Shown: positions 1-64,000 of the stretch, piece after piece | How positions within the stretch are numbered: the first letter of the stretch is position 1 | Layout of the letters: each line of letters starts with the position of its first letter | Assembly (NCBI GenBank): GCA_020725465.1 | Contig: DYEY01000024.1 | Span: forward strand, 1-64,000 | Source: Dethiobacter sp. | GTDB lineage: Bacteria; Bacillota; Dethiobacteria; Dethiobacterales; Dethiobacteraceae | Direction: 5' to 3' | Length of the DNA: 64,000 bases | Notes under the pieces: model-generated | Database searches by the model: none | The model's input: the letters and a program-made list of their open reading frames with translations, nothing else | Told to the model about the DNA's origin: nothing | Position numbers and translations under genes: made by a program

Positions 1-126
1 TGAACCCCGTCAGGTCCGGAAGGAAGCAGCGGTAAGCAGGTACTTGCGGGTGCCACGGGGCAGCCTGGCCCGAGCTAACTCTCGGGGTAACGCCTGGGGA
101 AAAGGGCCAAAGACAGGTGCACGGCC
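1..126 (+). ncRNA. ffs: SRP RNA (4.5S/scRNA), 3' portion
   Basis: The first bases contain the nearly invariant SRP domain IV core GTCAGGTCCGGAAGGAAGC, which binds Ffh. The window opens inside the RNA, so the 5' part (including any Alu domain) is missing. The 3' arm continues to about 126 and is followed by an intrinsic terminator. In Bacillus the large SRP RNA gene lies directly upstream of dnaX, as here. The exact 3' end is estimated. Confidence 0.93.
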
Positions 127-141
127 ATTAATTATACGGGT

Positions 142-173
142 AAAAAGTTCCTCTTTCAGGGGAATTTTTTATT
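142..173 (+). terminator. Intrinsic terminator of the SRP RNA
   Basis: A short hairpin, TTCCTC paired with GGGGAA around a TTTCA loop, extended by an A-tract that pairs with the following run of T. It separates the SRP RNA from dnaX. Confidence 0.6.
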
Positions 174-245
174 GGTGCCTGTAAAAGGATTTTAAGTATC
201 AATGGGGAATTAGGGAAAAAGTAAAGATGGAGAACAGGTGATAAT

Positions 246-1814
246 ATGTCTTATCAGGCGCTTTACCGGCGCTGGCGACCACAAACCTTTACCGGGATAA
301 TCGGCCAGCCGGGAACGGTCAGAATACTGCAAAATGCTCTGGAACAGGGCAAATTGGCCCATGCTTATCTGTTCTGCGGACCGCGCGGCACCGGCAAGAC
401 CAGTGCTGCCAAAATATTGGCCAGGGCTGTTAACTGCGAGCAGGGGCCGGGCAGGGAGCCCTGTAACCGGTGTGCTGCCTGCCGGGGTATCCTGGAAGGC
501 CGGGTTATGGATGTGCTGGAGATAGATGCCGCTTCCAACCGCGGCATTGATGAGATACGGGACCTGCGTGAAAAGGTGCGTTACGCGCCGGCCGAAGTGC
601 GTCAAAAAGTATATATCATCGATGAAGTACACATGTTAACACCCGAAGCTTTTAACGCGCTTTTAAAAACGCTGGAAGAACCGCCGCCCCACGTACTGTT
701 TGTGCTGGCCACCACTGAACCGCACAAGTTGCCGGCGACCATCGTGTCCCGCTGCCAGCGGCTTGATTTCAGGCTGATCGGAATTACGGAGATAGCAGAC
801 AAGCTGCGGGAGGTGTGCTCCGCCAGCGGCATAGAGGCGGAGGGTGAAGCGCTGCACCTCATCGCCGAGCAGGCGGCGGGAGGCGTGCGCGACGCTCTTT
901 CCCTGCTGGAACAGGCTGCCGCCTATGGCGGCGGCAGGGTGAGTGAAGAGAATGTGCTGGCGTTGCTTGGCACCGTGGGCCGGGAGGTTTTTTATGAGCT
1001 GGCAGGGGCCCTCCTGGCCAGGGACCTGGCCGGAGCCCTGCTTTTGGTTGATAAGATAACCGCCTCCGGACGCGACCTGCACCATTTTACACAGCAGGCA
1101 ATCGCCTATTTCCGTGACCTTATGGTGGTGGCGACCTGCGGTCCGGAGGCCGGGACCCTGGGCATTGCTCCCCAGTGGACCGGGCGGCTGCAGTCACAGG
1201 CCGAGGCCCTGGGCCTGGCCGCCATCAGTCATATTCTTGCCGTCCTGCACCAGCTTCTCGGGGAAATACGCTGGTCCACAAGGCCGCGGTTGATGTTGGA
1301 GCTGGCGCTGTTTCGCCTTTTTGACTTCGGCGCGGCGGAAAAGCGCGAGGCGGAGCGTTGTGGTCCGACCATGCCTGCGGACATTCTCCGGCCGCCATCG
1401 GCCCAGGGGGGGCGCCAGCACGCGGGTGACGCAGGCTACGCCGGGAAGACAGCGGACAGCGCGCCGGACCGCGGTACGGACCAGAAACTGTCCCGCTCCT
1501 GGACCCAGGTCCTGGAGCAGGTCAGGAAGGAAAGCATTAAAACCCACGCGCTGCTGCTGGATGCCCGTCCGGCTTTTGACGGTAACGTTCTGGAGCTCGA
1601 TTTTAACGCTTCGTTCAGCCGCGAAATGATGGATGCCCCTGAGAACAGATCCTGCCTGGAGGCGGTGGCTGGCAGGGTATTCGGGAAAAAGGTAACGGTA
1701 CGCTGCCGGCAAAACGGCACCGACCTGACCGCTCCCGGCAGGAAAGAAGACCTGGCCAGCGCTGCCGCTGAGATATTCAACGGTAAAATCCTGGAAGATG
1801 GGAAAAAGGCATAG
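246..1814 (+). CDS. dnaX: DNA polymerase III subunits gamma and tau
   Basis: The clamp-loader ATPase that loads the beta clamp and, as tau, links polymerase to helicase. The 522-residue product has the Walker A motif GPRGTGKT at residues 45-52, zinc-binding cysteines C64, C73, C76 and C79, and the Walker B stretch IIDEVHML, all DnaX hallmarks. The C-terminal part is the variable tau region. ATG 246 follows an AGGTGATAAT stretch. The gene is first in the conserved dnaX-ybaB-recR run, downstream of the SRP RNA. I see no A-rich slippery site for a programmed gamma frameshift, so a single tau-like product is likely. Confidence 0.97.
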   Translation: MSYQALYRRWRPQTFTGIIGQPGTVRILQNALEQGKLAHAYLFCGPRGTGKTSAAKILARAVNCEQGPGREPCNRCAACRGILEGRVMDVLEIDAASNRGIDEIRDLREKVRYAPAEVRQKVYIIDEVHMLTPEAFNALLKTLEEPPPHVLFVLATTEPHKLPATIVSRCQRLDFRLIGITEIADKLREVCSASGIEAEGEALHLIAEQAAGGVRDALSLLEQAAAYGGGRVSEENVLALLGTVGREVFYELAGALLARDLAGALLLVDKITASGRDLHHFTQQAIAYFRDLMVVATCGPEAGTLGIAPQWTGRLQSQAEALGLAAISHILAVLHQLLGEIRWSTRPRLMLELALFRLFDFGAAEKREAERCGPTMPADILRPPSAQGGRQHAGDAGYAGKTADSAPDRGTDQKLSRSWTQVLEQVRKESIKTHALLLDARPAFDGNVLELDFNASFSREMMDAPENRSCLEAVAGRVFGKKVTVRCRQNGTDLTAPGRKEDLASAAAEIFNGKILEDGKKA

Positions 1815-1827
1815 GGAGGCTGTTACT

Positions 1828-2154
1828 GTGTACGGTAATATGGGTAACATGGGCAAAATGATGAAACAGATTCAGAAGATGCAGAGCGACATGCTGAAAC
1901 TGCAAGAGGAATTGCAGGGGAGGACTTTGGAGGTGACCAGCGGTGGCGGCGCCGTCCGCGTGGTGGTCAGCGGCAAGAAAGAACTGGTCAGCCTGACCAT
2001 TGATCCGGAAGCGGTTGACCCGGAAGACCTGGAGATGCTCCAGGATATGGTGGTGGCTGCTGTCAATGAAGGGCTGCGCAAAGTGGAGGAAATGGTGGCC
2101 GGGGAAATGAAAAGGATAACAGGCGGCATAAACCTGCCGCCGGGACTTTTTTAG
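1828..2154 (+). CDS. ybaB: Nucleoid-associated protein YbaB/EbfC family
   Basis: A small dimeric DNA-binding protein (108 residues) that sits between dnaX and recR in most bacteria. The N-terminus is rich in Met and Gln ([17 protein letters not shown]), the usual start of the YbaB helix, followed by the typical beta-sheet core with GGGAVRV. I chose GTG 1828 because AGGGAGG at 1813-1819 is 8 bases upstream; an in-frame ATG at 1798 lies inside dnaX and lacks such a site. Family knowledge suggests a role in nucleoid organisation or recombination, but the precise function is not settled. Confidence 0.95.
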
Positions 2155-2161
2155 GCAGCGC

Positions 2162-2758
2162 ATGTATTACCCTGAACCAATCGGCCGGCTGATTGAAACA
2201 TTCCAGAAACTGCCCGGGGTAGGCCCAAAAACCGCTCAGCGCCTGGCGCTGTTCGTGCTGAAGCTGCCCCGGGAGGAGGTAGAAGCCATGGCCAGGTCCA
2301 TGGTGGAGGCCAGGGAAAAAACCCGCTACTGCAGTGTTTGCGGCAATTTCAGCGAGGGAGAGGTTTGCGCTGTCTGCCGGGATACGCGGCGGGATACATC
2401 GGTAATCTGTGTGGTGCAGGACCCCCGTGATGTGCTGGCCATGGAAAGAATGCGCGAGTTCAGGGGCGTATACCATGTCCTGGGCGGGGCCATTTCGCCC
2501 ATCGACGGAGTGGGGCCGGATCAGCTCCGAATCCGCCAGCTGCTGGAGCGGGTCAGAGCAGGAAAGGTTTCAGAGCTGATAATGGCCACCAATCCCAACG
2601 TGGAAGGAGAGGCCACAGCTCTTTACCTGGCCCGGTTAATAAAAGCTCTGGGCGTGCGGGTGACCAGAATTGCTCACGGCATTCCGGTGGGCGGCGATTT
2701 GGAATATGCCGACGAAGTGACCTTGTCGCGGGCGCTGGAAGGTCGCAGGGAACTTTAA
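2162..2758 (+). CDS. recR: Recombination mediator protein RecR
   Basis: RecR acts with RecO and RecF to load RecA at gaps and stalled forks. The 198-residue length is standard. It shows the N-terminal helix-hairpin-helix ([14 protein letters not shown]), the four-cysteine zinc finger (CSVCGNF...CAVC) near residues 57-72, and the Toprim domain ([26 protein letters not shown]). It begins 7 bases after ybaB and is probably co-transcribed with dnaX. In Bacillus the next gene is yaaL; here about 8.5 kb of unrelated sequence intervenes. Confidence 0.97.
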
Positions 2759-2895
2759 TAATGGTTTCAGGCCCATTTCCACAGGGACATTTTAGGAACC
2801 ACCGGTCCGGCAAGTATATGACGTGGCAGGAATTCGGGCGTGGTCTAAGGCGGCATGTCGATCTGTAATTATCCAAAAGAAAGGTTTGTTTCAGG

Positions 2896-4101
2896 ATGGA
2901 ATACATATCGGCAGCAGAAGCTTCCGAAAGGTGGGGCGTTTCGCGCCGGCAGGTGCAGCGGCTTTTGGCCGCGAAGAGGATCCCCCGCGCCAAAAAGTAC
3001 GGAAGGTCGTGGATGATCCCGGAAGACGCGGAAAAACCCGCCGATCCGCGCAAAGGGAAAAAGCCGCCGGGAAAAGCGCTGTCCTTCCAGCTCGCTCATA
3101 TAATTGAGGCCACTTCCGTACCCATGCCGGCCTGTAATCCCGACGCGATTTTGAAAATCGTGCGGGAAGAAAAGCCGCGGCTTCAGTACGAGGGCGAGCT
3201 TGCCTATCTGCGGGGTGATTTTAAGCGTGTCATGCGCTGCTTTGATCTAACCGAAGGGGACGAGGCGGCAAAGCTGCGCGCCTCCCTGGTGGCGTTGGCG
3301 GCGGCTATCAGCCTGGGAGACTACCCTGCGTACCTGAAGATGGAAGCTTATCTCAAGAGCTTTGCCAGCGCAGGCCGTGGTAGCGACGTATCCGCCGTCG
3401 CGGAGCTTGCGCTGGCCAGCGTCGCCGTCAGTGCGGCCGCCCCGAATATGGTTCCCGGGTGGCTTTCGGAGGGGGATTTCAGCGCATTGCCGGCGCAGGC
3501 GAAGCCGCCGTATATGCTCTATTTGCGCGCGAAATATTTTATGTGTGTGGGGAAATATGAAATCGCGCTGGCTGTGGCGCAGACCGCGCTGGCCTTTTGT
3601 GCGCCGGAGCGGGGGATTACGATTCCCGAGGTTTACCTGCGGGTCATCTGCGCGCTGGCCTGCCATTACCTCGGGCGTGAGAACGAGGCCAGGCGCCGGC
3701 TGCTGGAAGCCATGCGCATCGCCCTGCCCCACGGCTTTATTACGCCCTTTGCGGAGCTGGTGGCCGATTTCGGCGGCCTTATAGAGCAGTGCCTGGAGCA
3801 GGCGTTTCCCGACCGCCGCGACGCAGTCATCGGGCAATGGGAGCGCACGGTTAAAAACTGGATCGCCTTTCACAACCGTTTCACCAAGGATAACATCACA
3901 TCGATCCTCTCCCTGCGGGAATACCATCTGGCGCAAATGGTGGCCCGCCGCGTCCCTTACGCCAAAATTGCCAGGCAGCATGGTATTTCCGTGGGCAGGC
4001 TCAAGAACATAATGCTGGAAATTTACGAAAAGCTGTTTATATCCGGCCGGGACGAGCTTGCGCAATACGTTTTAATCTCCAATAAAGGATCTGTATCATG
4101 A
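2896..4101 (+). CDS. Transcriptional regulator with N-terminal excisionase-like HTH and C-terminal LuxR-type HTH
   Basis: A 401-residue protein with two apparent DNA-binding ends. Residues 1-45 (AAEASERWGVSRRQVQRLL, then YGRSWMIP) look like a MerR/excisionase-type helix-turn-helix with wing. Residues about 340-395 (LSLREYHLAQMVARRVPYAKIARQHGIS) look like a LuxR/GerE-type helix-turn-helix. The middle is alanine-rich and helical, resembling the TPR-like region of MalT-type regulators. It is separated by a 570-base leader from the giant surface-protein gene, its most likely target. ATG 2896 has only a weak upstream site (AAAGG). The ligand is unknown; function is inferred from domains and position. 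Confidence 0.75.
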   Translation: MEYISAAEASERWGVSRRQVQRLLAAKRIPRAKKYGRSWMIPEDAEKPADPRKGKKPPGKALSFQLAHIIEATSVPMPACNPDAILKIVREEKPRLQYEGELAYLRGDFKRVMRCFDLTEGDEAAKLRASLVALAAAISLGDYPAYLKMEAYLKSFASAGRGSDVSAVAELALASVAVSAAAPNMVPGWLSEGDFSALPAQAKPPYMLYLRAKYFMCVGKYEIALAVAQTALAFCAPERGITIPEVYLRVICALACHYLGRENEARRRLLEAMRIALPHGFITPFAELVADFGGLIEQCLEQAFPDRRDAVIGQWERTVKNWIAFHNRFTKDNITSILSLREYHLAQMVARRVPYAKIARQHGISVGRLKNIMLEIYEKLFISGRDELAQYVLISNKGSVS

Positions 4102-4671
4102 ATCGGTATCGCCATTAACACAAAACAATTACCTGTCTGCTGACCTTCGCCGTCACCACGCCCTGCAGGGTAAGCTTACACGATAAACCGCACCCTGTGC
4201 TGTTTTATATCTATATCTCGCTCAAAAGCGAGTCTTACGCGATGTTGGGCGTGATGCTCTATGCCGCCGTATTCCGGGCAGGACAAACTGTGCTGAAAAG
4301 TCGTCGTTTAAACGACTGTTTAAGAGCGCCGCTGTACATGCCGAAAAAGGCGTTGGCATGCGGGTTTGTGGCAAAGTGTTCCTGCCCGGCCCGGCAATTA
4401 ACGGTCAAACAGGCCTGTTGTTTGCTGAAAAAACGTGACTTTTCGAGGGTGAAAAGTCACTACCGCGTAGAGGTATTTGCCCCTATGATAGCAATGAAAA
4501 GCTGTCACAGGGGCTTTCTTGTTCCCTTTCCCACCGGCGTCTGCCTTTACGGGGTGCTGCGGCATGAACCAAGATCAGCGGAGAAGGAGGAAAGAAATTG
4601 ATATGAAGGCAAAGGATGGTTTTTCCCATATTCGCATAAAGGGAGGTTATGAGAATGGAGGTCATGAGAAT
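4102..4671 (+). other. 570-base non-coding leader of the surface-protein gene
   Basis: No convincing gene lies here; a 134-codon frame at 4197-4601 has no ribosome binding site and no protein-like composition. The stretch is rich in inverted repeats: CTCGCT/AGCGAG at 4217-4232, a perfect 14-base palindrome GTCGTTTAAACGAC at 4303-4316, and the two hairpins at 4435-4514 listed separately. It probably carries the promoter and regulatory RNA of the S-layer-homology gene. No sigma-A promoter stood out. Confidence 0.5.
4435..4520 (+). promoter_or_regulatory. Structured 5' leader element (two hairpins, riboswitch- or attenuator-like)
   Basis: Hairpin A is a perfect 10-bp stem, GTGACTTTTC with GAAAAGTCAC (4435-4444/4451-4460). 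Hairpin B pairs GCCCCT (4479-4484) with AGGGGC (4509-4514) and, beyond a 2x2 internal loop, GATAGC with GCTGTC, and is followed by a T-rich stretch. The linker contains ACCGCG, as in T-box leaders, but the tRNA-binding TGG is absent. It lies about 160 bases upstream of the large surface protein. A regulatory role is inferred; the class is unknown. Confidence 0.4.
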
Positions 4672-7600
4672 GTGAAAGAGAGAGGAAAACGGTTTTTCAG
4701 CCTGCCGCTGCTTTGTGGCCTGTTGCTGTGTGCCGCGCTGTTATGCACGTTGTTGCCAGGAATGTCGATGGCGGGTACACCGACCTTGTATGTCGATGAA
4801 AACGGTAATATAAAAAGCGCGGTCGCCACGCTGGTCAGCAGCGCAACCGGGACGCTGAACAGTGGCTGGTATGTGGTCAGCGGCAGCGTTACCCGTTCCG
4901 GGACGCTTACCGTAAACGGCGACGTCCGTCTGATCCTCGCGGACGGCGCCTCCCTTACCGTCACCGGTGACCTGCACCAGGCGGGGATAAATGTACCCGT
5001 CGGCCAGCGTCTGACCATCTACGGCCAGGAGGGTGGTACCGGCCGGCTCACGGCCAGCGGCGGCAAGTACGGGGCGGGCATCGGCGGCGGAGTATACGGA
5101 GACAGCGGCCATATTGCCGTCAGCGGCGGCACCGTCACCGCCACAGGGGGAGACGGCGGGGCGGGCATCGGCGGCGGCGCCGACGGCAGCGCCGGGACCA
5201 TTGCCATCAGCGGCGGCAATGTCACGGCCACGGGCGGCGACGGAGATTGGGCTGTTGCAGGGGGAGCGGGCCTCGGCGGCGGAGGTTTCGGAGACGGCGG
5301 GACCATTATCATCAGCGGCGGCAATGTTACGGCCACAGGCGACGCGGGCCTCGGCAACGGCGGGCAGGCGGCCGGCAGCGGCGGGAACATCTACATCACC
5401 GGAGGCAGCGTCCGGGCCAACAGCACCGCCGGCACGCTGCTGGACAGGCCTGTTTCGGAGGGCGGGGTGAGCCTCTGCCTCACCAGGATTACCCTGGCGG
5501 ACGGCGCGGGCGCACCGGCCGGCAATGCTGCCGTTGCACTGCTGGTTACCGATACAAACTCTGCCTATGGGACAAGGGATATGCGTACCGATACCGACGG
5601 CAGGCTCTATGTCTACCTGCCGGCGGGGACGCTGACCACTGCGGCCCAGACCGTCATTGGCGGGGCGCCTTTGGCCCACATAACTTACCGGGGCAGCATC
5701 GGGACCTTAAGCGACGGGTCGGCGAGCGGCACTCTGAGCGAAAGCGGGCCGCCGGTGCAAAGTATGGTTACAGGCGGCAGCGCAAGCTTTACGGCCCCGA
5801 CCCTCGGGCTTACGCCCCTGACCATTACAGCTATCGGCACCATTGACGCCGTCGTTGCCACGGCAGCCCTGGACAGCGGGACGGTGACTGTGACCGGCGT
5901 GGCGGAGGGCAGCACCTCCATCACGGTGACCTACAGCAACGGTTCAGAGGAGGCTGTGCCGGTAGCCGTGCACGGACCTAAGGTTGCCGGCGACTTTATC
6001 GTGGCGACGGCGAACGTCTCAGGATATTCCTACAATCCCGGCGACGGCGCGCTCCTGTTCACAGAGCCCGGCAGCTACACAGTATCCCTGAAGGAAGGCG
6101 TTGCCGAAAGCACGGGTAGCAAAATCCAGGCCAACGGCGGGACGCCCGACAACCCTATTGTCATTATGCTGAATAATGTCAAGATACAAAACGGCTCATG
6201 TGCTTTTGATGTAAAGGGTACTTCCCATGTCAGGTTAATTTTAATGGCCGGCACTGCCAATACCCTGACCAGCGGCCAGTACTACCCCGGAATACGCTGC
6301 CAGGCGGGCGCAACCCTTGCCATAAAAGGCCCGGGCGCCCTTAGCGCCGCAGGGGGAGAATACGGGGCGGGCATCGGCGGCGGATTAGACGGCAGCGGCG
6401 GCCATATTACCGTCAGCGGCGGCACGCTCACCGCCACAGGCGGATACGGCGCCGCGGGCATCGGCGGCGGCGCCGGCACCGGCACCGGCGGCAGCGGGGG
6501 CCATATCACCATCGGCGGCGGCACGCTCACCGCCACGGGCGGCACCGGCGCCGCGGGCATCGGCGGCGGATTCGGCAACAGCGGAGGCGGCAGCGGGGGC
6601 CATATTACCGTCGGCGGCGGCACGCTCACCGCCAGAGGGGGAGACTACGGGGGGGCGGGCATCGGCGGCGGTGGCAGCAGCGGCGCCGGCAGCGGCGCCG
6701 GCGGCAGCGGGGGCCATATTACCATTGGCGGCGGCACGGTCACCGCCAGAGGGGGAACCTACGGGGCGGGCATCGGCGGGGGCGGCGGCGCCGGCATCGG
6801 CACCGGCGGCAGCGGAGGCCATATTACCATCGGCGGCGGCACGGTCACCGCCAGAGGGGGAACCTACGGGGCGGGCATCGGCGGCGGCGGCAGGCAATCC
6901 GGCATCGGCGGCAGCGGGGGCACAGTGGTGATCAGCGGCGGCAGCATCAATACCGCAGCTGGCGGCGGCAACGCCGAGCCCATCGGGCGCGGGGCCTACG
7001 GGGCGGGCAGCGGCTCGCTGCAAAACGTAACCGGCGCAAACGTCTACCTTACGACGGTGACCCTCCAGGGAGTGCAGGAGGCAAAGGCCGTCCTGGACCT
7101 GGTTACCAACGCCGGCTATGCCTATGGCCTTGCCGGCGTTATGACGGACACCGACGGCAGGCTGTACCTCTATCTCCCCCTTAATGCCGCGACCACCGGG
7201 GCAAGGGCGGAAAACAGCGTCTACAGCGGCAGCGTAGCCACCACAAGCGACCCTCTCACCTCCGCCGGCACGCTGACGCTGTCGGGCACCAGGAACGACG
7301 AACTGAGGGTGGTGACAAATCTTAATTACACCTACGGCCTTGACGGTGTCCTGAAGCTCCTGCAGCCCGGCGAGTACGTTGTCTCCATGGCGGCGGGTGT
7401 GGAACAGGCGACGGCGGACCGGATCGTGATCGACGCCCCCGCAAGCACGGAAGCTAACCCCGTGCGGCTCACCATCAATAATGTGCAGATCATACACCAG
7501 GGAAATGCGGCGCCCTGCGCCCTGACCATCAAACCCGGCTCGGCGGTCAGCCTCACCCTTGTGGGCCAGGACAACACGCTTAAAAGCGGCAGGGATTACG

Positions 7601-10600
7601 CCGGCCTTGGCTGTGCCCAGGGCGCGGCCCTTGTCATCGGCGGCGAGGGTTCCCTTACGGCCACGGGGGGCCTCTATGGCGCGGGGATCGGCGGGGGGCG
7701 GGATGAAAACGGCGGTGCCATCACCATTACAGGCGGTACGGTCATAGCCTCCAATAACTACGGAGCCGCAGGCATCGGCGGCGGTTTTGCCGATAGCGGC
7801 GGCGGCTGCGGCGGCGGCACGATCACCATCAGCGGCGGCAGCGTCACCGCCAGCGGCGGCAGCGGCCTGGGTGCGGGGATTGGCGGGGGCGGAAACGGCG
7901 GCAGCGGCGGCACGATCACCATCAGCGGCGGTACCGTCACCGCCACAGGCGGCGGCAGCGGAGCGGCGGGGATCGGCGGGGGCGAACAGGGTGCGGGCGG
8001 CACGGTGGTGATCACCGGCGGCAGCGTCAAAGCCGTAGCCGGGGGCGGCAACGCCGAGCCCATCGGGCGCGGGGCCAACGGGGCGAGCGGCTCGCTGCAA
8101 AACGGCGGCGGCGCCAACGTCTACCTTACGACGGTGACCCTGGCGCGGGGCGGGACAAATACAGCTGACGCTCTGCTCCGTTCGCTGACCGCCAACGTGG
8201 GCTATGCCTATGGTGTAAGCGACGTACGTGCCGACAGCGACGGCAAGCTGTACCTCTATCTGCCCGCGGGCACAAAGACCACGGCGGCCGAGGCTGCCGA
8301 CGCGGCGCAGCCTTCCTTTATCAGGAGATACACAGGCAATATAACGACTAATAACGGGCATACAGGGGCAGGCACGCTACACGCCCCTATCCCCCTTTCC
8401 GCGCCCACCGGCCACGCGTGGGACGGCGCCGTGCCCGGCAAGGCGACGTGGAATCCTGTCCCAAACGCCATCTGGTATACCGTGCAGCTCTACCGGGGCG
8501 GCACAGCGCAGGGCAGCGCCGTCACCGGCGTTATGGGCACGGCGTATGATTTCACCGCCGTCATCGCTTCTGCCGGCACCGGCGACTACACCTTCAAGGT
8601 AGTTGCCGACGGCGACGGATTCACTTACACTGACAGCGACCCCTCGGCCGCAAGCGCGGCGTACAGCTACACTGTACCAGTGGTCAGTGCGGCCATCTCT
8701 CCTGATACCGGCAGCTTTGACCGAAACCCGGCCCACCGGGCCGATGTGAGCACCACCATCACCTGGAACGACGCCGCTGGTGTCACCGACGTCAAGGCCG
8801 GAGGCGCGAGCATCGGCGCGGGCAGCTATGCGGTTTCGGGCAATACCCTCACCATCAGGAAAGAGTACCTGGCGGCGCAGCCCACGGGCAGCCTGGTGCT
8901 GACCGTAGAATTCGACAGGGGCGATGCGGCCACATTGACCGTCACCATCATTGACACCACCCCTGCCCCCGTGGCCCCGACCATCACGGTCCAGCCGTCC
9001 GCCCAGACGGTGACCGCAGGAGAGACGGCCACCTTCAGCGTGACAGCCACGGGCACAGAGCCCTTAAGCTACCAGTGGAAAAAGGGCGGCAGCAACCTGA
9101 CCGACGGCGGCAATATCAGCGGGGCGAACGCGGCCACCTTAACCATAACTAACGCCCAGGCTTCTGATGCGGGAAGCTACACCGTAGAGGTGACGAACAG
9201 CGCCGGCAGCACCACCAGCAATTCAGCCACCCTGACCGTCTCAGCGGCGCCGCCCCTCAGTGCGGCCATCTCTCCTGATACCGGCAGCTTTGACAAAAAC
9301 CCGGCCCACCGGGCCGATGTGGAAACCACCATCACCTGGAACGACGCCACCGGCGTCACCGAGGTCAAGGCGGATGGCGCGAGCATCGGCGCGGGCAGCT
9401 ATGCGGTTTCGGGCAATACCCTCACCATCAGGAAAGAGTACCTGGCGGCGCAGCCCACGGGCAGCCTGGTGCTGACCGTAGAATTTGATGCAGGCGCGCC
9501 GGCGACGCTGACCATCGCCATCTCCGACACCACCCCGCCCGCCTTCGTGGCCGTGACCAATATCTTCGGCGTGCCCTCGACGGCCATAGCGGGGACGCCG
9601 CTCACCCTTACCGGCACAGTCGCTCCGGCCAACGCGACGAATCAAAGCATCGTCTGGAGCATTCAGAACGCGGGGACAACGGGGGCGGCGATTTCCGGAA
9701 ACACGCTGTCTGTGGCGGCGGCGGGGACGGTGGTCGTCAGGGCCACCATCACAAACGGCGCGTCTAAAACGGCGGATTACACGCAGGACTTCTCCATCAC
9801 GGTGGCCACGGCAGGCAGCACCCCCACTGTTCCGCTACCGGCATATATAGCCACTGTTTCAGGTGCCGACATAGCAAAAGCAACCCTGCCGGTCAGTGTC
9901 AACACAAATGCGGGCAGTGCAAAGGCAGACCTGGGGACCCTGGCACAAGACATTTTTGCCGGTTCAAAGACAGCCGTCCTTACCATGCCCGCCATTTCAG
10001 GCGTAGGTTCATATACCATGACCCTGCCCGCCGCTACTCTGTCTGGCTCACCCAGGGAAGGCGCGCTGACCTTTGCCACCGGCGTGGGCAGCGTCACCGT
10101 CCCGGCCGGCATGCTGGCGGGAATGGCAGGAACCGAAGGGGGCAGCGCCGGGATCACCTTCGCCCAGGGCGACAAGTCGGGTTTGCCGGAGGAAGTAAAA
10201 GCAGCCATCGGCGGCCGCCCCATCATCCAGCTCACCCTGACCCTGGACGGTAAGCAGACCGCGTGGCACAACCCAGCTGCGCCGGTAACGGTATCGATCC
10301 CTTATACGCCGACAGCGGCGGAGCGGGAAAACCCTGAGAGCATCGTTGTCTGGTACATAGACGGCAGCGGCAAGGTGGTTTTTGTGCCCAACGGGCGCTA
10401 TGACCCGGCCACCGGCACTGTGGTCTTCACCACCACCCATTTCAGTTACTACGCTGTAAGCTACAATAAAGTAAGTTTTAAGGATGTGGCGGCAGGAGCG
10501 TGGTATAGCAAGGCGGTTTCCTTCATAGCCGCCAGGGAGATCACCAAAGGTACGGGAGGCGGCAATTTCAGCCCGGAGGTCAAGCTGACCAGGGGACAGT

Positions 10601-11016
10601 TTATCGTTATGCTGCTGAAGGCCTACGGTATAGCCCCCGACAAAAATCCTCAGGATAACTTTGCAGATGCGGGCAATACCTGGTATACCGGCTACCTGGC
10701 CGCGGCAAAAAGGCGTGGTATAGCGACAGGGGTGGGCAGCAACCTCTTTGCACCGACAAGGGAAATCACCCGCCAGGAAATGTTTACCCTGCTGTACAAC
10801 GCAATGAAAGCCATGGGCAAGCTGACCCCCGGCAATCCCGGCAGGATGCTCTCAGACTTCAGCGATGCCGGCGATATTGCCCCCTGGGCGAAAGAAGCCA
10901 TGAAGTTTCTTGTGGAAAACGGAACCGTCAGCGGCAGCGGGAGCAGGCTTGCGCCAAAGGATACCTCCACCAGGGCCCAGATGGCCCAGGTGCTGTACAG
11001 CCTGCTGTTAAAATAG
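4672..11016 (+). CDS. Giant secreted S-layer-homology protein with glycine-rich repeats, X2 and Ig-like domains
   Basis: A 2114-residue surface protein. From GTG 4672 (GGAGG 10 bases upstream) the N-terminus is a clean signal peptide (KERGKRFF, then a Leu/Cys-rich core, cleavage near SMAG). An in-frame ATG at 4603 has AGGAGG 12 bases upstream but would bury the signal. Three glycine-rich arrays of the pattern GAGIGGG...GTVTATGG lie near residues 122-260, 557-783 and 987-1147. A fibronectin-like region, two X2 modules (about 1338-1430 and 1527-1620) flanking an Ig-like domain, a bacterial Ig-like domain and three C-terminal SLH domains (about 1935-2114) follow. SLH domains bind secondary cell-wall polymer, so it should be displayed on the envelope, perhaps as an adhesin or carbohydrate-binding protein. 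Its base composition is more GC-rich than its neighbours. Confidence 0.85.
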   Translation: MKERGKRFFSLPLLCGLLLCAALLCTLLPGMSMAGTPTLYVDENGNIKSAVATLVSSATGTLNSGWYVVSGSVTRSGTLTVNGDVRLILADGASLTVTGDLHQAGINVPVGQRLTIYGQEGGTGRLTASGGKYGAGIGGGVYGDSGHIAVSGGTVTATGGDGGAGIGGGADGSAGTIAISGGNVTATGGDGDWAVAGGAGLGGGGFGDGGTIIISGGNVTATGDAGLGNGGQAAGSGGNIYITGGSVRANSTAGTLLDRPVSEGGVSLCLTRITLADGAGAPAGNAAVALLVTDTNSAYGTRDMRTDTDGRLYVYLPAGTLTTAAQTVIGGAPLAHITYRGSIGTLSDGSASGTLSESGPPVQSMVTGGSASFTAPTLGLTPLTITAIGTIDAVVATAALDSGTVTVTGVAEGSTSITVTYSNGSEEAVPVAVHGPKVAGDFIVATANVSGYSYNPGDGALLFTEPGSYTVSLKEGVAESTGSKIQANGGTPDNPIVIMLNNVKIQNGSCAFDVKGTSHVRLILMAGTANTLTSGQYYPGIRCQAGATLAIKGPGALSAAGGEYGAGIGGGLDGSGGHITVSGGTLTATGGYGAAGIGGGAGTGTGGSGGHITIGGGTLTATGGTGAAGIGGGFGNSGGGSGGHITVGGGTLTARGGDYGGAGIGGGGSSGAGSGAGGSGGHITIGGGTVTARGGTYGAGIGGGGGAGIGTGGSGGHITIGGGTVTARGGTYGAGIGGGGRQSGIGGSGGTVVISGGSINTAAGGGNAEPIGRGAYGAGSGSLQNVTGANVYLTTVTLQGVQEAKAVLDLVTNAGYAYGLAGVMTDTDGRLYLYLPLNAATTGARAENSVYSGSVATTSDPLTSAGTLTLSGTRNDELRVVTNLNYTYGLDGVLKLLQPGEYVVSMAAGVEQATADRIVIDAPASTEANPVRLTINNVQIIHQGNAAPCALTIKPGSAVSLTLVGQDNTLKSGRDYAGLGCAQGAALVIGGEGSLTATGGLYGAGIGGGRDENGGAITITGGTVIASNNYGAAGIGGGFADSGGGCGGGTITISGGSVTASGGSGLGAGIGGGGNGGSGGTITISGGTVTATGGGSGAAGIGGGEQGAGGTVVITGGSVKAVAGGGNAEPIGRGANGASGSLQNGGGANVYLTTVTLARGGTNTADALLRSLTANVGYAYGVSDVRADSDGKLYLYLPAGTKTTAAEAADAAQPSFIRRYTGNITTNNGHTGAGTLHAPIPLSAPTGHAWDGAVPGKATWNPVPNAIWYTVQLYRGGTAQGSAVTGVMGTAYDFTAVIASAGTGDYTFKVVADGDGFTYTDSDPSAASAAYSYTVPVVSAAISPDTGSFDRNPAHRADVSTTITWNDAAGVTDVKAGGASIGAGSYAVSGNTLTIRKEYLAAQPTGSLVLTVEFDRGDAATLTVTIIDTTPAPVAPTITVQPSAQTVTAGETATFSVTATGTEPLSYQWKKGGSNLTDGGNISGANAATLTITNAQASDAGSYTVEVTNSAGSTTSNSATLTVSAAPPLSAAISPDTGSFDKNPAHRADVETTITWNDATGVTEVKADGASIGAGSYAVSGNTLTIRKEYLAAQPTGSLVLTVEFDAGAPATLTIAISDTTPPAFVAVTNIFGVPSTAIAGTPLTLTGTVAPANATNQSIVWSIQNAGTTGAAISGNTLSVAAAGTVVVRATITNGASKTADYTQDFSITVATAGSTPTVPLPAYIATVSGADIAKATLPVSVNTNAGSAKADLGTLAQDIFAGSKTAVLTMPAISGVGSYTMTLPAATLSGSPREGALTFATGVGSVTVPAGMLAGMAGTEGGSAGITFAQGDKSGLPEEVKAAIGGRPIIQLTLTLDGKQTAWHNPAAPVTVSIPYTPTAAERENPESIVVWYIDGSGKVVFVPNGRYDPATGTVVFTTTHFSYYAVSYNKVSFKDVAAGAWYSKAVSFIAAREITKGTGGGNFSPEVKLTRGQFIVMLLKAYGIAPDKNPQDNFADAGNTWYTGYLAAAKRRGIATGVGSNLFAPTREITRQEMFTLLYNAMKAMGKLTPGNPGRMLSDFSDAGDIAPWAKEAMKFLVENGTVSGSGSRLAPKDTSTRAQMAQVLYSLLLK
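8684..9485 (+). repeat. Direct repeat of the X2-module coding DNA
   Basis: The segments 8684-8912 and 9257-9485 are nearly identical and offset by 573 bases. The last 110 bases (8803-8912 and 9376-9485) match exactly, and the first 38 bases also match. Each encodes an X2-like module (SAAISPDTGSFD through LVLTVEF). The near-identity at DNA level, including third positions, points to recent duplication or gene conversion. Confidence 0.9.
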
Positions 11017-11061
11017 TCCCCATGCCATCGGGGTAGCGATTTACCACAATCGAAAGATTAA

Positions 11062-11101
11062 AAAGAAGGAAGACACTAATTACTGTGACTTCCTTTTTTT
11101 G
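11062..11101 (+). terminator. Terminator after the surface-protein gene
   Basis: AAGGAAG and CTTCCTT form a stem with a small internal mismatch around ACACTAATTACTGT, followed by eight T. It ends the surface-protein transcript before yaaL. Confidence 0.8.
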
Positions 11102-11244
11102 TATCGATTTGGCAGGTTTCCCTGTTAACCGCGCTTTGGCCGTCTTTTTTGTTTGGCGGGACTTCGGCTGCGCATGCATAGGAAAGAATTGGATATCATA
11201 TAGTTTAAACATAACAGCCGGCTGCTGTCTGGGGAGGGTTGCCT

Positions 11245-11553
11245 TTGGCCGGGGGTGAAACGGTAAAGCAGCTGAAGTTGGTCTGGGAGGCGGTCATGGT
11301 GCGTATGTCCATGGGGGAAAACCCGGAGCATAACGCCAGGCAGAAAGATTTTTTTGACCTGGTGGAAGAAGCCCGGCGCGAGTGGCAGTCAGCCATGGAT
11401 TATTTTAATCACGTAGTGGACCCGGACCTGGTTGACCATGCCATCCATGCCATGGAAGCGGCTGAGCGCAAATATACTTTTTTGCTGAAAAAAGCGCGCC
11501 AGGAAGGATACCGGCTTCCGGTCAGGATAGATGCGCTGCGGGAAGGGGGGTGA
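11245..11553 (+). CDS. yaaL: YaaL family protein (DUF2508)
   Basis: A 102-residue helical, charged protein of unknown function, equivalent by position and character to Bacillus YaaL, which lies between recR and bofA. The sequence has the family-like features of an amphipathic helix (FFDLVEEARREWQSAMDYFNHV) and a second helix (ERKYTFLLKKA). I chose TTG 11245 with GGGGAGGG at 11231-11238. It overlaps the reading region of bofA by a few bases, so the two are probably translationally linked. Confidence 0.75.
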   Translation: MAGGETVKQLKLVWEAVMVRMSMGENPEHNARQKDFFDLVEEARREWQSAMDYFNHVVDPDLVDHAIHAMEAAERKYTFLLKKARQEGYRLPVRIDALREGG

Positions 11554-11558
11554 AATTT

Positions 11559-11831
11559 GTGCCAAAGCCGGATCTTAACGTGATACTGGCCGTTATTTTT
11601 GGCCTGGTGGTGCTGTACCTGGTTGCTAAGATGCTGGTGGCTCCCGCCCGCCTGCTGTTGCGCCTGGTTGCCTGCGGCCTGATCGGAGTGGCCGGCCTGT
11701 TGGTATTTAACCTGGCGGGAGGTCTCTTTGGTGTACACATCGGCATAAACCTGGCAACGATGCTGATTGTGGGCTATATGGGGTTGCCGGGACTGGTGAT
11801 GCTATTGTTGCTGCAGCGTATGCTGGGTTAA
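11559..11831 (+). CDS. bofA: Pro-sigma-K processing inhibitor BofA family protein
   Basis: A 90-residue membrane protein with two or three hydrophobic segments (VILAVIFGLVVLYLVAKML; LLRLVACGLIGVAGLLVFNLAGG) and the family-typical C-terminus (IGINLATMLIVGYMGLPGL). In Bacillus BofA holds the SpoIVFB protease inactive in the outer forespore membrane, delaying sigma-K activation. GTG 11559 fits the GGAAGGGGGG site 9 bases upstream; GTG 11550 is an in-frame alternative. Position after yaaL matches Bacillus. Confidence 0.88.
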   Translation: MPKPDLNVILAVIFGLVVLYLVAKMLVAPARLLLRLVACGLIGVAGLLVFNLAGGLFGVHIGINLATMLIVGYMGLPGLVMLLLLQRMLG

Positions 11832-11892
11832 AACAGAAAATTCTAACCCGTATAAATTTTCTAAAAGTTGTTATTAATAATGAAGGTCAGGG

Positions 11893-11922
11893 TTGACGCT
11901 TTTGCGCGCCGGGTGGTATAAT
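11893..11922 (+). promoter_or_regulatory. Sigma-A promoter of the small RNA unit
   Basis: TTGACG at 11893-11898, an 18-base spacer, then a perfect TATAAT at 11917-11922. Transcription should begin near 11928. Confidence 0.8.
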
Positions 11923-11927
11923 TCCAG

Positions 11928-12070
11928 GTGAGCCCAGGTATTCCGGCAGTGGAGGAAATAACCCGCCTGCCGGGATGGTACACCGGCAGGCAAAGCGCGA
12001 CCAGTCAGCCCGCATGTTCCAATGATTCTGTCAGGGCCCGGATTGGCCGTCAGGCAAAGCCCGGGTTTTT
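11928..12070 (+). ncRNA. Candidate small structured RNA (own promoter and terminator)
   Basis: A roughly 140-base unit bounded by a strong promoter and an intrinsic terminator, with no coding frame. Its centre holds a perfect 9-bp hairpin, GCCTGCCGG with CCGGCAGGC (11965-11991). The segment CTGCCGG can alternatively pair with an upstream CCGGCAG at 11943-11949, giving mutually exclusive folds. The decamer CAGGCAAAGC occurs twice, near 11987 and 12051. A 6S-like RNA or a leader regulating the following oxidoreductase operon are both possible; I could match it to no known riboswitch. Confidence 0.45.
12036..12070 (+). terminator. Terminator of the candidate small RNA
   Basis: CCCGG (12037-12041) pairs with CCGGG (12061-12065), enclosing a nested GCC/GGC hairpin, and is followed by TTTTTCCGTTTTT. 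The 160 bases from here to the next gene show no clear promoter. Confidence 0.75.
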
Positions 12071-12228
12071 CCGTTTTTCATGACCTGATGGCGGGAGAGG
12101 TGCCTGTGCTTCCTTGTGCCTGAAGGAACTTGATGACGTTATTTTTCTGTTTTATCCGGTGGCTTTGGCGCAGGGCCGGGTACCGCGTGGGGCGGCATCT
12201 GATTTAAGGGAAAGGGAGGATAGCAGGC

Positions 12229-12807
12229 GTGGACTGTAATGTGACAGAAATCCGTTGGCATGCCAGAGGAGGACAGGGCGCGGTTACCGCAGCAAAGATG
12301 CTGGCGGAAATGGCCCTGAGCAAAGGGCTTTATTTTCAGGCTTTTCCGGAGTACGGCCCGGAGAGGATGGGCGCACCCATCCAGTGTTTTAACCGCCTTA
12401 GCGGGGAGCCGATCCATACTTACTGTGGGGTGACCTCACCGTCAATAGTGGTTATTGTTGACCCCACACTGTGTGACGTGGTGGACTTCACCTCGGGCCT
12501 TGCCCCCGGTGGCCGGATAGCCGTTAACACCGGCGAGTGCCCGGACACAGTAAAAGAAAAGTATAATTTGCACGATTACCAGGTTTGCACTGTGGATGCC
12601 ACCCGTATCTCCATGGAGTGCCTGGGACGGGCCATGCCCAATGTGCCCATGCTGGGGGCCCTGCTGAAGATGACAGGGTTACTGACCGAGGAGGAGGCTA
12701 TCGGGTTTATCAGTGAGTACTTTGGCCACAAGTTTCCGGAAAAAGTAATCAGGGGCAACATTGCCGCCTTGCAGGCGGCATTCGGGGAGGTGCAGGGCCT
12801 TGAGTAA
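12229..12807 (+). CDS. porC: 2-oxoacid (pyruvate):ferredoxin oxidoreductase, gamma subunit
   Basis: The gamma chain of a four-subunit enzyme that oxidatively decarboxylates a 2-oxoacid, most likely pyruvate, to an acyl-CoA while reducing ferredoxin. The 192-residue sequence begins with the typical EIRWHARGGQGAVTAAKMLAE and has AFPEYGPERMGAPI. GTG 12229 has GGGAGG 9 bases upstream. It is first of four overlapping or closely spaced genes in the order gamma-delta-alpha-beta, the arrangement of porCDAB. Substrate is inferred from arrangement; a branched-chain acid cannot be excluded. Confidence 0.9.
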   Translation: MDCNVTEIRWHARGGQGAVTAAKMLAEMALSKGLYFQAFPEYGPERMGAPIQCFNRLSGEPIHTYCGVTSPSIVVIVDPTLCDVVDFTSGLAPGGRIAVNTGECPDTVKEKYNLHDYQVCTVDATRISMECLGRAMPNVPMLGALLKMTGLLTEEEAIGFISEYFGHKFPEKVIRGNIAALQAAFGEVQGLE

Positions 12808-13177
12808 ATACTGGGACTTTACCGGGATCAAAGAATGGAACTGGCGTGAACACCCGCTGGGAGGGGTTATTCCCGAGGCCGGAACAACTGACCGTTATGT
12901 AACGGGGGGATGGCGTTCCCTGCGTCCTGTGCTGGATCTGGACAAGTGTATCCACTGCCATTTCTGCTTTATTTTCTGCCCCGACAGCTCCATAGTGGTG
13001 GTGGAGGAGAAGATGACCGGCTTTAACCTGCAACATTGCAAGGGCTGCGGTATCTGTGCCGAGGAATGCCCAAAGAGCGCCATCACCATGATCAGCGAAG
13101 CCGAGGCGCAGGAGCTGGAAAAGTGCCTGCTGGCGGCAGGCGGCAAGGGTGAAACCCGGGAAGAAAAAGGCGCCTAA
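12800..13177 (+). CDS. porD: 2-oxoacid (pyruvate):ferredoxin oxidoreductase, delta (ferredoxin-like) subunit
   Basis: The 125-residue electron-transfer subunit. It has two [4Fe-4S] motifs, CIHCHFCFIFCP and CKGCGICAEECP, in a typical bacterial ferredoxin-like arrangement after a short N-terminal extension. TTG 12800 overlaps the end of the gamma gene by 8 bases and has GGGGAGG 9 bases upstream. Electrons leaving the thiamine centre of the beta subunit pass through these clusters to soluble ferredoxin. Confidence 0.92.
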   Translation: MSKYWDFTGIKEWNWREHPLGGVIPEAGTTDRYVTGGWRSLRPVLDLDKCIHCHFCFIFCPDSSIVVVEEKMTGFNLQHCKGCGICAEECPKSAITMISEAEAQELEKCLLAAGGKGETREEKGA

Positions 13178-13200
13178 TTTTGTGGACAGGAGGATGTATT

Positions 13201-14388
13201 ATGCCTAAGACAGTTGCCCTGGTGGGGACTGACGCGGTGGCTGAGGCCATGCGCCAGATTAACCCCGATGTAGTCCCTGCTTATCCCATCACCCCCCAGA
13301 CCGCTATTGTGGAGAGTTACGCCGAGATGGTGGCCAACGGCCTTGTGGACAGTGAAATGATAAACGTGGAAAGCGAACATTCTGCCATGAGCGCGGCTAT
13401 TGGCGCCGCTGCTGCCGGTGCCCGGGTTATAACCGCCACTTCTTCGCAGGGCCTGGCCCTGATGTGGGAGATGCTTTATATAGCTTCGGGCATGCGCCTG
13501 CCCATAGTTATGGCCAATGTGAACCGTTCGCTTTCAGCGCCCATTAACATCCACTGTGACCACAGCGACAGCATGGGCGCCCGTGATTCCGGCTGGATCC
13601 AGCTCTTCTCCGAAAACGCCCAGGAAACATACGATAACATGCTGCAGGCGGTGAGAATAGCCGAGCATCCCGATGTGCTGCTGCCGGTAATGGTACTGCT
13701 GGACGGGTTTATTATCAGCCACTCTGTAGACAGGCTGGAATTGCTGGATGACGATCCGGTCAAAAAGTTTATAGGTGAATGGACACCTCGCCTGCCGCTG
13801 CTTGACGCCCAGGAGCCTCCCTGCTGGGGCGCGTTTGACGGGCTGGGCGGTTATTTCTTTGAGTTTAAGCGGGCCCAGATTGAAGGTATGCGGAAGGCAG
13901 CGGACGCTGTAAGACAGGTAGCCGCCGAGTTTGCGGAGATTTCAGGCCGCCGCTATGATTTCTTTGAAAGTCACCGTATGGAAGACGCCGAGCTGGCGGT
14001 GGTGGCCCTTGGTTCCGCTGCCGGAACTATCCGGACTGTGGTGGACAGAATGAGGGCGGAAGGGGTGCCGGTAGGTCTGATTAAGCTGCGCATGTTTCGC
14101 CCCTTCCCCGTGCAGGAACTGGTGGCGGCTCTCTCCAAAGTCAGGGGAGTGGGGATCTTTGACCGCTCCGAAACCTTTGCCGGTGAACTGGGCGGACCGG
14201 TCTTTGTGGAGACCCGGGCCTCGTTCTACGAAGAACCAAAAAAACCGCTCATGCATAACTTTGTCTATGGCCTGGGCGGGCGTGACCTGCCCCAGGATCT
14301 TATCCGCCAAGCCATTTTGACGCTTGATGGGTATGTGCAAAAAGGTACCCAGGATAAAACCGTGACCTACCTCGGGTTGCGGGATTAG
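13201..14388 (+). CDS. porA: 2-oxoacid (pyruvate):ferredoxin oxidoreductase, alpha subunit
   Basis: The alpha chain (395 residues) carries the pyrimidine-binding fold that helps bind thiamine diphosphate. Diagnostic features are PAYPITPQTAIVE near the N-terminus, SEHSAMSAAIGAAAAGARVITATSSQG, and the C-terminal transketolase-like region with VGLIKLRMFRPFP and GIFDRSETF. ATG 13201 follows AGGAGG at 13189-13194. Found between delta and beta genes, as in porCDAB. Confidence 0.93.
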   Translation: MPKTVALVGTDAVAEAMRQINPDVVPAYPITPQTAIVESYAEMVANGLVDSEMINVESEHSAMSAAIGAAAAGARVITATSSQGLALMWEMLYIASGMRLPIVMANVNRSLSAPINIHCDHSDSMGARDSGWIQLFSENAQETYDNMLQAVRIAEHPDVLLPVMVLLDGFIISHSVDRLELLDDDPVKKFIGEWTPRLPLLDAQEPPCWGAFDGLGGYFFEFKRAQIEGMRKAADAVRQVAAEFAEISGRRYDFFESHRMEDAELAVVALGSAAGTIRTVVDRMRAEGVPVGLIKLRMFRPFPVQELVAALSKVRGVGIFDRSETFAGELGGPVFVETRASFYEEPKKPLMHNFVYGLGGRDLPQDLIRQAILTLDGYVQKGTQDKTVTYLGLRD

Positions 14389-14399
14389 GAGGGATAACC

Positions 14400-15335
14400 A
14401 TGGCCGTGAAATTAAGCGAGCTGACCAAGCAAAGAGAGCTGCTCACCGGGGGACACCGCCTATGCGCCGGTTGCGGCGCTTCTGTTGCGGTGCGCCAGGT
14501 TTTGCATGCCGTGCCCAAAGACACCAGTGTGGTGACCTGTTGCCCCACCGGCTGCCTGGAGGTTTCCACCACCATTTACCCGTACAACGCCTGGCGTACC
14601 GGCTTTATTCACAGCGCCTTTGAGAATGCCGCTTCCACCATGAGCGGCGTGGAAACCGCCTACCGTGCCCTGAAGAAGAAAGGTAAAGTAAGCGGGGATT
14701 TCCGCTTCGTGGTCTTCGGTGGTGACGGCGGCACCTACGACATCGGTTTCCAGGCGCTCTCCGGGATGCTGGAGCGTGGTCACCGGGTCCTCTATGTCTG
14801 CTATAACAATGAAGCCTACATGAATACCGGCATCCAGCGTTCCGGCGCCACCCAGCTCGGGACCTGGACCACCACCTCGCCCTATGGTGAACAGAGCTTC
14901 GGCAAGGGCCAGAACCGCAAAGACCTTACCGCCATCGCCGCTGCTCACAACATCCCCTACGTCGGCCAGGCTGCTGTCCACAACTGGCGCGACACCTTTA
15001 CCAAGGCCGGCAAGGCCCTGCAGGCGGAAGGAGCCGCCTTCCTCAACATCCTGGCGCCCTGTCACCGCGGCTGGCGTTATCCCATGGAAAAAACCATAGA
15101 GATAAGCAAGATGGCCACCGAAGTCTGCATCTGGCCGCTCTACGAAGTGGAAAACGGCAAGTGGCGCCTGACTTACAGGGTGCGCAACAAAAAGCCTGTC
15201 CGCGACTACCTGAAAATGCAGGGCCGTTTTGCCCACCTTTTCAGGCCGGAAAACGAAGGGGTTATTGAACAGCTGCAGGAATTCACAGACCGGCAGTGGG
15301 AGAGCCTGCTGGAACGCTGCGGAGAAAAAGCGTAA
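14400..15335 (+). CDS. porB: 2-oxoacid (pyruvate):ferredoxin oxidoreductase, beta subunit
   Basis: The thiamine diphosphate-binding subunit (311 residues). It has the cluster-ligand motif LCAGCGAS near the N-terminus, the GDGGTYDIG start of the TPP/Mg motif, and YNNEAYMNTGIQRSG, all characteristic of PorB. ATG 14400 has AGGAGG upstream. The C-terminal ~60 residues (YLKMQGRFAHLF) are the usual PorB tail. An intrinsic terminator follows immediately, closing the first operon. Confidence 0.94.
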   Translation: MAVKLSELTKQRELLTGGHRLCAGCGASVAVRQVLHAVPKDTSVVTCCPTGCLEVSTTIYPYNAWRTGFIHSAFENAASTMSGVETAYRALKKKGKVSGDFRFVVFGGDGGTYDIGFQALSGMLERGHRVLYVCYNNEAYMNTGIQRSGATQLGTWTTTSPYGEQSFGKGQNRKDLTAIAAAHNIPYVGQAAVHNWRDTFTKAGKALQAEGAAFLNILAPCHRGWRYPMEKTIEISKMATEVCIWPLYEVENGKWRLTYRVRNKKPVRDYLKMQGRFAHLFRPENEGVIEQLQEFTDRQWESLLERCGEKA

Positions 15336-15343
15336 ATTTACTT

Positions 15344-15376
15344 CAGCCCGGACGACCCCGGGCTTTTTTATTTTTT
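15344..15376 (+). terminator. Terminator of the por operon
   Basis: AGCCCGG and CCGGGCT form a 7-bp stem, followed by T6ATT6. A mirror A-tract plus GCCCGGG reappears at 15408-15423, next to the ribosome binding site of the next gene, so the two could also pair. Confidence 0.85.
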
Positions 15377-15430
15377 GTGTATTCCGGGAGGCAAAATGTC
15401 ACAAGATACAAAAAAAGCCCGGGAGGTAAT

Positions 15431-16087
15431 ATGGGCATCAGAGAAGCCTATGTGGGCGAATATGCCAGCGGTAAAAGCGAGTATGCCATTAACAGGGCGC
15501 TCTCGCTTTGCGGCGGGGGTGAAGAGGTAACTCTGGTGGACCTGGACCTGGTGGAGCCTTTTTATACGCTGCGGCCGCTAAGAGAGGAGCTGTCGGCCGT
15601 CGGCCTTACCGTAATTGCCCGGGACAGCCGGGAAACGGCAGGGCTTGGTGAGACCGGGAACATATTTGAGCCTTCCGCCCGTTTTTCCCTGCTTAGGCCG
15701 GGGCACGTGGTGCTGGATGTGGGTTACGGTGCTTACGGGGGAAGGGTGCTGAACTTGCTGGAAGGCTACCCTCACCCCGACCTTCGGGTCTTCGTGGTGG
15801 TGAACGCGGCCAGGCCCTTTACCGCCACGCCGGAAAAAATCGTGCAGTTCGTCCGCACCTTTGACCGGGTGGACGGCCTGGTCAGCAACAGCAACCTGGG
15901 TGACGACACTGACCTGGAGGTTATCAGGCACGGCAACGAAATAGTCAGGGCGGCGGCGCGGGCGCTGAACCTGCCTGTGGTTGCCGCGGCGGCTGACGAG
16001 CGGTTCCGCCGGGATCTTGGCGACGGGGAAGGACTGGGAGCTCCGGTTGTCTATCTAAAACGGTTTATGCACAGAGCTTTCCGGTAA
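15431..16087 (+). CDS. P-loop NTPase-like protein of unknown function
   Basis: A 218-residue protein I do not recognise as a named family. The N-terminus has a Walker A-like motif, GEYASGKSE (residues 9-17), and the following strand LVDLDLVEPFYTLR resembles the MinD/CobQ-type deviant P-loop fold; LDVGYGAYGG and VVVNAARPF could be Walker B and the nucleotide-specifying strand. ATG 15431 has GGGAGGT 6 bases upstream. It sits exactly between two 2-oxoacid oxidoreductase operons and likely leads the second one, suggesting a role in their maturation or regulation, which is inference only. Confidence 0.6.
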   Translation: MGIREAYVGEYASGKSEYAINRALSLCGGGEEVTLVDLDLVEPFYTLRPLREELSAVGLTVIARDSRETAGLGETGNIFEPSARFSLLRPGHVVLDVGYGAYGGRVLNLLEGYPHPDLRVFVVVNAARPFTATPEKIVQFVRTFDRVDGLVSNSNLGDDTDLEVIRHGNEIVRAAARALNLPVVAAAADERFRRDLGDGEGLGAPVVYLKRFMHRAFR

Positions 16088-16114
16088 CACCGGACAAAGC
16101 AGGAGGTGTGGTGG

Positions 16115-17224
16115 TTGCAGCGGACGCTTCCTTTTTCCGAAAACAGGGTTTTTGTCACCGGCAACGAAGCGGTGGCCTGGGCGGCCCTGGCGGCGGGAGC
16201 CGACATCATGTTTGGGTATCCCATAACCCCGCAAAACGAAATTATGCACTACTGGACAAGGCTGGCCCCGGCATATGGCAAAAAGTTCCTGCAGACTGAA
16301 GATGAGCTGTCGGCCGGCTTTACCACTATCGGCGGTGTGCTGGCCGGGCGCAAGGCATTTTCAGCCACCGCTGGCCCCGGCACCGTTCTTTTTCAGGAAC
16401 CGGTTACCATGGCGGAAATGATGCGCATTCCCATGGTGGTTATCATCCAGCAGAGGGGCGGACCCTCCACGGCCACGGTTATTTACTCCCAGCAGGAAGT
16501 CAACCTGGCTGCTTTCGGCGGTAACGGTGAGGGCTGGCGCGTAGTCTATTCCACCGCCAACCACCAGGAACTGTACGATTATACCATCAAGGCTTTCAAT
16601 GTGGCCTGGACTTACCGCTTTCCGGTTTTTGTGCTGGGAGACGGCTACCAGGCCAAAATGCGCGAGTCACTGGTAATGTACGACCCTGCTTCCCGCGGCA
16701 TGGAACTTGCCCCGGCGGAGGCGGTGGTGGGCAAACCGGGACGGCCGGGAAGCAGCCGCCCGGCGGTACATCTGCGCAACGCATTCAGCGTGGAAGAGGA
16801 GCTCTACGAGTCCATTATGCCGGGCGAGGAAGAGTTCCGCTCCATGGCCCGGCGCGTGGTGGAGCACGATGAAGAGGGAACGAGGGGCGCTGAACTGGTA
16901 ATTATCAGCCATGGTGTGGTGAGTCGCGCTGCGGTGGCGGCCATAAAAAGGTTAAAAGAAAAAGGGATTAAAGCGGGTTACTTCCGCCCGGTCACCATCA
17001 GACCCTTTCCCGAAGAGGCGCTGCAGCGCGCCGTAGCTCTTTGCCCCCGCTTACTGGTGGTGGAATCGGCCCTGGGCCAGCTGGCGCGCCTGGTCAAAGA
17101 AGCGCTGTTTAACCGGCCGGTAGAGAGCTTTGACACCATCTTCAGGCCCGGAGTGGGTATTACTGCGGAAGAGCTGGTAGAAGCGGTTATTAAAATAAGG
17201 CAGGGAGGGACAACCTGTGTCTGA
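16115..17224 (+). CDS. korA: 2-oxoglutarate (2-oxoacid):ferredoxin oxidoreductase, alpha subunit
   Basis: The 369-residue alpha chain of a second 2-oxoacid:ferredoxin oxidoreductase. It shows GNEAVAWAALAAGADIMFGYPITPQNEI, the DELSAGFTTIGG motif and SATAGPGTVLFQEP, typical of KorA. TTG 16115 lies 8 bases after AGGAGG (16101-16106); an in-frame GTG at 16106 overlaps the ribosome site. It is followed by beta, gamma and ferredoxin genes, giving the order A-B-C-D. 2-Oxoglutarate as substrate is the best guess from the subunit type. Confidence 0.88.
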   Translation: MQRTLPFSENRVFVTGNEAVAWAALAAGADIMFGYPITPQNEIMHYWTRLAPAYGKKFLQTEDELSAGFTTIGGVLAGRKAFSATAGPGTVLFQEPVTMAEMMRIPMVVIIQQRGGPSTATVIYSQQEVNLAAFGGNGEGWRVVYSTANHQELYDYTIKAFNVAWTYRFPVFVLGDGYQAKMRESLVMYDPASRGMELAPAEAVVGKPGRPGSSRPAVHLRNAFSVEEELYESIMPGEEEFRSMARRVVEHDEEGTRGAELVIISHGVVSRAAVAAIKRLKEKGIKAGYFRPVTIRPFPEEALQRAVALCPRLLVVESALGQLARLVKEALFNRPVESFDTIFRPGVGITAEELVEAVIKIRQGGTTCV

Positions 17225-17969
17225 CCGGCTGGCTATGCCAAAGTCCTGGCACGTGGAGTCAAAACCGCACAAGTTCTGTCCGGGGTGCGGGCACGGCCTG
17301 ATTCTAAAAGTCCTGGGCGAGGTCATTGACGAACTGGACATCCAGGAAAAACTGGTGTTTGGCTGTGATATCGGCTGCTCGCTCCTGGCCTGGGACTTCT
17401 TCGATGCAGATACTGTCCAGACCCACCACGGCCGGACAACACCGGTCATGGTGGGGATAAAAAGGGCCAACCCGGAGCTTTTGTGCATCGCTTACATGGG
17501 CGACGGCGGCGGGTATGCCATCGGTGCCCAACACCTGGTTAATGCTGCTTTCCGCAACGAGCGCATCATGGTACTGCTGGTGAACAACACTAACTACGGT
17601 ATGACCGGAGGCCAGATGGCGCCGACCACGCTGCCGGGGCAGAAGACGGAGACTTCCCCTTTCGGCCGTGACCCGGAGGAAACAGGGTATCCTGCCCAGG
17701 GTCCGGAAATGGTGGCAGCCGTTGTCCCTCCCGGCGCTTACGTGGCCCGGGCCACCTGTGCCAACATGAAGCAGATGAAGCGCTTTATGAAAAAAGCGGT
17801 GGAAAACCAGGTTGCCGGCCGCGGGTTTTCCTTTCTGGAAGTGTTGTCAACCTGTCCCACCAACTGGCGCACCAGCGCCCGCCAAACCTGGGAGTTCCTG
17901 GAAAAAGAAATGGCCGGTTACTTTAAAACCGGTGAATTTACCACCCCCGGGGACCGCAGGGAGAAATGA
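17217..17969 (+). CDS. korB: 2-oxoglutarate (2-oxoacid):ferredoxin oxidoreductase, beta subunit
   Basis: A 250-residue thiamine diphosphate-binding subunit. FCPGCGHGLILK near residue 20 provides cluster and cofactor contacts; GDGGGYAIGAQHL begins the TPP/Mg motif and NNTNYGMTGGQMAPTT is the conserved catalytic loop of KorB-type enzymes. GTG 17217 overlaps the end of korA by 8 bases, indicating translational coupling. It is shorter than PorB and lacks the PorB tail, as expected for this class. Confidence 0.92.
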   Translation: MSDRLAMPKSWHVESKPHKFCPGCGHGLILKVLGEVIDELDIQEKLVFGCDIGCSLLAWDFFDADTVQTHHGRTTPVMVGIKRANPELLCIAYMGDGGGYAIGAQHLVNAAFRNERIMVLLVNNTNYGMTGGQMAPTTLPGQKTETSPFGRDPEETGYPAQGPEMVAAVVPPGAYVARATCANMKQMKRFMKKAVENQVAGRGFSFLEVLSTCPTNWRTSARQTWEFLEKEMAGYFKTGEFTTPGDRREK

Positions 17970-17971
17970 AA

Positions 17972-18655
17972 ATGGGTACAACGGTGAAAATAGCCATAGC
18001 CGGTGAAGGCGGGCAGGGGGTGCAGGCCTTAGCGGATATCCTGGCGGAAGCAGCCAACGATGAAGGTAAAGAAGCTCTTTATATTCCCAACTTTGGCATT
18101 GAACAAAGAGGGGGCGTCTCGCTGGCTTTTGTCCAGATCGCCACCGAACCCATCGGCTCTCCCAAGTTCCGCCACGGAGACATAGTCATTGCCCTCAGTG
18201 AACGGGCAATCAGCCGCACCAGGCAGTATATTACGGAAGACACCCTCCTGGTGTACGACAGCTCGCTGGTCGCTCCGCCGGAGGTGGACGATGAAGCCAT
18301 CGGCCTTCAGACTTACGACTCGGTGGCGCCGGAGGCCATGGCAGGCGCCGTCAGTGAGCAGCCCAAACCTGGCAAGGTTCGCCTGACGCGGCGGGCGGGC
18401 CGGGTGGTGGGCATCCCGGCCACCGACACGGCCCGCCAAGAGTTGCACCCCCGGGTTTTTAACATGATAGTGCTGGGAGCCGCTGTGCGGGCCGCCGGGA
18501 TGGTGAAGATGGAGGCCATAAAAAAGGCACTGGAGTCCAGGTTTAAAAGCAAGTTTGCCGGAAATCCCGGTTTACGGGAACTGAATTACCGCGCCCTGCA
18601 AAGGGGCGTGGAGCTGGTGGAGGCAGCCCTGGCGCGAGAGGAGGTCAGGCATTGA
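17972..18655 (+). CDS. korC: 2-oxoglutarate (2-oxoacid):ferredoxin oxidoreductase, gamma subunit
   Basis: The 227-residue gamma chain, with KIAIAGEGGQGVQALADILAEAA and IPNFGIEQRGG, the standard opening of KorC. I prefer ATG 17972 (AGGGAG 8 bases upstream) to ATG 17966, which is only 2 bases from that site. It is tightly packed between korB and the ferredoxin-like gene. A stretch around residues 125-150 (AVSEQPKPGKVRLTRRAGR) is less typical and probably a surface insertion. Confidence 0.9.
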   Translation: MGTTVKIAIAGEGGQGVQALADILAEAANDEGKEALYIPNFGIEQRGGVSLAFVQIATEPIGSPKFRHGDIVIALSERAISRTRQYITEDTLLVYDSSLVAPPEVDDEAIGLQTYDSVAPEAMAGAVSEQPKPGKVRLTRRAGRVVGIPATDTARQELHPRVFNMIVLGAAVRAAGMVKMEAIKKALESRFKSKFAGNPGLRELNYRALQRGVELVEAALAREEVRH

Positions 18656-18924
18656 CCAAAAAAACTTTCCGTAACCTGCGCTTTGAAGGACCCAAGGGCT
18701 GGTTTGTGATTTCCCCGGACCTGTGCAAGGGGTGCGGCCTGTGCAAAGAAAAGTGTCCAACCGCTGTTCTGGACTGGTCAAGGGAGCTGGGTGTTTACGG
18801 TACCCCCATCATGGGCCCGGCCAGGCTTAATCAGTGTATCGCCTGCAGCATCTGTGAACTGGTTTGCCCGGATGCGGCCATAAGGGTGGAAAAAAAGGAT
18901 AAAAAGAAAGCAGCCAATAAATAA
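18652..18924 (+). CDS. korD: 2-oxoacid:ferredoxin oxidoreductase, delta / 4Fe-4S ferredoxin subunit
   Basis: A 90-residue protein with two cluster motifs, CKGCGLCKEKCP and CIACSICELVCP, which would bind two [4Fe-4S] clusters. TTG 18652 overlaps the korC stop codon and has GAGGAGGT upstream. The basic C-terminus (EKKDKKKAANK) is unlike the por delta subunit. It completes the korABCD set and passes electrons from the beta subunit to ferredoxin. Confidence 0.9.
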   Translation: MTKKTFRNLRFEGPKGWFVISPDLCKGCGLCKEKCPTAVLDWSRELGVYGTPIMGPARLNQCIACSICELVCPDAAIRVEKKDKKKAANK

Positions 18925-18950
18925 GCCGGCGTCAGGCCGGCTCTTTCTCT
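18922..18950 (+). terminator. Terminator of the kor operon
   Basis: AGCCGGC and GCCGGCT pair around GTCAG, followed by the weak T-rich CTTTCTCT. Confidence 0.6.
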
Positions 18951-19052
18951 GCCGGGGTCCTGGAATTGTCGCGGCAACAGGCCTTTTCTCCACGGCCGGT
19001 TAGTGGTAAAATAAATATATTATTTATTATCAGAGATTGGCAGAGGCGGCTC

Positions 19053-19451
19053 ATGAAGATAAAAAAAGGTGATGCGGTTGTCATTGCCCTGGTGCTGGCG
19101 GTTGCTTCCCTGCTCTATGGACTTAAGCTTTTGCCGGCGGCTGCCGGCGAGCGGCGCCTGCGGGTTGAGCTGGACGGCCGGCTGGTGGCGGAATATGCCT
19201 TTGACAGTGAAACAAATGAGCAGATATTGGTGGACTTCCCGGCCGGACAGGCAGTGGTGGAGATAGCCGGGGGCCGGGTAAGGGTCCTGCCGATGCCAAA
19301 GGACATTTGTCCCCGTGGCCTGTGCTCCGCGGTGGGCTGGGTGGAGCAGCACGGCGACGCCATTGTCTGCCTGCCCAACCGGCTTGTTTTGACGGTGACG
19401 GGCGGCCCGGTAAATGAACTGATAGATTCCCTGGATGGTATTACAAAGTAG
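19053..19451 (+). CDS. Membrane-anchored NusG domain II protein
   Basis: A 132-residue protein with one N-terminal membrane segment (VVIALVLAVASLLYGLKLL) followed by an extracytoplasmic NusG domain II-like fold; LVDFPAGQAVVEIAGGRVRV and CPRGLCSAVGWVEQHGDAIVCLPNRLVL are typical of this family. ATG 19053 lies after GAGGCGGC. Despite the name the family has no shown role in transcription elongation and is common near electron-transfer genes in clostridia. It may be co-transcribed with the DUF523 gene that starts 9 bases later. Confidence 0.75.
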   Translation: MKIKKGDAVVIALVLAVASLLYGLKLLPAAAGERRLRVELDGRLVAEYAFDSETNEQILVDFPAGQAVVEIAGGRVRVLPMPKDICPRGLCSAVGWVEQHGDAIVCLPNRLVLTVTGGPVNELIDSLDGITK

Positions 19452-19460
19452 GTGAAGGCT

Positions 19461-19958
19461 GTGACCCTGTTGGTAAGCGCCTGTCTGCTTGGCCTGAACA
19501 CCAGATATAACGGAGGCCATAACCTAAGCGAACGGGTGTTGGCCATTGCGGAGAAATGGGGTGTGGTTCCTGTCTGCCCGGAACAGTTGGGCGGCCTGCC
19601 TACGCCAAGGCCTGCGGCCGAAATTATCGGCGGTGACGGCCGCGATGTACTGGCAGGCCGGGCACAGGTGAGAACCGTTGAGGGAGAGGACAGGACCGGG
19701 CCTTTTCTTATAGGGGCCGGGGAAGCTTTAAAGGCGGCGCGGGTGGCAGGGGTGGTGGCGGCGCTGCTCAAAGCGGGCAGCCCTTCCTGCGCCAGTGACA
19801 GTATCCATGATGGCACCTTTACCGGTAATAAGAAGGCGGGGCTGGGCGTGACCGCCGCTTTACTGGCACGGGAAGGAATTCCCGTCTTTGGCGAGTATAA
19901 TTTGCCAAAGCTGGAAGAATACCTGTACAGGTTGAAGCACGCTGACTTTTTATTTTAA
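19461..19958 (+). CDS. DUF523 family protein (YbbK-like)
   Basis: A 165-residue protein matching DUF523: it begins [17 protein letters not shown], has [20 protein letters not shown], and the cysteine motif GSPSCAS followed by DGTF. The conserved cysteines suggest metal or cluster binding; the molecular function is unknown. GTG 19461 gives the family-typical N-terminus; GTG 19452 is an alternative. Ends 12 bases before guaB. Confidence 0.85.
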
Positions 19959-21428
<1,470 letters not shown>

Positions 21429-21434
21429 CGGGCC

Positions 21435-22880
21435 ATGAAGCAGAGAGAATCGCCGCTGCTACAAAGAATCAGCGCACAGGTCAAAGCAGGGCGGGCCCGC
21501 TTTCATGTGCCGGCCCACGGCGGCGGCGCCGGTCTGCCGCCGGAACTGAGACGGGCTCTTTGGCGCTATGCCGCCCTGGACCTGACCGAATTGCCGGGCC
21601 TTGACGACCTGCACAACCCCCGGGGCGCCATCGCCCGGGCAGAGCAGCTGGCGGCGGAACTTTACGGAGCCGACGGGTCCTTTTTCCTGACAGGCGGCGC
21701 CAGCGCCGGGGTTTTGGCCATGCTGCTGGCGGCCCTGGAGCCGGGCCAGCAGGTGTTGGTTCCCCGCAACGCCCACGGCTCTGTCTATCATGGCCTGGTG
21801 CTTTCCGGGGCAGCGCCCTGCTACCTGCCTGTAACGCAGTACGGTTTCGTGCCGCTGAACGTGACGGCGGCACAGGTCCGAAAGGGGCTGGACCAAAACC
21901 CCAAAGTGAGGGCCGTGCTCCTGACCAGCCCCGGGTACCACGGCGTCTGTGCCCCGCTGGCCGAAATAGCCGCCGTTACCCGGGAACGTGGTGTGCTGCT
22001 GTTATTGGATGAGGCGCACGGGGCACACCTGCCCTTTCACAGCTCTCTGCCGGAGCACCCGGGCGAACTGGCGGATCTGCGCGTACAAAGCTGGCACAAA
22101 ACGCTGGGGGCCCTCACACCGGGAGCGGTACTCCACCGCTATGGCACCCGGGTCTGCCCGGAGCGCCTGCGCCAGGCTCTGCAGTGGGTGCAGACCAGCA
22201 GCCCGCCTTACCCGCTCCTGCTTTCCCTGGACGCCGCCAGGCGTCAGATGGCATTAAACGGCAGCCGGCGGCTGGGCCGGGTGCTGGCTCGGGCCTGCAG
22301 GTTGCGCAGGGCATTGGCCGGGTACCTGCCGCTTTTGGAGCGGGCGCAGGTCAAAGCACAGGGTTTTGACCTGGATATAACCCGGCTGACCGTTTTAACC
22401 GGGGAAGCCGGGTTAAGCGGTGCGGCCGCCGCCTCGGCATTACGGGCCGCCGGCATTGACGTGGAGATGGCGGCGCCGGACCATGTGCTCCTGGTCCTTG
22501 GTCTTGGCGCCGGCAGGAGGGAAACGGCACAGGTTCTGCGGGCGCTGCGGCGGCTGCCGCTGACCGGTCAAATTGCCGCCGGCGCTATCCCGCCTCCTCC
22601 GCTGCCTCTGCCGGTAATTTCCCCCAGGGAGGCGGCTTTTCTCCCGGCCCGCCGTGTCACTTTGGAGCAGTCGGTGGGGCAGGTGGCAGCGGCCCCGGTG
22701 ACGGCCTTTCCACCCGGAATTCCGGTGCTGGCGCCCGGCGAGCTGGTAACTGAAGAGGTATGCCGGTACCTGCACACTGCCTCCAGGCATGGGGTATCCT
22801 GGCGTGGTTTTGACAGCAGGGGCCGATTGCTGGTCTGTGAAGGGGTGAACAAACAATGCCCAGGGAAGGATTGCTCATAA
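21435..22880 (+). CDS. yaaO: Orn/Lys/Arg decarboxylase family protein (YaaO-like)
   Basis: A PLP-dependent decarboxylase-like protein of 481 residues. FHVPAHGGG, the DEAHGAHL motif and the PLP lysine in SWHKTLGALTPGAVLH (K222) mark the family. Bacillus yaaO likewise precedes tmk, so position supports the name. The substrate (lysine, arginine or another amino acid) is not readable. It overlaps tmk by 25 bases, implying coupled translation. The start context (ACGGGCC before ATG 21435) is weak. Confidence 0.88.
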   Translation: MKQRESPLLQRISAQVKAGRARFHVPAHGGGAGLPPELRRALWRYAALDLTELPGLDDLHNPRGAIARAEQLAAELYGADGSFFLTGGASAGVLAMLLAALEPGQQVLVPRNAHGSVYHGLVLSGAAPCYLPVTQYGFVPLNVTAAQVRKGLDQNPKVRAVLLTSPGYHGVCAPLAEIAAVTRERGVLLLLDEAHGAHLPFHSSLPEHPGELADLRVQSWHKTLGALTPGAVLHRYGTRVCPERLRQALQWVQTSSPPYPLLLSLDAARRQMALNGSRRLGRVLARACRLRRALAGYLPLLERAQVKAQGFDLDITRLTVLTGEAGLSGAAAASALRAAGIDVEMAAPDHVLLVLGLGAGRRETAQVLRALRRLPLTGQIAAGAIPPPPLPLPVISPREAAFLPARRVTLEQSVGQVAAAPVTAFPPGIPVLAPGELVTEEVCRYLHTASRHGVSWRGFDSRGRLLVCEGVNKQCPGKDCS

Positions 22881-23485
22881 GCCTGGAAGGGCCGGACGGT
22901 GCCGGCAAAACCACCCAGGCCGCCCGGCTGGCCGCTCTGGCCCGGGCGGAGGGGATTACCGTTGTCAATACCAGGGAACCCGGGGGCACCCCGCTTGGCG
23001 ATGCGTTGAGAACGGTATTGCTTGATCCCTCATTTGCAGAAATGGTGCCTCTGACCGAGGTCTTTCTTTACGCTGCCGCCAGGGCCCAGCTTTTTGAGCA
23101 GGTGATTGAGCCTGCCCTGAAGCAGAGGGCACTGGTTATCTGTGACCGTTTTATCGACTCCACCCTTGCCTATCAGTCCTACGGCGGCGGGGTCGATTTG
23201 GACTTTGTCCTGTCGGTTAACCTGGCTGCAGTTAAGGGAAGGCTTCCTGACCGGACGTTTGTGCTGGACCTGCCGCCGGAACAAGGCCTCTTGCGGCTGG
23301 GTGGCGGTGAGGACAGGGTGGAACAGAAATCCATCGACTATCACAGGCGGGTTCGCCTTGGCTTTTTGGCACTGGCGGACAGGTTCCCCGGGCGCATCAC
23401 CGTAATAGATGCTACCCGGACGGCAGACCAGATCAGTTCCGCAATCCGGGAGACAGTGCGACCGCTTTTGCGGTGTCTTACTTAA
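22856..23485 (+). CDS. tmk: Thymidylate kinase
   Basis: Phosphorylates dTMP to dTDP. The 209-residue protein has the P-loop GPDGAGKTT, the DRxxDS-type motif (CDRFIDSTLAYQ), NTREPGGTPLG, and the LID-like region GGGEDRVEQKSIDYHRRVR. ATG 22856 follows AAGGGGTGAAC. It lies inside the end of yaaO and is followed after 52 bases by holB with its own likely promoter. Confidence 0.97.
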   Translation: MPREGLLISLEGPDGAGKTTQAARLAALARAEGITVVNTREPGGTPLGDALRTVLLDPSFAEMVPLTEVFLYAAARAQLFEQVIEPALKQRALVICDRFIDSTLAYQSYGGGVDLDFVLSVNLAAVKGRLPDRTFVLDLPPEQGLLRLGGGEDRVEQKSIDYHRRVRLGFLALADRFPGRITVIDATRTADQISSAIRETVRPLLRCLT

Positions 23486-23498
23486 CAGGAATGTTTTG

Positions 23499-23507
23499 TG
23501 GTATAAT
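23499..23507 (+). promoter_or_regulatory. Extended -10 promoter before holB
   Basis: TGGTATAAT is a perfect extended -10 element in the tmk-holB gap. No good -35 is visible at the usual distance (CTTAAC at best). Confidence 0.45.
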
Positions 23508-23537
23508 ATTGCATGCGCCTGATAAGAGGTGGTACAG

Positions 23538-24488
23538 TTGCCTGCTGTTATCGGCCAGGACAAGATAATCAGCGTGCTAAAAACTGCGATGAAAGAGGGG
23601 ACAGTGGCACACGCATACCTTTTTTGCGGCGCGGAAGGAAGCGGCAAAAAAAGGTTGGCTCTCTGTTTTGCCGGGGCATTGACCTGCCACCGGTTTCCTT
23701 CAGGTCCCTGCGGCGGCTGCCTGTCCTGCCGCAAGGCACAGGCCGGTGTGCACCCCGATATCAGCCTGGTTTTGCCGGAGGGGAGGAGCCTGCGTATCGA
23801 GCAGGTGAGGCAGGTTAAAAAAACGGCTTACCTGCGGCCTCATGAAAGCCGCTGTCAAATTTTCATCCTTGATGCTGCCATGATTACGCCGGAGGCGGCC
23901 AACAGCCTGCTGAAATTACTGGAGGAACCCCCGGACGGGACGGTCTTTCTCCTACTGGCGGAAAACCCTTCTCTGCTGCCGCCCACGGTGGTATCCCGCT
24001 GCCAGCAGTTTGTACTGGAGCGCCTGGCGGCCAGTGAACTGCGCCGGGTGCTGGAAGAGGCCGGTACTCCGCCTGAAAACCGTGAGCTGGCGATCCGCCT
24101 GGCGGATGGCCTGCCCGGGCGGGCGCTGGCGGCGGCGGCCACGAACCTGGACGAGCAGCTGGCCGGGGCCCTGTCATTTCTCGGACGAATGGGAAACGGG
24201 GCGGGAGCCGGAAGACTGGCCGCTGAGCTGGAAACAAAAAAAGATATTACGGTCTTTCTTGACCTGCTTTTAACTGTGCTGCGTGATATGCTGGTGCTTA
24301 CCACCACCGGACAGGAAAATTTTCTTGTTTTTCTTGAGCATAAGTCACAGCTGTGGGAACTGGCCGCTATGTGGCCTGCCCACCGCTGCCGGGCGGCGCT
24401 CCGGGAATTGCTTGGACTGTTGGAGAACCTGCAAAACCCCGTCAACACACGGCTGGCTTGCGAGCAGGCGCTCCGGAGCATTCATTAA
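23538..24488 (+). CDS. holB: DNA polymerase III subunit delta'
   Basis: The stator subunit of the clamp loader. The 316-residue protein starts LPAVIGQDKIISVLKTA, has a degenerate P-loop (GAEGSGKKRLA), the zinc cysteines (CGGCLSCRKA), and SRCQQF, the SRC motif that supplies the arginine finger to DnaX. TTG 23538 follows AGAGGTGG; an in-frame GTG at 23529 is nearer the ribosome site. It lies between tmk and yaaT as in Bacillus. Confidence 0.94.
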   Translation: MPAVIGQDKIISVLKTAMKEGTVAHAYLFCGAEGSGKKRLALCFAGALTCHRFPSGPCGGCLSCRKAQAGVHPDISLVLPEGRSLRIEQVRQVKKTAYLRPHESRCQIFILDAAMITPEAANSLLKLLEEPPDGTVFLLLAENPSLLPPTVVSRCQQFVLERLAASELRRVLEEAGTPPENRELAIRLADGLPGRALAAAATNLDEQLAGALSFLGRMGNGAGAGRLAAELETKKDITVFLDLLLTVLRDMLVLTTTGQENFLVFLEHKSQLWELAAMWPAHRCRAALRELLGLLENLQNPVNTRLACEQALRSIH

Positions 24489-24502
24489 GGAGGTTTCTTA
24501 AA

Positions 24503-25198
24503 TTGCAGACAATCGTTGGTATTCGTTTTAAAAAAGCCGGTAAGATATATTACTTTGACCCTGACGGCAGTGCGGTGGAACCGGGCCGCTTTGTGATTGT
24601 GGAAACGTCCCGCGGCCAGGAATTCGGTGAAGTGGTGGTAGGCCCCCGGCAAATACGGGAAGAAGAAGTTGTCCACCCCCTGAAAAAAGTCTTGCGGGTT
24701 GCCGATGAGGAAGACTGTCAAAAAATCTTGGAGAACCGGCAAAAAGAAGAGGAGGCCTTTGACATCGGTCTTAAAAAAATTGCCGAACATAACCTGGATA
24801 TGAAACTGGTGGATGTGGAATTCACTTTTGACCGCTCCAAGATAATTTTTTATTTTACCGCCGACGGCAGGGTAGATTTTCGCGAGCTGGTAAAGGACCT
24901 GGCATCGGTATTCCGCAACAGGATAGAACTGCGCCAGATAGGGGTAAGGGACGAAGCCAAAATGATCGGTGGCCTCGGCCCCTGCGGCCGGGTGCTGTGC
25001 TGCCACACTTTCCTTGGAGAATTCGAGCCTGTTTCCATCCGCATGGCCAAGGACCAGAATCTCTCCCTAAATCCCACTAAAATTTCCGGTGTCTGCGGGA
25101 GACTGATGTGCTGTCTCCGTTATGAATCAGAAGCGTACGAACAGGCCCGCGGTGAAAACGGCAGGAAAGAGGTCCTGCCACGGGAAGATGTGTTTTAG
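24503..25198 (+). CDS. ricT: PSP1/RicT family protein (YaaT)
   Basis: A 231-residue PSP1-domain protein. In Bacillus RicT (YaaT) forms the RicAFT complex with RicA and RicF, carries Fe-S clusters, and affects RNase Y-dependent RNA processing and Spo0A phosphorelay activity. The cysteine-rich signature GPCGRVLCC...GVCGRLMCCLRYE is present. TTG 24503 has a full AAGGAGGT 8 bases upstream. It follows holB by 14 bases and ends overlapping the antisense Mur-ligase-like gene by 4 bases. Confidence 0.93.
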   Translation: MQTIVGIRFKKAGKIYYFDPDGSAVEPGRFVIVETSRGQEFGEVVVGPRQIREEEVVHPLKKVLRVADEEDCQKILENRQKEEEAFDIGLKKIAEHNLDMKLVDVEFTFDRSKIIFYFTADGRVDFRELVKDLASVFRNRIELRQIGVRDEAKMIGGLGPCGRVLCCHTFLGEFEPVSIRMAKDQNLSLNPTKISGVCGRLMCCLRYESEAYEQARGENGRKEVLPREDVF

Positions 25199-26424
25199 GA
25201 TGGACTGGCCCATGCCGCCTGTCCCGTAGGTGGGGATGATGCCCGGGACTGTAGCTGGCTGGGCACCAGGGCTTTGTTTGGGGCATCCACCGCCAGCAGG
25301 CCGGCCAGCAGGCCGGCTGCCCTGTTCAGGACCGGCCCGCCCAAAAGAAGGACCAGGTCACCGGGCTCCGCCTGCCAGAGGGCGCTTTCCAGCGCATCGG
25401 AGAGGTCGGGGAAGTAGGAAAAATCGACCCCTTCCTCGCGCAGCCTGCCCAGACAGGCTTTCTCCTCGGCTACCAGCACCCTGTGCCGGACCGGGCAGTG
25501 ATACATGCTGCGGGTCAGAATCAGGTTGTGGATGTGACCTTTTCTTATCCAGGCGGCCAGCTCTGATGCCAGGCGGGAGTTAAGCAATACCCCTGCGCCC
25601 CCTGCCATGCCGTGCAAAACGATCAACCGCCGCCAGGCGATTCCGGTTACCGCCGTTAGCACAGCGCTTACCGCTGTCGGGTCGTTCGCCGCGTCATCAA
25701 CAATCAGAAAATCTCCCCGGTAAATAATCTCCAGGTTGCGGCGTATTCCCGGAAAACGGGCCATTGTACCGGCAACTGCGGACAGCTCTTCGCCCATAAG
25801 CAGGCACAGGCAGGCGGATACCAGAGAATTGCTGATATTATGCCGGCCCCCCGCCGGCAGGAAGGCGGGGCTTGTGCCGGGCATTACCACCTGACCGGAA
25901 AGGGTGGTAAACTCTCCTTTTACCGCCAGGTCAAAGCGGGAGGCGAACCCGCTGCTTTCTATATTTTCAGCCACCACCATAGCGTTTGGGTAATCAATGG
26001 CGAAGGTAATAAAATCAAGGTCTCCTTCGCTGGCAATGCCCAACGCCAGGCGGTCATCGGCGTTAAAAACCGCTCTGGCCCCCTCCGCCAGCTCGCCATA
26101 GAAAGAAGAGACAGCGGCCAGCTGCCAGGCTGCCTCCGGCTGCACGGGGCATAGGTTGGTCAGGGCCGCGGCCTGAAAAGCTGGTCCGGCCAGCTGTTTT
26201 TGGCTCAAAACAGTAAAAGGGACTTCCACCAGCAGGCAATCGCTGGCCGCTGCCAGCGACTGCTCCCTGAAGCGGGCAAAGGCCAAAGGCCCTTTCCAGG
26301 TGTCCATGGCGGCGGTTTTTTTGCCAAGTTGCTCCAGTATAAAACGGGTGAGCAGGAGAGACGAGGTCTTGCCACTGGTGCCAAGCACGGCCAGCACAGG
26401 GGGAAACGGTAGTTTTTTTGGCAT
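25195..26424 (-). CDS. Mur ligase family protein, function unknown
   Basis: A 409-residue protein with the Mur-ligase ATP-binding start VLAVLGTSGKTSSLLLTRF, a central domain with FNADDRLALG and GGRHNISNSLVSACL, and a C-terminal domain with FLIVDDAANDPTAVSAVL. These match MurE/MurF/FolC-type ligases but not a specific enzyme, and the tight P-loop Gly-Thr-Ser-Gly-Lys-Thr departs from the usual GTxGKT. It is transcribed against the surrounding genes and has GGAG before ATG 26424. It may modify a peptide or polyglutamate substrate; that is inference. Confidence 0.7.
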   Translation of the reverse strand: MPKKLPFPPVLAVLGTSGKTSSLLLTRFILEQLGKKTAAMDTWKGPLAFARFREQSLAAASDCLLVEVPFTVLSQKQLAGPAFQAAALTNLCPVQPEAAWQLAAVSSFYGELAEGARAVFNADDRLALGIASEGDLDFITFAIDYPNAMVVAENIESSGFASRFDLAVKGEFTTLSGQVVMPGTSPAFLPAGGRHNISNSLVSACLCLLMGEELSAVAGTMARFPGIRRNLEIIYRGDFLIVDDAANDPTAVSAVLTAVTGIAWRRLIVLHGMAGGAGVLLNSRLASELAAWIRKGHIHNLILTRSMYHCPVRHRVLVAEEKACLGRLREEGVDFSYFPDLSDALESALWQAEPGDLVLLLGGPVLNRAAGLLAGLLAVDAPNKALVPSQLQSRASSPPTGQAAWASPS

Positions 26425-26460
26425 GGCAGGCTCCTTCAGATGAACTTGCCTGCTTATTGT

Positions 26461-26489
26461 TTGTGAATAAATCAGTCTTTATGTATAAA
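26461..26489 (+). promoter_or_regulatory. Sigma-A promoter of rsmI
   Basis: TTGTGA at 26461, a 17-base spacer ending in TG, then TATAAA at 26484-26489. It lies in the 85-base gap between divergent genes. Confidence 0.5.
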
Positions 26490-26509
26490 CGGAAAGGGAG
26501 GGACGGCCA

Positions 26510-27334
26510 TTGCCTGCGGGAACGCTTTACCTGTGCCCCACGCCCCTGGGCAATCTGGAGGATATAACGCTGCGGGCCTTGCGTGTCCTGCGTGAGGCTG
26601 ACCTGGTGGCGGCGGAAGATACACGCCGTACCCGTGCTCTCCTCGGTCATTTTAAGATAAAGGCGCGCCTTACCAGCTATCATGAACATAACAGTGAAAA
26701 AAAAATGCCCGCACTGATTGGGGCCCTGCTGGACGGGCTGGACGTGGCGCTGGTCAGCGACGCAGGAACTCCGGCGATTTCAGACCCCGGGCATGAACTT
26801 GTTAAGGAAGCTGTGGCCAAACAAATCACGGTGGTTTCCCTGCCCGGGCCAAGCGCCGTAATCTGCGCCCTGGCCGGGTCGGGACTGCCGTCTTCGCCGT
26901 TTTCTTTTTATGGGTTCCCGCCTGCCCGCGGCCGTTTGCGCCGGCAGCAGCTGGCCGCCATGCTTGCCGAGGACAAGACGGTAATATTTTATGAAGCACC
27001 CCACCGCCTGGCCCGGACTCTCGGTGAAATGGCCGGGGAGCAACCGGAACGCCAGGCGGTGGTGGCCAGGGAACTGACCAAGCTCCATGAAGAATTTGTC
27101 CGCGGCACCCTTCAGGAATTGTCCGATAAGTTTTCTGCCGCAGAAGCGCGCGGTGAATGCACAGTCCTGTTGGCTCCGGCACCCCGGGCGCCGGAACAAA
27201 AATCAGGCGCGCCTGTTTTGGTGGAGGAACTGATAAACAGCGGCCTCACCAAAAAGGAGGCCGTCCGGGTGGCAGCCAAACGGCTGGGGCTTTCCCGCCG
27301 GGAGCTTTACCAGCAGTTTTGCATAAAAAAATAA
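26510..27334 (+). CDS. rsmI: 16S rRNA (cytidine-1402-2'-O)-methyltransferase
   Basis: Methylates the 2'-O of C1402 in the ribosomal P site. The 274-residue product has the family opening LYLCPTPLGNLEDIT, AEDTRRTRALL, VSDAGTPAISDPG, and GPSAVICALAGSGLP of the tetrapyrrole methylase fold. TTG 26510 has GGGAGGG upstream. The equivalent Bacillus gene (yabC/rsmI) also lies beside abrB and metG. A C-terminal helical region ends with SRRELYQQF. Confidence 0.96.
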   Translation: MPAGTLYLCPTPLGNLEDITLRALRVLREADLVAAEDTRRTRALLGHFKIKARLTSYHEHNSEKKMPALIGALLDGLDVALVSDAGTPAISDPGHELVKEAVAKQITVVSLPGPSAVICALAGSGLPSSPFSFYGFPPARGRLRRQQLAAMLAEDKTVIFYEAPHRLARTLGEMAGEQPERQAVVARELTKLHEEFVRGTLQELSDKFSAAEARGECTVLLAPAPRAPEQKSGAPVLVEELINSGLTKKEAVRVAAKRLGLSRRELYQQFCIKK

Positions 27335-27357
27335 AGCAGGTTTCCCTGCTTTATTCG
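27330..27357. terminator. Bidirectional terminator between rsmI and abrB
   Basis: ATAAAGCAGG and CCTGCTTTAT pair around TTT. A- and T-tracts on both sides allow it to end the convergent rsmI and abrB transcripts. Confidence 0.85.
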
Positions 27358-27593
27358 GCTGCCAGGTCATGGATACATTCGTTGCAGACAATACGGCCTT
27401 TGTGATGCTTCACGTTGTCGGCATTGCCGCAAAAAATGCAAGCGGGCTCGTACTTCTTTAAGATGATCTTTTCGCTGTCCACATAGATCTCCAGAGAGTC
27501 CTTCACATCGATGCCAAGGGTACGCCTCAGCTCGATAGGAATAACCACTCTGCCCAACTCGTCTACTTTGCGAACTATCCCGGTTGACTTCAA
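27351..27593 (-). CDS. abrB: AbrB family transition-state regulator with C-terminal four-cysteine tail
   Basis: An 80-residue global repressor of post-exponential genes. The N-terminal swapped-hairpin DNA-binding domain MKSTGIVRKVDELGRVVIPIEL is almost as in Bacillus AbrB. Unlike Bacillus AbrB, the C-terminus has CIFC...CNEC (C52, C55, C70, C73), which could bind zinc. Three consecutive TTG codons occur at 27599, 27596 and 27593; the last is best spaced (8 bases) from GGGGG and gives the standard N-terminus. Upstream are a Spo0A-type box and tandem repeats. Confidence 0.92.
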   Translation of the reverse strand: MKSTGIVRKVDELGRVVIPIELRRTLGIDVKDSLEIYVDSEKIILKKYEPACIFCGNADNVKHHKGRIVCNECIHDLAAE

Positions 27594-27619
27594 CAACAAT
27601 TCCCCCTAATCCTGCAAGA

Positions 27620-27626
27620 TTCGACA
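27620..27626 (-). promoter_or_regulatory. Spo0A box (0A-box) downstream of the abrB promoter
   Basis: On the minus strand the heptamer is TGTCGAA, the exact 0A-box core. It lies just downstream of the abrB -10, the position at which Spo0A represses abrB in Bacillus. Binding is inferred. Confidence 0.6.
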
Positions 27627-27631
27627 TTTTC

Positions 27632-27660
27632 ATTATACCAGCAATTCCCATAAAAAGCAA
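27632..27660 (-). promoter_or_regulatory. Sigma-A promoter of abrB
   Basis: On the minus strand: TTGCTT (27655-27660), a 17-base spacer ending TGG, then TATAAT (27632-27637), so an extended -10 promoter. It lies about 40 bases upstream of the abrB start. Confidence 0.75.
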
Positions 27661-27661
27661 G

Positions 27662-27709
27662 ACTTATTTTTCCACAGACTTATTTTTCCACAGACTTATT
27701 TTTCCACAG
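27662..27709. repeat. Three tandem 16-bp repeats containing DnaA-box-like sequences
   Basis: The unit ACTTATTTTTCCACAG occurs three times head to tail without gaps or mismatches, directly upstream of the abrB -35. Each copy contains TTTTCCACA, which fits the relaxed DnaA box TTWTNCACA. Regular 16-base spacing and position suggest an operator. Confidence 0.9.
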
Positions 27710-28230
27710 ATCATGTTACAGGATCACGGCAACAGATCCGGTTTTTGCGATTTTCTGCGATATAGGTAAAAGCCACCGGCATTTCGGTAAATACCCCCGA
27801 GAAACACCGCGACTGTTTGGCCCTCTTTACATTCAGAGTGTCAGCTGTTTAAATAAAAAAAAGATCATTTGTTTTATATTGTAAAGCCGGTGTAGTGACA
27901 ATGGTTTTGGCAGAGAAGACTGCGAATTCACCACAGTTATCCGATTGGGTCAGAGGAGCCTTTGATCACCAAATACATCGGCAACAACTGTGATGGGATA
28001 AAATTAGCGGTAAAGAATTCCTGCAACGCGAAGGGCATGTCAGCCACATTCTGGTGGCAAATCTAAACAGCCGCCCGATGGCCACAAGCCTGAAGGAGCC
28101 AAGTATATGGCGGCCATGCGGGCGGCTGAGGCTAACGGTTCTCAGACGGTTGCTATATTAGCAGCAATTTTTAGCTTTATCCCTGTGCAAGACTGCGGTT
28201 AAACCCTGAAAAACAGTTCCCTGGACACCA
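27710..28230. other. 521-base stretch without an intact gene
   Basis: Between the abrB repeats and the peroxiredoxin stop I find only short frames without ribosome sites. A frame from ATG 27901 is broken by TGA at 27991, and another near 28025-28200 could encode about 60 residues rich in Ala. These may be remnants of a decayed gene. No repeats or RNA genes are visible. Confidence 0.35.
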
Positions 28231-28956
28231 TTATTCATCGAAAGCTTCTTTTACCTGCCAGACTTTCCATACATTGCCCACCAGCTCAGGTCCGGGTTTC
28301 AGTGTTTGCTTGCCGGGTTTCCAGCCGGAAGGCGTGGCTTCCGTTCCGCCGGAGCCGCGGACGAGTTGAAAAGCCTGAATCTGCCTGATGGTTTCGTTGA
28401 CATTTCTTCCCACGGGAGGCGTCAAAACTTCAAACCCCTGGATGACGCCGTCGGGATCGATGATAAATCTTCCCCTGGTTTCCACGCCGCTGTCCTCGTC
28501 GTAAATACCGTAAAGTTTTCCAATGCTGCCGTCCTGGTCAGAAAGCATCATAAAAGGTATATCTCTGTTGATCATTTTGGAGAGCTCATAGTCGTTCCAC
28601 ATTTTATGGACAAAAACGCTGTCCACGCTTACGGAAAGGACTTCTACTCCCAACTTTTGAAACTCCGGATATTTCTCAGCAACTGCTGAAATTTCTGTTG
28701 CTCAAACAAAGGTAAAATCGCCGGGATAAAAACATAACAGCACCCACTTGCCTCTGTATTCTGAAAGGCTTACATTCATAAATTTACCCTGATAATAGGC
28801 CGGTGCCGTAAAATCAGGGGCCGTTTTGCCCACTTTAACCATCTGGCCTTTCCCTTCCTTCCCCGGTTCAGATGATTCCCCGCCAGTTTTTGGCTCCACA
28901 GGAGCTGTTTTTTTGATGGGTGGTCTCTGGCATCCTGGCTTGAACTCTTCAGGCAC
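28231..28956 (-). CDS. Peroxiredoxin, probable selenoprotein (in-frame TGA at the catalytic residue)
   Basis: A 241-residue peroxiredoxin when the TGA at 28702-28704 is read as selenocysteine (Sec85). Upstream residues give the active-site motif PGDFTFV-U, matching PxxxTxx(C/U), and the same frame continues as [14 protein letters not shown] and [17 protein letters not shown] without break. A stem UUUCAGC/GCUGAGA with loop AGUU begins 10 bases after the UGA, like a bacterial SECIS. GTG 28956 has AAAGGAGGTG upstream. Residues 1-38 are an unusual polar extension. The resolving cysteine is replaced by Thr208 in EATPSGW, so the enzyme would be of 1-Sec type. A disabled gene is the alternative, but it is less likely because the stop sits exactly on the catalytic codon. 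Confidence 0.88.
28674..28704 (-). promoter_or_regulatory. UGA Sec codon and SECIS-like hairpin
   Basis: On the minus strand the UGA (28704-28702) is followed by 10 bases and then a 7-bp stem (28691-28685 with 28680-28674, one G-U pair) closed by the tetraloop AGUU. A G early in a small apical loop at about +18 is what SelB recognises in bacterial SECIS elements. Function is inferred. Confidence 0.6.
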
Positions 28957-29006
28957 TGTTTACACCTCCTTTCCACCATTGGCTATTTACAGCTTTTCTC
29001 AATTAT

Positions 29007-29034
29007 ATTTTATCACAAATAAATTCCTCTTCAA
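29007..29034 (-). promoter_or_regulatory. Sigma-A promoter of the peroxiredoxin gene
   Basis: On the minus strand: TTGAAG (29029-29034), a 16-base spacer, TAAAAT (29007-29012). It lies about 50 bases before the GTG start. No clear PerR box was seen. Confidence 0.5.
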
Positions 29035-29219
29035 GGCAGAATTTAGAAAGCTCTTAACCAAACCATCCGGGCCCCACCATTGGCGGGATAAGCTACAGGT
29101 GTCGCAGGGCCCAGCGCAAACGTTGCGAGCAGTTATACTCCCGCGATGGCGCGCCGGTGGTTATCGTTTCTGCCAAAGTCGGTATCGGTGTCCCGCCGTC
29201 TGTTGGGTTTGGCGCTTAC

Positions 29220-29249
29220 TTGCGCCGCGGCATTCCGTTCTGTTATAAT
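29220..29249 (+). promoter_or_regulatory. Promoter of metG
   Basis: A perfect TATAAT at 29244-29249 with a weak TTGCGC 18 bases upstream. It is 53 bases before the metG start. Confidence 0.5.
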
Positions 29250-29301
29250 TAGCAAAAGATGGCTCGGCCACAATCCGGCGTTTGCCAAGGAGGTTTCGAG
29301 G

Positions 29302-31272
29302 TTGGACCGGAAAACTTTTTACATTACCACCCCCATTTATTATCCCAGTGACAGGCTGCACATCGGCCACTCCTATACCACGGTGGCTGCGGACGCCATG
29401 GCAAGGTTCAAACGGCTGACCGGGTATGATGTGCGTTTTCTGACCGGAACTGACGAGCACGGGCAGAAGATTGAGCGCCGGGCGCAGGAAGCGGGCCGGG
29501 AACCGCAGCAGTACGTGGACGAAATAGTGGTCTGGATAAAGAAACTGTGGGAAACGCTGGACATTTCCTATGACGACTTTATACGCACCACCGAGGAAAG
29601 GCATAAACGTTCGGTTCAGCGCCTTTTCACCAGGTTTTATGAGCAGGGGGATATCTATAAGTCTAAATATGAGGGCTGGTACTGTACACCCTGTGAGACA
29701 TTCTGGACCGAACGCCAGCTGGCGGAGGGTACCTGCCCCAATCCCGACTGCCGCCGCCCGGTTGAGCTGGTGGCGGAAGAAAGTTATTTCTTCCGGATGT
29801 CAAAATACGCCGGCAGGTTGCTGGAGCATATTGAAAACAATCCGGACTTCATCCAGCCGGCGTCACGGAAAAACGAGATGGTAAGCAACTTCCTGAAGCC
29901 AGGACTTGAGGACCTGTGTGTTTCCAGGACAACTTTTCGCTGGGGCATTCCGGTTCCGTTTGATGAAGGGCATATCATATACGTATGGCTGGATGCTCTC
30001 AGCAACTATATTACGGCTCTTGGTTTTGAATCGGAGGACGATAGCCTTCTTTGGCGTTACTGGCCCGCTGATGTACAGCTGATCGGCAAGGAGATTGTCC
30101 GCTTTCACACCATTTACTGGCCTATCTTCCTGATGGCGCTGGGGTTGCCTCTGCCGAAAAAGGTCTTTGGTCATGGCTGGCTGTTGCTGGATGAGGGGAA
30201 AATGTCAAAATCCAAAGGCAACGTTATCGACCCGGTAATACTGGTGGACCGTTACGGGGCCGATGCCGTCCGTTATTTTCTGCTGCGCGAAATCCCCTTC
30301 GGGGCGGACGGCAACTTCAGTGAGGAAGCGCTGGTGCAGCGCCTTAACTTTGATTTGGCCAATGACCTTGGCAATCTTTTAAACAGGACATTGGCAATGC
30401 TTGGCAAGTTTTACAGCGGAGAAGTCCCCTGTCCGGCGGCAACCGGAGCCGGCGATGAGGACCTGAAAAAAGCGGCGCTGGAGCTGCCGTCCCGGCTGGA
30501 AGAGCTGATGGATCAGCTTCAGTTTTCTGCGGCGCTCAGCGAGCTGTGGAAGTTTATCGCTCTTGCCAATAAATATATTGATGAGCAGGCGCCCTGGTCT
30601 CTGGCCAGGGCGGGAAACAGGGACCGCCTGGCCACAGTAATGTATAACCTGGTGGAAAGTGTCCGTATCGTAGCCGTCCTGCTGCAGCCGTTCATGCCCA
30701 AAACACCACCGCGGATCTGGGAACAGATTGGAATCGCCGGCAAGCCCGCGCTCCACACCTGGGAAAGCCTTTCCCAGTTTGGCCGGTTTCCGGCCGGGAC
30801 AAAAATTGCAGCGGGAGAGGTGCTCTTCCCCCGCCTGGAACTGGGGGCGGACGGAGTACCGGTGCGGCAGGCAACAAAAAAAGATAACCGGCCTCTGCCT
30901 GATACTGAAGAAACGAAGCGCAAGGAAGAAAAAAATAAGGCGGCGGAACTTATCGCCATTGAGGACTTTGCCCGGGTGGACCTGCGGGTGGCCCGGATCA
31001 AAACGGCCGCTCCGGTTCCCGGCACCGATAAGCTTCTTAAACTGACAATGGATCTGGGCGGCGAAGAGCGGCAGGTGGTGGCGGGAATCGCACAGCACTA
31101 CCGTCCGGAAGACCTGCCCGGCCGGGATGTACTGTTTGTGGCTAACCTTAAACCGGTTAAACTGCGCGGCATCCTGTCCGAGGGGATGCTGCTGGCCGCC
31201 GGGGATGGGGCGGGGCGGCTGGTGCTCACCACCACTGCGGGAGAAGTGCCGCCGGGAAGTAAGGTAAAATAA
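29302..31272 (+). CDS. metG: Methionyl-tRNA synthetase
   Basis: Charges methionine onto tRNA-Met. The 656-residue enzyme has the HIGH signature at residues 20-23, a four-cysteine zinc knuckle (CTPC...CPNPDC), the KMSKS loop near residues 300-304, and a C-terminal tRNA-binding domain (from about residue 550, FARVDLRVARI). TTG 29302 has AAGGAGGT 7 bases upstream; in-frame codons further upstream lack family similarity. Its last base overlaps the tatD start (TAATG), and order metG-tatD-yabE is as in Bacillus. Confidence 0.97.
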   Translation: MDRKTFYITTPIYYPSDRLHIGHSYTTVAADAMARFKRLTGYDVRFLTGTDEHGQKIERRAQEAGREPQQYVDEIVVWIKKLWETLDISYDDFIRTTEERHKRSVQRLFTRFYEQGDIYKSKYEGWYCTPCETFWTERQLAEGTCPNPDCRRPVELVAEESYFFRMSKYAGRLLEHIENNPDFIQPASRKNEMVSNFLKPGLEDLCVSRTTFRWGIPVPFDEGHIIYVWLDALSNYITALGFESEDDSLLWRYWPADVQLIGKEIVRFHTIYWPIFLMALGLPLPKKVFGHGWLLLDEGKMSKSKGNVIDPVILVDRYGADAVRYFLLREIPFGADGNFSEEALVQRLNFDLANDLGNLLNRTLAMLGKFYSGEVPCPAATGAGDEDLKKAALELPSRLEELMDQLQFSAALSELWKFIALANKYIDEQAPWSLARAGNRDRLATVMYNLVESVRIVAVLLQPFMPKTPPRIWEQIGIAGKPALHTWESLSQFGRFPAGTKIAAGEVLFPRLELGADGVPVRQATKKDNRPLPDTEETKRKEEKNKAAELIAIEDFARVDLRVARIKTAAPVPGTDKLLKLTMDLGGEERQVVAGIAQHYRPEDLPGRDVLFVANLKPVKLRGILSEGMLLAAGDGAGRLVLTTTAGEVPPGSKVK

Positions 31273-32054
31273 TGGAAATGAAGCTGGTAGACAGCCACGC
31301 CCACCTAAACGACAGCCGCTTCAGGGGGGATCTGGGGCAGGTGCTGGAGCGGGCCCAGGCGGCGGGAGTGGCCGCCATAATTAACGTTGGTTATGACTTG
31401 GCTTCAGCCGCCCGGGCAGTGGAAACGGCCGGCCGTTACAACGGAGTCTACGCCGCGGTGGGTGTCCATCCCCATGACGCGGACCGGCAGCCTGAAGATT
31501 ACCTTGACCGCCTCGGGCAGCTCGCCTGCCGCCAAAAGGTGGTGGCCATCGGTGAGATGGGGCTTGATTTCTACCGTAACCTGTCGCCGGCGCCGGTTCA
31601 GGAAAAAGTGTTCCGGGAACAGCTCCGGCTGGCAAGGCGCCTCAACCTGCCTGTTATCATTCACGACCGTGACGCGCATGAACAGGTGCTGGCTGTTCTG
31701 AAGGAAGAAGGTGCTGAAACCGTGGGCGGCGTGATGCACTGTTTTTCCGGGGACCTGGTTTTAGCCCGCCAATGTCTGGCTCTTGGTCTTTATATATCCC
31801 TGGCCGGCCCGGTTACTTACGGCAGCAACGGTAAGCTGGCCGAAGTGGCGAGAAACGTGCCCCTAGACCGCTTGTTGCTGGAGACGGATGCGCCTTACCT
31901 GCCACCCCACCCGCATCGCGGCCGGCGCAACGAGCCGGCCTATGTTCGGTTGGTGGCCGAACAGGTTGCCCGAATGCGGGGATTAAAGCCGGAGCAAGTG
32001 GCTGCGGCAACTGCCGAAAATGCGTACAGGTTATTTAAAATAGATCAAAAATAA
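31272..32054 (+). CDS. tatD: TatD family deoxyribonuclease
   Basis: A metal-dependent hydrolase of the TatD family, probably a 3'-5' exonuclease or D-aminoacyl-tRNA deacylase-related enzyme. The 260-residue protein has the metal ligands DSHAHL at the start, GEMGLDFY, IIHDRDAH, GVMHCFSG and LETDAPYLPP. ATG 31272 overlaps the metG stop; ATG 31278 is possible. A clear terminator follows. Confidence 0.95.
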   Translation: MEMKLVDSHAHLNDSRFRGDLGQVLERAQAAGVAAIINVGYDLASAARAVETAGRYNGVYAAVGVHPHDADRQPEDYLDRLGQLACRQKVVAIGEMGLDFYRNLSPAPVQEKVFREQLRLARRLNLPVIIHDRDAHEQVLAVLKEEGAETVGGVMHCFSGDLVLARQCLALGLYISLAGPVTYGSNGKLAEVARNVPLDRLLLETDAPYLPPHPHRGRRNEPAYVRLVAEQVARMRGLKPEQVAAATAENAYRLFKIDQK

Positions 32055-32062
32055 GGGACGGG

Positions 32063-32083
32063 CCGGCAATCTTGCCGGTTTTT
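32063..32083 (+). terminator. Terminator of the metG-tatD operon
   Basis: CCGGCAA and TTGCCGG form a perfect 7-bp stem with a TC loop, then TTTTT. Confidence 0.88.
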
Positions 32084-32218
32084 CCTATATTTATATTTAA
32101 CGTAACCCGGCTAACCTCCCCCGGTGCAGTTTTTGGCTGCCGGGGACAAATTGCATACAAAAAGCAAAAAATGGGAATGATAGCTGGCGGGGAGCGCGGG
32201 CGCGCAACGCCCGCCAGG

Positions 32219-32248
32219 TTGACAAGGCCTGCTTTGTTTAGGTAAAAT
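32219..32248 (+). promoter_or_regulatory. Sigma-A promoter of yabE
   Basis: A perfect TTGACA at 32219-32224, 18-base spacer, TAAAAT at 32243-32248. Immediately upstream a strong hairpin (CTGGCGGG/CCCGCCAG, 32184-32217) abuts the -35 and might be an operator or an additional terminator stem. Confidence 0.7.
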
Positions 32249-32274
32249 AAAGGAGTTACAGAGGGGGAAGAGGA

Positions 32275-33357
32275 ATGGAGACCGTTACCGTCCGTGACGG
32301 CATTTGGACCGCCCGGGAACAGAGCCGGTCCGGCATGGTTCTGGCCCTGCTTTTTATCTGCCTGATTCTGATGCCGCTGTCCGCAACCCTGAGCAGATAT
32401 CAGGTGACGCTTTCAGTTAACGGCGAGAGCAGAGTGGTTCAGACTTTCAGCCGCGATGTGGCCGGAGTCCTGGGTGAAGCGGGGGTTGCGGTGGCCAAAG
32501 CCGACCTGCTTTCACACCGGCCGGAGGAGCCTGTTAAGAGGGGTATGACCATTGAAATTACAACGGCGTTCCCCGTAACCGTTCTGGCGGACGGCGACGA
32601 AAGGGTATCCCTGGTGGCCAGGGCCACTGTGGCCGATGTGCTGGCGGAGCAGGGGATCAGGCTGAAGGAAACGGACAGGGTTGAACCGGCGCCGGAACAT
32701 TGCCTGCAGCCGGGAGATACAATTAAAGTAACCAGGGTTTACAGGTACTATGTCACGGAGCGCGTTGAAATCCCTTTTCGCGAGATACGCCGCGGCAACC
32801 CGAAACTTGACCGTGGCGAGATCAGGGTCGTTCAGCGTGGTACAAGCGGCCTGCGCCAGGATACTGAAGAGATAACCCTGGAGAATGGCCTGGAAGTGGC
32901 CAGGGAGGTTGTGCAGTCGGACATAATCCGGACCAAACAGGACAGGATTATTGAGTACGGTGAAAACACCATCCTTTCCCGGAGCGGCCGGACCCTACAT
33001 TTCAGCTCGGTGCTTACGGTTATCGCCACCGCCTATTGCCCGGGGACAGAAGGAAGCGGCTGTCCCATCGACGAGAAAGGGGCCAGCAAGTGCACCGGCC
33101 ATTATAATGACGGTAAAACCGCCACCGGATTGCCCGCCGTGGCAGGCAGCGGGCGGGAAAACGACCCGCATATTGTTGCCGTTGATCCCAGGGTTATTCC
33201 CCTGGGTACCAGGCTCTATATTGACGGGTACGGGTTTGCCCTGGCCGCCGATGTAGGCAGCGCTATCAAAGGAAAAAGAATAGACATTCTGTATAACAAC
33301 CACGACACAGCCTGGCAGTTCGGCCGCAAGTGGCTGCGGGTCTACATACTGAATTAA
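32275..33357 (+). CDS. yabE: YabE-like cell wall protein (DUF348, G5 and 3D domains)
   Basis: A 360-residue membrane-anchored protein related to resuscitation-promoting factors. A hydrophobic segment near residues 20-38 anchors it; two DUF348 repeats (VTLSVNGESRVVQTF; VLADGDERVSLVARA) are followed by a G5 domain (EEITLENGLEVAREVVQ) and a C-terminal 3D domain (HIVAVDPRVIPLGTRLYI ... ADVGSAIKGKRIDI) with its three aspartates. It probably cuts or remodels peptidoglycan. Position between tatD and ksgA matches Bacillus, though rnmV is absent here. Confidence 0.93.
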   Translation: METVTVRDGIWTAREQSRSGMVLALLFICLILMPLSATLSRYQVTLSVNGESRVVQTFSRDVAGVLGEAGVAVAKADLLSHRPEEPVKRGMTIEITTAFPVTVLADGDERVSLVARATVADVLAEQGIRLKETDRVEPAPEHCLQPGDTIKVTRVYRYYVTERVEIPFREIRRGNPKLDRGEIRVVQRGTSGLRQDTEEITLENGLEVAREVVQSDIIRTKQDRIIEYGENTILSRSGRTLHFSSVLTVIATAYCPGTEGSGCPIDEKGASKCTGHYNDGKTATGLPAVAGSGRENDPHIVAVDPRVIPLGTRLYIDGYGFALAADVGSAIKGKRIDILYNNHDTAWQFGRKWLRVYILN

Positions 33358-33366
33358 ATTAAATTA

Positions 33367-33396
33367 AAAAGAAACCGGCTGCCCGGTTTCTTTTTT
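33367..33396 (+). terminator. Terminator of yabE
   Basis: AGAAACCGG pairs with CCGGTTTCT around CTGC, followed by a T-run that reaches the ksgA ribosome site. Confidence 0.82.
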
Positions 33397-33416
33397 GCAG
33401 CGAGGAGGCGGTTAGA

Positions 33417-34280
33417 TTGGAAAAACTGACAAGCCCGGTTACTGTGAGCCGCCTTTTGGCCCGCCACCAAATCAGGCTGAAAAAAAAATGGGGGCAGAAT
33501 TTTCTCGTCGATGAAAATATTGTCAACAAAATAGTGGAAACAGCCGGTATCGATGAAGGTGATACCGTACTGGAGATAGGCCCCGGTATCGGTGCGCTCA
33601 CCGCCGCCCTGGCCCAAAGGGCAAAAAAGGTGCTGGCGGTAGAGATAGACGGGCGCCTGATCGGGGTGCTGAAGGACACTTTGGCTGAATATGTTAATGT
33701 TGAGGTTATAAATGCCGATGCGCTTGACCTGGAATACCGGGAACTGCTGGCGGGAAGCAGTCCGGTCCGGCTGGTGGCCAACCTTCCCTACAATGCCGCC
33801 ACACCGCTCCTGTACCGCTGGCTGAAAGATAAAGAGCCCCTGTTCTGCGCTCTTGTCTGCATGGTACAAAAAGAAGTGGCCCAAAGGATAACAGCAGCAC
33901 CGGGCGGCAGGGATTACGGCGGCCTGTCTGTAGTCTGCCAGTACGCCGCCAGGGTTCGGCTCCACTTTACGGTGCCAAGAACAGTATTTTTCCCCCGCCC
34001 CGAGGTGACCAGCGCTGTTGTTTCTCTTGTGCCGCACCCGCAGCGCAGGCTGGAGCCTGCACTGGAAACCCTTTTTTTTAAAATTGTGGAAGCCGCTTTT
34101 TCCCAACGCAGGAAGACTTTGAAAAATACGCTGGAGAACGCCTTTCCAAACCTGAAAGGAGGGCTTGTCCGGGCGGCGCAGGCGGCGGGGATAGACCTGT
34201 CCCGCCGCGGCGAGGCGCTGGCTGCGGCGGAATTTGCAAATTTGGCCCGCGTGATTTATAATATACTGGACAGTAACTGA
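33417..34280 (+). CDS. rsmA: 16S rRNA dimethyladenosine transferase (KsgA/RsmA)
   Basis: Dimethylates A1518 and A1519 of 16S rRNA late in 30S assembly. The 287-residue protein has KKKWGQNFLVD, the SAM motif VLEIGPGIGALTAAL, NADALDL and the catalytic NLPYNAATPLL (NLPY). TTG 33417 has GAGGAGG 8 bases upstream. It lies between yabE and the ykuK-like gene. Confidence 0.97.
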   Translation: MEKLTSPVTVSRLLARHQIRLKKKWGQNFLVDENIVNKIVETAGIDEGDTVLEIGPGIGALTAALAQRAKKVLAVEIDGRLIGVLKDTLAEYVNVEVINADALDLEYRELLAGSSPVRLVANLPYNAATPLLYRWLKDKEPLFCALVCMVQKEVAQRITAAPGGRDYGGLSVVCQYAARVRLHFTVPRTVFFPRPEVTSAVVSLVPHPQRRLEPALETLFFKIVEAAFSQRRKTLKNTLENAFPNLKGGLVRAAQAAGIDLSRRGEALAAAEFANLARVIYNILDSN

Positions 34281-34305
34281 ACCAGAGGGAAAGGATGCCG
34301 GCGCA

Positions 34306-34782
34306 ATGGATTTCTTCAGTCCGACGGTGGGAAAGCTTTCTTTTGAAGAAGCATTTGAAGAAATAATCGCCTATACCGATGAGAGGCCCAAAGAACAGTA
34401 TAAGCTAATCATCGGGACTGACTCCCATGCCCATTTGCGCCAGGACGTCTGCTTTGTCACTGCAGTCATCATTCACCGGGTGGGAAAGGGGGCCCGTTAT
34501 TTTTTCCGGCGCCAGAGACACCGGTATATGGAGAGCCTGAGGCAGCGTATCTACTACGAAACATATCTGAGCCTGGAGGTGGCCACCATGGTGGCAGCCA
34601 AACTGGCAGCTAACGGGAACTCACGCCTCAATATTGAAATTCACCTGGATGTGGGTGAAAAGGGTGACACCAAGGAAATGATCAGGGAAGTGGTAGGCCT
34701 GGTAATCGGCAGCGGTTTCAGGGCCTGCATCAAGCCACAGTCTTTCGGAGCCAGCAAAGTTGCTGATAAACACACAAAATAG
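34306..34782 (+). CDS. ykuK: YkuK family protein, ribonuclease H-like
   Basis: A 158-residue protein of the YkuK/DUF458 family. The N-terminal FFSPTVGKLSFEEAFEEI and GTDSHAH are typical, and the acidic residues in IIGTDSH and EIHLDVGEKGDT fit an RNase H-like fold. Molecular function is not known; the Bacillus gene lies elsewhere, so this is a local difference. ATG 34306 has weak GGAAAGG upstream. Ends at a shared terminator. Confidence 0.88.
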   Translation: MDFFSPTVGKLSFEEAFEEIIAYTDERPKEQYKLIIGTDSHAHLRQDVCFVTAVIIHRVGKGARYFFRRQRHRYMESLRQRIYYETYLSLEVATMVAAKLAANGNSRLNIEIHLDVGEKGDTKEMIREVVGLVIGSGFRACIKPQSFGASKVADKHTK

Positions 34783-34784
34783 CG

Positions 34785-34803
34785 GACGCCGGGGCGTCTT
34801 TTT
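34785..34803. terminator. Terminator between convergent ykuK and glycosyltransferase genes
   Basis: GACGCC and GGCGTC with a GG loop, then TTTTT. It overlaps the last codon of the leftward gene. Confidence 0.7.
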
Positions 34804-35608
34804 ATATTTTTCTCCTTGCCAGGAACCTGGCCAGCAGGTCGAAACGGCGCTCGCTGTGGTAACCCAGATAAATCCTGCCGTTATGCTCCCTGGATCTGGG
34901 CAGGTTGCGCCACAGGCATAATGCCTCCAGGCAGTCCCCGGCGATGGTGTTTACTATAAGCTGGCTGTGCGCCTGGTCTTTTATGGACGACCCCAATCGG
35001 GCATGCGGTATTTCTCCGGCAATGCCGGTCCGGAAACCTTGCCTTTGGACATGGGAGAGAAGGGTGGGGGGAACGGCAAAATCGGCCCAGGGAACAACTG
35101 AGAGCAACCGGCGGCTGACTATATGGGGTCCATGGGAAGGGCTGGCGGCGCCAAGGCTGTTTTCAAGGCCCAGCTCCCTGCAGAGCAGGAGGCGGAAGTA
35201 CATCATCTCCGGGCTGCCCGCTTCGGCGTCCGAACGGTTGGGATAGCAGTTCACCAGGGCCAAATCCAGGTTCAGGGTCAGCGCTTTGCTTATAAATTTG
35301 TTTAAATCTCCGGTGATTTCCCCCACCATGTCACCGTCAATAAAAAGGACGTTTGCCATGCCCGCGGCGTATGCCAGCTGGGCGCCCACGGCACGGGGCA
35401 CGTCTATGCCAAGCGGCTCACTGAAAAAGACTGTTTTGATTTTGCCGGGATTATGGCGGAGCGCCTCCCCCACTTCCTCCATCGTAAGCTGGTCCGACCC
35501 GTTAAGCACCACGTAAATATGAATGATACTCTCTATGGCTGTGAGGCGTGAGAGCAGCCTGCCCACGCGGTGCTGCTCATTTCGTACGGGGATTACCGCT
35601 GCCAGCAC
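34802..35608 (-). CDS. Glycosyltransferase family 2-like protein
   Basis: A 268-residue GT-A fold protein. It starts LAAVIPVRNEQHRVGRLL, the usual GT2 opening, has VVLNGSDQ and the metal-binding FIDGDMVG (DxD-like DGD). The acceptor is unknown; no membrane segment is obvious. I chose GTG 35608, 8 bases after AGAGG; GTG 35617 is within the site. It is transcribed against its neighbours between ykuK and yabG and probably represents an insertion relative to Bacillus. Confidence 0.75.
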   Translation of the reverse strand: MLAAVIPVRNEQHRVGRLLSRLTAIESIIHIYVVLNGSDQLTMEEVGEALRHNPGKIKTVFFSEPLGIDVPRAVGAQLAYAAGMANVLFIDGDMVGEITGDLNKFISKALTLNLDLALVNCYPNRSDAEAGSPEMMYFRLLLCRELGLENSLGAASPSHGPHIVSRRLLSVVPWADFAVPPTLLSHVQRQGFRTGIAGEIPHARLGSSIKDQAHSQLIVNTIAGDCLEALCLWRNLPRSREHNGRIYLGYHSERRFDLLARFLARRKI

Positions 35609-35675
35609 CCTGATCACCTCTTTTACATTATATTAAAGATACCGGTGATTCTCTCCCGCCTGCCCTCTGCCGAGA

Positions 35676-35704
35676 CACACTCCTGTACTTCCTGTCATAT
35701 ATTA
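35676..35704 (+). promoter_or_regulatory. Sigma-K-type promoter of yabG
   Basis: CACA (35676-35679), 16 bases, then CATATATTA (35696-35704), fitting the sigma-K consensus mACm-N16-CATANNNTA. Bacillus yabG is a sigma-K gene. The identical arrangement recurs at 37151. Confidence 0.7.
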
Positions 35705-35735
35705 GCGTAAGGTCATAATAAGGGAAGTGCGGCCA

Positions 35736-36590
35736 TTGTCGTTTAAAGCAGGAGACATCGTGGGCAGGAAATCTTACAATATGGATGTGCTGTTTAAAAT
35801 CCTGGAAGTGGATAACAAAAAGGGGAACGCTCTTATCAAGGGCCTGGATCTTCGCCTGCTGGCGGATGCACCCCTCTCTGACCTGGCCTATCCTGATTCG
35901 GCCCAGCTGCAGGATTACCGTTCCCGGTCACAAAACGCCCAGAAGGAATGTGTCAGGAAAATATTCCGGCGGCGTACGCTGGAGCGGGAACAGCTGCGCA
36001 ACAAGAGCGGTTTGTCTCCTGAGGAGTTTTTTGAAATCCCCGGTAAAATCCTGCACCTTGACGGCGACCCCGAATATTTGGAAGAATGCCTGAATGCTTA
36101 CAGCTTACTGGGGCTTACGGCTATTGGGCAGTCTGTGCCGGAAAAGAAACAACCGGAAGCCATCTGGAACCTCCTTAAGCAGCACCGGCCTGATATCCTG
36201 GTATTGACCGGCCATGACGCCTATATCAAAAACAGCAAACCGTTCCAGAGCCTGGACAGTTACCGGCATTCCATCTATTTTGTGGAAGCCACCCGTAAAG
36301 CCCGCCAGTATGAGCCAGGTAAGGATGACCTGGTGATTTTTGCCGGCGCCTGCCAGTCTCATTACGAGGCCCTGCTGGAAGCCGGGGCAAACTTTGCCAG
36401 CTCTCCCCAGCGGGTCCTGATCCATGCCCTGGATCCGGTTTTTATCATGGAAAAAATAGCTTTCACCACCATTAACAGCACGGTAAACATTTATGAAGTT
36501 ATCCAGCATACCATTACGGGCCTGGATGGTGTGGGAGGTATTGAAACCCGCGGCAAATTCCGCCTGGGGCTGCCCCGCTCCCCTTACTAG
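35736..36590 (+). CDS. yabG: Sporulation-specific cysteine protease YabG
   Basis: Processes spore coat proteins during coat assembly and cross-linking. The 284-residue protein opens SFKAGDIVGRKSYNMDVLFKI, close to Bacillus YabG, and has LTGHDAYIKN and FAGACQSHYEALLEAGANFASSP with the likely catalytic Cys-His pair in ACQSHYEA. TTG 35736 matches the family start and lies 10 bases after AGGGA; GTG 35727 is an alternative. A sigma-K-type promoter lies just upstream. Confidence 0.95.
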   Translation: MSFKAGDIVGRKSYNMDVLFKILEVDNKKGNALIKGLDLRLLADAPLSDLAYPDSAQLQDYRSRSQNAQKECVRKIFRRRTLEREQLRNKSGLSPEEFFEIPGKILHLDGDPEYLEECLNAYSLLGLTAIGQSVPEKKQPEAIWNLLKQHRPDILVLTGHDAYIKNSKPFQSLDSYRHSIYFVEATRKARQYEPGKDDLVIFAGACQSHYEALLEAGANFASSPQRVLIHALDPVFIMEKIAFTTINSTVNIYEVIQHTITGLDGVGGIETRGKFRLGLPRSPY

Positions 36591-36668
36591 CTCGGTGATG
36601 TGTTATCTGTACACAGGAGTAATCAGCCGGCCCGGAAACGGAAAAACCCAAAAACGGAAAACTTACTA

Positions 36669-36697
36669 TTGCATTCTGAAAGCGGCCCTGATATAAT
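36669..36697 (+). promoter_or_regulatory. Upstream sigma-A promoter of veg
   Basis: TTGCAT (36669-36674), 17-base spacer, perfect TATAAT (36692-36697). It is the first of two tandem promoters, like vegI/vegII of Bacillus. Confidence 0.75.
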
Positions 36698-36709
36698 ATT
36701 TTTTTCAAT

Positions 36710-36738
36710 TTGACTTTTTGCTCTTTCTGTGTTAAAAT
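36710..36738 (+). promoter_or_regulatory. Downstream sigma-A promoter of veg
   Basis: TTGACT (36710-36715), 17-base spacer, TAAAAT (36733-36738), about 30 bases before the veg start and 41 bases from the first promoter. Confidence 0.75.
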
Positions 36739-36769
36739 TACACAGTAAACCTATATTGGAGTGATGGAG

Positions 36770-37039
36770 TTGGCTGCTACAAACGCTCTCTTGCAGATAC
36801 GCAGGAATCTTGAAACCCATGTGGGGCAAAAAATTCGCCTGCGTGCCCACCGGGGCAGGCGCAAGACGCTGGAAAAAATCGGCGTACTGGAAAACACTTA
36901 CCCGTCGATTTTCGTGGTACGCATTGATGAGCCCAACTATAACCAGCGTTTGTCATTTTCTTACGCTGATGTGCTTACCGAAACGGTGGAACTGACACTG
37001 GTCAAAGAGGGTGTAAAACCCCTGCCGGTGGCTAAGTAA
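36770..37039 (+). CDS. veg: Veg family protein
   Basis: A short protein (89 residues) expressed at very high level in vegetative Bacillus, where it promotes biofilm formation. GRRKTLEKIGVLENTYPSIFVV and FSYADVLTETVEL are nearly as in Bacillus Veg. TTG 36770 has GGAG 8 bases upstream; in-frame GTG 36761 and ATG 36764 are too close to it. Two strong tandem promoters precede it and a strong terminator follows, so it is a single-gene unit. Confidence 0.94.
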   Translation: MAATNALLQIRRNLETHVGQKIRLRAHRGRRKTLEKIGVLENTYPSIFVVRIDEPNYNQRLSFSYADVLTETVELTLVKEGVKPLPVAK

Positions 37040-37074
37040 TCGCGGTATCGTCGCGGTCCGGTTTCCCGTGTAAG

Positions 37075-37107
37075 ATACCCGCCCTGAAAGGCGGGTATAT
37101 TTTTTTG
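37075..37107 (+). terminator. Terminator of veg
   Basis: ATACCCGCC and GGCGGGTAT pair perfectly around CTGAAA, then ATTTTTTT. Confidence 0.92.
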
Positions 37108-37150
37108 TGGCTTTAAATATAAATGTTAAAGGATTGCAGGGCGGGTAAAG

Positions 37151-37179
37151 CACATATACACAGGCGGGCGCATATATTA
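37151..37179 (+). promoter_or_regulatory. Sigma-K-type promoter of the first DUF3794-LysM gene
   Basis: CACA (37151-37154), 16 bases, CATATATTA (37171-37179), the same 4- and 9-base boxes and spacing as before yabG. It predicts late mother-cell expression. Confidence 0.65.
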
Positions 37180-37270
37180 ATCCGGATGAGCGGGAAAGGA
37201 GGGCTTTAGAACGTTTTGCGTGTGTGCGCATATAGTGTAGTAAATTATCAGGAAGAAAGGAGGCTGAAAA

Positions 37271-38833
37271 ATGGGTAAAGACGATGTGGTAAGGCCCGAG
37301 TTCATAACAGAACTGCTGAAAGTGGAACAGGTGATAGGGGAAAACGCCGCACAGACCTCTGTTATCAGGGAAATCACCCTGCCAGGCAGGATAAGGAAGA
37401 TAACCGATGTTGACGCCACGATCCGCAATGTAACTGCCAAAGTTATTGAAAACAAGGTTATTGTCGAGGGTATTATCCACAAGCAGATTTTCTTTGTTGA
37501 CGACGATACAGGGCAGCTTAAGGAACAGACCGTACCCGATGAAAAATTTGTTCATTTTGTAGATGTACCGGGCGCCATGCCGGGCATGAATGTCCAGGTC
37601 CATACCCGCATTGAATTTGTCGGACACGAGTTTATCCGCGAAGTTGAAAGGGACCGGGAAACTTTTTCGGTATTCCGCCAGACGGTTGTCCTGGAAATTT
37701 TTGCCAAGGTGACAGAGTCGCTCCAGCTGGAAGTTGTGGTGGACGTCAGGGGCATCGATCCCAAGCATATAACCAGGGAATTGCTTAAAGTGGAAAGCGT
37801 CATCGGGGAAGGAGCCTCCCAGGCAACGGTACTGGCTGATGTCAGGTTCCCCCGGGAAGCCCGTAAGATTAAAAAAATAGATACAGAAGTTCGCAACATC
37901 AAAGTACGGGTAATCGAAAACAAGGTTGTGGTGGAGGCCGTCCTGCACAAGCAGATTTTCTTTGTGGCCCGGGAAGACGATGTGGTCTATGAAGTATCGG
38001 TGGATGAGCCTTTTACTCATTTCGTAGACATCCCCGGCGCCTTCCCCGGCGCCAACGTCCAGGTTTACCCCCGTGTCGAGTTTGTCAATGTGGTCATAGA
38101 CCCTTATGACCGCAGATTTGGCCGCCAGACCGCCGTCATTGATATCTTTGTCAAGGTGACGGAAACCGTCCAGGTTGAGGTGGTAACCGATATCAGGGGC
38201 GTGAAGGCCACAAAAGAGCTGCTTAAAGTCTCGCAGGTCGTGGGCGAGGGAACAAAACAGCACAAAATCGTGGCGGACCTGATGGCGCCGTTCCCGGCGC
38301 GCAAAATCGCCGGCCCTCCCGATGTCCGTTTCCAGGATATTACCACCAGGGTTATCGAAAACAAGGTCCTTATCGAAGGCACCCTGGTCAAACAGATTTT
38401 CTTTGTGCGGCAAGACTTCGATGATGTACACGAGTTCGAAGTCCGTGAGCCCTTTACGCTTTTTGTCGATATCCCCGGCGCCCGTCCCGGGCACGTCGTG
38501 CAGGCCTACCCGCGGGTGGAATTTGTTGACCTGGAGATTGACACTTATGACCGCCGCCGTATCCGCCAGGTGGTAGTGATTGAAGTCTTTGTCAAGGTAA
38601 CCGAGTTTGTCCAGCTTGAAGTTGTGGTCAAACTGCTCCTTGATGATGTGGTGGTTGAGCCCAAACCCGGCCTAACGGTTTACGTTGTGCAAAAAGGAGA
38701 CACACTCTTTCTGATAGCGCGGCGTTTTGGCACAACAGTGGGAGCCATCCTGAAAGTCAACCCGGAAATCAAAGACCCCAACCTGATCTTCCCGGGGCAG
38801 AAAATCCTGATACCGGCGGCGCCCAAAGGCTGA
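37271..38833 (+). CDS. DUF3794 (three copies) and LysM protein, SipL-like spore coat protein
   Basis: A 520-residue protein with three tandem DUF3794 units starting near residues 14, 170 and 315. Each has ELLKV..V(I/V)GE, VIENKV(I/V)(V/I)E and HKQIFFV, then FVD(V/I)PGA. A C-terminal LysM domain (about 470-516, VYVVQKGDTLFLIARRFGTT) follows. The domain pair matches Clostridioides difficile SipL, which with SpoIVA builds the coat base. ATG 37271 has AAAGGAGG upstream. No signal peptide is present, as expected for a mother-cell coat protein. A sigma-K-type promoter precedes it. Confidence 0.87.
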   Translation: MGKDDVVRPEFITELLKVEQVIGENAAQTSVIREITLPGRIRKITDVDATIRNVTAKVIENKVIVEGIIHKQIFFVDDDTGQLKEQTVPDEKFVHFVDVPGAMPGMNVQVHTRIEFVGHEFIREVERDRETFSVFRQTVVLEIFAKVTESLQLEVVVDVRGIDPKHITRELLKVESVIGEGASQATVLADVRFPREARKIKKIDTEVRNIKVRVIENKVVVEAVLHKQIFFVAREDDVVYEVSVDEPFTHFVDIPGAFPGANVQVYPRVEFVNVVIDPYDRRFGRQTAVIDIFVKVTETVQVEVVTDIRGVKATKELLKVSQVVGEGTKQHKIVADLMAPFPARKIAGPPDVRFQDITTRVIENKVLIEGTLVKQIFFVRQDFDDVHEFEVREPFTLFVDIPGARPGHVVQAYPRVEFVDLEIDTYDRRRIRQVVVIEVFVKVTEFVQLEVVVKLLLDDVVVEPKPGLTVYVVQKGDTLFLIARRFGTTVGAILKVNPEIKDPNLIFPGQKILIPAAPKG

Positions 38834-38862
38834 ATGTAGCATCACTGATGCTACATTTTTTT
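38833..38862 (+). terminator. Terminator of the first DUF3794-LysM gene
   Basis: TGTAGCATC and GATGCTACA pair around ACT, then seven T. Confidence 0.92.
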
Positions 38863-38880
38863 AACGCTTTATATTTTGTC

Positions 38881-38907
38881 AACATTATTTTCCCCCTTCA
38901 TACCATA
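38881..38907 (+). promoter_or_regulatory. Possible sigma-K promoter of the second DUF3794-LysM gene
   Basis: AACA (38881-38884), 14 bases, CATACCATA (38899-38907). The -10 fits CATANNNTA, but the spacing is two bases short of the other sites here. Confidence 0.4.
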
Positions 38908-38938
38908 TAACACAGGATAAACAAGGGGATGATAAATA

Positions 38939-40462
38939 GTGAAAAAAGAAAGCGTTAACCCGGGGGCCCGTGTTCTCCCCCTTGTACTGGCGGGAGGGGA
39001 GCTGGATTTTTCTTTTCCCCTGCAGGCAGAGCTGGGTGGCAAGACAGAGGATTTTGACGAACCAACGCTTACCGTGCAGGCAGTCAAGGCCACAGCGCTG
39101 TCGGGCGAGCTTTTTGTGGAAATGACAGTCAGGCAGGAGTCTTACTATGTGCAGGCCCAAACGGGTTTGGTGGAAAAAGCAACCCTGTTCCACCAGCTGT
39201 CACAGCTGTTTGCCGTACCTGAAATAAGGCCTGGCAACAGGGTGGAGATTCAGGTTGAAGTGATGGCACAGGGCAACTGGCGGGTTATGGCGTCGGAAAG
39301 ACATGACATGCCTGCCAGCATACTGACCGGTGAATGCCGTCTTAAACTCACTTACGCTGTTTATGACCAGCAAAGGCTGATTATTGATGCTACCGGCGAC
39401 GAAGAAGTGGTAATGTCCGAGGTAATGGAAGTGGAATCCTTCCTGGGCCAGTGCCTGCACACCATTGATATTGCCCTGCCGGTGGAGCTTGGGTATGTTC
39501 CGGAGAACATAGGAAACATGTGGGGCGGACTGTTCAACGCCAAAGCTTCCTCATTGCCCGGCTGGGTACGGCTGGAGGGAGATGTTACAGTAGCGGTGCC
39601 CTACGTTACCGCCGGCGGTGACCAACACAGGGAGACCTTTGTGCTGCCGCTGTTGCGTTACCTGGAGTTTCCCGGGGCCAAGCCGGGCATGACGGTTGGG
39701 GTAGAGGGCAGAGTGGAGTTGTTTACCTGCCGCCGCGCACCCAAAGAAGCGTCAGGTGTGGTAAGGGGGCTGCTTCATACGGTTATCAGCCTTTATGAAA
39801 CCGAAGCTCTGGCAGTGCCCGTGGCGCGCAGCCACAGCCACCACGGCCACCATAATCCGTTTCTTTTGGAAGAAGTGATAGCCGCCGGTTCATCTCAGAC
39901 GCTGATCCAGCGGGAGATAGTATTTACCCGCCCGGCCAGGAAAGTGCGGGAACCGGTGGATGCCACGGTAAGGAACCTGACACACGAAATAATCGCCAAT
40001 AAGGTAATAGTACGCGGCGTACTCCACAAGCAGCTTTTCGCCGTTGACGCTGCCACCGGGGCCGTTTTTGCCCGGGATGTGGATGAAAGCTTTGTCCATT
40101 TTGTAGATGTTCCCGGCGCCATGCCCGGTATGCGCGCCCATGTGCGGGCCCGGGTGGAATTTGTAAGCTTAGAAATCAGGCCCGGCGGCGAGACGGCCCG
40201 GCAGGTTACCATTATAGAAATCACTGTCAAGGTTACCAGATTTATTAAAAAAAATATTGTGCTGCCGCTGCCACCGCTTCCCGTGCCCACACCACATCCC
40301 CCGCTTCATCCTGGCGGCAGGATCTATATCGTCAGGCCAGGCGACAGTGTCTGGAAAATAGCCCGTATGTTCGGCGTCAGCATGGAATCAATCATCGCCG
40401 CCAACAACCTGCAGAATCCCAATCTCATTTTTCCGGGGCAAAAACTGGTTATTCCGGGCTGA
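38939..40462 (+). CDS. DUF3794 and LysM protein, second paralogue
   Basis: A 507-residue paralogue of the preceding coat-like protein. The N-terminal 300 residues are diverged (ALSGELFVEMTVRQESYYVQ resembles a degenerate DUF3794 unit), one clear unit lies near residues 312-430 (ANKVIVRGVLHKQLFAVD; FVHFVDVPGAMPG), and a proline-rich linker leads to a C-terminal LysM (about 461-507, IYIVRPGDSVWKIARMFGVS). A His-rich patch (SHSHHGHHN) lies near residue 300. GTG 38939 follows AAGGGGATGAT. A coat or cortex-associated role is inferred from the family and promoter type. Confidence 0.82.
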   Translation: MKKESVNPGARVLPLVLAGGELDFSFPLQAELGGKTEDFDEPTLTVQAVKATALSGELFVEMTVRQESYYVQAQTGLVEKATLFHQLSQLFAVPEIRPGNRVEIQVEVMAQGNWRVMASERHDMPASILTGECRLKLTYAVYDQQRLIIDATGDEEVVMSEVMEVESFLGQCLHTIDIALPVELGYVPENIGNMWGGLFNAKASSLPGWVRLEGDVTVAVPYVTAGGDQHRETFVLPLLRYLEFPGAKPGMTVGVEGRVELFTCRRAPKEASGVVRGLLHTVISLYETEALAVPVARSHSHHGHHNPFLLEEVIAAGSSQTLIQREIVFTRPARKVREPVDATVRNLTHEIIANKVIVRGVLHKQLFAVDAATGAVFARDVDESFVHFVDVPGAMPGMRAHVRARVEFVSLEIRPGGETARQVTIIEITVKVTRFIKKNIVLPLPPLPVPTPHPPLHPGGRIYIVRPGDSVWKIARMFGVSMESIIAANNLQNPNLIFPGQKLVIPG

Positions 40463-40534
40463 CTGGCAGGTTAAACCACCGGGCAGCAATTTGGTTTACA
40501 AAGACACTTTTGGCAGTGTGCCGGGCACGGATGC

Positions 40535-40572
40535 GCCTGGCAGCGGCAGGGCCGCTGCCAGGCGTTTTGTTT
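40535..40572 (+). terminator. Terminator of the second DUF3794-LysM gene
   Basis: A perfect 13-bp stem, GCCTGGCAGCGGC with its complement, around AGG, then GTTTTGTTT. Confidence 0.85.
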
Positions 40573-40596
40573 CCTGCGGCAAAGATAAGTTATAAT
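40567..40596 (+). promoter_or_regulatory. Promoter of the LysM-CAP gene
   Basis: TTGTTT (40567-40572), 18-base spacer, perfect TATAAT (40591-40596). The -35 lies in the T-tract of the preceding terminator. Confidence 0.5.
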
Positions 40597-40640
40597 CAAT
40601 TGTGAAGTTATGTTAACAGTTTGTGAAGGAGTGTTAAAAA

Positions 40641-41411
40641 ATGTTAAGAAACAGGAAGCCCCTGCTGTCCCTGGTGCTGTCCCTGGTTATTCTCGCCCTC
40701 CCCCTGGCTTCCACCGCAGCCGCCAATACCATCCGTTATACGTATCAGTGGACCCAAAGCGGCTGGCAGTTGGTCGCCACCCAGACCGTTGTCAGGACTA
40801 CATACGCGTATTACCGTGTACAGCCCGGCGACAGTTTGTCTGGCATCAGCCAGCGCTTCAGGACCACGGTAACCGAGCTGCAGCGCATAAACAGGCTCAC
40901 CGGCACCACCATCCATGCCGGGCAGTTGTTGCTTGTACCCGTTTCTGCCCAGACATCACCTCAGCCCGTTACCCAGCCCACCCAACCGGTTCCTCAACCC
41001 GCTCCAGCTCCCCGGCCTGAGGCGGGGTTGACCCAGGCGGAACAACAGATGCTCGATCTGGTTAACAGGGAGAGGACAAGCCGCGGGTTACCTCCCCTCC
41101 AGGCCGACCCGGAGCTGACACGGTTGGCCAGGCTGAAGAGCCAGGACATGATTAATCTGAATTATTTTGCCCACCAGTCACCCACCTACGGCTCGCCCTT
41201 TGAAATGATGCGGGCCGCCGGAGTTACCTACCGCACGGCCGGAGAGAATCTGGCCGGCGCCTCCGGCGTGGAAAGGGCCCATACCGCCCTGATGAATTCC
41301 TCCGGTCACCGGGCCAATATCCTGAACCCCGGCTTTACCCATATCGGCATCGGTATTATCACAGGAGGAAGCTATGGCATGATGTTTACCCAGCTGTTTG
41401 TGGGGCGATAA
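40641..41411 (+). CDS. Secreted LysM and CAP domain protein (YkwD-like)
   Basis: A 256-residue secreted protein. Residues 1-28 form a signal peptide (RNRKP, then LLSLVLSLVILALPLASTAAA). A LysM domain follows at about residues 58-104 (YYRVQPGDSLSGISQRFRTT), then a Pro-rich linker, and a C-terminal CAP/SCP domain from about 128 (MLDLVNRERTSRGLPPL; FAHQSPTYGSPFEMM; GENLAGA; SSGHRANILNPGFTHIGIG). The family is common in spore-formers, with unproven roles in envelope or spore structure. ATG 40641 has GAAGGAG upstream. Confidence 0.9.
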   Translation: MLRNRKPLLSLVLSLVILALPLASTAAANTIRYTYQWTQSGWQLVATQTVVRTTYAYYRVQPGDSLSGISQRFRTTVTELQRINRLTGTTIHAGQLLLVPVSAQTSPQPVTQPTQPVPQPAPAPRPEAGLTQAEQQMLDLVNRERTSRGLPPLQADPELTRLARLKSQDMINLNYFAHQSPTYGSPFEMMRAAGVTYRTAGENLAGASGVERAHTALMNSSGHRANILNPGFTHIGIGIITGGSYGMMFTQLFVGR

Positions 41412-41429
41412 CCTGAGATCTCCACAGCC

Positions 41430-41954
41430 CTATCCCGCTTTAAACCTGGGGATTACCAGCATTTTGCCCGGGTGCAGATAACTGGGGTATTTTATCTTGT
41501 TGATTTCAATTAACTGTTTGGCTGTAATGTTAAAACGTTTGGCTATCTTTTCCACGGTGTCACCGGGACGGACGAAATAAATTTCCTTGTCATAATGCTG
41601 GGGGATCTTAACCTCTTCTTCTTTTTCAAAGATGATTACCGGTGTGCCGATGGGCGTGAGCGGGTATATCTCTTCCACGTCCTCATTGTACAGGCGAACA
41701 CAGCCCGCTGTGGCGGCGGTGCCGATGGTCCAGGGGTTAAAAGTGCCGTGTATGCCGTGGCGCTGGTAAGTAAAGGCCATCCAGCGGGTACCCAGCCCCG
41801 GGTGGGGTTTAGGGTTCTTTTCATAAACCTTAAATTCCCCCAGGGGGGTTGGCGTTTCCGGCTTGCCCACAGCCACGGGGTAGGTTTTATGGTACTGTCC
41901 CTGCAGGTAAAAAACAAGCGTTTTCGTTGCCCTGTTAACTTCAATTTTTGTCAT
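41430..41954 (-). CDS. L,D-transpeptidase with C-terminal LysM domain
   Basis: A 174-residue YkuD-type enzyme that cross-links or modifies peptidoglycan. The catalytic region is HGIHG (H66, H69) and TAGCVRLYNED with nucleophile C85. A LysM domain follows at about 125-170 (EIYFVRPGDTVEKIAKRFNIT). There is no signal peptide from ATG 41954, which has GGAGGC upstream; a longer frame reaches 42005. Transcribed leftward from a sigma-K-type promoter, it is likely a mother-cell protein acting at the cortex or coat. Confidence 0.9.
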   Translation of the reverse strand: MTKIEVNRATKTLVFYLQGQYHKTYPVAVGKPETPTPLGEFKVYEKNPKPHPGLGTRWMAFTYQRHGIHGTFNPWTIGTAATAGCVRLYNEDVEEIYPLTPIGTPVIIFEKEEEVKIPQHYDKEIYFVRPGDTVEKIAKRFNITAKQLIEINKIKYPSYLHPGKMLVIPRFKAG

Positions 41955-41981
41955 TTCCGTCGCCTCCGGCGCATTTTTCTT

Positions 41982-42010
41982 TATACTATGTAAATAAAAC
42001 GCCAATGGTT
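41982..42010 (-). promoter_or_regulatory. Sigma-K-type promoter of the L,D-transpeptidase gene
   Basis: On the minus strand: AACC (42007-42010), 16 bases, CATAGTATA (41982-41990), an exact fit to mACm-N16-CATANNNTA. Confidence 0.65.
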
Positions 42011-42029
42011 ATCTCACCGGCTTTTGTCA

Positions 42030-42060
42030 GCCATATTGAACATATAACCAGGGCATATTA
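42030..42060 (+). promoter_or_regulatory. Sigma-G-type promoter of the SASP gene
   Basis: GCCATA (42030-42035), 18-base spacer, CATATTA (42054-42060), one mismatch from the sigma-G -10 CATACTA. SASP genes are classic sigma-G targets. Confidence 0.55.
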
Positions 42061-42103
42061 ATAATGCGCCGACCTGTTCAAAAAACAAAAGGAGCTGAGG
42101 CTG

Positions 42104-42283
42104 ATGAGTCCGAGGCGGAATAAAGTGATGTCGGAAGCGCTGCGTGAAGAATTGGCCGAAGAGCTGGGAGTGGCCGGTATCGTGCGTCAGGAAGGTTGGG
42201 GCGGAGTCTCCTCCCGGGACTGCGGCAACCTGGTTAAACTGGCCATAGAACGGGCTGAAAAACTTTTGCAAAGTGAACGGTAA
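42104..42283 (+). CDS. sspF: Small acid-soluble spore protein, alpha/beta type (SspF-like)
   Basis: A 59-residue SASP that would coat and protect spore DNA. It reads SPRRNKVMSEALREELAEEL at the start and GGWG-type motif as EGWGGVSSRDCGNLVK, close to Bacillus SspF. ATG 42104 has AAAGGAG 10 bases upstream. It follows veg and precedes ispE in the Bacillus order, though here other genes intervene. A sigma-G-type promoter lies upstream and a strong terminator downstream. Confidence 0.93.
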   Translation: MSPRRNKVMSEALREELAEELGVAGIVRQEGWGGVSSRDCGNLVKLAIERAEKLLQSER

Positions 42284-42289
42284 AGGCGC

Positions 42290-42317
42290 AGGTATGCCAC
42301 AGGGCATACCTTTTTTT
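42290..42317 (+). terminator. Terminator of the SASP gene
   Basis: GGTATGCC and GGCATACC pair around ACAG, then seven T. Confidence 0.9.
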
Positions 42318-42426
42318 GGGCGTACAGGCCGGCTGCGCCTGCCGGTGAAGGAATTTTCAGGGTTTTGTGGAATTATAAAAAAATCCTGTTAATTTTCTGT
42401 TTACCATTACTGTATGGGGGGATACA

Positions 42427-43461
42427 ATGAGAGAACTGCGCAGCCTGCATGATGTTAAAGAGATGACTGTAAGCCCGGACAGGATACTGCACTCGGCCAC
42501 TCATGATGAGGTGACGGCGGGCGCCACCACCGATATTTATTTTATCAGGACGTTGGAGATATTGCGGGCGGCGGGCCGTGATTGTGCGGAAGTCACCGCG
42601 GAGATTTTTGCCAGTGATGCCGGTGTCATGTGCGGAACAGGGGAAGCGGTAAGGCTTCTTGCTCATAAGAAGGTGGAAGTGTATGCCCTGCCGGAGGGAG
42701 AGGAATTTGGCAGAAAAGAAGTGGTAATGCGGATTCACGGCCGCTACAGCGATTTTGGCATATATGAAACAGCAATTCTGGGCATACTGGCCAGTGCCAG
42801 CGGCTGGGCCCGTGCCGCCCGGCTCTGTAAGGAAACGGCCGGCGACAGGCTGGTTTTCTGTTTCGGCGCGCGTCACGTTCACCCGGCTGTGGCGCCGGTG
42901 ATGGAGAGGGCCGCCCTCGTCGGCGGCGCGGATGGTTGCAGTTGCATCCTGGGGGCCAAGCTGGCGGGGAGAAGGCCGGTGGGCACTGTACCGCACGCTG
43001 TGATACTGATAGTGGGGGATACGGTGGAGGTAGCCCTGACCTATGACCGGGTTATGCCGCCGGAAGATCCCCGCATAGTCCTGGTGGACACGTTTAAAGA
43101 CGAGGCGGAGGAAACCTTACGGGTCGCCCGGGCTTTAGGCGAGCGCCTTAACGGTGTGCGGCTTGACACGCCGGGCGAACGGGGCGGTGTTACCCCCGGC
43201 CTGGTGAGGGAAGTCAGGGCCCGCCTGAATCAGGAAGGGTTTAACCATGTAAAGATATTTGCCTCCGGCGGCATCACCCTGGAGCGGATGCCCGCTCTGA
43301 TCGAGGCGGGGGTAGACGCTTTCGGTGTGGGCAGTTTCATCTCCCGGGCCCCTGCCATTGACATGACCATGGATTTAAAGGAGATCGACGGCAAACCAAT
43401 TGCCAAGCGCGGCAGAATACCCGGCCTGACAGCAACGGCAAGGCTGCAAAGATACTTATAG
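42427..43461 (+). CDS. pncB: Nicotinate phosphoribosyltransferase
   Basis: Salvages nicotinate into NAD synthesis by making nicotinate mononucleotide. The 344-residue protein has the type II PRTase fold features: HDEVTAGATTDIYFIRT, GSFIxR-like IHGRYSDFGIYETAILG, GARHVHPAVAPVMERAALVGGADG, and the phosphate-binding end KIFASGGIT and GVGSFIS. ATG 42427 follows GGGGGGAT. It starts a likely two-gene unit with the sensor kinase 14 bases downstream. Close quinolinate PRTase homology makes the substrate less than certain. Confidence 0.85.
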   Translation: MRELRSLHDVKEMTVSPDRILHSATHDEVTAGATTDIYFIRTLEILRAAGRDCAEVTAEIFASDAGVMCGTGEAVRLLAHKKVEVYALPEGEEFGRKEVVMRIHGRYSDFGIYETAILGILASASGWARAARLCKETAGDRLVFCFGARHVHPAVAPVMERAALVGGADGCSCILGAKLAGRRPVGTVPHAVILIVGDTVEVALTYDRVMPPEDPRIVLVDTFKDEAEETLRVARALGERLNGVRLDTPGERGGVTPGLVREVRARLNQEGFNHVKIFASGGITLERMPALIEAGVDAFGVGSFISRAPAIDMTMDLKEIDGKPIAKRGRIPGLTATARLQRYL

Positions 43462-43475
43462 AGAGGGGTAACCGC

Positions 43476-45128
43476 ATGACTGCCAGCCACAGAGAGAGGG
43501 CAGATTTTTTCCTGCAGCTGCTTGCCGATTATATCCTGCTCAATGAGATCGCGGCGGGAGGTCTCAGCGCCCGTTACCTGCAAAAAATCGGCATAAAATA
43601 CGGACTGCGCCTCGAGGAGGCTTACCGCTGCAGGTGCCTGAAGCCGGATGAGAGACTTTCGCCGTCTCAGTTTGCTGATTTGGCCCATAACTTTATAAGG
43701 AGCCTGGGGGGAGACAACCAGGTAAACCGTAAAGACATGACGCAGGTTGTCCTGACTTGCCGTTCCTGTATTTTTGGCCTGATGACACTGAAGGTGCCGG
43801 ACCTTTGCAGTGTTTTAACCGGAATCCTGGGAGGCATTGCCGCCCGTAATTTCCCCTACTGCAAAGTAAACGTAACCAGGCAGCCGGCCGGTTCCGGCAG
43901 CCTGGATTTCTGCCGGCTGGTATTTTATCTGGCTGAAACGGAAGAGGCCAGGGCCGCGGAGGGAAGAGTGTACAGGAATGAACCCTCTTCTTACCTTCTT
44001 ACCCGGGAAGAGATAGTGGCGCTGGACGAATCGGTGCTGTCGGGAGGCTTTCTTTACAGTAAATTTGAGGATGGCATCAAAGGCCTCATATCGGTGCACC
44101 GTGAACTGGAATCGGAATATGACCACCTGCGCAATGAAATTTTTTCCGACCTGAAGCTTGGCGTTATCATTACCGATGAGCAGTGCCGGGTCACCTATTT
44201 AAACGGGGCGGCCAAAGAGCTGCTTAAGTCAGACGGTATCTCCCTGCCGCTTTCGCCTTTTCTTGAGCTGCTTGCCGGCTCACTGGCCACCGGGGCGCGC
44301 CTTAACCAAAAAGAACTGGCTGTAACCGCGGGCGCCCATACCCGTTATTTTTCTGTCAACGCCACACCTGTAAAACGCCGGGACGGTGAAGCCGGCGGCA
44401 CCATCAGTGTCTTTCAGGATATTACAGACAGGAAACTGCTGGAGAAAGAAATGCTGCAGATGGAAAAATTTGCGTTGGTAGCGGAACTGGCGGCAGGTAC
44501 CGCCCATGAAATCAGAAACCCCATGACCACACTCCGCGGTTTCCTGCAGCTGCTGGAGTCAGAATTTGCCCCGGGCAGCAAAGGGTATGAATACTGCAAG
44601 CTGATGATTGAAGAGATAGACCGGGCCAACTCCATTATCAAGGAATTTTTGCTTCTGACCAGGCCGGCTGCCCCCGCTCTCAGGGAAACTGACCTGCACC
44701 AGATATTGGATGATATCCTCCTGCTGGTGGAGAGCAAATGCCTGCTGCAAAACGTGGGCCTGGAAAAAGTCTATGCTCCCGCCCTGCCTCCTGTGAAAGG
44801 TGACCCTGTCCAGCTGAAACAGGTTTTTTTGAACCTGGCAACCAACGCCATCCAGGCCATGCCGCAGGGAGGTTCCCTTAACATTGCCACCACAGGGGGA
44901 AACGGTAAAATTTATATCAGGTTCCGGGACACCGGCCATGGTATAAGTCCCGGGAACGTGGAGAAAATTTTTCATCCCTTTTTTACAACCAAAGAACAGG
45001 GCACCGGCCTGGGACTGGCTGTTTCTTACCGGATTATAGATGCTCACGGCGGAAGAATCCTGGTTGACAGCACTCCCGGTGGCGGCTCTACTTTTACCGT
45101 GGAGCTGCCGGTGGCCGATGGCCACTGA
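43476..45128 (+). CDS. Soluble PAS-containing sensor histidine kinase, possible sporulation kinase
   Basis: A 550-residue kinase with no membrane segment. Residues 1-210 form a cysteine-rich region I do not recognise (RCRCLKP; CRSCIFGLM). A PAS domain follows near 220-330 (LGVIITDEQCRVTYLNGAAKELL), then the H-box AHEIRNP with phospho-accepting H344, and the ATPase N, G1 and G2 boxes (NLATNAIQAM, DTGHGIS, GTGLGLAVS). No response regulator is adjacent. Orphan soluble PAS kinases of this type often feed Spo0A in clostridia, and its spore-gene setting fits; this is inference. Confidence 0.88.
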   Translation: MTASHRERADFFLQLLADYILLNEIAAGGLSARYLQKIGIKYGLRLEEAYRCRCLKPDERLSPSQFADLAHNFIRSLGGDNQVNRKDMTQVVLTCRSCIFGLMTLKVPDLCSVLTGILGGIAARNFPYCKVNVTRQPAGSGSLDFCRLVFYLAETEEARAAEGRVYRNEPSSYLLTREEIVALDESVLSGGFLYSKFEDGIKGLISVHRELESEYDHLRNEIFSDLKLGVIITDEQCRVTYLNGAAKELLKSDGISLPLSPFLELLAGSLATGARLNQKELAVTAGAHTRYFSVNATPVKRRDGEAGGTISVFQDITDRKLLEKEMLQMEKFALVAELAAGTAHEIRNPMTTLRGFLQLLESEFAPGSKGYEYCKLMIEEIDRANSIIKEFLLLTRPAAPALRETDLHQILDDILLLVESKCLLQNVGLEKVYAPALPPVKGDPVQLKQVFLNLATNAIQAMPQGGSLNIATTGGNGKIYIRFRDTGHGISPGNVEKIFHPFFTTKEQGTGLGLAVSYRIIDAHGGRILVDSTPGGGSTFTVELPVADGH

Positions 45129-45130
45129 AG

Positions 45131-45160
45131 ACAAAAAAAGGCCGGAAGGCTTTTTTTGTT
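45131..45160 (+). terminator. Terminator of the kinase gene
   Basis: ACAAAAAAAGCC-type stem with GGCTTTTTTTGT around GGAA; can act in both directions. Confidence 0.82.
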
Positions 45161-45242
45161 GAACTTTTGCTGCGGCACCGGGTCCGCATATTTTTTGTCT
45201 TCCGGGAAATTCTAATTATTGCTGTTGGTGCCGGAGGTGTAA

Positions 45243-46085
45243 ATGGTGGGCAACAAAGCCGGCGGCTGCCTGGTTATTATCGGCGGTGCCGAAGATAAAA
45301 ACGGGGATTGCGTTATCCTGCGCGAGTTTGTGCGCCTTGCCGGCGGCAAAAAAGCAAGGCTGACCGTGCTTACAACCGCCAGCGAAAATCCCGGGGCTGG
45401 TGCTGAATACCGGCGGATTTTCCTTGACCTTGGTGCACAGGAGGCTGTGGTGCTGGCGGTGCGCCACCGGGTTGAGGCCTCGGACAAAAAGAGCCTGTCC
45501 GTAATCAGGGAAAGCAGCGGCATTTTTTTTACAGGCGGGGACCAGCTGCGCATAACGGGAATCCTGGGCGGCAGCGCGCTGGGGCTTGCCCTGCTGGAAT
45601 CATACCGGAAGGGTGCCGTAATGGCTGGTACCAGCGCCGGCGCCTCGGTGATGAGCGGGACAATGCTGGTGGGCGGAGGCAGCGATGAAACGCCGAAAAA
45701 GGAGATTATCAGGATGGCGCCGGGTCTGGGGTTGCTTCAGGATGCGGTTGTGGACCAGCATTTCGCACAGCGCGGCAGAATAGGGCGCCTGCTTGCGGTG
45801 GTCGCCCATAACCCTCACATTCTTGGGGTGGGCATTGATGAAGATACAGCGGTGGTGGTTTCCCCGCACCACCGCTTCCGGGTTATCGGGTCCGGCACCG
45901 TAACGGTAATAGACGGCAGAAATATAACTTACTCCAACGTATCCGAGTCCGGAATCGGCCAGGCGCTCACCCTGACCGGTGTCTGCCTGCACATCCTGGC
46001 GCCCGGGTACGGATTTGACCTATGGGAGAGAAAGGCCTGCCTGGAATGCCGCAAGGAGGAAAATCCGCCAGATGAGGATTATTGA
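45243..46085 (+). CDS. cphB: Cyanophycinase
   Basis: A serine exopeptidase that splits cyanophycin (poly-Asp-Arg) into beta-Asp-Arg dipeptides. The 280-residue protein starts LVIIGGAEDKNGD, has FFTGGDQLRI and the nucleophile elbow GTSAGASVM with S131, and DQHFAQRGRIGRL, all typical. ATG 45243 has GGAGGTG upstream. It overlaps cphA by 14 bases, forming the usual cphB-cphA pair. A promoter was not clear in the 80-base gap after the terminator. Confidence 0.95.
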   Translation: MVGNKAGGCLVIIGGAEDKNGDCVILREFVRLAGGKKARLTVLTTASENPGAGAEYRRIFLDLGAQEAVVLAVRHRVEASDKKSLSVIRESSGIFFTGGDQLRITGILGGSALGLALLESYRKGAVMAGTSAGASVMSGTMLVGGGSDETPKKEIIRMAPGLGLLQDAVVDQHFAQRGRIGRLLAVVAHNPHILGVGIDEDTAVVVSPHHRFRVIGSGTVTVIDGRNITYSNVSESGIGQALTLTGVCLHILAPGYGFDLWERKACLECRKEENPPDEDY

Positions 46086-48771
46086 TATTGTTTTTCTGGA
46101 GGGCCGGAATATTTACAGCCACCGGCCTGTAATCAGGATACGCCTTGACCCGGGCCGGTGGCGTGATTTCCGTACCAGCCAAAACCCGCAGCTGGTTGAA
46201 AAACTGCTCCGGCTCATGCCCGGCCTTGCGGATCACCACTGTTCCCGCGGGCGACCCGGCGGGTTTTTGGAACGGCTGGCTGAAGGCACCTATCCCGGTC
46301 ACGTGGTGGAACACGTGTTCCTGGAGCTTCAGGAAAGAGCAGGCCTTGGCACAACTTATGGTAAAACTGTTTCCGCCCCCGGCGGACAGGTAGACATAAT
46401 ATGTCAGTACCGCTGCCGCGAAGCAGCGGAATATTTGGCGGGTGCAGCAGTTAACCTGGTCAGTTCGGTGTTGGCAGGAGGCGGGCAAGACCCCGGTGAA
46501 TTGGTGGAGCAGGCCAAAAAACTGGCCGACTTTTATATGCCGGGTCCCAGTACCAACTCTATACTAAAGGCAGCCCGTCGTCGCGGCATACCGGTTACCC
46601 TGCTTGAGGCGGGCACCAGCTTGTACCGTCTTGGCAACGGCAGGTATCAAAAACGCATTGAAGCCAGCATTTCGGAAAATACCGGGAGCATAGCTGTGGA
46701 CATAGCATGCAGCAAGCAACTGACAAAGAAACTGCTGCGCCTGCAGGGCTTGCCCGTCCCCTGCGGCGGATTGGCGGCAACGGAGGAAGAGGCGGTGAAA
46801 ATCGCCTCTGAACTGGGCTTTCCTGTTGTGCTGAAGCCGGAAAAAGGTAACCAGGGCAGGGGGGTTTCCCTGAACATCAACAGTGAGCAGGAGCTGAAGC
46901 CGGCCTTTAAACAGGCAGCCGCTTTCGGTGGTGGCGTGCTTGTGGAAAAATTTCTGCATGGCCGGAACTACCGCCTGCTGGTGATAAACAATGAGCTGGT
47001 TGCGGCGGCGGAAAGGATCCCGGCCCATGTTATCGGTGACGGTTTCCGGACGGTCAGTGAATTAATCGAGAAGGCCAACCGGGACCCGTTGCGCGGGGTT
47101 GGCCATGAGAAGCCGCTGACCAAAATACTGGTGGACGAAATTACCGGCATGGTTCTCGGTAAGCAGGGGCTGACGCCGGAAAGTGTGGTTGCGCCCGGCC
47201 GGACCGTTTACCTGCGCGAAAGCGCCAACCTTTCCACCGGCGGTATCGCCTGTGATGTGACGGAGTGGGTGCACCCGCTACAGGCGGAGCTGGCTGTTAT
47301 GGCCGCCAGGATAGTAGGCCTTGATATTGCCGGTGTCGACCTGGTGATGGCGGATATTGCACAGGCGCCCGAGGGACAGAATGGTGGGATTATTGAGGTT
47401 AATGCCGCTCCCGGCCTGCGGATGCACCTTTTCCCCAGCCAGGGCAGGGGCCGGGAGGTGGGAGAAAAAATTGTGGAGATGCTTTTCCCACCCTCACTTC
47501 CCTGCCGGATGCCGGTCATCAGTGTTACCGGGACCAACGGTAAGACTACCACCACCCGTATGATAGAGTACGTGCTGCGCCACCAGGGCTGCTTTACCGG
47601 CATGTGCTGCACAGACGGCGTTTATATCGGGGGAAAAAAGACAAGGAGCGGCGACTTTACCGGACCGGTCGGGGCGGAATGTGTTCTCGGCCACCCCCAG
47701 GTGGAAGCGGCTGTCCTGGAGACGGCGCGGGGAGGGATAATCCGCCGCGGGCTGGGCTACGACCGCGCGGACGTGGCGGTGGTCACCAATATCCGCGACG
47801 ACCACCTGGGGCAGGACGGCATCGAAACCCTGGATGATCTTTTCCATGTCAAAAGCCTGGTGGCGGAGGCGGTTTATCCCGGTGGAGCGGCGGTGCTCAA
47901 CGCTGACGACTCACTGGTCTGCGAGTTGTCCAGCCGTGTACACGCAGAAAAAATTTATACCAGCATGAAAAACGAGAATATCGTGGTGCGCAGGCACCTG
48001 GGCGCCGGCGGCAGGGCTGTTTTTATCCGTCGCGGCACTGTACTGGCAGCCCAGGGCTACCGTACCGTTATCGTGGGGCGGGTCAGGGATTTTCCCGTTA
48101 CTTTGGGTGGGAAGGCCAACCATCTGGCGGAAAACCTGCTTTTGGCCCTGGCAGCCTGTTGGGGCCACGGTATCCCGCCGCGGCAGGCCGGCTTCTTCCT
48201 GCGCAGATTCGGGGAAGACCCGCAAGATAACCCGGGCCGCGCCAACCTGTTTTACCTCGGAGGATACCGGGTGCTGGTCGATTATGGCCACAACCCCGAC
48301 GGGTTTGTCAAAACCGGCGAGTTGGCGCGCAAACTGAGGCCGCGCCGGATTATCGCGGTAATCGGCATACCGGGTGACAGGGAGGACAGGCTGGCCATCG
48401 AAGCAGGCCGGGCGGCGGGCGCCTGCTTTGATGTGCTGGTGATAAAGGAGGATGACGACCTCCGGGGCAGAAAGTCTGGTGAAGTGGCGCGGCTTCTGTT
48501 CAGGGGTGCTGTGGAGTCAGGGTTTCCCGTGGGGAGAATAACTGTAATCAGCGATGAAAGTGAAGCGGTAAAAAGAGCTTTGGATATGGCTGTCCAGCGC
48601 GACCTGGTGGTGATATTTTACGAAAAGTTGGACAGAGTGCTGGCAGAATTGAAGAGGCGCGGGGCGGCAGGCGTAAGGACCGGTGCTGCCTGCCCGGACG
48701 CCGGGTGTGAAAAAATTGATGGGCCGGCCTCCGGCAATTATGCAGGAATTACCGTTGAAGGAGGCGAATAA
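46072..48771 (+). CDS. cphA: Cyanophycin synthetase
   Basis: Polymerises aspartate and arginine into the nitrogen reserve cyanophycin without ribosomes. The 899-residue protein has the N-terminal domain (residues 1-160), an ATP-grasp domain (about 205-480: GLPVPCGGLAATEEEAVKIASELG, LKPEKGNQGRGV) and a Mur-ligase-like domain with GTNGKTTTTRM near 486 and DYGHNPDGF near 740. ATG 46072 has AAGGAGG 12 bases upstream, inside the cphB end. The C-terminal ~30 residues are atypical. Bacterial spore-formers such as clostridia use cyanophycin in sporulating cells, consistent with the setting. Confidence 0.95.
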   Translation: MRIIDIVFLEGRNIYSHRPVIRIRLDPGRWRDFRTSQNPQLVEKLLRLMPGLADHHCSRGRPGGFLERLAEGTYPGHVVEHVFLELQERAGLGTTYGKTVSAPGGQVDIICQYRCREAAEYLAGAAVNLVSSVLAGGGQDPGELVEQAKKLADFYMPGPSTNSILKAARRRGIPVTLLEAGTSLYRLGNGRYQKRIEASISENTGSIAVDIACSKQLTKKLLRLQGLPVPCGGLAATEEEAVKIASELGFPVVLKPEKGNQGRGVSLNINSEQELKPAFKQAAAFGGGVLVEKFLHGRNYRLLVINNELVAAAERIPAHVIGDGFRTVSELIEKANRDPLRGVGHEKPLTKILVDEITGMVLGKQGLTPESVVAPGRTVYLRESANLSTGGIACDVTEWVHPLQAELAVMAARIVGLDIAGVDLVMADIAQAPEGQNGGIIEVNAAPGLRMHLFPSQGRGREVGEKIVEMLFPPSLPCRMPVISVTGTNGKTTTTRMIEYVLRHQGCFTGMCCTDGVYIGGKKTRSGDFTGPVGAECVLGHPQVEAAVLETARGGIIRRGLGYDRADVAVVTNIRDDHLGQDGIETLDDLFHVKSLVAEAVYPGGAAVLNADDSLVCELSSRVHAEKIYTSMKNENIVVRRHLGAGGRAVFIRRGTVLAAQGYRTVIVGRVRDFPVTLGGKANHLAENLLLALAACWGHGIPPRQAGFFLRRFGEDPQDNPGRANLFYLGGYRVLVDYGHNPDGFVKTGELARKLRPRRIIAVIGIPGDREDRLAIEAGRAAGACFDVLVIKEDDDLRGRKSGEVARLLFRGAVESGFPVGRITVISDESEAVKRALDMAVQRDLVVIFYEKLDRVLAELKRRGAAGVRTGAACPDAGCEKIDGPASGNYAGITVEGGE

Positions 48772-48801
48772 AGCGCTTATTGCCTCCAGAGGCGGGTTGT
48801 T

Positions 48802-49680
48802 ATGTGCATAACGGAGCAAGCATACGCTAAAATTAACCTTTACCTCGGCATTAAAGGCAGGCGGCCCGATGGCTACCACGAAATAGAAACAGTTTTTCAG
48901 TCCCTTTCCCTGCATGATACGCTGAGGTTTGAGAAAGCCGCCAAGGGCGGCCTTTCACTGTCTGTGAGCGGTCCGAACCTCCCCGGCGGCCCGGACAATC
49001 TGGCCTGGCGGGCCGCGGTGGCTTTGCGGGAGCACTGTGGTGTAACAGCGGGCGTCAAAATCCACCTGATCAAAAAAATACCGGTGGCTGCCGGGCTTGG
49101 CGGAGGCAGCAGCGACGCTGCGGCTGTGTTAAGAGGCCTTTGCCGTCTTTGGCGGCTGCCGGTGAAGACAGACGTGCTGTATCGCCTGGCAGGGGAGCTG
49201 GGTTCTGACGTGCCTTTCTGCCTTGAAGGCGGGACCGCCCTGGGACTGGGCAGGGGAGAAGTGCTGGAAAGGCTTGATCCGCTGCCCCCGTTTTTTGTGG
49301 TGTTGGCCAATCCCGGCTTCCACCTGTCTGCTGCCGCTGTCTATTCCCTTTATAACCCTGACGGTGACATTTTGCAGCCCGGCATTGCAGCAATGCTTCT
49401 CGCCATTAAACGGGGTGACCGGGAGGCAATAGCCAGGCTGCTTTTTAACAGTCTGGAGGGGCCGGCCTTCAGGCTACAGCCCGGCCTGATCGGCTTAAAA
49501 GAAAAAATGGCTGCCGCGGGGGCGGCACTTATGAGCGGAAGCGGACCTACCGTATTCGCCCTCTTTCCGGAGAGAAGGGAAGCGCAACAACTTTTCAGGG
49601 AGCTGAGGGGAAGGGGAATCAGCGCCTGGCTGGCTAAAACCCGGCCCGGCGCCCTACTGGAGGTACAGGCACATGTATGA
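48802..49680 (+). CDS. ispE: 4-diphosphocytidyl-2-C-methyl-D-erythritol kinase
   Basis: The fourth enzyme of the non-mevalonate isoprenoid route. The 292-residue GHMP kinase has AYAKINLYLGIKGRRPDGYHEIETVFQS-type opening, the ATP motif PVAAGLGGGSSDAAAV and the C-terminal SGSGPTVFALF. ATG 48802 follows GGCGGG. In Bacillus ispE precedes purR, yabJ and spoVG; here a nucleotidyltransferase takes their place, overlapping by 8 bases. Confidence 0.96.
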   Translation: MCITEQAYAKINLYLGIKGRRPDGYHEIETVFQSLSLHDTLRFEKAAKGGLSLSVSGPNLPGGPDNLAWRAAVALREHCGVTAGVKIHLIKKIPVAAGLGGGSSDAAAVLRGLCRLWRLPVKTDVLYRLAGELGSDVPFCLEGGTALGLGRGEVLERLDPLPPFFVVLANPGFHLSAAAVYSLYNPDGDILQPGIAAMLLAIKRGDREAIARLLFNSLEGPAFRLQPGLIGLKEKMAAAGAALMSGSGPTVFALFPERREAQQLFRELRGRGISAWLAKTRPGALLEVQAHV

Positions 49681-50425
49681 TGTGGTGGTCCTGGCAGGCA
49701 CGGGCAAACCAGGTGAACTGACCAGGAGCGAAGGGGTGGACAACAAAGCTTTTATCCGGGTCAGCGGTAAAACCCTGCTCGCTTATACTCTGGAAGCGTT
49801 GCGTTCGTCACCTCTGACCGGCCGGATTGTGGTGGTGGGTCCGAAGGCCGGGCTCATGCCGCTGGCCGCAGCCTTTGGGTTTACACCGGTTGAGGAAAAA
49901 GGGAGCCTTCCCCTGAATATCCTGGCCGGATTCCATGCCCTGGCCCCCAGCCGGCACTTCCTCCTGGTGTCGGCGGACATACCTTTTCTTACCGGTGAAG
50001 CGCTGGAAGATTTCCTGTCCCGCTGCCAGCCGTTTGACCGGGACTTCTACTATCCCATCGTGGCCAGGGCTGACGTTGAGAAAAGCTTTCCCGGCACGAA
50101 AAGGACTTATGTCCGCCTCAGAGAAGGGGTTTTCACCGGTGGCAATCTTTTCCTGGTTAACCCCGCGGTGGTGGAAGAGGGTGTGGCGCGCTTTGACAGG
50201 TTTTTTGAACTGCGCAAAAGCCCGCTTAAGCTCCTGGCGGCGCTTGGTCCCGTCTTTGTGATCAAATTCCTGTGCCGGGTTCTGGCCATCAGCGAGCTGG
50301 AGAAAAAAATCCCTTTGCTGCTTGGGATTTCCGGCAAGGCGGTCATAACTCCCTATGCCGGAATCGGCACTGATGTTGATAAACCAAGCGACCTGGAACT
50401 GATTCGGGCCCGGTTCAAACTGTAA
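49673..50425 (+). CDS. MobA/GlmU-like nucleotidyltransferase, substrate unknown
   Basis: A 250-residue protein with a Rossmann-like nucleotidyltransferase N-terminus: VVVLAGTGKPGEL in place of the usual LAAGxGxRM, then DNKAFIRVSGKTLLAYTLEAL and LLVSADIPFLTGEAL carrying a metal-binding aspartate. The glycine loop is degenerate, with GTGKPGELTRSEG. The C-terminus ends IGTDVDKPSDLELIRARF. It overlaps ispE and precedes spoVG, where Bacillus has purR-yabJ. It may activate a sugar or polyol phosphate. Confidence 0.75.
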   Translation: MYDVVVLAGTGKPGELTRSEGVDNKAFIRVSGKTLLAYTLEALRSSPLTGRIVVVGPKAGLMPLAAAFGFTPVEEKGSLPLNILAGFHALAPSRHFLLVSADIPFLTGEALEDFLSRCQPFDRDFYYPIVARADVEKSFPGTKRTYVRLREGVFTGGNLFLVNPAVVEEGVARFDRFFELRKSPLKLLAALGPVFVIKFLCRVLAISELEKKIPLLLGISGKAVITPYAGIGTDVDKPSDLELIRARFKL

Positions 50426-50454
50426 CTATAAGATTTCTTTATCCCCTCCCTTTA

Positions 50455-50482
50455 GCAGGAATTTTCCGACTTGTGTAGAAAT
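50455..50482 (+). promoter_or_regulatory. Sigma-H-type promoter of spoVG
   Basis: GCAGGA (50455-50460) and GAAAT (50478-50482) separated by 17 bases resemble the sigma-H promoter of Bacillus spoVG as I recall it. The inverted repeat CTTGTG/CACAAG (50470-50475, 50485-50490) overlaps the -10 and could be an operator. Confidence 0.5.
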
Positions 50483-50524
50483 ATCACAAGTGCCAGCTAA
50501 CGTAACGGGAAAGGCGGTGAGAAC

Positions 50525-50800
50525 ATGAGAGTTACCGACGTCAGAATCAGAAAGATGAACTATGACGGTAAAATGAAAGCCATAGTTTCCATCACGCTGG
50601 ACGAGCAGTTTGTAGTCCATGATGTGCGTGTAATTGAAGGAAACAACGGGCTGTTTGTCGCCATGCCCAGCAAACGGACACCGGACGGCGAATTTAAGGA
50701 TATCGCCCACCCGATTACTTCTGCGACACGTGAAATTATCCAGTCAGCCGTATTGGCCGCATACACCATGGAGCTGGAGAAAGAATTGGTCGGTGCATAA
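50525..50800 (+). CDS. spoVG: Septation and sporulation regulator SpoVG
   Basis: A 91-residue nucleic-acid-binding regulator affecting asymmetric septation and, in other Firmicutes, virulence and capsule genes. [20 protein letters not shown] and [20 protein letters not shown] are nearly identical to the Bacillus protein. ATG 50525 has AAAGGCGGTG upstream. It is a single-gene unit between a sigma-H-like promoter and a strong terminator, directly before glmU as in Bacillus. Confidence 0.97.
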
Positions 50801-50827
50801 AAAGGGAGCAGTTGCTCCCTTTTTTTA
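50799..50827 (+). terminator. Terminator of spoVG
   Basis: AAAGGGAGCA and TGCTCCCTTT form a perfect 10-bp stem with a GT loop, then T6. Confidence 0.92.
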
Positions 50828-50880
50828 TTTTTTATACAATGGAGGGGGATACTTGTTTTAACGAAAGCGAGGTTGGTCTG

Positions 50881-52263
50881 TTGAAGGAAGATGTGACGGC
50901 GGTTATACTGGCGGCCGGGGAAGGCAAAAGGATGAAATCAGGTTTGCCCAAGGTGCTGCACTCTTTCCTGGGCCGCACGCTCCTGGAACACGTGATGGCC
51001 GCGGCGCTCCCTGTCAGCCGCAACCAGGTGGTGGTGATAGGGCGCGGTGGGGAGGCGGTAATGGCTGCCCTGGGGGAAGGCGTCACCTATGCCTGGCAGG
51101 AAAAGCAGCTTGGCACCGGCCATGCCGTAATGCAGGCGCTGCCGCACCTGCCCGCAGAAGGGACGGTGCTTATCCTATATGGTGATGTGCCGCTTCTGGA
51201 TACAGCCACGCTAAAGAAGCTTTTGGCCCACCACCACAGCGGAGGGTTCGCCGCCACCGTACTGACCGCCCGCGTACCGGATGCCACGGGATACGGCCGC
51301 ATTGTGCGGTCAGAGTCCGGCAGCCTTTTAAATATAGTTGAGGAGAAAGATGCTACGGCAGCGGAGAAGGATATTGGGGAGATTAACACCGGCACTTATG
51401 CCTTTGCAGCGGCAGCGCTCCGGGAGGCGCTGGGGGGAATTGGCCAGGACAATACACAGGGAGAATATTATCTCACAGACTGTATCGGGGTACTGGTCAA
51501 AAAAGGATATAACGTAGCGGCCCACCTCATGCCTGACTACAGGCTGGCTCTGGGCGTCAATGACCGGAAGCAGCTGGCGGAAGCGGCGGCTCTTATGCGC
51601 GACAGGATTAACAGCGGGCTGATGGCGGAGGGAGTAACCATAAACGATCCCTCCTCCACTTACGTCGATGTTACTGTGAGCGTGGGGGGCGATACTGTCC
51701 TTTTGCCAAACACTATCCTTTCCGGTCGTACCACGGTGGGTGAAAGGTGTACCATTGGCCCCTTCACCGAGATAAGCGACTCCCGGTTGGGCAATGGTGT
51801 TGTGGTCCGCCATTCGGTGGTCAGCGGCTCTGTTCTGGAAGATGGTGTTACGGTGGGCCCCTTTGCGCACCTGCGCCCGGAAACACGCCTGGGACGCCAC
51901 GTTAAAGTTGGGGATTTTGTGGAAATCAAGAAATCTGAGGTGGGAGAGGGCAGTAAAATTCCCCACTTGTCCTATGTGGGCGATGCGGTGGTGGGGAAAA
52001 GTGTCAACCTGGGAGCGGGGGCTATCGTAGTAAACTATGACGGCCGCAAAAAATACGAAACGCAAATCGACGACGGAGCATTTGTGGGGTGCAACAGCAA
52101 CCTGGTGGCCCCGCTTCACATCGGCAAAGGAGCTTTTGTGGCCGCCGGGTCCACGGTTACCAGGGATGTTCCCCCGGGAGCGCTGGCCCTGTCGCGGGCC
52201 GAGCAGGTAAACAAACCGAATCTGGCCCGGCGGTTTTTAAAGAAAGAACCCGGTGAAAAATAG
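50881..52263 (+). CDS. glmU: Bifunctional UDP-GlcNAc pyrophosphorylase / glucosamine-1-phosphate acetyltransferase
   Basis: Makes UDP-GlcNAc for cell wall synthesis in two steps. The 460-residue protein has the uridylyltransferase motif [28 protein letters not shown], then a left-handed beta-helix of hexapeptide repeats (residues 250-430) with AYVGD-type [18 protein letters not shown] and the C-terminal tail. TTG 50881 lies 8 bases after GCGAGG and gives the normal start; earlier in-frame codons lie in the spoVG terminator region. Confidence 0.96.
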
Positions 52264-52337
52264 GTAACGGCAGGAATCGGCATCTTTTTGGTAGAAACTA
52301 CATACAGTACCGGATAAACCACTGGGAGGTAAAGTGC

Positions 52338-53282
52338 GTGTATCGAGGGCGTAAATTAAAAATCTTCAGTGGCACAGCCAACCTGCGCCTGACCCAGGAA
52401 ATCGTGGAACACCTGGGGGTGCCGCTGGGCGTGGCCGAAGTGAAGCGCTTCAGTGACGGAGAGATTGCTATTTACATCGGGGAAAGCGTGCGCGGCGCGG
52501 ATGTTTTTATAGTGCAGCCCATCAGCTGCCCGGCCAATGAAAACCTGATGGAGCTGTTAATTATGATGGACGCGGTCAAGCGCGCTTCGGCCAAGAGTAT
52601 AAACACGGTGCTTCCCTATTACGGCTATGCCCGGCAGGACCGTAAAACCCGCGCCCGTGATCCTATCACCGCCAAGTTGGTGGCTGATCTGCTGACCGCC
52701 GCCGGCGCCCAGAGGGTTATTGCCATGGATCTGCATGCCGGCCAGATCCAGGGTTTTTTTAATATTCCGGTGGACCACCTCCTCAGCCTGCCCATCCTGG
52801 CCAAATATTTTGAGCAAAAGGGGCTGGAGGAGGGCGTCGTGGTTTCCCCGGATATGGGTGGGGTAACCAGGGCACGCGAGCTGGCGGAGCGGCTCCACCT
52901 GCCGCTGGCCATCATAGACAAGCGGCGGCCTGAGCCCAATGTGTCCGAAGTTATGAGCATCATCGGCAATGTCAGGGGCAAATCGGTTATTATGATAGAT
53001 GATATTATTGACACGGCGGGGACTATAGCCCAGGGCGCCCAGGCGCTAATGGAATACGGCGCCAGGGAAGTTTATGCCTGTTGCACCCACCCTGTCCTTT
53101 CCGGGCCGGCGCTGGAGCGCCTGGAGCGTTCACCGGTAAAAGAACTGGTTGTCACCAACACCATTCCGGTGCCGCCGGAAAAACAGCTGGAAAAGATACG
53201 TGTTTTGTCTGTCGCCTCTCTGATTGGCGATGCCATTATCCGCATTCATGAAGAACTGTCGGTGTCCAAGCTTTTTGACTGA
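52338..53282 (+). CDS. prs: Ribose-phosphate pyrophosphokinase
   Basis: Makes PRPP from ribose 5-phosphate and ATP for nucleotide, His, Trp and NAD synthesis. The 314-residue protein has [23 protein letters not shown], the [10 protein letters not shown] flexible-loop region, [12 protein letters not shown] and the PRPP-binding [15 protein letters not shown] 52338 has GGGAGGT upstream. Order glmU-prs-ctc-pth matches Bacillus. Confidence 0.98.
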
Positions 53283-53337
53283 CTGGACTATGCTCCGGCC
53301 GTTAGGGTATAATACCGGGAAAAAAGGAGGACCAGAA

Positions 53338-53979
53338 ATGGAAAGTGTGCAAGTCCGGGCAAAGATAAGGCCGGTTTCCGGCAAGGGTACTCTCAGGCGG
53401 CTCCGCAGCGAAGGCTTTGTTCCAGGTATTGTTTATGGCAGGGGAAAGGAAGCGGTACCGGTGGCGGTAAACGGAAAGGACCTGGCCGGTGTTCTGGCAT
53501 TGCCTACCGGGATGAATACATTGATTGACCTGGCTGTGGGCAAAGAGAGGGATACGGTCATAATAAAGGACCTGGCTAGGGAGATCCTGTTCCGGGAGCG
53601 CTACAGCCATGTGGATTTCCTGCGGATTTCCCTGGCAGAGAAGATTACGGTTCAGGTGCCTGTCCACCTCACCGGAGAACCTGAAGGGGTGAAGGAGGGG
53701 GGGATTCTCCAGCAGGCTATGCGGGAGCTGACAGTGAAGTGTTTGCCTGCAGACATACCCGAACAGATAGAGCTGGATGTGAGTAACCTGGCTGTGGGGG
53801 AGAGCCTGACTGTGGCAGATCTTAAGGTAGGCGGCGATATGGAGATAGTAAGCGATCCGTCCGAGCTGGTGGTGACGGTGCTGGCCCCGAGAGCTGCCGG
53901 GGAAGAACCGGCGGAAGCGGGAGCGGAGGTGGAAACCGGGCGACCGGAAGAGGACAGGGAAAACGGGGAAGAGAGCTGA
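53338..53979 (+). CDS. rplY: Ribosomal protein bL25, Ctc form
   Basis: The 5S rRNA-binding protein bL25 in its long (TL5/Ctc) form, a general stress protein in Bacillus. The 213-residue product has an N-terminal 5S-binding domain (LRSEGFVPGIVYGRG) and a C-terminal beta domain (VQVPVHLTGEPEGVKEGG; CLPADIPEQIELDVSNL). The acidic tail (EPAEAGAEVETGRPEEDRENGEES) is typical. ATG 53338 has AAAGGAGG upstream. A TATAAT lies at 53309-53314, but no good -35 is visible. Confidence 0.95.
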   Translation: MESVQVRAKIRPVSGKGTLRRLRSEGFVPGIVYGRGKEAVPVAVNGKDLAGVLALPTGMNTLIDLAVGKERDTVIIKDLAREILFRERYSHVDFLRISLAEKITVQVPVHLTGEPEGVKEGGILQQAMRELTVKCLPADIPEQIELDVSNLAVGESLTVADLKVGGDMEIVSDPSELVVTVLAPRAAGEEPAEAGAEVETGRPEEDRENGEES

Positions 53980-53985
53980 AAAACC

Positions 53986-54546
53986 GTGATTATTGTTCTG
54001 GGGCTCGGTAATCCGGGTCCCCGCTACCTTTTAACACGGCATAATATTGGGTTTCGGGTGATAGACACCCTGGCCGCGCAGTACCGGATACCCCTTTATA
54101 AGGCCGGGTACCATTCTTATTTCGGCCGGGGGCAGGCTGGCGGATCAGAAGTGCTGCTGGCCAAGCCCATGACCTATATGAACCGCAGCGGTCTGGCCGC
54201 TCTGGCTTTGTGCCGGGCATTTAACGTGCCGACCTCCGCATTGCTGGTTGTTTATGATGATCTGGACCTGCCCCCGGGTAAAATACGGTTGCGGCCGCGG
54301 GGCGGCAGCGGCGGGCATAAAGGGCTGGAATCGGTTATCTGTCACCTGCGCAGTGAAGAATTTCCCCGCCTGCGTATAGGTATTGGCCGGCCGCAGGGAC
54401 AGGACGCCGCCGGTTATGTTCTGGCAGAGCTGTCGGAGGAAGAAATTCTGGAGCAGGAAGTTGTTCTGAAGGCAGCGGCGGAGGCGGTGACGGTATTTGT
54501 CCGCGAAGGGATAAACACCGCCATGAATCTTTTTAATAACAGGTGA
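53986..54546 (+). CDS. pth: Peptidyl-tRNA hydrolase
   Basis: Recycles tRNA from prematurely released peptidyl-tRNA; called spoVC in Bacillus. The 186-residue enzyme has VLGLGNPGPRYLLTRHNIGF with the catalytic histidine, KPMTYMNRSG and the GGSGGHKGLESVI loop. GTG 53986 begins 6 bases after ctc. A 115-base gap without clear signals separates it from pheA. Confidence 0.97.
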   Translation: MIIVLGLGNPGPRYLLTRHNIGFRVIDTLAAQYRIPLYKAGYHSYFGRGQAGGSEVLLAKPMTYMNRSGLAALALCRAFNVPTSALLVVYDDLDLPPGKIRLRPRGGSGGHKGLESVICHLRSEEFPRLRIGIGRPQGQDAAGYVLAELSEEEILEQEVVLKAAAEAVTVFVREGINTAMNLFNNR

Positions 54547-54661
54547 GAGGGCTTTTTATTTTTTTGAAATTAACTGTATTTTAAATATACCTGCAGCAGT
54601 TTCCAACCGCCCCGCAACCCTGCCCGGTGCCGCTTGGGGCTGGCGAAAGGTGGTTTCGGCA

Positions 54662-55519
54662 ATGACAAAAATAGCATACCTTGGCCCGCGGGGAACTTTT
54701 TCCGAGGAAGCGGCGCTTCGTTTTGCCCGGTGCCTGCCCGTGCCTGCTGGCATGGTGCCTCTACCTGCCATTGAGGATTGTGCCGAGGCGGTAACCGAGG
54801 GCAGGGCCGATTTTACTGTGGTCCCGGTGGAAAACTCCCTGGAGGGGGCGGTTCATGCCACCCTTGACCTGCTTGCCGGCACCTCCCTTGTTATCTGTGC
54901 CGAGTTGATAGTCGACATCGAGCACCACCTGCTGTCCACAGGAAGCAGGCTCCACGACATCAGGCAGGTTCTCTCCCATCCCCAGGCACTGGCGCAGTGC
55001 CGCCGGTACCTGCGTGCTAATTTGCCCGATGCCCTGGTTATTCCCACCGCCAGTACCGCGGAGGCAGCAGCGCGGGTGGTAGCTATGGGAGCCGCTGCAG
55101 CGGCGATCGGCAGCCTTCATGCCGCAATATATTATGAGCTGAAAGTGCTGGCTTCCTCAATCCAGGACAACGGCAGCCAGACCCGCTTTATTGTGCTTAC
55201 TAAAAACGGCTCTGTACCGGGGAGGCCGGAAAAAACTTCACTGCTCTTTTCCATTAGGGACGGTCCCGGCAGCCTGTTCAGAGTTCTGGCTGCCTTTGCC
55301 GCTCACGGGGTCAACCTGACCCGTATTGAGTCGCGGCCTGCCAAAAGACAACTGGGAGATTACCTGTTTTTTGTGGACCTGGCAGGCGCCGCGGGAGAAG
55401 AGAGAGTGGAGGGCGCCCTCCGTGACGCCTCACCGGAGACGGTAATGTTAAAGGTCTTGGGCTCTTACCCCGTCCTGCCACAGGGCGGCCAGTCCAAAAT
55501 TCCCAGTTCCGGCTCCTGA
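54662..55519 (+). CDS. pheA: Prephenate dehydratase
   Basis: Converts prephenate to phenylpyruvate in phenylalanine synthesis. The 285-residue protein has YLGPRGTFSEEAA, the catalytic-domain VPVENSLEGAVHATLDLL and the C-terminal ACT domain with FAAHGVNLTRIESRP, the phenylalanine-sensing motif. ATG 54662 has AAAGGTGG 8 bases upstream. It interrupts the Bacillus pth-fin order. Its stop precedes a forespore-type promoter by 12 bases. Confidence 0.95.
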   Translation: MTKIAYLGPRGTFSEEAALRFARCLPVPAGMVPLPAIEDCAEAVTEGRADFTVVPVENSLEGAVHATLDLLAGTSLVICAELIVDIEHHLLSTGSRLHDIRQVLSHPQALAQCRRYLRANLPDALVIPTASTAEAAARVVAMGAAAAAIGSLHAAIYYELKVLASSIQDNGSQTRFIVLTKNGSVPGRPEKTSLLFSIRDGPGSLFRVLAAFAAHGVNLTRIESRPAKRQLGDYLFFVDLAGAAGEERVEGALRDASPETVMLKVLGSYPVLPQGGQSKIPSSGS

Positions 55520-55530
55520 GTTTAGGCTTT

Positions 55531-55561
55531 TGCATACTGTGGCCAAACCCTGTCCATACTA
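55531..55561 (+). promoter_or_regulatory. Sigma-F/sigma-G promoter before the PrsW-like and fin genes
   Basis: TGCATA (55531-55536), 18-base spacer, and a perfect CATACTA (55555-55561). It is the best-matching sporulation promoter in the window and predicts forespore expression of the next two genes. Confidence 0.75.
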
Positions 55562-55592
55562 AGGGGACAGAAATGTACGGAGGTCTGCCGCA

Positions 55593-55976
55593 GTGTTTCT
55601 TGCCGCCGGCTTGTTGGCGGCGGCCGTTTCCTTTGCCGCAAACCGTTTCCTGTTTAGGAGATTAGGTAACGCGTCACTGGTGGTGCCCATACCTCTGGTG
55701 GAAGAAGCCACCAAGACCGTTTCTGCCCTCTGGCTGGGTGCCGGTATTTTCCATACCCACTTGTTTTTTGGCCTGGTTGAAGCGGCGCTGGAATGGCGCC
55801 GCAGGCAAAACGGGGTGATGGCCGCGCTGCTTTCCGCTGCCAGCCATTGTGTCTTCGGCCTGTTGGCTTCTGCTGTTCACCGGGAAACAGGGGTGCCGGC
55901 ATTTGGCATACTGGCTTCTTTTTCGGTACATGCGGCGGTAAACACTATGGTACTGCTCCGTGCGGCCAAGAGGTGA
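55593..55976 (+). CDS. Short PrsW-like membrane protein, putative intramembrane protease
   Basis: A 127-residue protein with about four membrane segments. PLVEEATKT (E37, E38, K41), FFGLVEAALE (E63) and SHCVFG (H85) resemble the EExxK, FxxxE and His motifs of PrsW-type glutamic intramembrane proteases, but the protein is much shorter than Bacillus PrsW and the match is by eye. GTG 55593 has GGAGG 10 bases upstream. It starts just after a sigma-F/G promoter and ends 5 bases before fin, so the two are likely co-expressed in the forespore. The substrate is unknown. Confidence 0.6.
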   Translation: MFLAAGLLAAAVSFAANRFLFRRLGNASLVVPIPLVEEATKTVSALWLGAGIFHTHLFFGLVEAALEWRRRQNGVMAALLSAASHCVFGLLASAVHRETGVPAFGILASFSVHAAVNTMVLLRAAKR

Positions 55977-55981
55977 CAGGC

Positions 55982-56209
55982 ATGCTGTTAACATGGGTTT
56001 GCCGCAGCTGCAAAGATAAGCTGGCAAGTATGGCGATCAGGCAGGATGACCCGCGGGTGGCGGCGTTGACGTCCCAGGCAGGGGAAGATATAATAGAGTA
56101 CGGACCAACGGGTGACCTGACTATCCGCATCCTGTGCGAAGACTGTCTGGAGGCCCTAACGGCGGATGAACCCGAAATCACCTTTGTGCGGGCGCCGGAA
56201 CTGCACTGA
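55982..56209 (+). CDS. fin: Anti-sigma-F factor Fin family protein
   Basis: A 75-residue zinc-ribbon protein. Fin (YabK) in Bacillus shuts off sigma-F so that sigma-G can take over. It has CRSCKDKLAS at the start and ILCEDCLEAL near the end, giving two CxxC pairs; the intermediate GEDIIEYGPTGDL fits the family. ATG 55982 follows AGAGGTGAC. It lies directly before mfd as in Bacillus, and is expected to be made under the sigma-F/G promoter at 55531. Confidence 0.88.
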   Translation: MLLTWVCRSCKDKLASMAIRQDDPRVAALTSQAGEDIIEYGPTGDLTIRILCEDCLEALTADEPEITFVRAPELH

Positions 56210-56306
56210 AAATCCGGGCCCGCAGCATAGGTACGGTCTTGTCCGGAGGACAAGGCCTATTTGATTTTGGCCGGTGGGATTTTGGCCTGTCACTGGGGGT
56301 ATTGTG

Positions 56307-59300
56307 GTGGTATTGAAAAAAGTGGCCGCCGAGCTGCTCACTTTGCCTCAGCTTAGCGGCTTTTTCGGGAGCCCTGACCGCAAAAACACCTGGCCGCGGT
56401 TAATCTTTGGCCTGGACGGCAGCGCCCGGGTAATGATGATGGCGGCTGTGCGCCTCCGTCTTGGTTGCCCCCTTTTGATTATCGCGCCGGACCAGGGACG
56501 CGCTGAGCGGATCCTGGAAGATATGTCAGCCATTTTCAGCGAGGAAAATGTAATAGGTTTTCCGGGCAGGGAACTGCTGTTCGGCTACAGCCTCCTTTCC
56601 AGCAGCACGGAGACTGAGCGGCAAAGAGCATTTTGCCTGGCCCGTATGGCGGCTGGGCAGGTTGGCGTGGTGGTGACCACAGTGGCGGCTACCCTGGGCC
56701 GGGTGATGCCGCCGGAGCGGTTTAACCAGTTCAACCTGACAGTGGAGACCGGCCAGGAGTGGGAGCTGGAAGAATTGTTGCGCCGCCTGCTGGAGGCAGG
56801 ATACGAAAGAGTGGAGATGGTGGAGCAGGCCGGCCAGGTTTCCCTGCGCGGCGGCATACTGGATGTGTTTGGTATTGGCAGCGCCTCTCCCTTCCGGCTG
56901 GAGTTTTTCGGCGACCAGGCAGAATCAATACGGCAGTTTGATGTGTCCAGCCAGCGCTCCACACTGAAACTGGATTCCCTTACCATTACGCCGGCGCGGG
57001 AAATGGTGGTGGGGGAGCGGGAACGGAAGGCGGCAGTCTCGCTTCTTGAACAGGAGCTGGCTTTGTTAAAACAGGGCAATGCCGGTTCGGTAGCGGCGGT
57101 GCGCAAAAGGGAAAAATGCGCTGAAATCCTGGAGAAGGTGCGCGAACAGTCATATTTTCCCGGTATAAACCAGTACCTTCCCTATTTCTACAGCGAGCCC
57201 GCCTCTCTTTTGGATTACTTGCCCCAGGACGGGCTTATTCTGCTGGACGACCCGCAGCGCTGCCTTCAGGAGGCAAAACAGCTTGCCTCTGAGCTGAGAG
57301 AGGCACAAAGCACCCTTTTTGCTCAGGGGGAACTGCTGTCAGGCCAGGCCAGCCTTACCTGTGATTTCGATGCACTGCTTAAAGCGGTTCCGCGCCGGGT
57401 GTTATCTTTCTCTTTGTTTTCCCAGCCGGCACTCAGCGGCTTACCATACCGCAGGAGCGTTGCTGTGGCGGCCAAACCGGTACCGCGTTTCTACGGCCAG
57501 TGGGAGATGTTCTTAAGCGAGGTGGCCGGGTGGCGTAAAGCAGGGTACAGGACAGTTATTCTCACTTCTTCCCGGGACAAAAGCACCGGCATAGCCGGGA
57601 TTCTGTCAGACCGGCAGATTCCCGCTTACTATACCCTCTCTGAGCCGGACCTGGCAGCACGCTCCGTGGTAATACTGCACGGGCTGCTGGAAAGCGGCTT
57701 TATTTTCCCCGAAGTGGGCCTGGCTGTGCTGACAGAGCAGGATGTCCTGCCCCAGCGGAAAAAAAAGCGCCGTTTCCGGGAAAAAGAGGGCATAAGGGTA
57801 GGAGACTACCACCAGCTGACAACCGGGGATTTTGTGGTGCACGAGCAGCACGGCATCGGCCAGTACCTGGGAGTGCGCACCCTGGAGGTGGGCGGAGTCA
57901 GCCGCGATTACCTGCTTATCCAGTATGCCGGAGATGATAGGCTCTATATACCGGTGGAGCAAATGGATGCGGTCCGCAAATACATCGGGGTGGAAGGGAA
58001 AAAGCCCAAACTCTATGCGCTGGGCGGTGGTGAGTGGAGCCGGCTCAAGGCCAGGGTCCAGGCTTCTGTCCGGGAGCTGGCCAGGGAGCTCCTGGCCCTA
58101 TACGCTGCCAGGGAAACGGTACCTGGCTTTCCCTTCCCCCCTGACAGCCACTGGCAGAGCGGGTTTGAGGCCGCTTTTCCTTACGAAGAGACTCCGGATC
58201 AGCTGCAGGCTGCAGACGAGGTAAAGCGTGACATGGAAAGACCGCGGGCGATGGACCGCCTGCTTTGCGGCGATGTTGGTTACGGCAAGACGGAAGTAGC
58301 GCTCCGGGCCGCCTTCAAAGCGGTAATGGCCGGGAAGCAGGTGGCTTTCCTGGTGCCCACCACCATCCTTGCCCAGCAGCACTTCCGCAACTTTAAGGAG
58401 AGACTCCAGGATTTTCCCGTTAACGTTGATGTGCTCAGCCGCTTCCAGTCGCCGGCGGAACAGAAGGCCATACTGCAGGGACTGAGCCGGGGAACCACAG
58501 ATATAGTGGTGGGTACGCACCGGCTCCTTTCCGCCGATGTACGCTTTCATGACCTGGGTCTCCTGGTGGTGGACGAGGAACAACGTTTCGGCGTGCGCCA
58601 CAAGGAGAAAATCAAGATGCTTAAACAAAACGTAGATGTTCTGACTATGACAGCCACGCCCATCCCCCGTACACTGCATATGTCTTTGGTAGGCGTCCGG
58701 GATATGAGCGTTATTGAAACTCCTCCCGAAAACCGCTACCCGGTCCAGACCTACGTGCTGGAATATTCCGACGCCCTGGTCAGGGAGGCGGTGCAAAGGG
58801 AAGTGAGCCGTGGCGGCCAGGTCTACTTCGTGCACAACCGCGTGCAATCCATTGAGAAATGGGCGCAAAAGCTGAGAAAGCTGCTGCCTGACATCAAAAT
58901 AGCGGTGGCTCACGGACAAATGGCTGAAGAACGGCTGGAGAAGGTTATGCTGGATTTTCTGGAGGGGGAATACGACCTGCTCCTGTCCACCACCATTGTG
59001 GAAGCAGGTCTTGACATTCCCAATGTAAACACCATTATAATCCATGATGCTGATAAATTCGGCCTTTCCCAGCTTTACCAGCTACGCGGCCGGGTCGGCC
59101 GTTCCAGCCGGGTAGCGTACTGCTACCTGACATACCAGAAAGACAAGGTGCTGACCGAAGTTGCTGAAAAAAGGCTGCAGGCTATCAAAGAGTTCACGGA
59201 ACTGGGATCCGGCTTTAAAATAGCGCTGAGAGACCTGGAAATACGCGGTGCTGGCAACATTCTTGGCCCGGAGCAGCACGGATTTATGATGAGCGTGGGT

Positions 59301-59840
59301 TTTGATTTATATGTCAAGCTCCTGGAGGAAGCCATCAGCATGTACAGGGGCGAACTCCGGGAGAAGAAACCGGTGCCGCGGGTGGAAATCAGTGTTGACG
59401 CTTATTTGCCTTCCACCTATATTTCCGACACCCGCCAGAAGATTGTCTTTTACCAGAAAGTCGCTTCCCTGGAAAGCCTGGAAGAGGCAGATGAAATAAG
59501 AGAAGAGCTGGCCGACCGCTTCGGCCCTTTGCCCCCGGCCGCCGCCAACCTGCTTAACGTTGCCGCCCTTAAGATCCTGGCAGCAGAAATCGGTGTCGCC
59601 GCGGTGAGTGAAGAAAAAGGCCAGGTGCTGGTCCGGTTTTCCGGGGAGGCATCCCCGGATGGCGCCCTGCTCCTGCAGGCGGCGAGAACTCACCAGGGTC
59701 GGCTTACCTCCGCTGCGGGCAAGCAGCTGGTTTTGGCCCTGCGTCCGGCGGCCCGGGATCCCGGCACCCGGCTTGAATTCCTGCTGGAACTATTTAACGA
59801 GCTGAAAAAACTTGTCAGGGAGCGGAAAGCACAGGTATAA
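56307..59840 (+). CDS. mfd: Transcription-repair coupling factor Mfd
   Basis: Removes stalled RNA polymerase and recruits UvrA. The 1177-residue protein has the UvrB-like N-terminal region, the RNA polymerase interaction domain ([16 protein letters not shown]), a translocase with [16 protein letters not shown], the DEEQRFG box and TATPIPRTL, and a C-terminal regulatory region ([17 protein letters not shown]). Several GTG/TTG codons are possible; GTG 56307 lies 7 bases after GGGGG, and GTG 56304 or TTG 56313 remain alternatives. Confidence 0.96.
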
Positions 59841-59841
59841 T
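59812..59841 (+). promoter_or_regulatory. Promoter of the PpiC lipoprotein gene
   Basis: TTGTCA (59812-59817), 18-base spacer, TATAAT (59836-59841), lying across the end of mfd. Confidence 0.6.
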
Positions 59842-59876
59842 AGAGGCATGCCCAAACATAAAAGGAGAGTGCATTC

Positions 59877-60821
59877 ATGTTAAATATAAGCAAAATAAAC
59901 CGGTGGCCGGTTGTCCTGCTGCTTGTTCTGGTTTTGCTGACCGCCGCGGGGTGTGGGAGCGCCAAAACTGTAGCCGAAATCAACGGCCAAAAAATCACCA
60001 GGGCGCAGTTTGATACCTATATTAACGCGCTTAAGCTGCTGCTGCCGCAGATAGAAGGAATGATGGCCGACAAATCAACCCGCTCCCTGCTTGAGCAAAA
60101 TATCCTGGAAACCATGATTGAAAACATATTAATCAAAAAAGTTGCTGCACAACGCAACGTCAGGGTATCCGCCGAAGAGCTGGAGGAAGACTATAAGACG
60201 GCGCGGGCCCAGATTGTGGCCATGTACGGTTCGGAAGAAGAATTTTTCCAAAAATTAAAAGAGCTGAAACTGAGTGAGCAGGATGTGAAAGAGCTGCTGG
60301 AAGTTTCAACTTATGTTGATAAGCTGTACGCCGATTTTTTGGCTGAAGCCGACGATGATGAAATCAGGGCCTTTCTCGCTGATAACCCTGAGTATGGGAT
60401 AATGCCTGCCATGATTGAACCAAGCCATATTCTGCTGGCCACCGAGGAAGAAGCGCTGGCGGTTCGGGAGCGGATACTGGCCGGTGAAGATTTTGGCGAC
60501 CTGGCTGAGGAGCTGTCCATTGAACCGGCGGCCAGGACGACCCGGGGTTACCTCGCTGTCAATGGCGAAATTGCTGTAAATGACCCTTACTGGGACAGAA
60601 CCTTTATGTCCGCCGCCGCTTCTTTGGCGGTGGGCGAACTTTCGGAGCCGGTCAAGACACAGTTCGGCTGGCACCTGATTATCCTTCACAGCAAAACCGA
60701 AGAGGTGGAGCTGCCTTTTGAGCAAGTCAGGGAGGCAGCGGCTGACGCTCTGGTAGCGGAAAAATTCGACGCCTTCCTGGATAACCTGCGCCGCCAGGCT
60801 GATATAAAAATCAGGCTTTAG
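59877..60821 (+). CDS. Peptidyl-prolyl isomerase lipoprotein, PrsA/SurA-like
   Basis: A 314-residue extracytoplasmic foldase. The N-terminus is a lipoprotein signal (VVLLLVLVLLTAAGC, Cys about residue 26). A SurA-N-like helical domain (VAEINGQKITRAQFDTYINALK) is followed by a PpiC parvulin domain (PSHILLATEEEALAVRERI; QFGWHLIIL) and a C-terminal helix. It probably helps secreted proteins fold outside the membrane. ATG 59877 has AAAGGAGAG upstream. Bacillus has no such gene between mfd and spoVT. Confidence 0.88.
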   Translation: MLNISKINRWPVVLLLVLVLLTAAGCGSAKTVAEINGQKITRAQFDTYINALKLLLPQIEGMMADKSTRSLLEQNILETMIENILIKKVAAQRNVRVSAEELEEDYKTARAQIVAMYGSEEEFFQKLKELKLSEQDVKELLEVSTYVDKLYADFLAEADDDEIRAFLADNPEYGIMPAMIEPSHILLATEEEALAVRERILAGEDFGDLAEELSIEPAARTTRGYLAVNGEIAVNDPYWDRTFMSAAASLAVGELSEPVKTQFGWHLIILHSKTEEVELPFEQVREAAADALVAEKFDAFLDNLRRQADIKIRL

Positions 60822-60848
60822 CTCTGCGGGGTGTGTACGGCACATAAA

Positions 60849-60879
60849 TGAATAAAACCTTCCCCCCTGATATATACTA
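60849..60879 (+). promoter_or_regulatory. Sigma-G promoter of spoVT
   Basis: TGAATA (60849-60854), 18-base spacer, TATACTA (60873-60879), one mismatch from the sigma-G consensus. spoVT is sigma-G-dependent in Bacillus. Confidence 0.75.
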
Positions 60880-60931
60880 TGACTGGAGGTTAAGACTGTA
60901 ATTGCGTGCAGAAAAAGGAGGGGAAGTCCGC

Positions 60932-61486
60932 TTGAAGGCAACCGGAATAGTTCGCCGAATCGATGATTTGGGACGTGTGGTAATTCCCAAAGAGATTCGC
61001 AGGACACTCAAGATCCGTGAAGGCGACCCTTTGGAAATTTTTGTCGACCGTGACGGCGAAGTGATCCTGAAAAAATATTCACCGATTGGTGAATTAGGCG
61101 ATTTTGCCCAGGAATATGCCGATTCTCTGTATGAGGCCATCGGTCATATCGCTTTGATCGCCGACAGGGATACTATTATCGCCGTAGCCGGCGCGCCAAA
61201 AAAGGAATTTATGAACAAGCCGCTTTCTCCTGCTGTGGAGAAAGTGATGGAGACACGTAAAAGTGCGCTTATCAATAACACGGCTGATCATAAATTCTAC
61301 AAAGAGGCGGAAGATGACGGGGCGGCCAAATTCACAGCAGAGGTAATCGCTCCCATTATCTCTGAGGGAGACCCCATCGGGGCCGTAATACTTGGCACCA
61401 GGGACAGGGATGTCAAAATGGGTGAGCTGGAAATCAAGCTGGTGGAAACTGCGGCCGGGTTCCTTGCCAAACAAATGGAACAGTAA
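60932..61486 (+). CDS. spoVT: Stage V sporulation protein T
   Basis: A forespore regulator that tunes sigma-G genes. The 184-residue protein has an AbrB-type DNA-binding domain (KATGIVRRIDDLGRVVIPKEIRRTL) and a C-terminal GAF-like domain (IALIADRDTIIAVAGAPK; GDPIGAVILGTRD) ending VETAAGFLAKQMEQ, very close to Bacillus SpoVT. TTG 60932 lies 9 bases after AAGGAGGG; an upstream in-frame start at 60902 is not supported. A sigma-G promoter precedes it. Confidence 0.97.
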   Translation: MKATGIVRRIDDLGRVVIPKEIRRTLKIREGDPLEIFVDRDGEVILKKYSPIGELGDFAQEYADSLYEAIGHIALIADRDTIIAVAGAPKKEFMNKPLSPAVEKVMETRKSALINNTADHKFYKEAEDDGAAKFTAEVIAPIISEGDPIGAVILGTRDRDVKMGELEIKLVETAAGFLAKQMEQ

Positions 61487-61498
61487 CCAGAGAGAGAG

Positions 61499-61528
61499 GA
61501 GCGGCACCGGCCGCTCTTCTGATTTTTC
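61499..61528 (+). terminator. Terminator of spoVT
   Basis: GAGCGGC and GCCGCTC pair around ACCG, then TTCTGATTTTT. Confidence 0.75.
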
Positions 61529-61601
61529 TGTCCTGCTGGTTATTTTGCCAGGCTGTGTTATAATAAAATGAGTTGTGGCCGGTTTGAGGGGAGGCGGAGG
61601 A

Positions 61602-63221
61602 ATGACCCGGCAATCCTTTGTCAGGGGGGCTGCCATTTTAACTTTGGCGGGGATGTCGGTCCGCATAGTTGGGGCCTTCTTCCGAATAGTGCTGGCAATG
61701 CTTATCGGTGATGAGGGGGTGGGCCTGTTTCAGATGGCTTATCCCGTATACAGCACCCTACTGGCTGTTTCTACAGCCGGTATCCCTATTGCCATTTCCA
61801 AGCTGGTGGCTGAAAACCTGGCTGCGGGCGATTATCGCGGCGCCTCCCGTATCTTTCGTGTGGCCCTGTCTATTCTGACTGTTTCCGGCCTGGCTATCAC
61901 AGGCGTCCTTTTTCTGGCTGCCGGCTTTTTTGCGCGCAACGTGGCGCAGGACCCCAGGGCTTACCTGCCCCTGGTGAGCATAGCCCCCGCCATTTTTCTG
62001 GTTACCGTTATGTCGGCGTACCGGGGCTTTTTCCAGGGACAGCAGCAAATGCTGCCCACCGCCCTTTCCCAGATCACTGAGCAGGTGGGAAGGGTGATAA
62101 CAGCACTTTTGCTGGTGGTGGTGCTTGCCCCCCGTGGGCTTGAGTATGCCGCTGCTGGCGCCAGTTTTGGCGCCGTGGCCGGCGCTTTTGCCGGCCTGCT
62201 GGTGCTTCTTGTATTCTGGGGAAAACAGCGTACTGCTTTTTTAAAACGCCTGCGGGAAAGGCACGGTGAAGGCGGCCGGCCATTTTGGGCGATTATCGGT
62301 GATATCCTCAGGCTGGCGGTCCCCATTACCCTGGGGAGCCTGGTAATGCCGCTGATTACAATTGTGGATTTGTCCATTGTCCCGCAGCGGCTTCATGACG
62401 CCGGCTTTGATACCGGTAAAGCCACCGCTCTCTACGGCCAGTTAACCGGTATGGCCACCCCCCTGGTGCACATTCCCACCATTATTACCGTTGCTCTGGC
62501 CATCTCTCTCGTCCCCGCCATTTCCGAAGCCGTGGCCTTAAAAAGGACCCGTATCATCCGGGACAGATCTTTCCTGGCGGTGCGCCTGACTTTGCTTTTG
62601 GCGGTGCCTTCTGCCGCCGGGCTCTACCTGCTGGCGGAACCAATTACCGCCTTCCTGTTTGATAATCCTGAGGCCGGGGCGGTACTGGCCGCCATGGCTC
62701 CCGGCGTAATTTTCCTGACCCTTTATCAGACCACGTCCGGCATCCTGCAGGGGCTGGGGCACCCCGCCGAGCCGGTTAAAAGCCTTTTTTTAGGTGCCCT
62801 GGTCAAAACGGTGCTGACCTGGTTGCTAACAGCCAATATATTACTTCATACCAAGGGCGCTGCCTATGCCACAGTGGCAGGGTTCGGCTTGGCCGCCTTT
62901 TTAAATTTTTACCGGGTCTGCAGGTTGTCCGGTATGCCGCTGCGGCCGGTGGAAACGCTTCTGAAGCCGCTCATAGCCAGTGCCGCCATGGGGGTGGCTG
63001 TAATTTCCATTTACGGACGGCTCAGCCGCCTTTTCCTTTTGACAGGTCCGGCCAGGGCCAATGCGGCAGCGGTGCTGTCAGCCATTACCGCCGGTGTCAT
63101 GGTTTACGGCGTGATGCTGTTTGTGCTGGGGGCGGTTACCCGCTCCGACCTGATGACCATTCCCCGGGTCGGCCCGGCTCTGGTCAGAGTGGCGGAAAAA
63201 TTACATTTGCTGAGGGGATGA
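61602..63221 (+). CDS. spoVB: SpoVB/YabM-type polysaccharide (lipid II-like) flippase
   Basis: A 539-residue polytopic membrane protein with about 14 helices of the MOP/MviN-type flippase superfamily. It opens with FVRGAAILTLAGMSVRIVGAFFRIVLA, then GLFQMAYPVYSTLLAVSTAGIPIAISKLVAE and AYRGFFQGQQQMLPTA, typical of SpoVB and YabM. SpoVB is needed for spore cortex synthesis; YabM occupies this position in Bacillus, so either name could apply. ATG 61602 has GGAGGCGGAGGA upstream. Confidence 0.88.
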   Translation: MTRQSFVRGAAILTLAGMSVRIVGAFFRIVLAMLIGDEGVGLFQMAYPVYSTLLAVSTAGIPIAISKLVAENLAAGDYRGASRIFRVALSILTVSGLAITGVLFLAAGFFARNVAQDPRAYLPLVSIAPAIFLVTVMSAYRGFFQGQQQMLPTALSQITEQVGRVITALLLVVVLAPRGLEYAAAGASFGAVAGAFAGLLVLLVFWGKQRTAFLKRLRERHGEGGRPFWAIIGDILRLAVPITLGSLVMPLITIVDLSIVPQRLHDAGFDTGKATALYGQLTGMATPLVHIPTIITVALAISLVPAISEAVALKRTRIIRDRSFLAVRLTLLLAVPSAAGLYLLAEPITAFLFDNPEAGAVLAAMAPGVIFLTLYQTTSGILQGLGHPAEPVKSLFLGALVKTVLTWLLTANILLHTKGAAYATVAGFGLAAFLNFYRVCRLSGMPLRPVETLLKPLIASAAMGVAVISIYGRLSRLFLLTGPARANAAAVLSAITAGVMVYGVMLFVLGAVTRSDLMTIPRVGPALVRVAEKLHLLRG

Positions 63222-63225
63222 GATC

Positions 63226-64000
63226 GTGGGCACGATTTACCTGGTGGGCCTGGGCCCCGGAGACCCGCAGGCGCTGACGCTAAGGGCGCTTAATACCCTG
63301 AAAAGGACTAAACGGATTTATGTCCGCACCGGCAGGCATCCCGGCCTTAAAATACTGCACCGTCACGGGATAAAGTATAAAACCCTGGATTACTTTTATG
63401 AAAAATCAGGCAGCTTCGGTGAGACCTACAGGAAAATTGCCCTCTATGTAATGAATGCCTCTCTCCTGCACGGCGAAGTTGCCTACGTCGTTCCCGGCAG
63501 TCCCGGCCTGGGCGAAAAAACGGTGGAAATCATCCTGAATAAGGCTCCCTCGGCGGGGATCAAATGCTTTCAGCTGCCTTCGGTTTCCTTTGTCGAAGCG
63601 GTGGCAGCGGAACTGAAACTGCCGCACGAAAAGCTGGTGGTCCTGGACGCGCTGCAGCCGGACCGGTTGCTGGATTTCCCCGACCGTCATATCCTGATTA
63701 TCCAGGCCTACAACAGGCAAATTGCCGCCCGGGCTAAACTGGTGCTAAACAGGCTGTATCCGGATAACCACCCTGTAACAGCAGTCAGGGGAGCCGGTTT
63801 GCGGTCCGGCAAAAAAGTTGCCCTGGTCCCTCTTTATAAAATGGACCGGCTTCCTTTCACCGACCACCTTACGACATTTTACCTGCCGCCGGCGGCCAGG
63901 TACGGCATGGCCGACCTGCTGCGGGTTATGGCCACACTCAGAGCTGAAGAGGGGTGCCCCTGGGACAGGGAGCAGGACCATCAGAGCTTAAAGCAGTACC
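63226..64000 (+). CDS. yabN: YabN-like tetrapyrrole methylase and MazG fusion, 3' part missing
   Basis: The frame is open to the window end (258 codons). The N-terminus TIYLVGLGPGDPQALTLRAL is a SAM-dependent tetrapyrrole methylase-like domain (also VVPGSPGLGE), and the last residues LRVMATLRAEEGCPWDREQDHQSL begin a MazG NTP pyrophosphohydrolase domain. GTG 63226 follows TGAGGGGATGAG. The combination and position after yabM match Bacillus YabN. Only the start of MazG is visible. Confidence 0.92.
   Translation, partial: MGTIYLVGLGPGDPQALTLRALNTLKRTKRIYVRTGRHPGLKILHRHGIKYKTLDYFYEKSGSFGETYRKIALYVMNASLLHGEVAYVVPGSPGLGEKTVEIILNKAPSAGIKCFQLPSVSFVEAVAAELKLPHEKLVVLDALQPDRLLDFPDRHILIIQAYNRQIAARAKLVLNRLYPDNHPVTAVRGAGLRSGKKVALVPLYKMDRLPFTDHLTTFYLPPAARYGMADLLRVMATLRAEEGCPWDREQDHQSLKQY

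Follow-up and report, generated by a model that had tools for sequence, protein, structure and literature searches.

The gene abrB restrains spore formation, and DnaA, the replication starter protein, binds its boxes at the origin. In the window, the whole stretch of 64,000 nucleotides from Dethiobacter sp. that was analysed, abrB is preceded by three tandem repeats, each of which holds a DnaA-box-like word. This array raises the question of whether replication was recently connected to sporulation or a repeat happened to match by luck.

Organization of the abrB promoter

The transition-state regulator gene abrB was located at 27351-27599 on the minus strand by its open reading frame and the translation, which matched the AbrB DNA-binding domain, and orthologues with up to 94% identity were present in all 20 family genomes. 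The start codon is TTG, with the third TTG (27593) as the most likely start. On the minus strand, three copies of CTGTGGAAAAATAAGT are followed by the -35 hexamer TTGCTT (27660-27655), a 17-bp spacer, the -10 hexamer TATAAT (27637-27632) with TGG upstream of it (extended -10), 5 bp, and an exact Spo0A (0A) box, TGTCGAA (27626-27620), the last of which had been pointed out in the earlier note; then come 13 bp, GGGGGAA, and several TTG codons in a row. The -35 hexamer is weak (3/6), which explains why a generic promoter scan did not return the abrB promoter, and both its TTG and the position of the -10 hexamer are conserved in the family. In 16 family promoters aligned on the -10 hexamer, TTG at -35, the 17-bp spacer, and TGTCGAA 5-7 bp past the -10 were present without exception, and four family members outside this alignment also contained TGTCGAA at the equivalent site. 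The predicted promoter core with its Spo0A box is an ordinary arrangement, conserved in 20 of the 20 family genomes.

A second, poorer 0A-like heptamer is usual 10 bp further in the family and is weak here (TGCAGGA). In the abrB promoter of one relative (G009, L016), the 0A box was tandemly duplicated after the -10 (TGTCGAA...TGTCGAA...TGTTGAA), evidence that this part of the promoter undergoes small duplications in relatives as well. Spo0A was found in 19 and SpoIVA in 17 of the 20 family genomes, the array genome being included in both counts (its spo0A lies at G000:C57:6433-6744, E 8.5e-46). Sda (PF08970) was absent from all 20 family genomes and present in the control genome, B. subtilis.

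The spacer and the extended -10 contain TGGGA-ATTGC-TGGTA (27636-27650, minus strand), a candidate AbrB autorepression site that fits exactly the AbrB pseudo-consensus TGGNA-N5-TGGNA (PMC11497800). This motif occurred in 58 of 104 distinct abrB upstream regions, compared with 0.7 expected in shuffles, and its position in the family is the same, spanning the spacer and the extended -10; the conservation is partly confounded, because the second half of the motif overlaps the extended -10. The enrichment fits the autorepression known for abrB of B. subtilis (PMC4366234), and the motif is likely to be a conserved autorepression site. The B. subtilis abrB promoter is similar in having a 0A box near the transcription start and AbrB autorepression, which would act here through the motif in the spacer. 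Apart from the array, the promoter thus looks ordinary, apparently repressed by Spo0A and probably autorepressed by AbrB. In contrast, no DnaA-box array has been reported at the B. subtilis promoter, and abrB is outside the sets of directly DnaA-regulated genes in PMC8203912.

Upstream of the -35 hexamer, the A-tract AAAAATAAG (27663-27671, minus strand; about -46 to -38) resembles an UP element, and most family promoters have an A-tract there as well. This portion of the repeat is the one shared with relatives, and AAAAATAAG agrees at 8 of 9 positions with the proximal UP-subsite consensus.

Structure of the tandem array

Read on the plus strand, the array consists of three mismatch-free copies of ACTTATTTTTCCACAG, as the earlier note had claimed, directly upstream of the abrB -35. 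The promoter-proximal unit occupies 27662-27677, the second 27678-27693, and the promoter-distal one 27694-27709, and Tandem Repeats Finder described the entire array as 3.2 copies of a 16-bp period at 27660-27710 with 100% match. When up to 3 mismatches were allowed, the window contained one other match to ACTTATTTTTCCACAG, at 18739-18754 (3 mismatches; chance expectation 0.38). The note's second reading, that each unit holds a box of the TTWTNCACA type, also proved correct, since all three contain TTTTCCACA, at 27668-27676, 27684-27692, and 27700-27708. These plus-strand boxes are oriented opposite to abrB transcription and lie at about -51 to -43, -67 to -59, and -83 to -75. With a spacing of 16 bp, adjacent boxes face different sides of the helix, which counts against a DnaA-binding array.

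Three matches to TTWTNCACA in the 253-bp abrB upstream region were reached in none of 5000 shuffles. Since the tandem copies represent one duplication event, the array boxes count once and not three times, and in a single-copy test, with the repeat collapsed, 5.9% of the shuffled upstream regions contained TTWTNCACA. When shuffled 16-bp units were placed in tandem, 9% contained TTWTNCACA and 4.5% contained TTTTCCACA. The array itself came to attention by selection from many windows. Both these frequencies and this selection favour neutral slippage, in which replication slippage would have made three copies of the A-rich flank just upstream of the -35, and the match to a DnaA box would be coincidental and without effect. 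The perfect identity of the copies, which suggests a young duplication, and the small tandem duplication that produced the extra 0A box in the same promoter region of G009 point in the same direction. The idea that mobile DNA carries a copy of the array was rejected, as plasmids contained no similar sequence and viral contigs no exact match to two units.

Comparison with relatives

Conservation of the repeats in close relatives, on which the earlier note had made its proposal depend, was not found: the tandem array was present in 0 of the 19 other family genomes, which represent relatives at the genus level and above and include none from the array genome's own genus. A set of 103 further distinct regions upstream of abrB (250 bp) contained an exact TTWTNCACA in one case, that of G011, compared with about 4.5 expected in shuffles. 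DnaA boxes at abrB as a wider conserved feature were rejected, the count being under the shuffle mean.

This one exact box of G011, TTATGCACA, was in the same orientation as the array and within 1-2 bp of the position of the distal box. G011 is the sister of the array genome in the DnaA tree (support 99/98), and AbrB also places it as the nearest relative. Because AbrB and DnaA are encoded on different contigs and agree on G011, these contigs very likely come from one genome. A single box at abrB was also found in G017, which is outside the set of 103 regions, and was absent from the two G017 congeners whose upstream sequence was long enough. From these comparisons, no general link between DnaA and abrB emerges, and a predicted link would extend to two genera at most.

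At the position of the array, the relatives mostly contain an A-tract, such as TTTGCAAAAATACGCTTGC in G011, whose aligned counterpart in the unit is the AAAAATA half. As the A-tract is ancestral, the unit looks like an A-rich promoter flank joined to a new TGTGG and then triplicated. The combination of an array found in no relative with an A-tract part that is ancestral also agrees with neutral slippage.

The oriC word and the distribution of DnaA boxes

All four boxes upstream of dnaA in the array genome are TTTTCCACA (G000:C11:65583-65638; L131:1041-1096), which means that the abrB boxes carry the oriC word of this lineage itself. In the relatives, the oriC boxes at matching offsets (+, -, -; steps of 14 and 20 bp) mostly read TTATCCACA, and those of G011 are mixed. 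The dnaA-dnaN gap of the array genome contains one further TTTTCCACA and one TTATTCACA. The cluster at the dnaA promoter and the abrB array thus share the same clustered 9-mer, whereas the oriC boxes have mixed orientations with 13-, 14-, and 20-bp offsets and the abrB boxes all point the same way and repeat strictly every 16 bp. The recognition sequence of DnaA, GGRDHTTVMHAHKK in the domain IV recognition helix, is intact and identical or nearly so throughout the family. Altered DnaA specificity as the source of the oriC word change was rejected, the recognition helix being unchanged. Separately, an exact TGTCGAA (reverse) preceded the first oriC box of the array genome (L131) by about 50 bp and was seen in no other family member; a reciprocal Spo0A box at oriC was set aside, since by our own estimate a single match among 19 regions is about the chance level.

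Genome-wide, TTTTCCACA occurred at 66 sites in 2.9 Mb, compared with 34 for the reversed-pattern control, and no two of the 66 sites lay within 900 bp of each other except at oriC and abrB. Same-strand pairs up to 30 bp apart, counted for either TTTTCCACA or TTWTNCACA, were likewise confined to oriC and abrB, and the reversed-pattern control gave none. With three boxes of the host oriC consensus, the abrB promoter has the two or more that would be expected of a DnaA-regulated promoter. Judged by its sequence, the array would be the most obvious DnaA target outside oriC, although such uniqueness says nothing of its use by the cell. Among boxes arising by chance, about 29% (66/228) would be expected to read TTTTCCACA, so the odds gain only about a factor of three from the match to the oriC word.

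Neutral slippage leaves two observations to coincidence, namely that the box has precisely the oriC word specific to this lineage and that boxes cluster nowhere in the 2.9 Mb except at oriC and abrB. Weighing both sides, we consider this explanation rather unlikely, but the strongest of the rival explanations. The oriC word also bears on promoter strength and autoregulation, in which the repeat would multiply UP-like A-tracts or TGGAA half-sites (TGGNA) with no role for DnaA. The position of AAAAATAAG at -46 to -38, which fits the UP proximal subsite, the conservation of the A-tract there, the TGGAA in each repeat unit, and the strong enrichment of TGGNA-N5-TGGNA in abrB promoters, together with the autorepression in B. 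subtilis (PMC4366234), all agree with such a role. However, the 16-bp period matches neither the 10-bp period of TGGNA-N5-TGGNA nor A-tract phasing, and the agreement between CCACA and the oriC word is left unexplained. We regard this explanation as improbable.

Possible function of the array

In B. subtilis, sda is a DnaA-activated inhibitor of Spo0A phosphorylation. The link of DnaA and sda to Spo0A is established in this organism (PMC4447404, PMC8203912), and DnaA delays sporulation through activation of sda (PMC4447404, PMC8203912, PMC12112137). The sda promoter is similar to the abrB promoter described here in that several DnaA boxes precede a negative regulator of sporulation entry, an arrangement that would couple replication initiation to the output of Spo0A (PMC4447404, PMC8203912). 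Here, in contrast to sda, DnaA would target abrB, which is placed downstream of Spo0A or in parallel with it, and the putative DnaA sites are three exact tandem units in a family that lacks sda. In vivo binding in B. subtilis was seen only at the DnaA sites that were strongest in vitro (PMC4447404, PMC8203912).

DnaA-box clusters outside oriC are able to titrate DnaA in B. subtilis, where the deletion of six such clusters led to early initiation (PMC5295017). The abrB array is similar in lying outside oriC, and as a titration cluster it would be a DnaA sink that tunes initiation, located at abrB only through probable proximity to the origin. In contrast to the B. subtilis clusters, it is a single cluster inside a promoter, for which a titration role is hypothetical. 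The window order tmk, holB, rsmI, abrB, metG, tatD, and spoVT, which matches the origin-proximal region of B. subtilis, counts in favour of titration. On the other side, the array has no more than three boxes, it reaches the -35 region, where bound DnaA would hardly spare the promoter, and abrB and oriC are on different contigs. Titration as the role of the array is quite remote in our judgement.

Our preferred reading, held tentatively and at somewhat less than an even chance, is that a recent, lineage-specific array of predicted DnaA-binding sites tunes abrB and probably activates it from upstream. We infer the binding of DnaA, the sign of its effect, and the consequence for sporulation each from the DNA sequence. 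Active DnaA would bind the three boxes, which are wholly upstream of the weak -35 and beside the A-tract, and at low to moderate occupancy would most likely aid RNA polymerase. Expression of abrB would then rise at the start of replication and sporulation would be held off, until Spo0A~P on the downstream 0A box later closes the abrB promoter. With the alternative sign, DnaA would crowd the UP region and cause repression. The boxes leave the -35 and -10 free, which favours upstream activation over occlusion, only slightly, and the nearest box abuts the UP-like A-tract.

Since the family lacks Sda, an increase in AbrB caused by DnaA would have the same outcome as the action of DnaA via sda in B. 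subtilis. A further-reaching proposal is that the checkpoint was rewired via abrB in this Sda-less lineage, with direct DnaA control through an array of the oriC word opposite the Spo0A box, the array having been recently duplicated around a single ancestral box; this is conceivable, yet we regard it as doubtful. Of the link between replication and sporulation through abrB that the earlier note had suggested, the DnaA part appears better supported than was known then, as the oriC word, the only box cluster outside oriC, the intact DnaA helix, and the presence of Spo0A and SpoIVA speak for it, while the conservation of the array did not hold up. None of the papers searched was found to mention DnaA boxes at abrB. 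The array region is a specific hypothesis in one genome and not an established or conserved control region.

If the preferred reading is true, oriC-type boxes and a Spo0A box flanking the abrB promoter would give this lineage a compact, Sda-free link between spore entry and replication, and would illustrate how a single tandem duplication can create a regulatory connection. A neutral array would still caution against interpreting box arrays without relatives.

Other features of the window

Two further features were observed in the window. In a peroxiredoxin frame at 28231-28956 on the minus strand, an in-frame TGA is located at the catalytic cysteine (FTFV-TGA-ATEIS), and the frame read through this TGA matched PrxU (NF040737, E 4.6e-123). 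The frame is likely to encode a selenocysteine peroxiredoxin that ordinary ORF calling split in two. Within the first 8 kb, long GC-rich imperfect tandem repeats with periods of 87-105 extend over 5070-7984 and probably belong to the gene of a repetitive glycine-rich protein.
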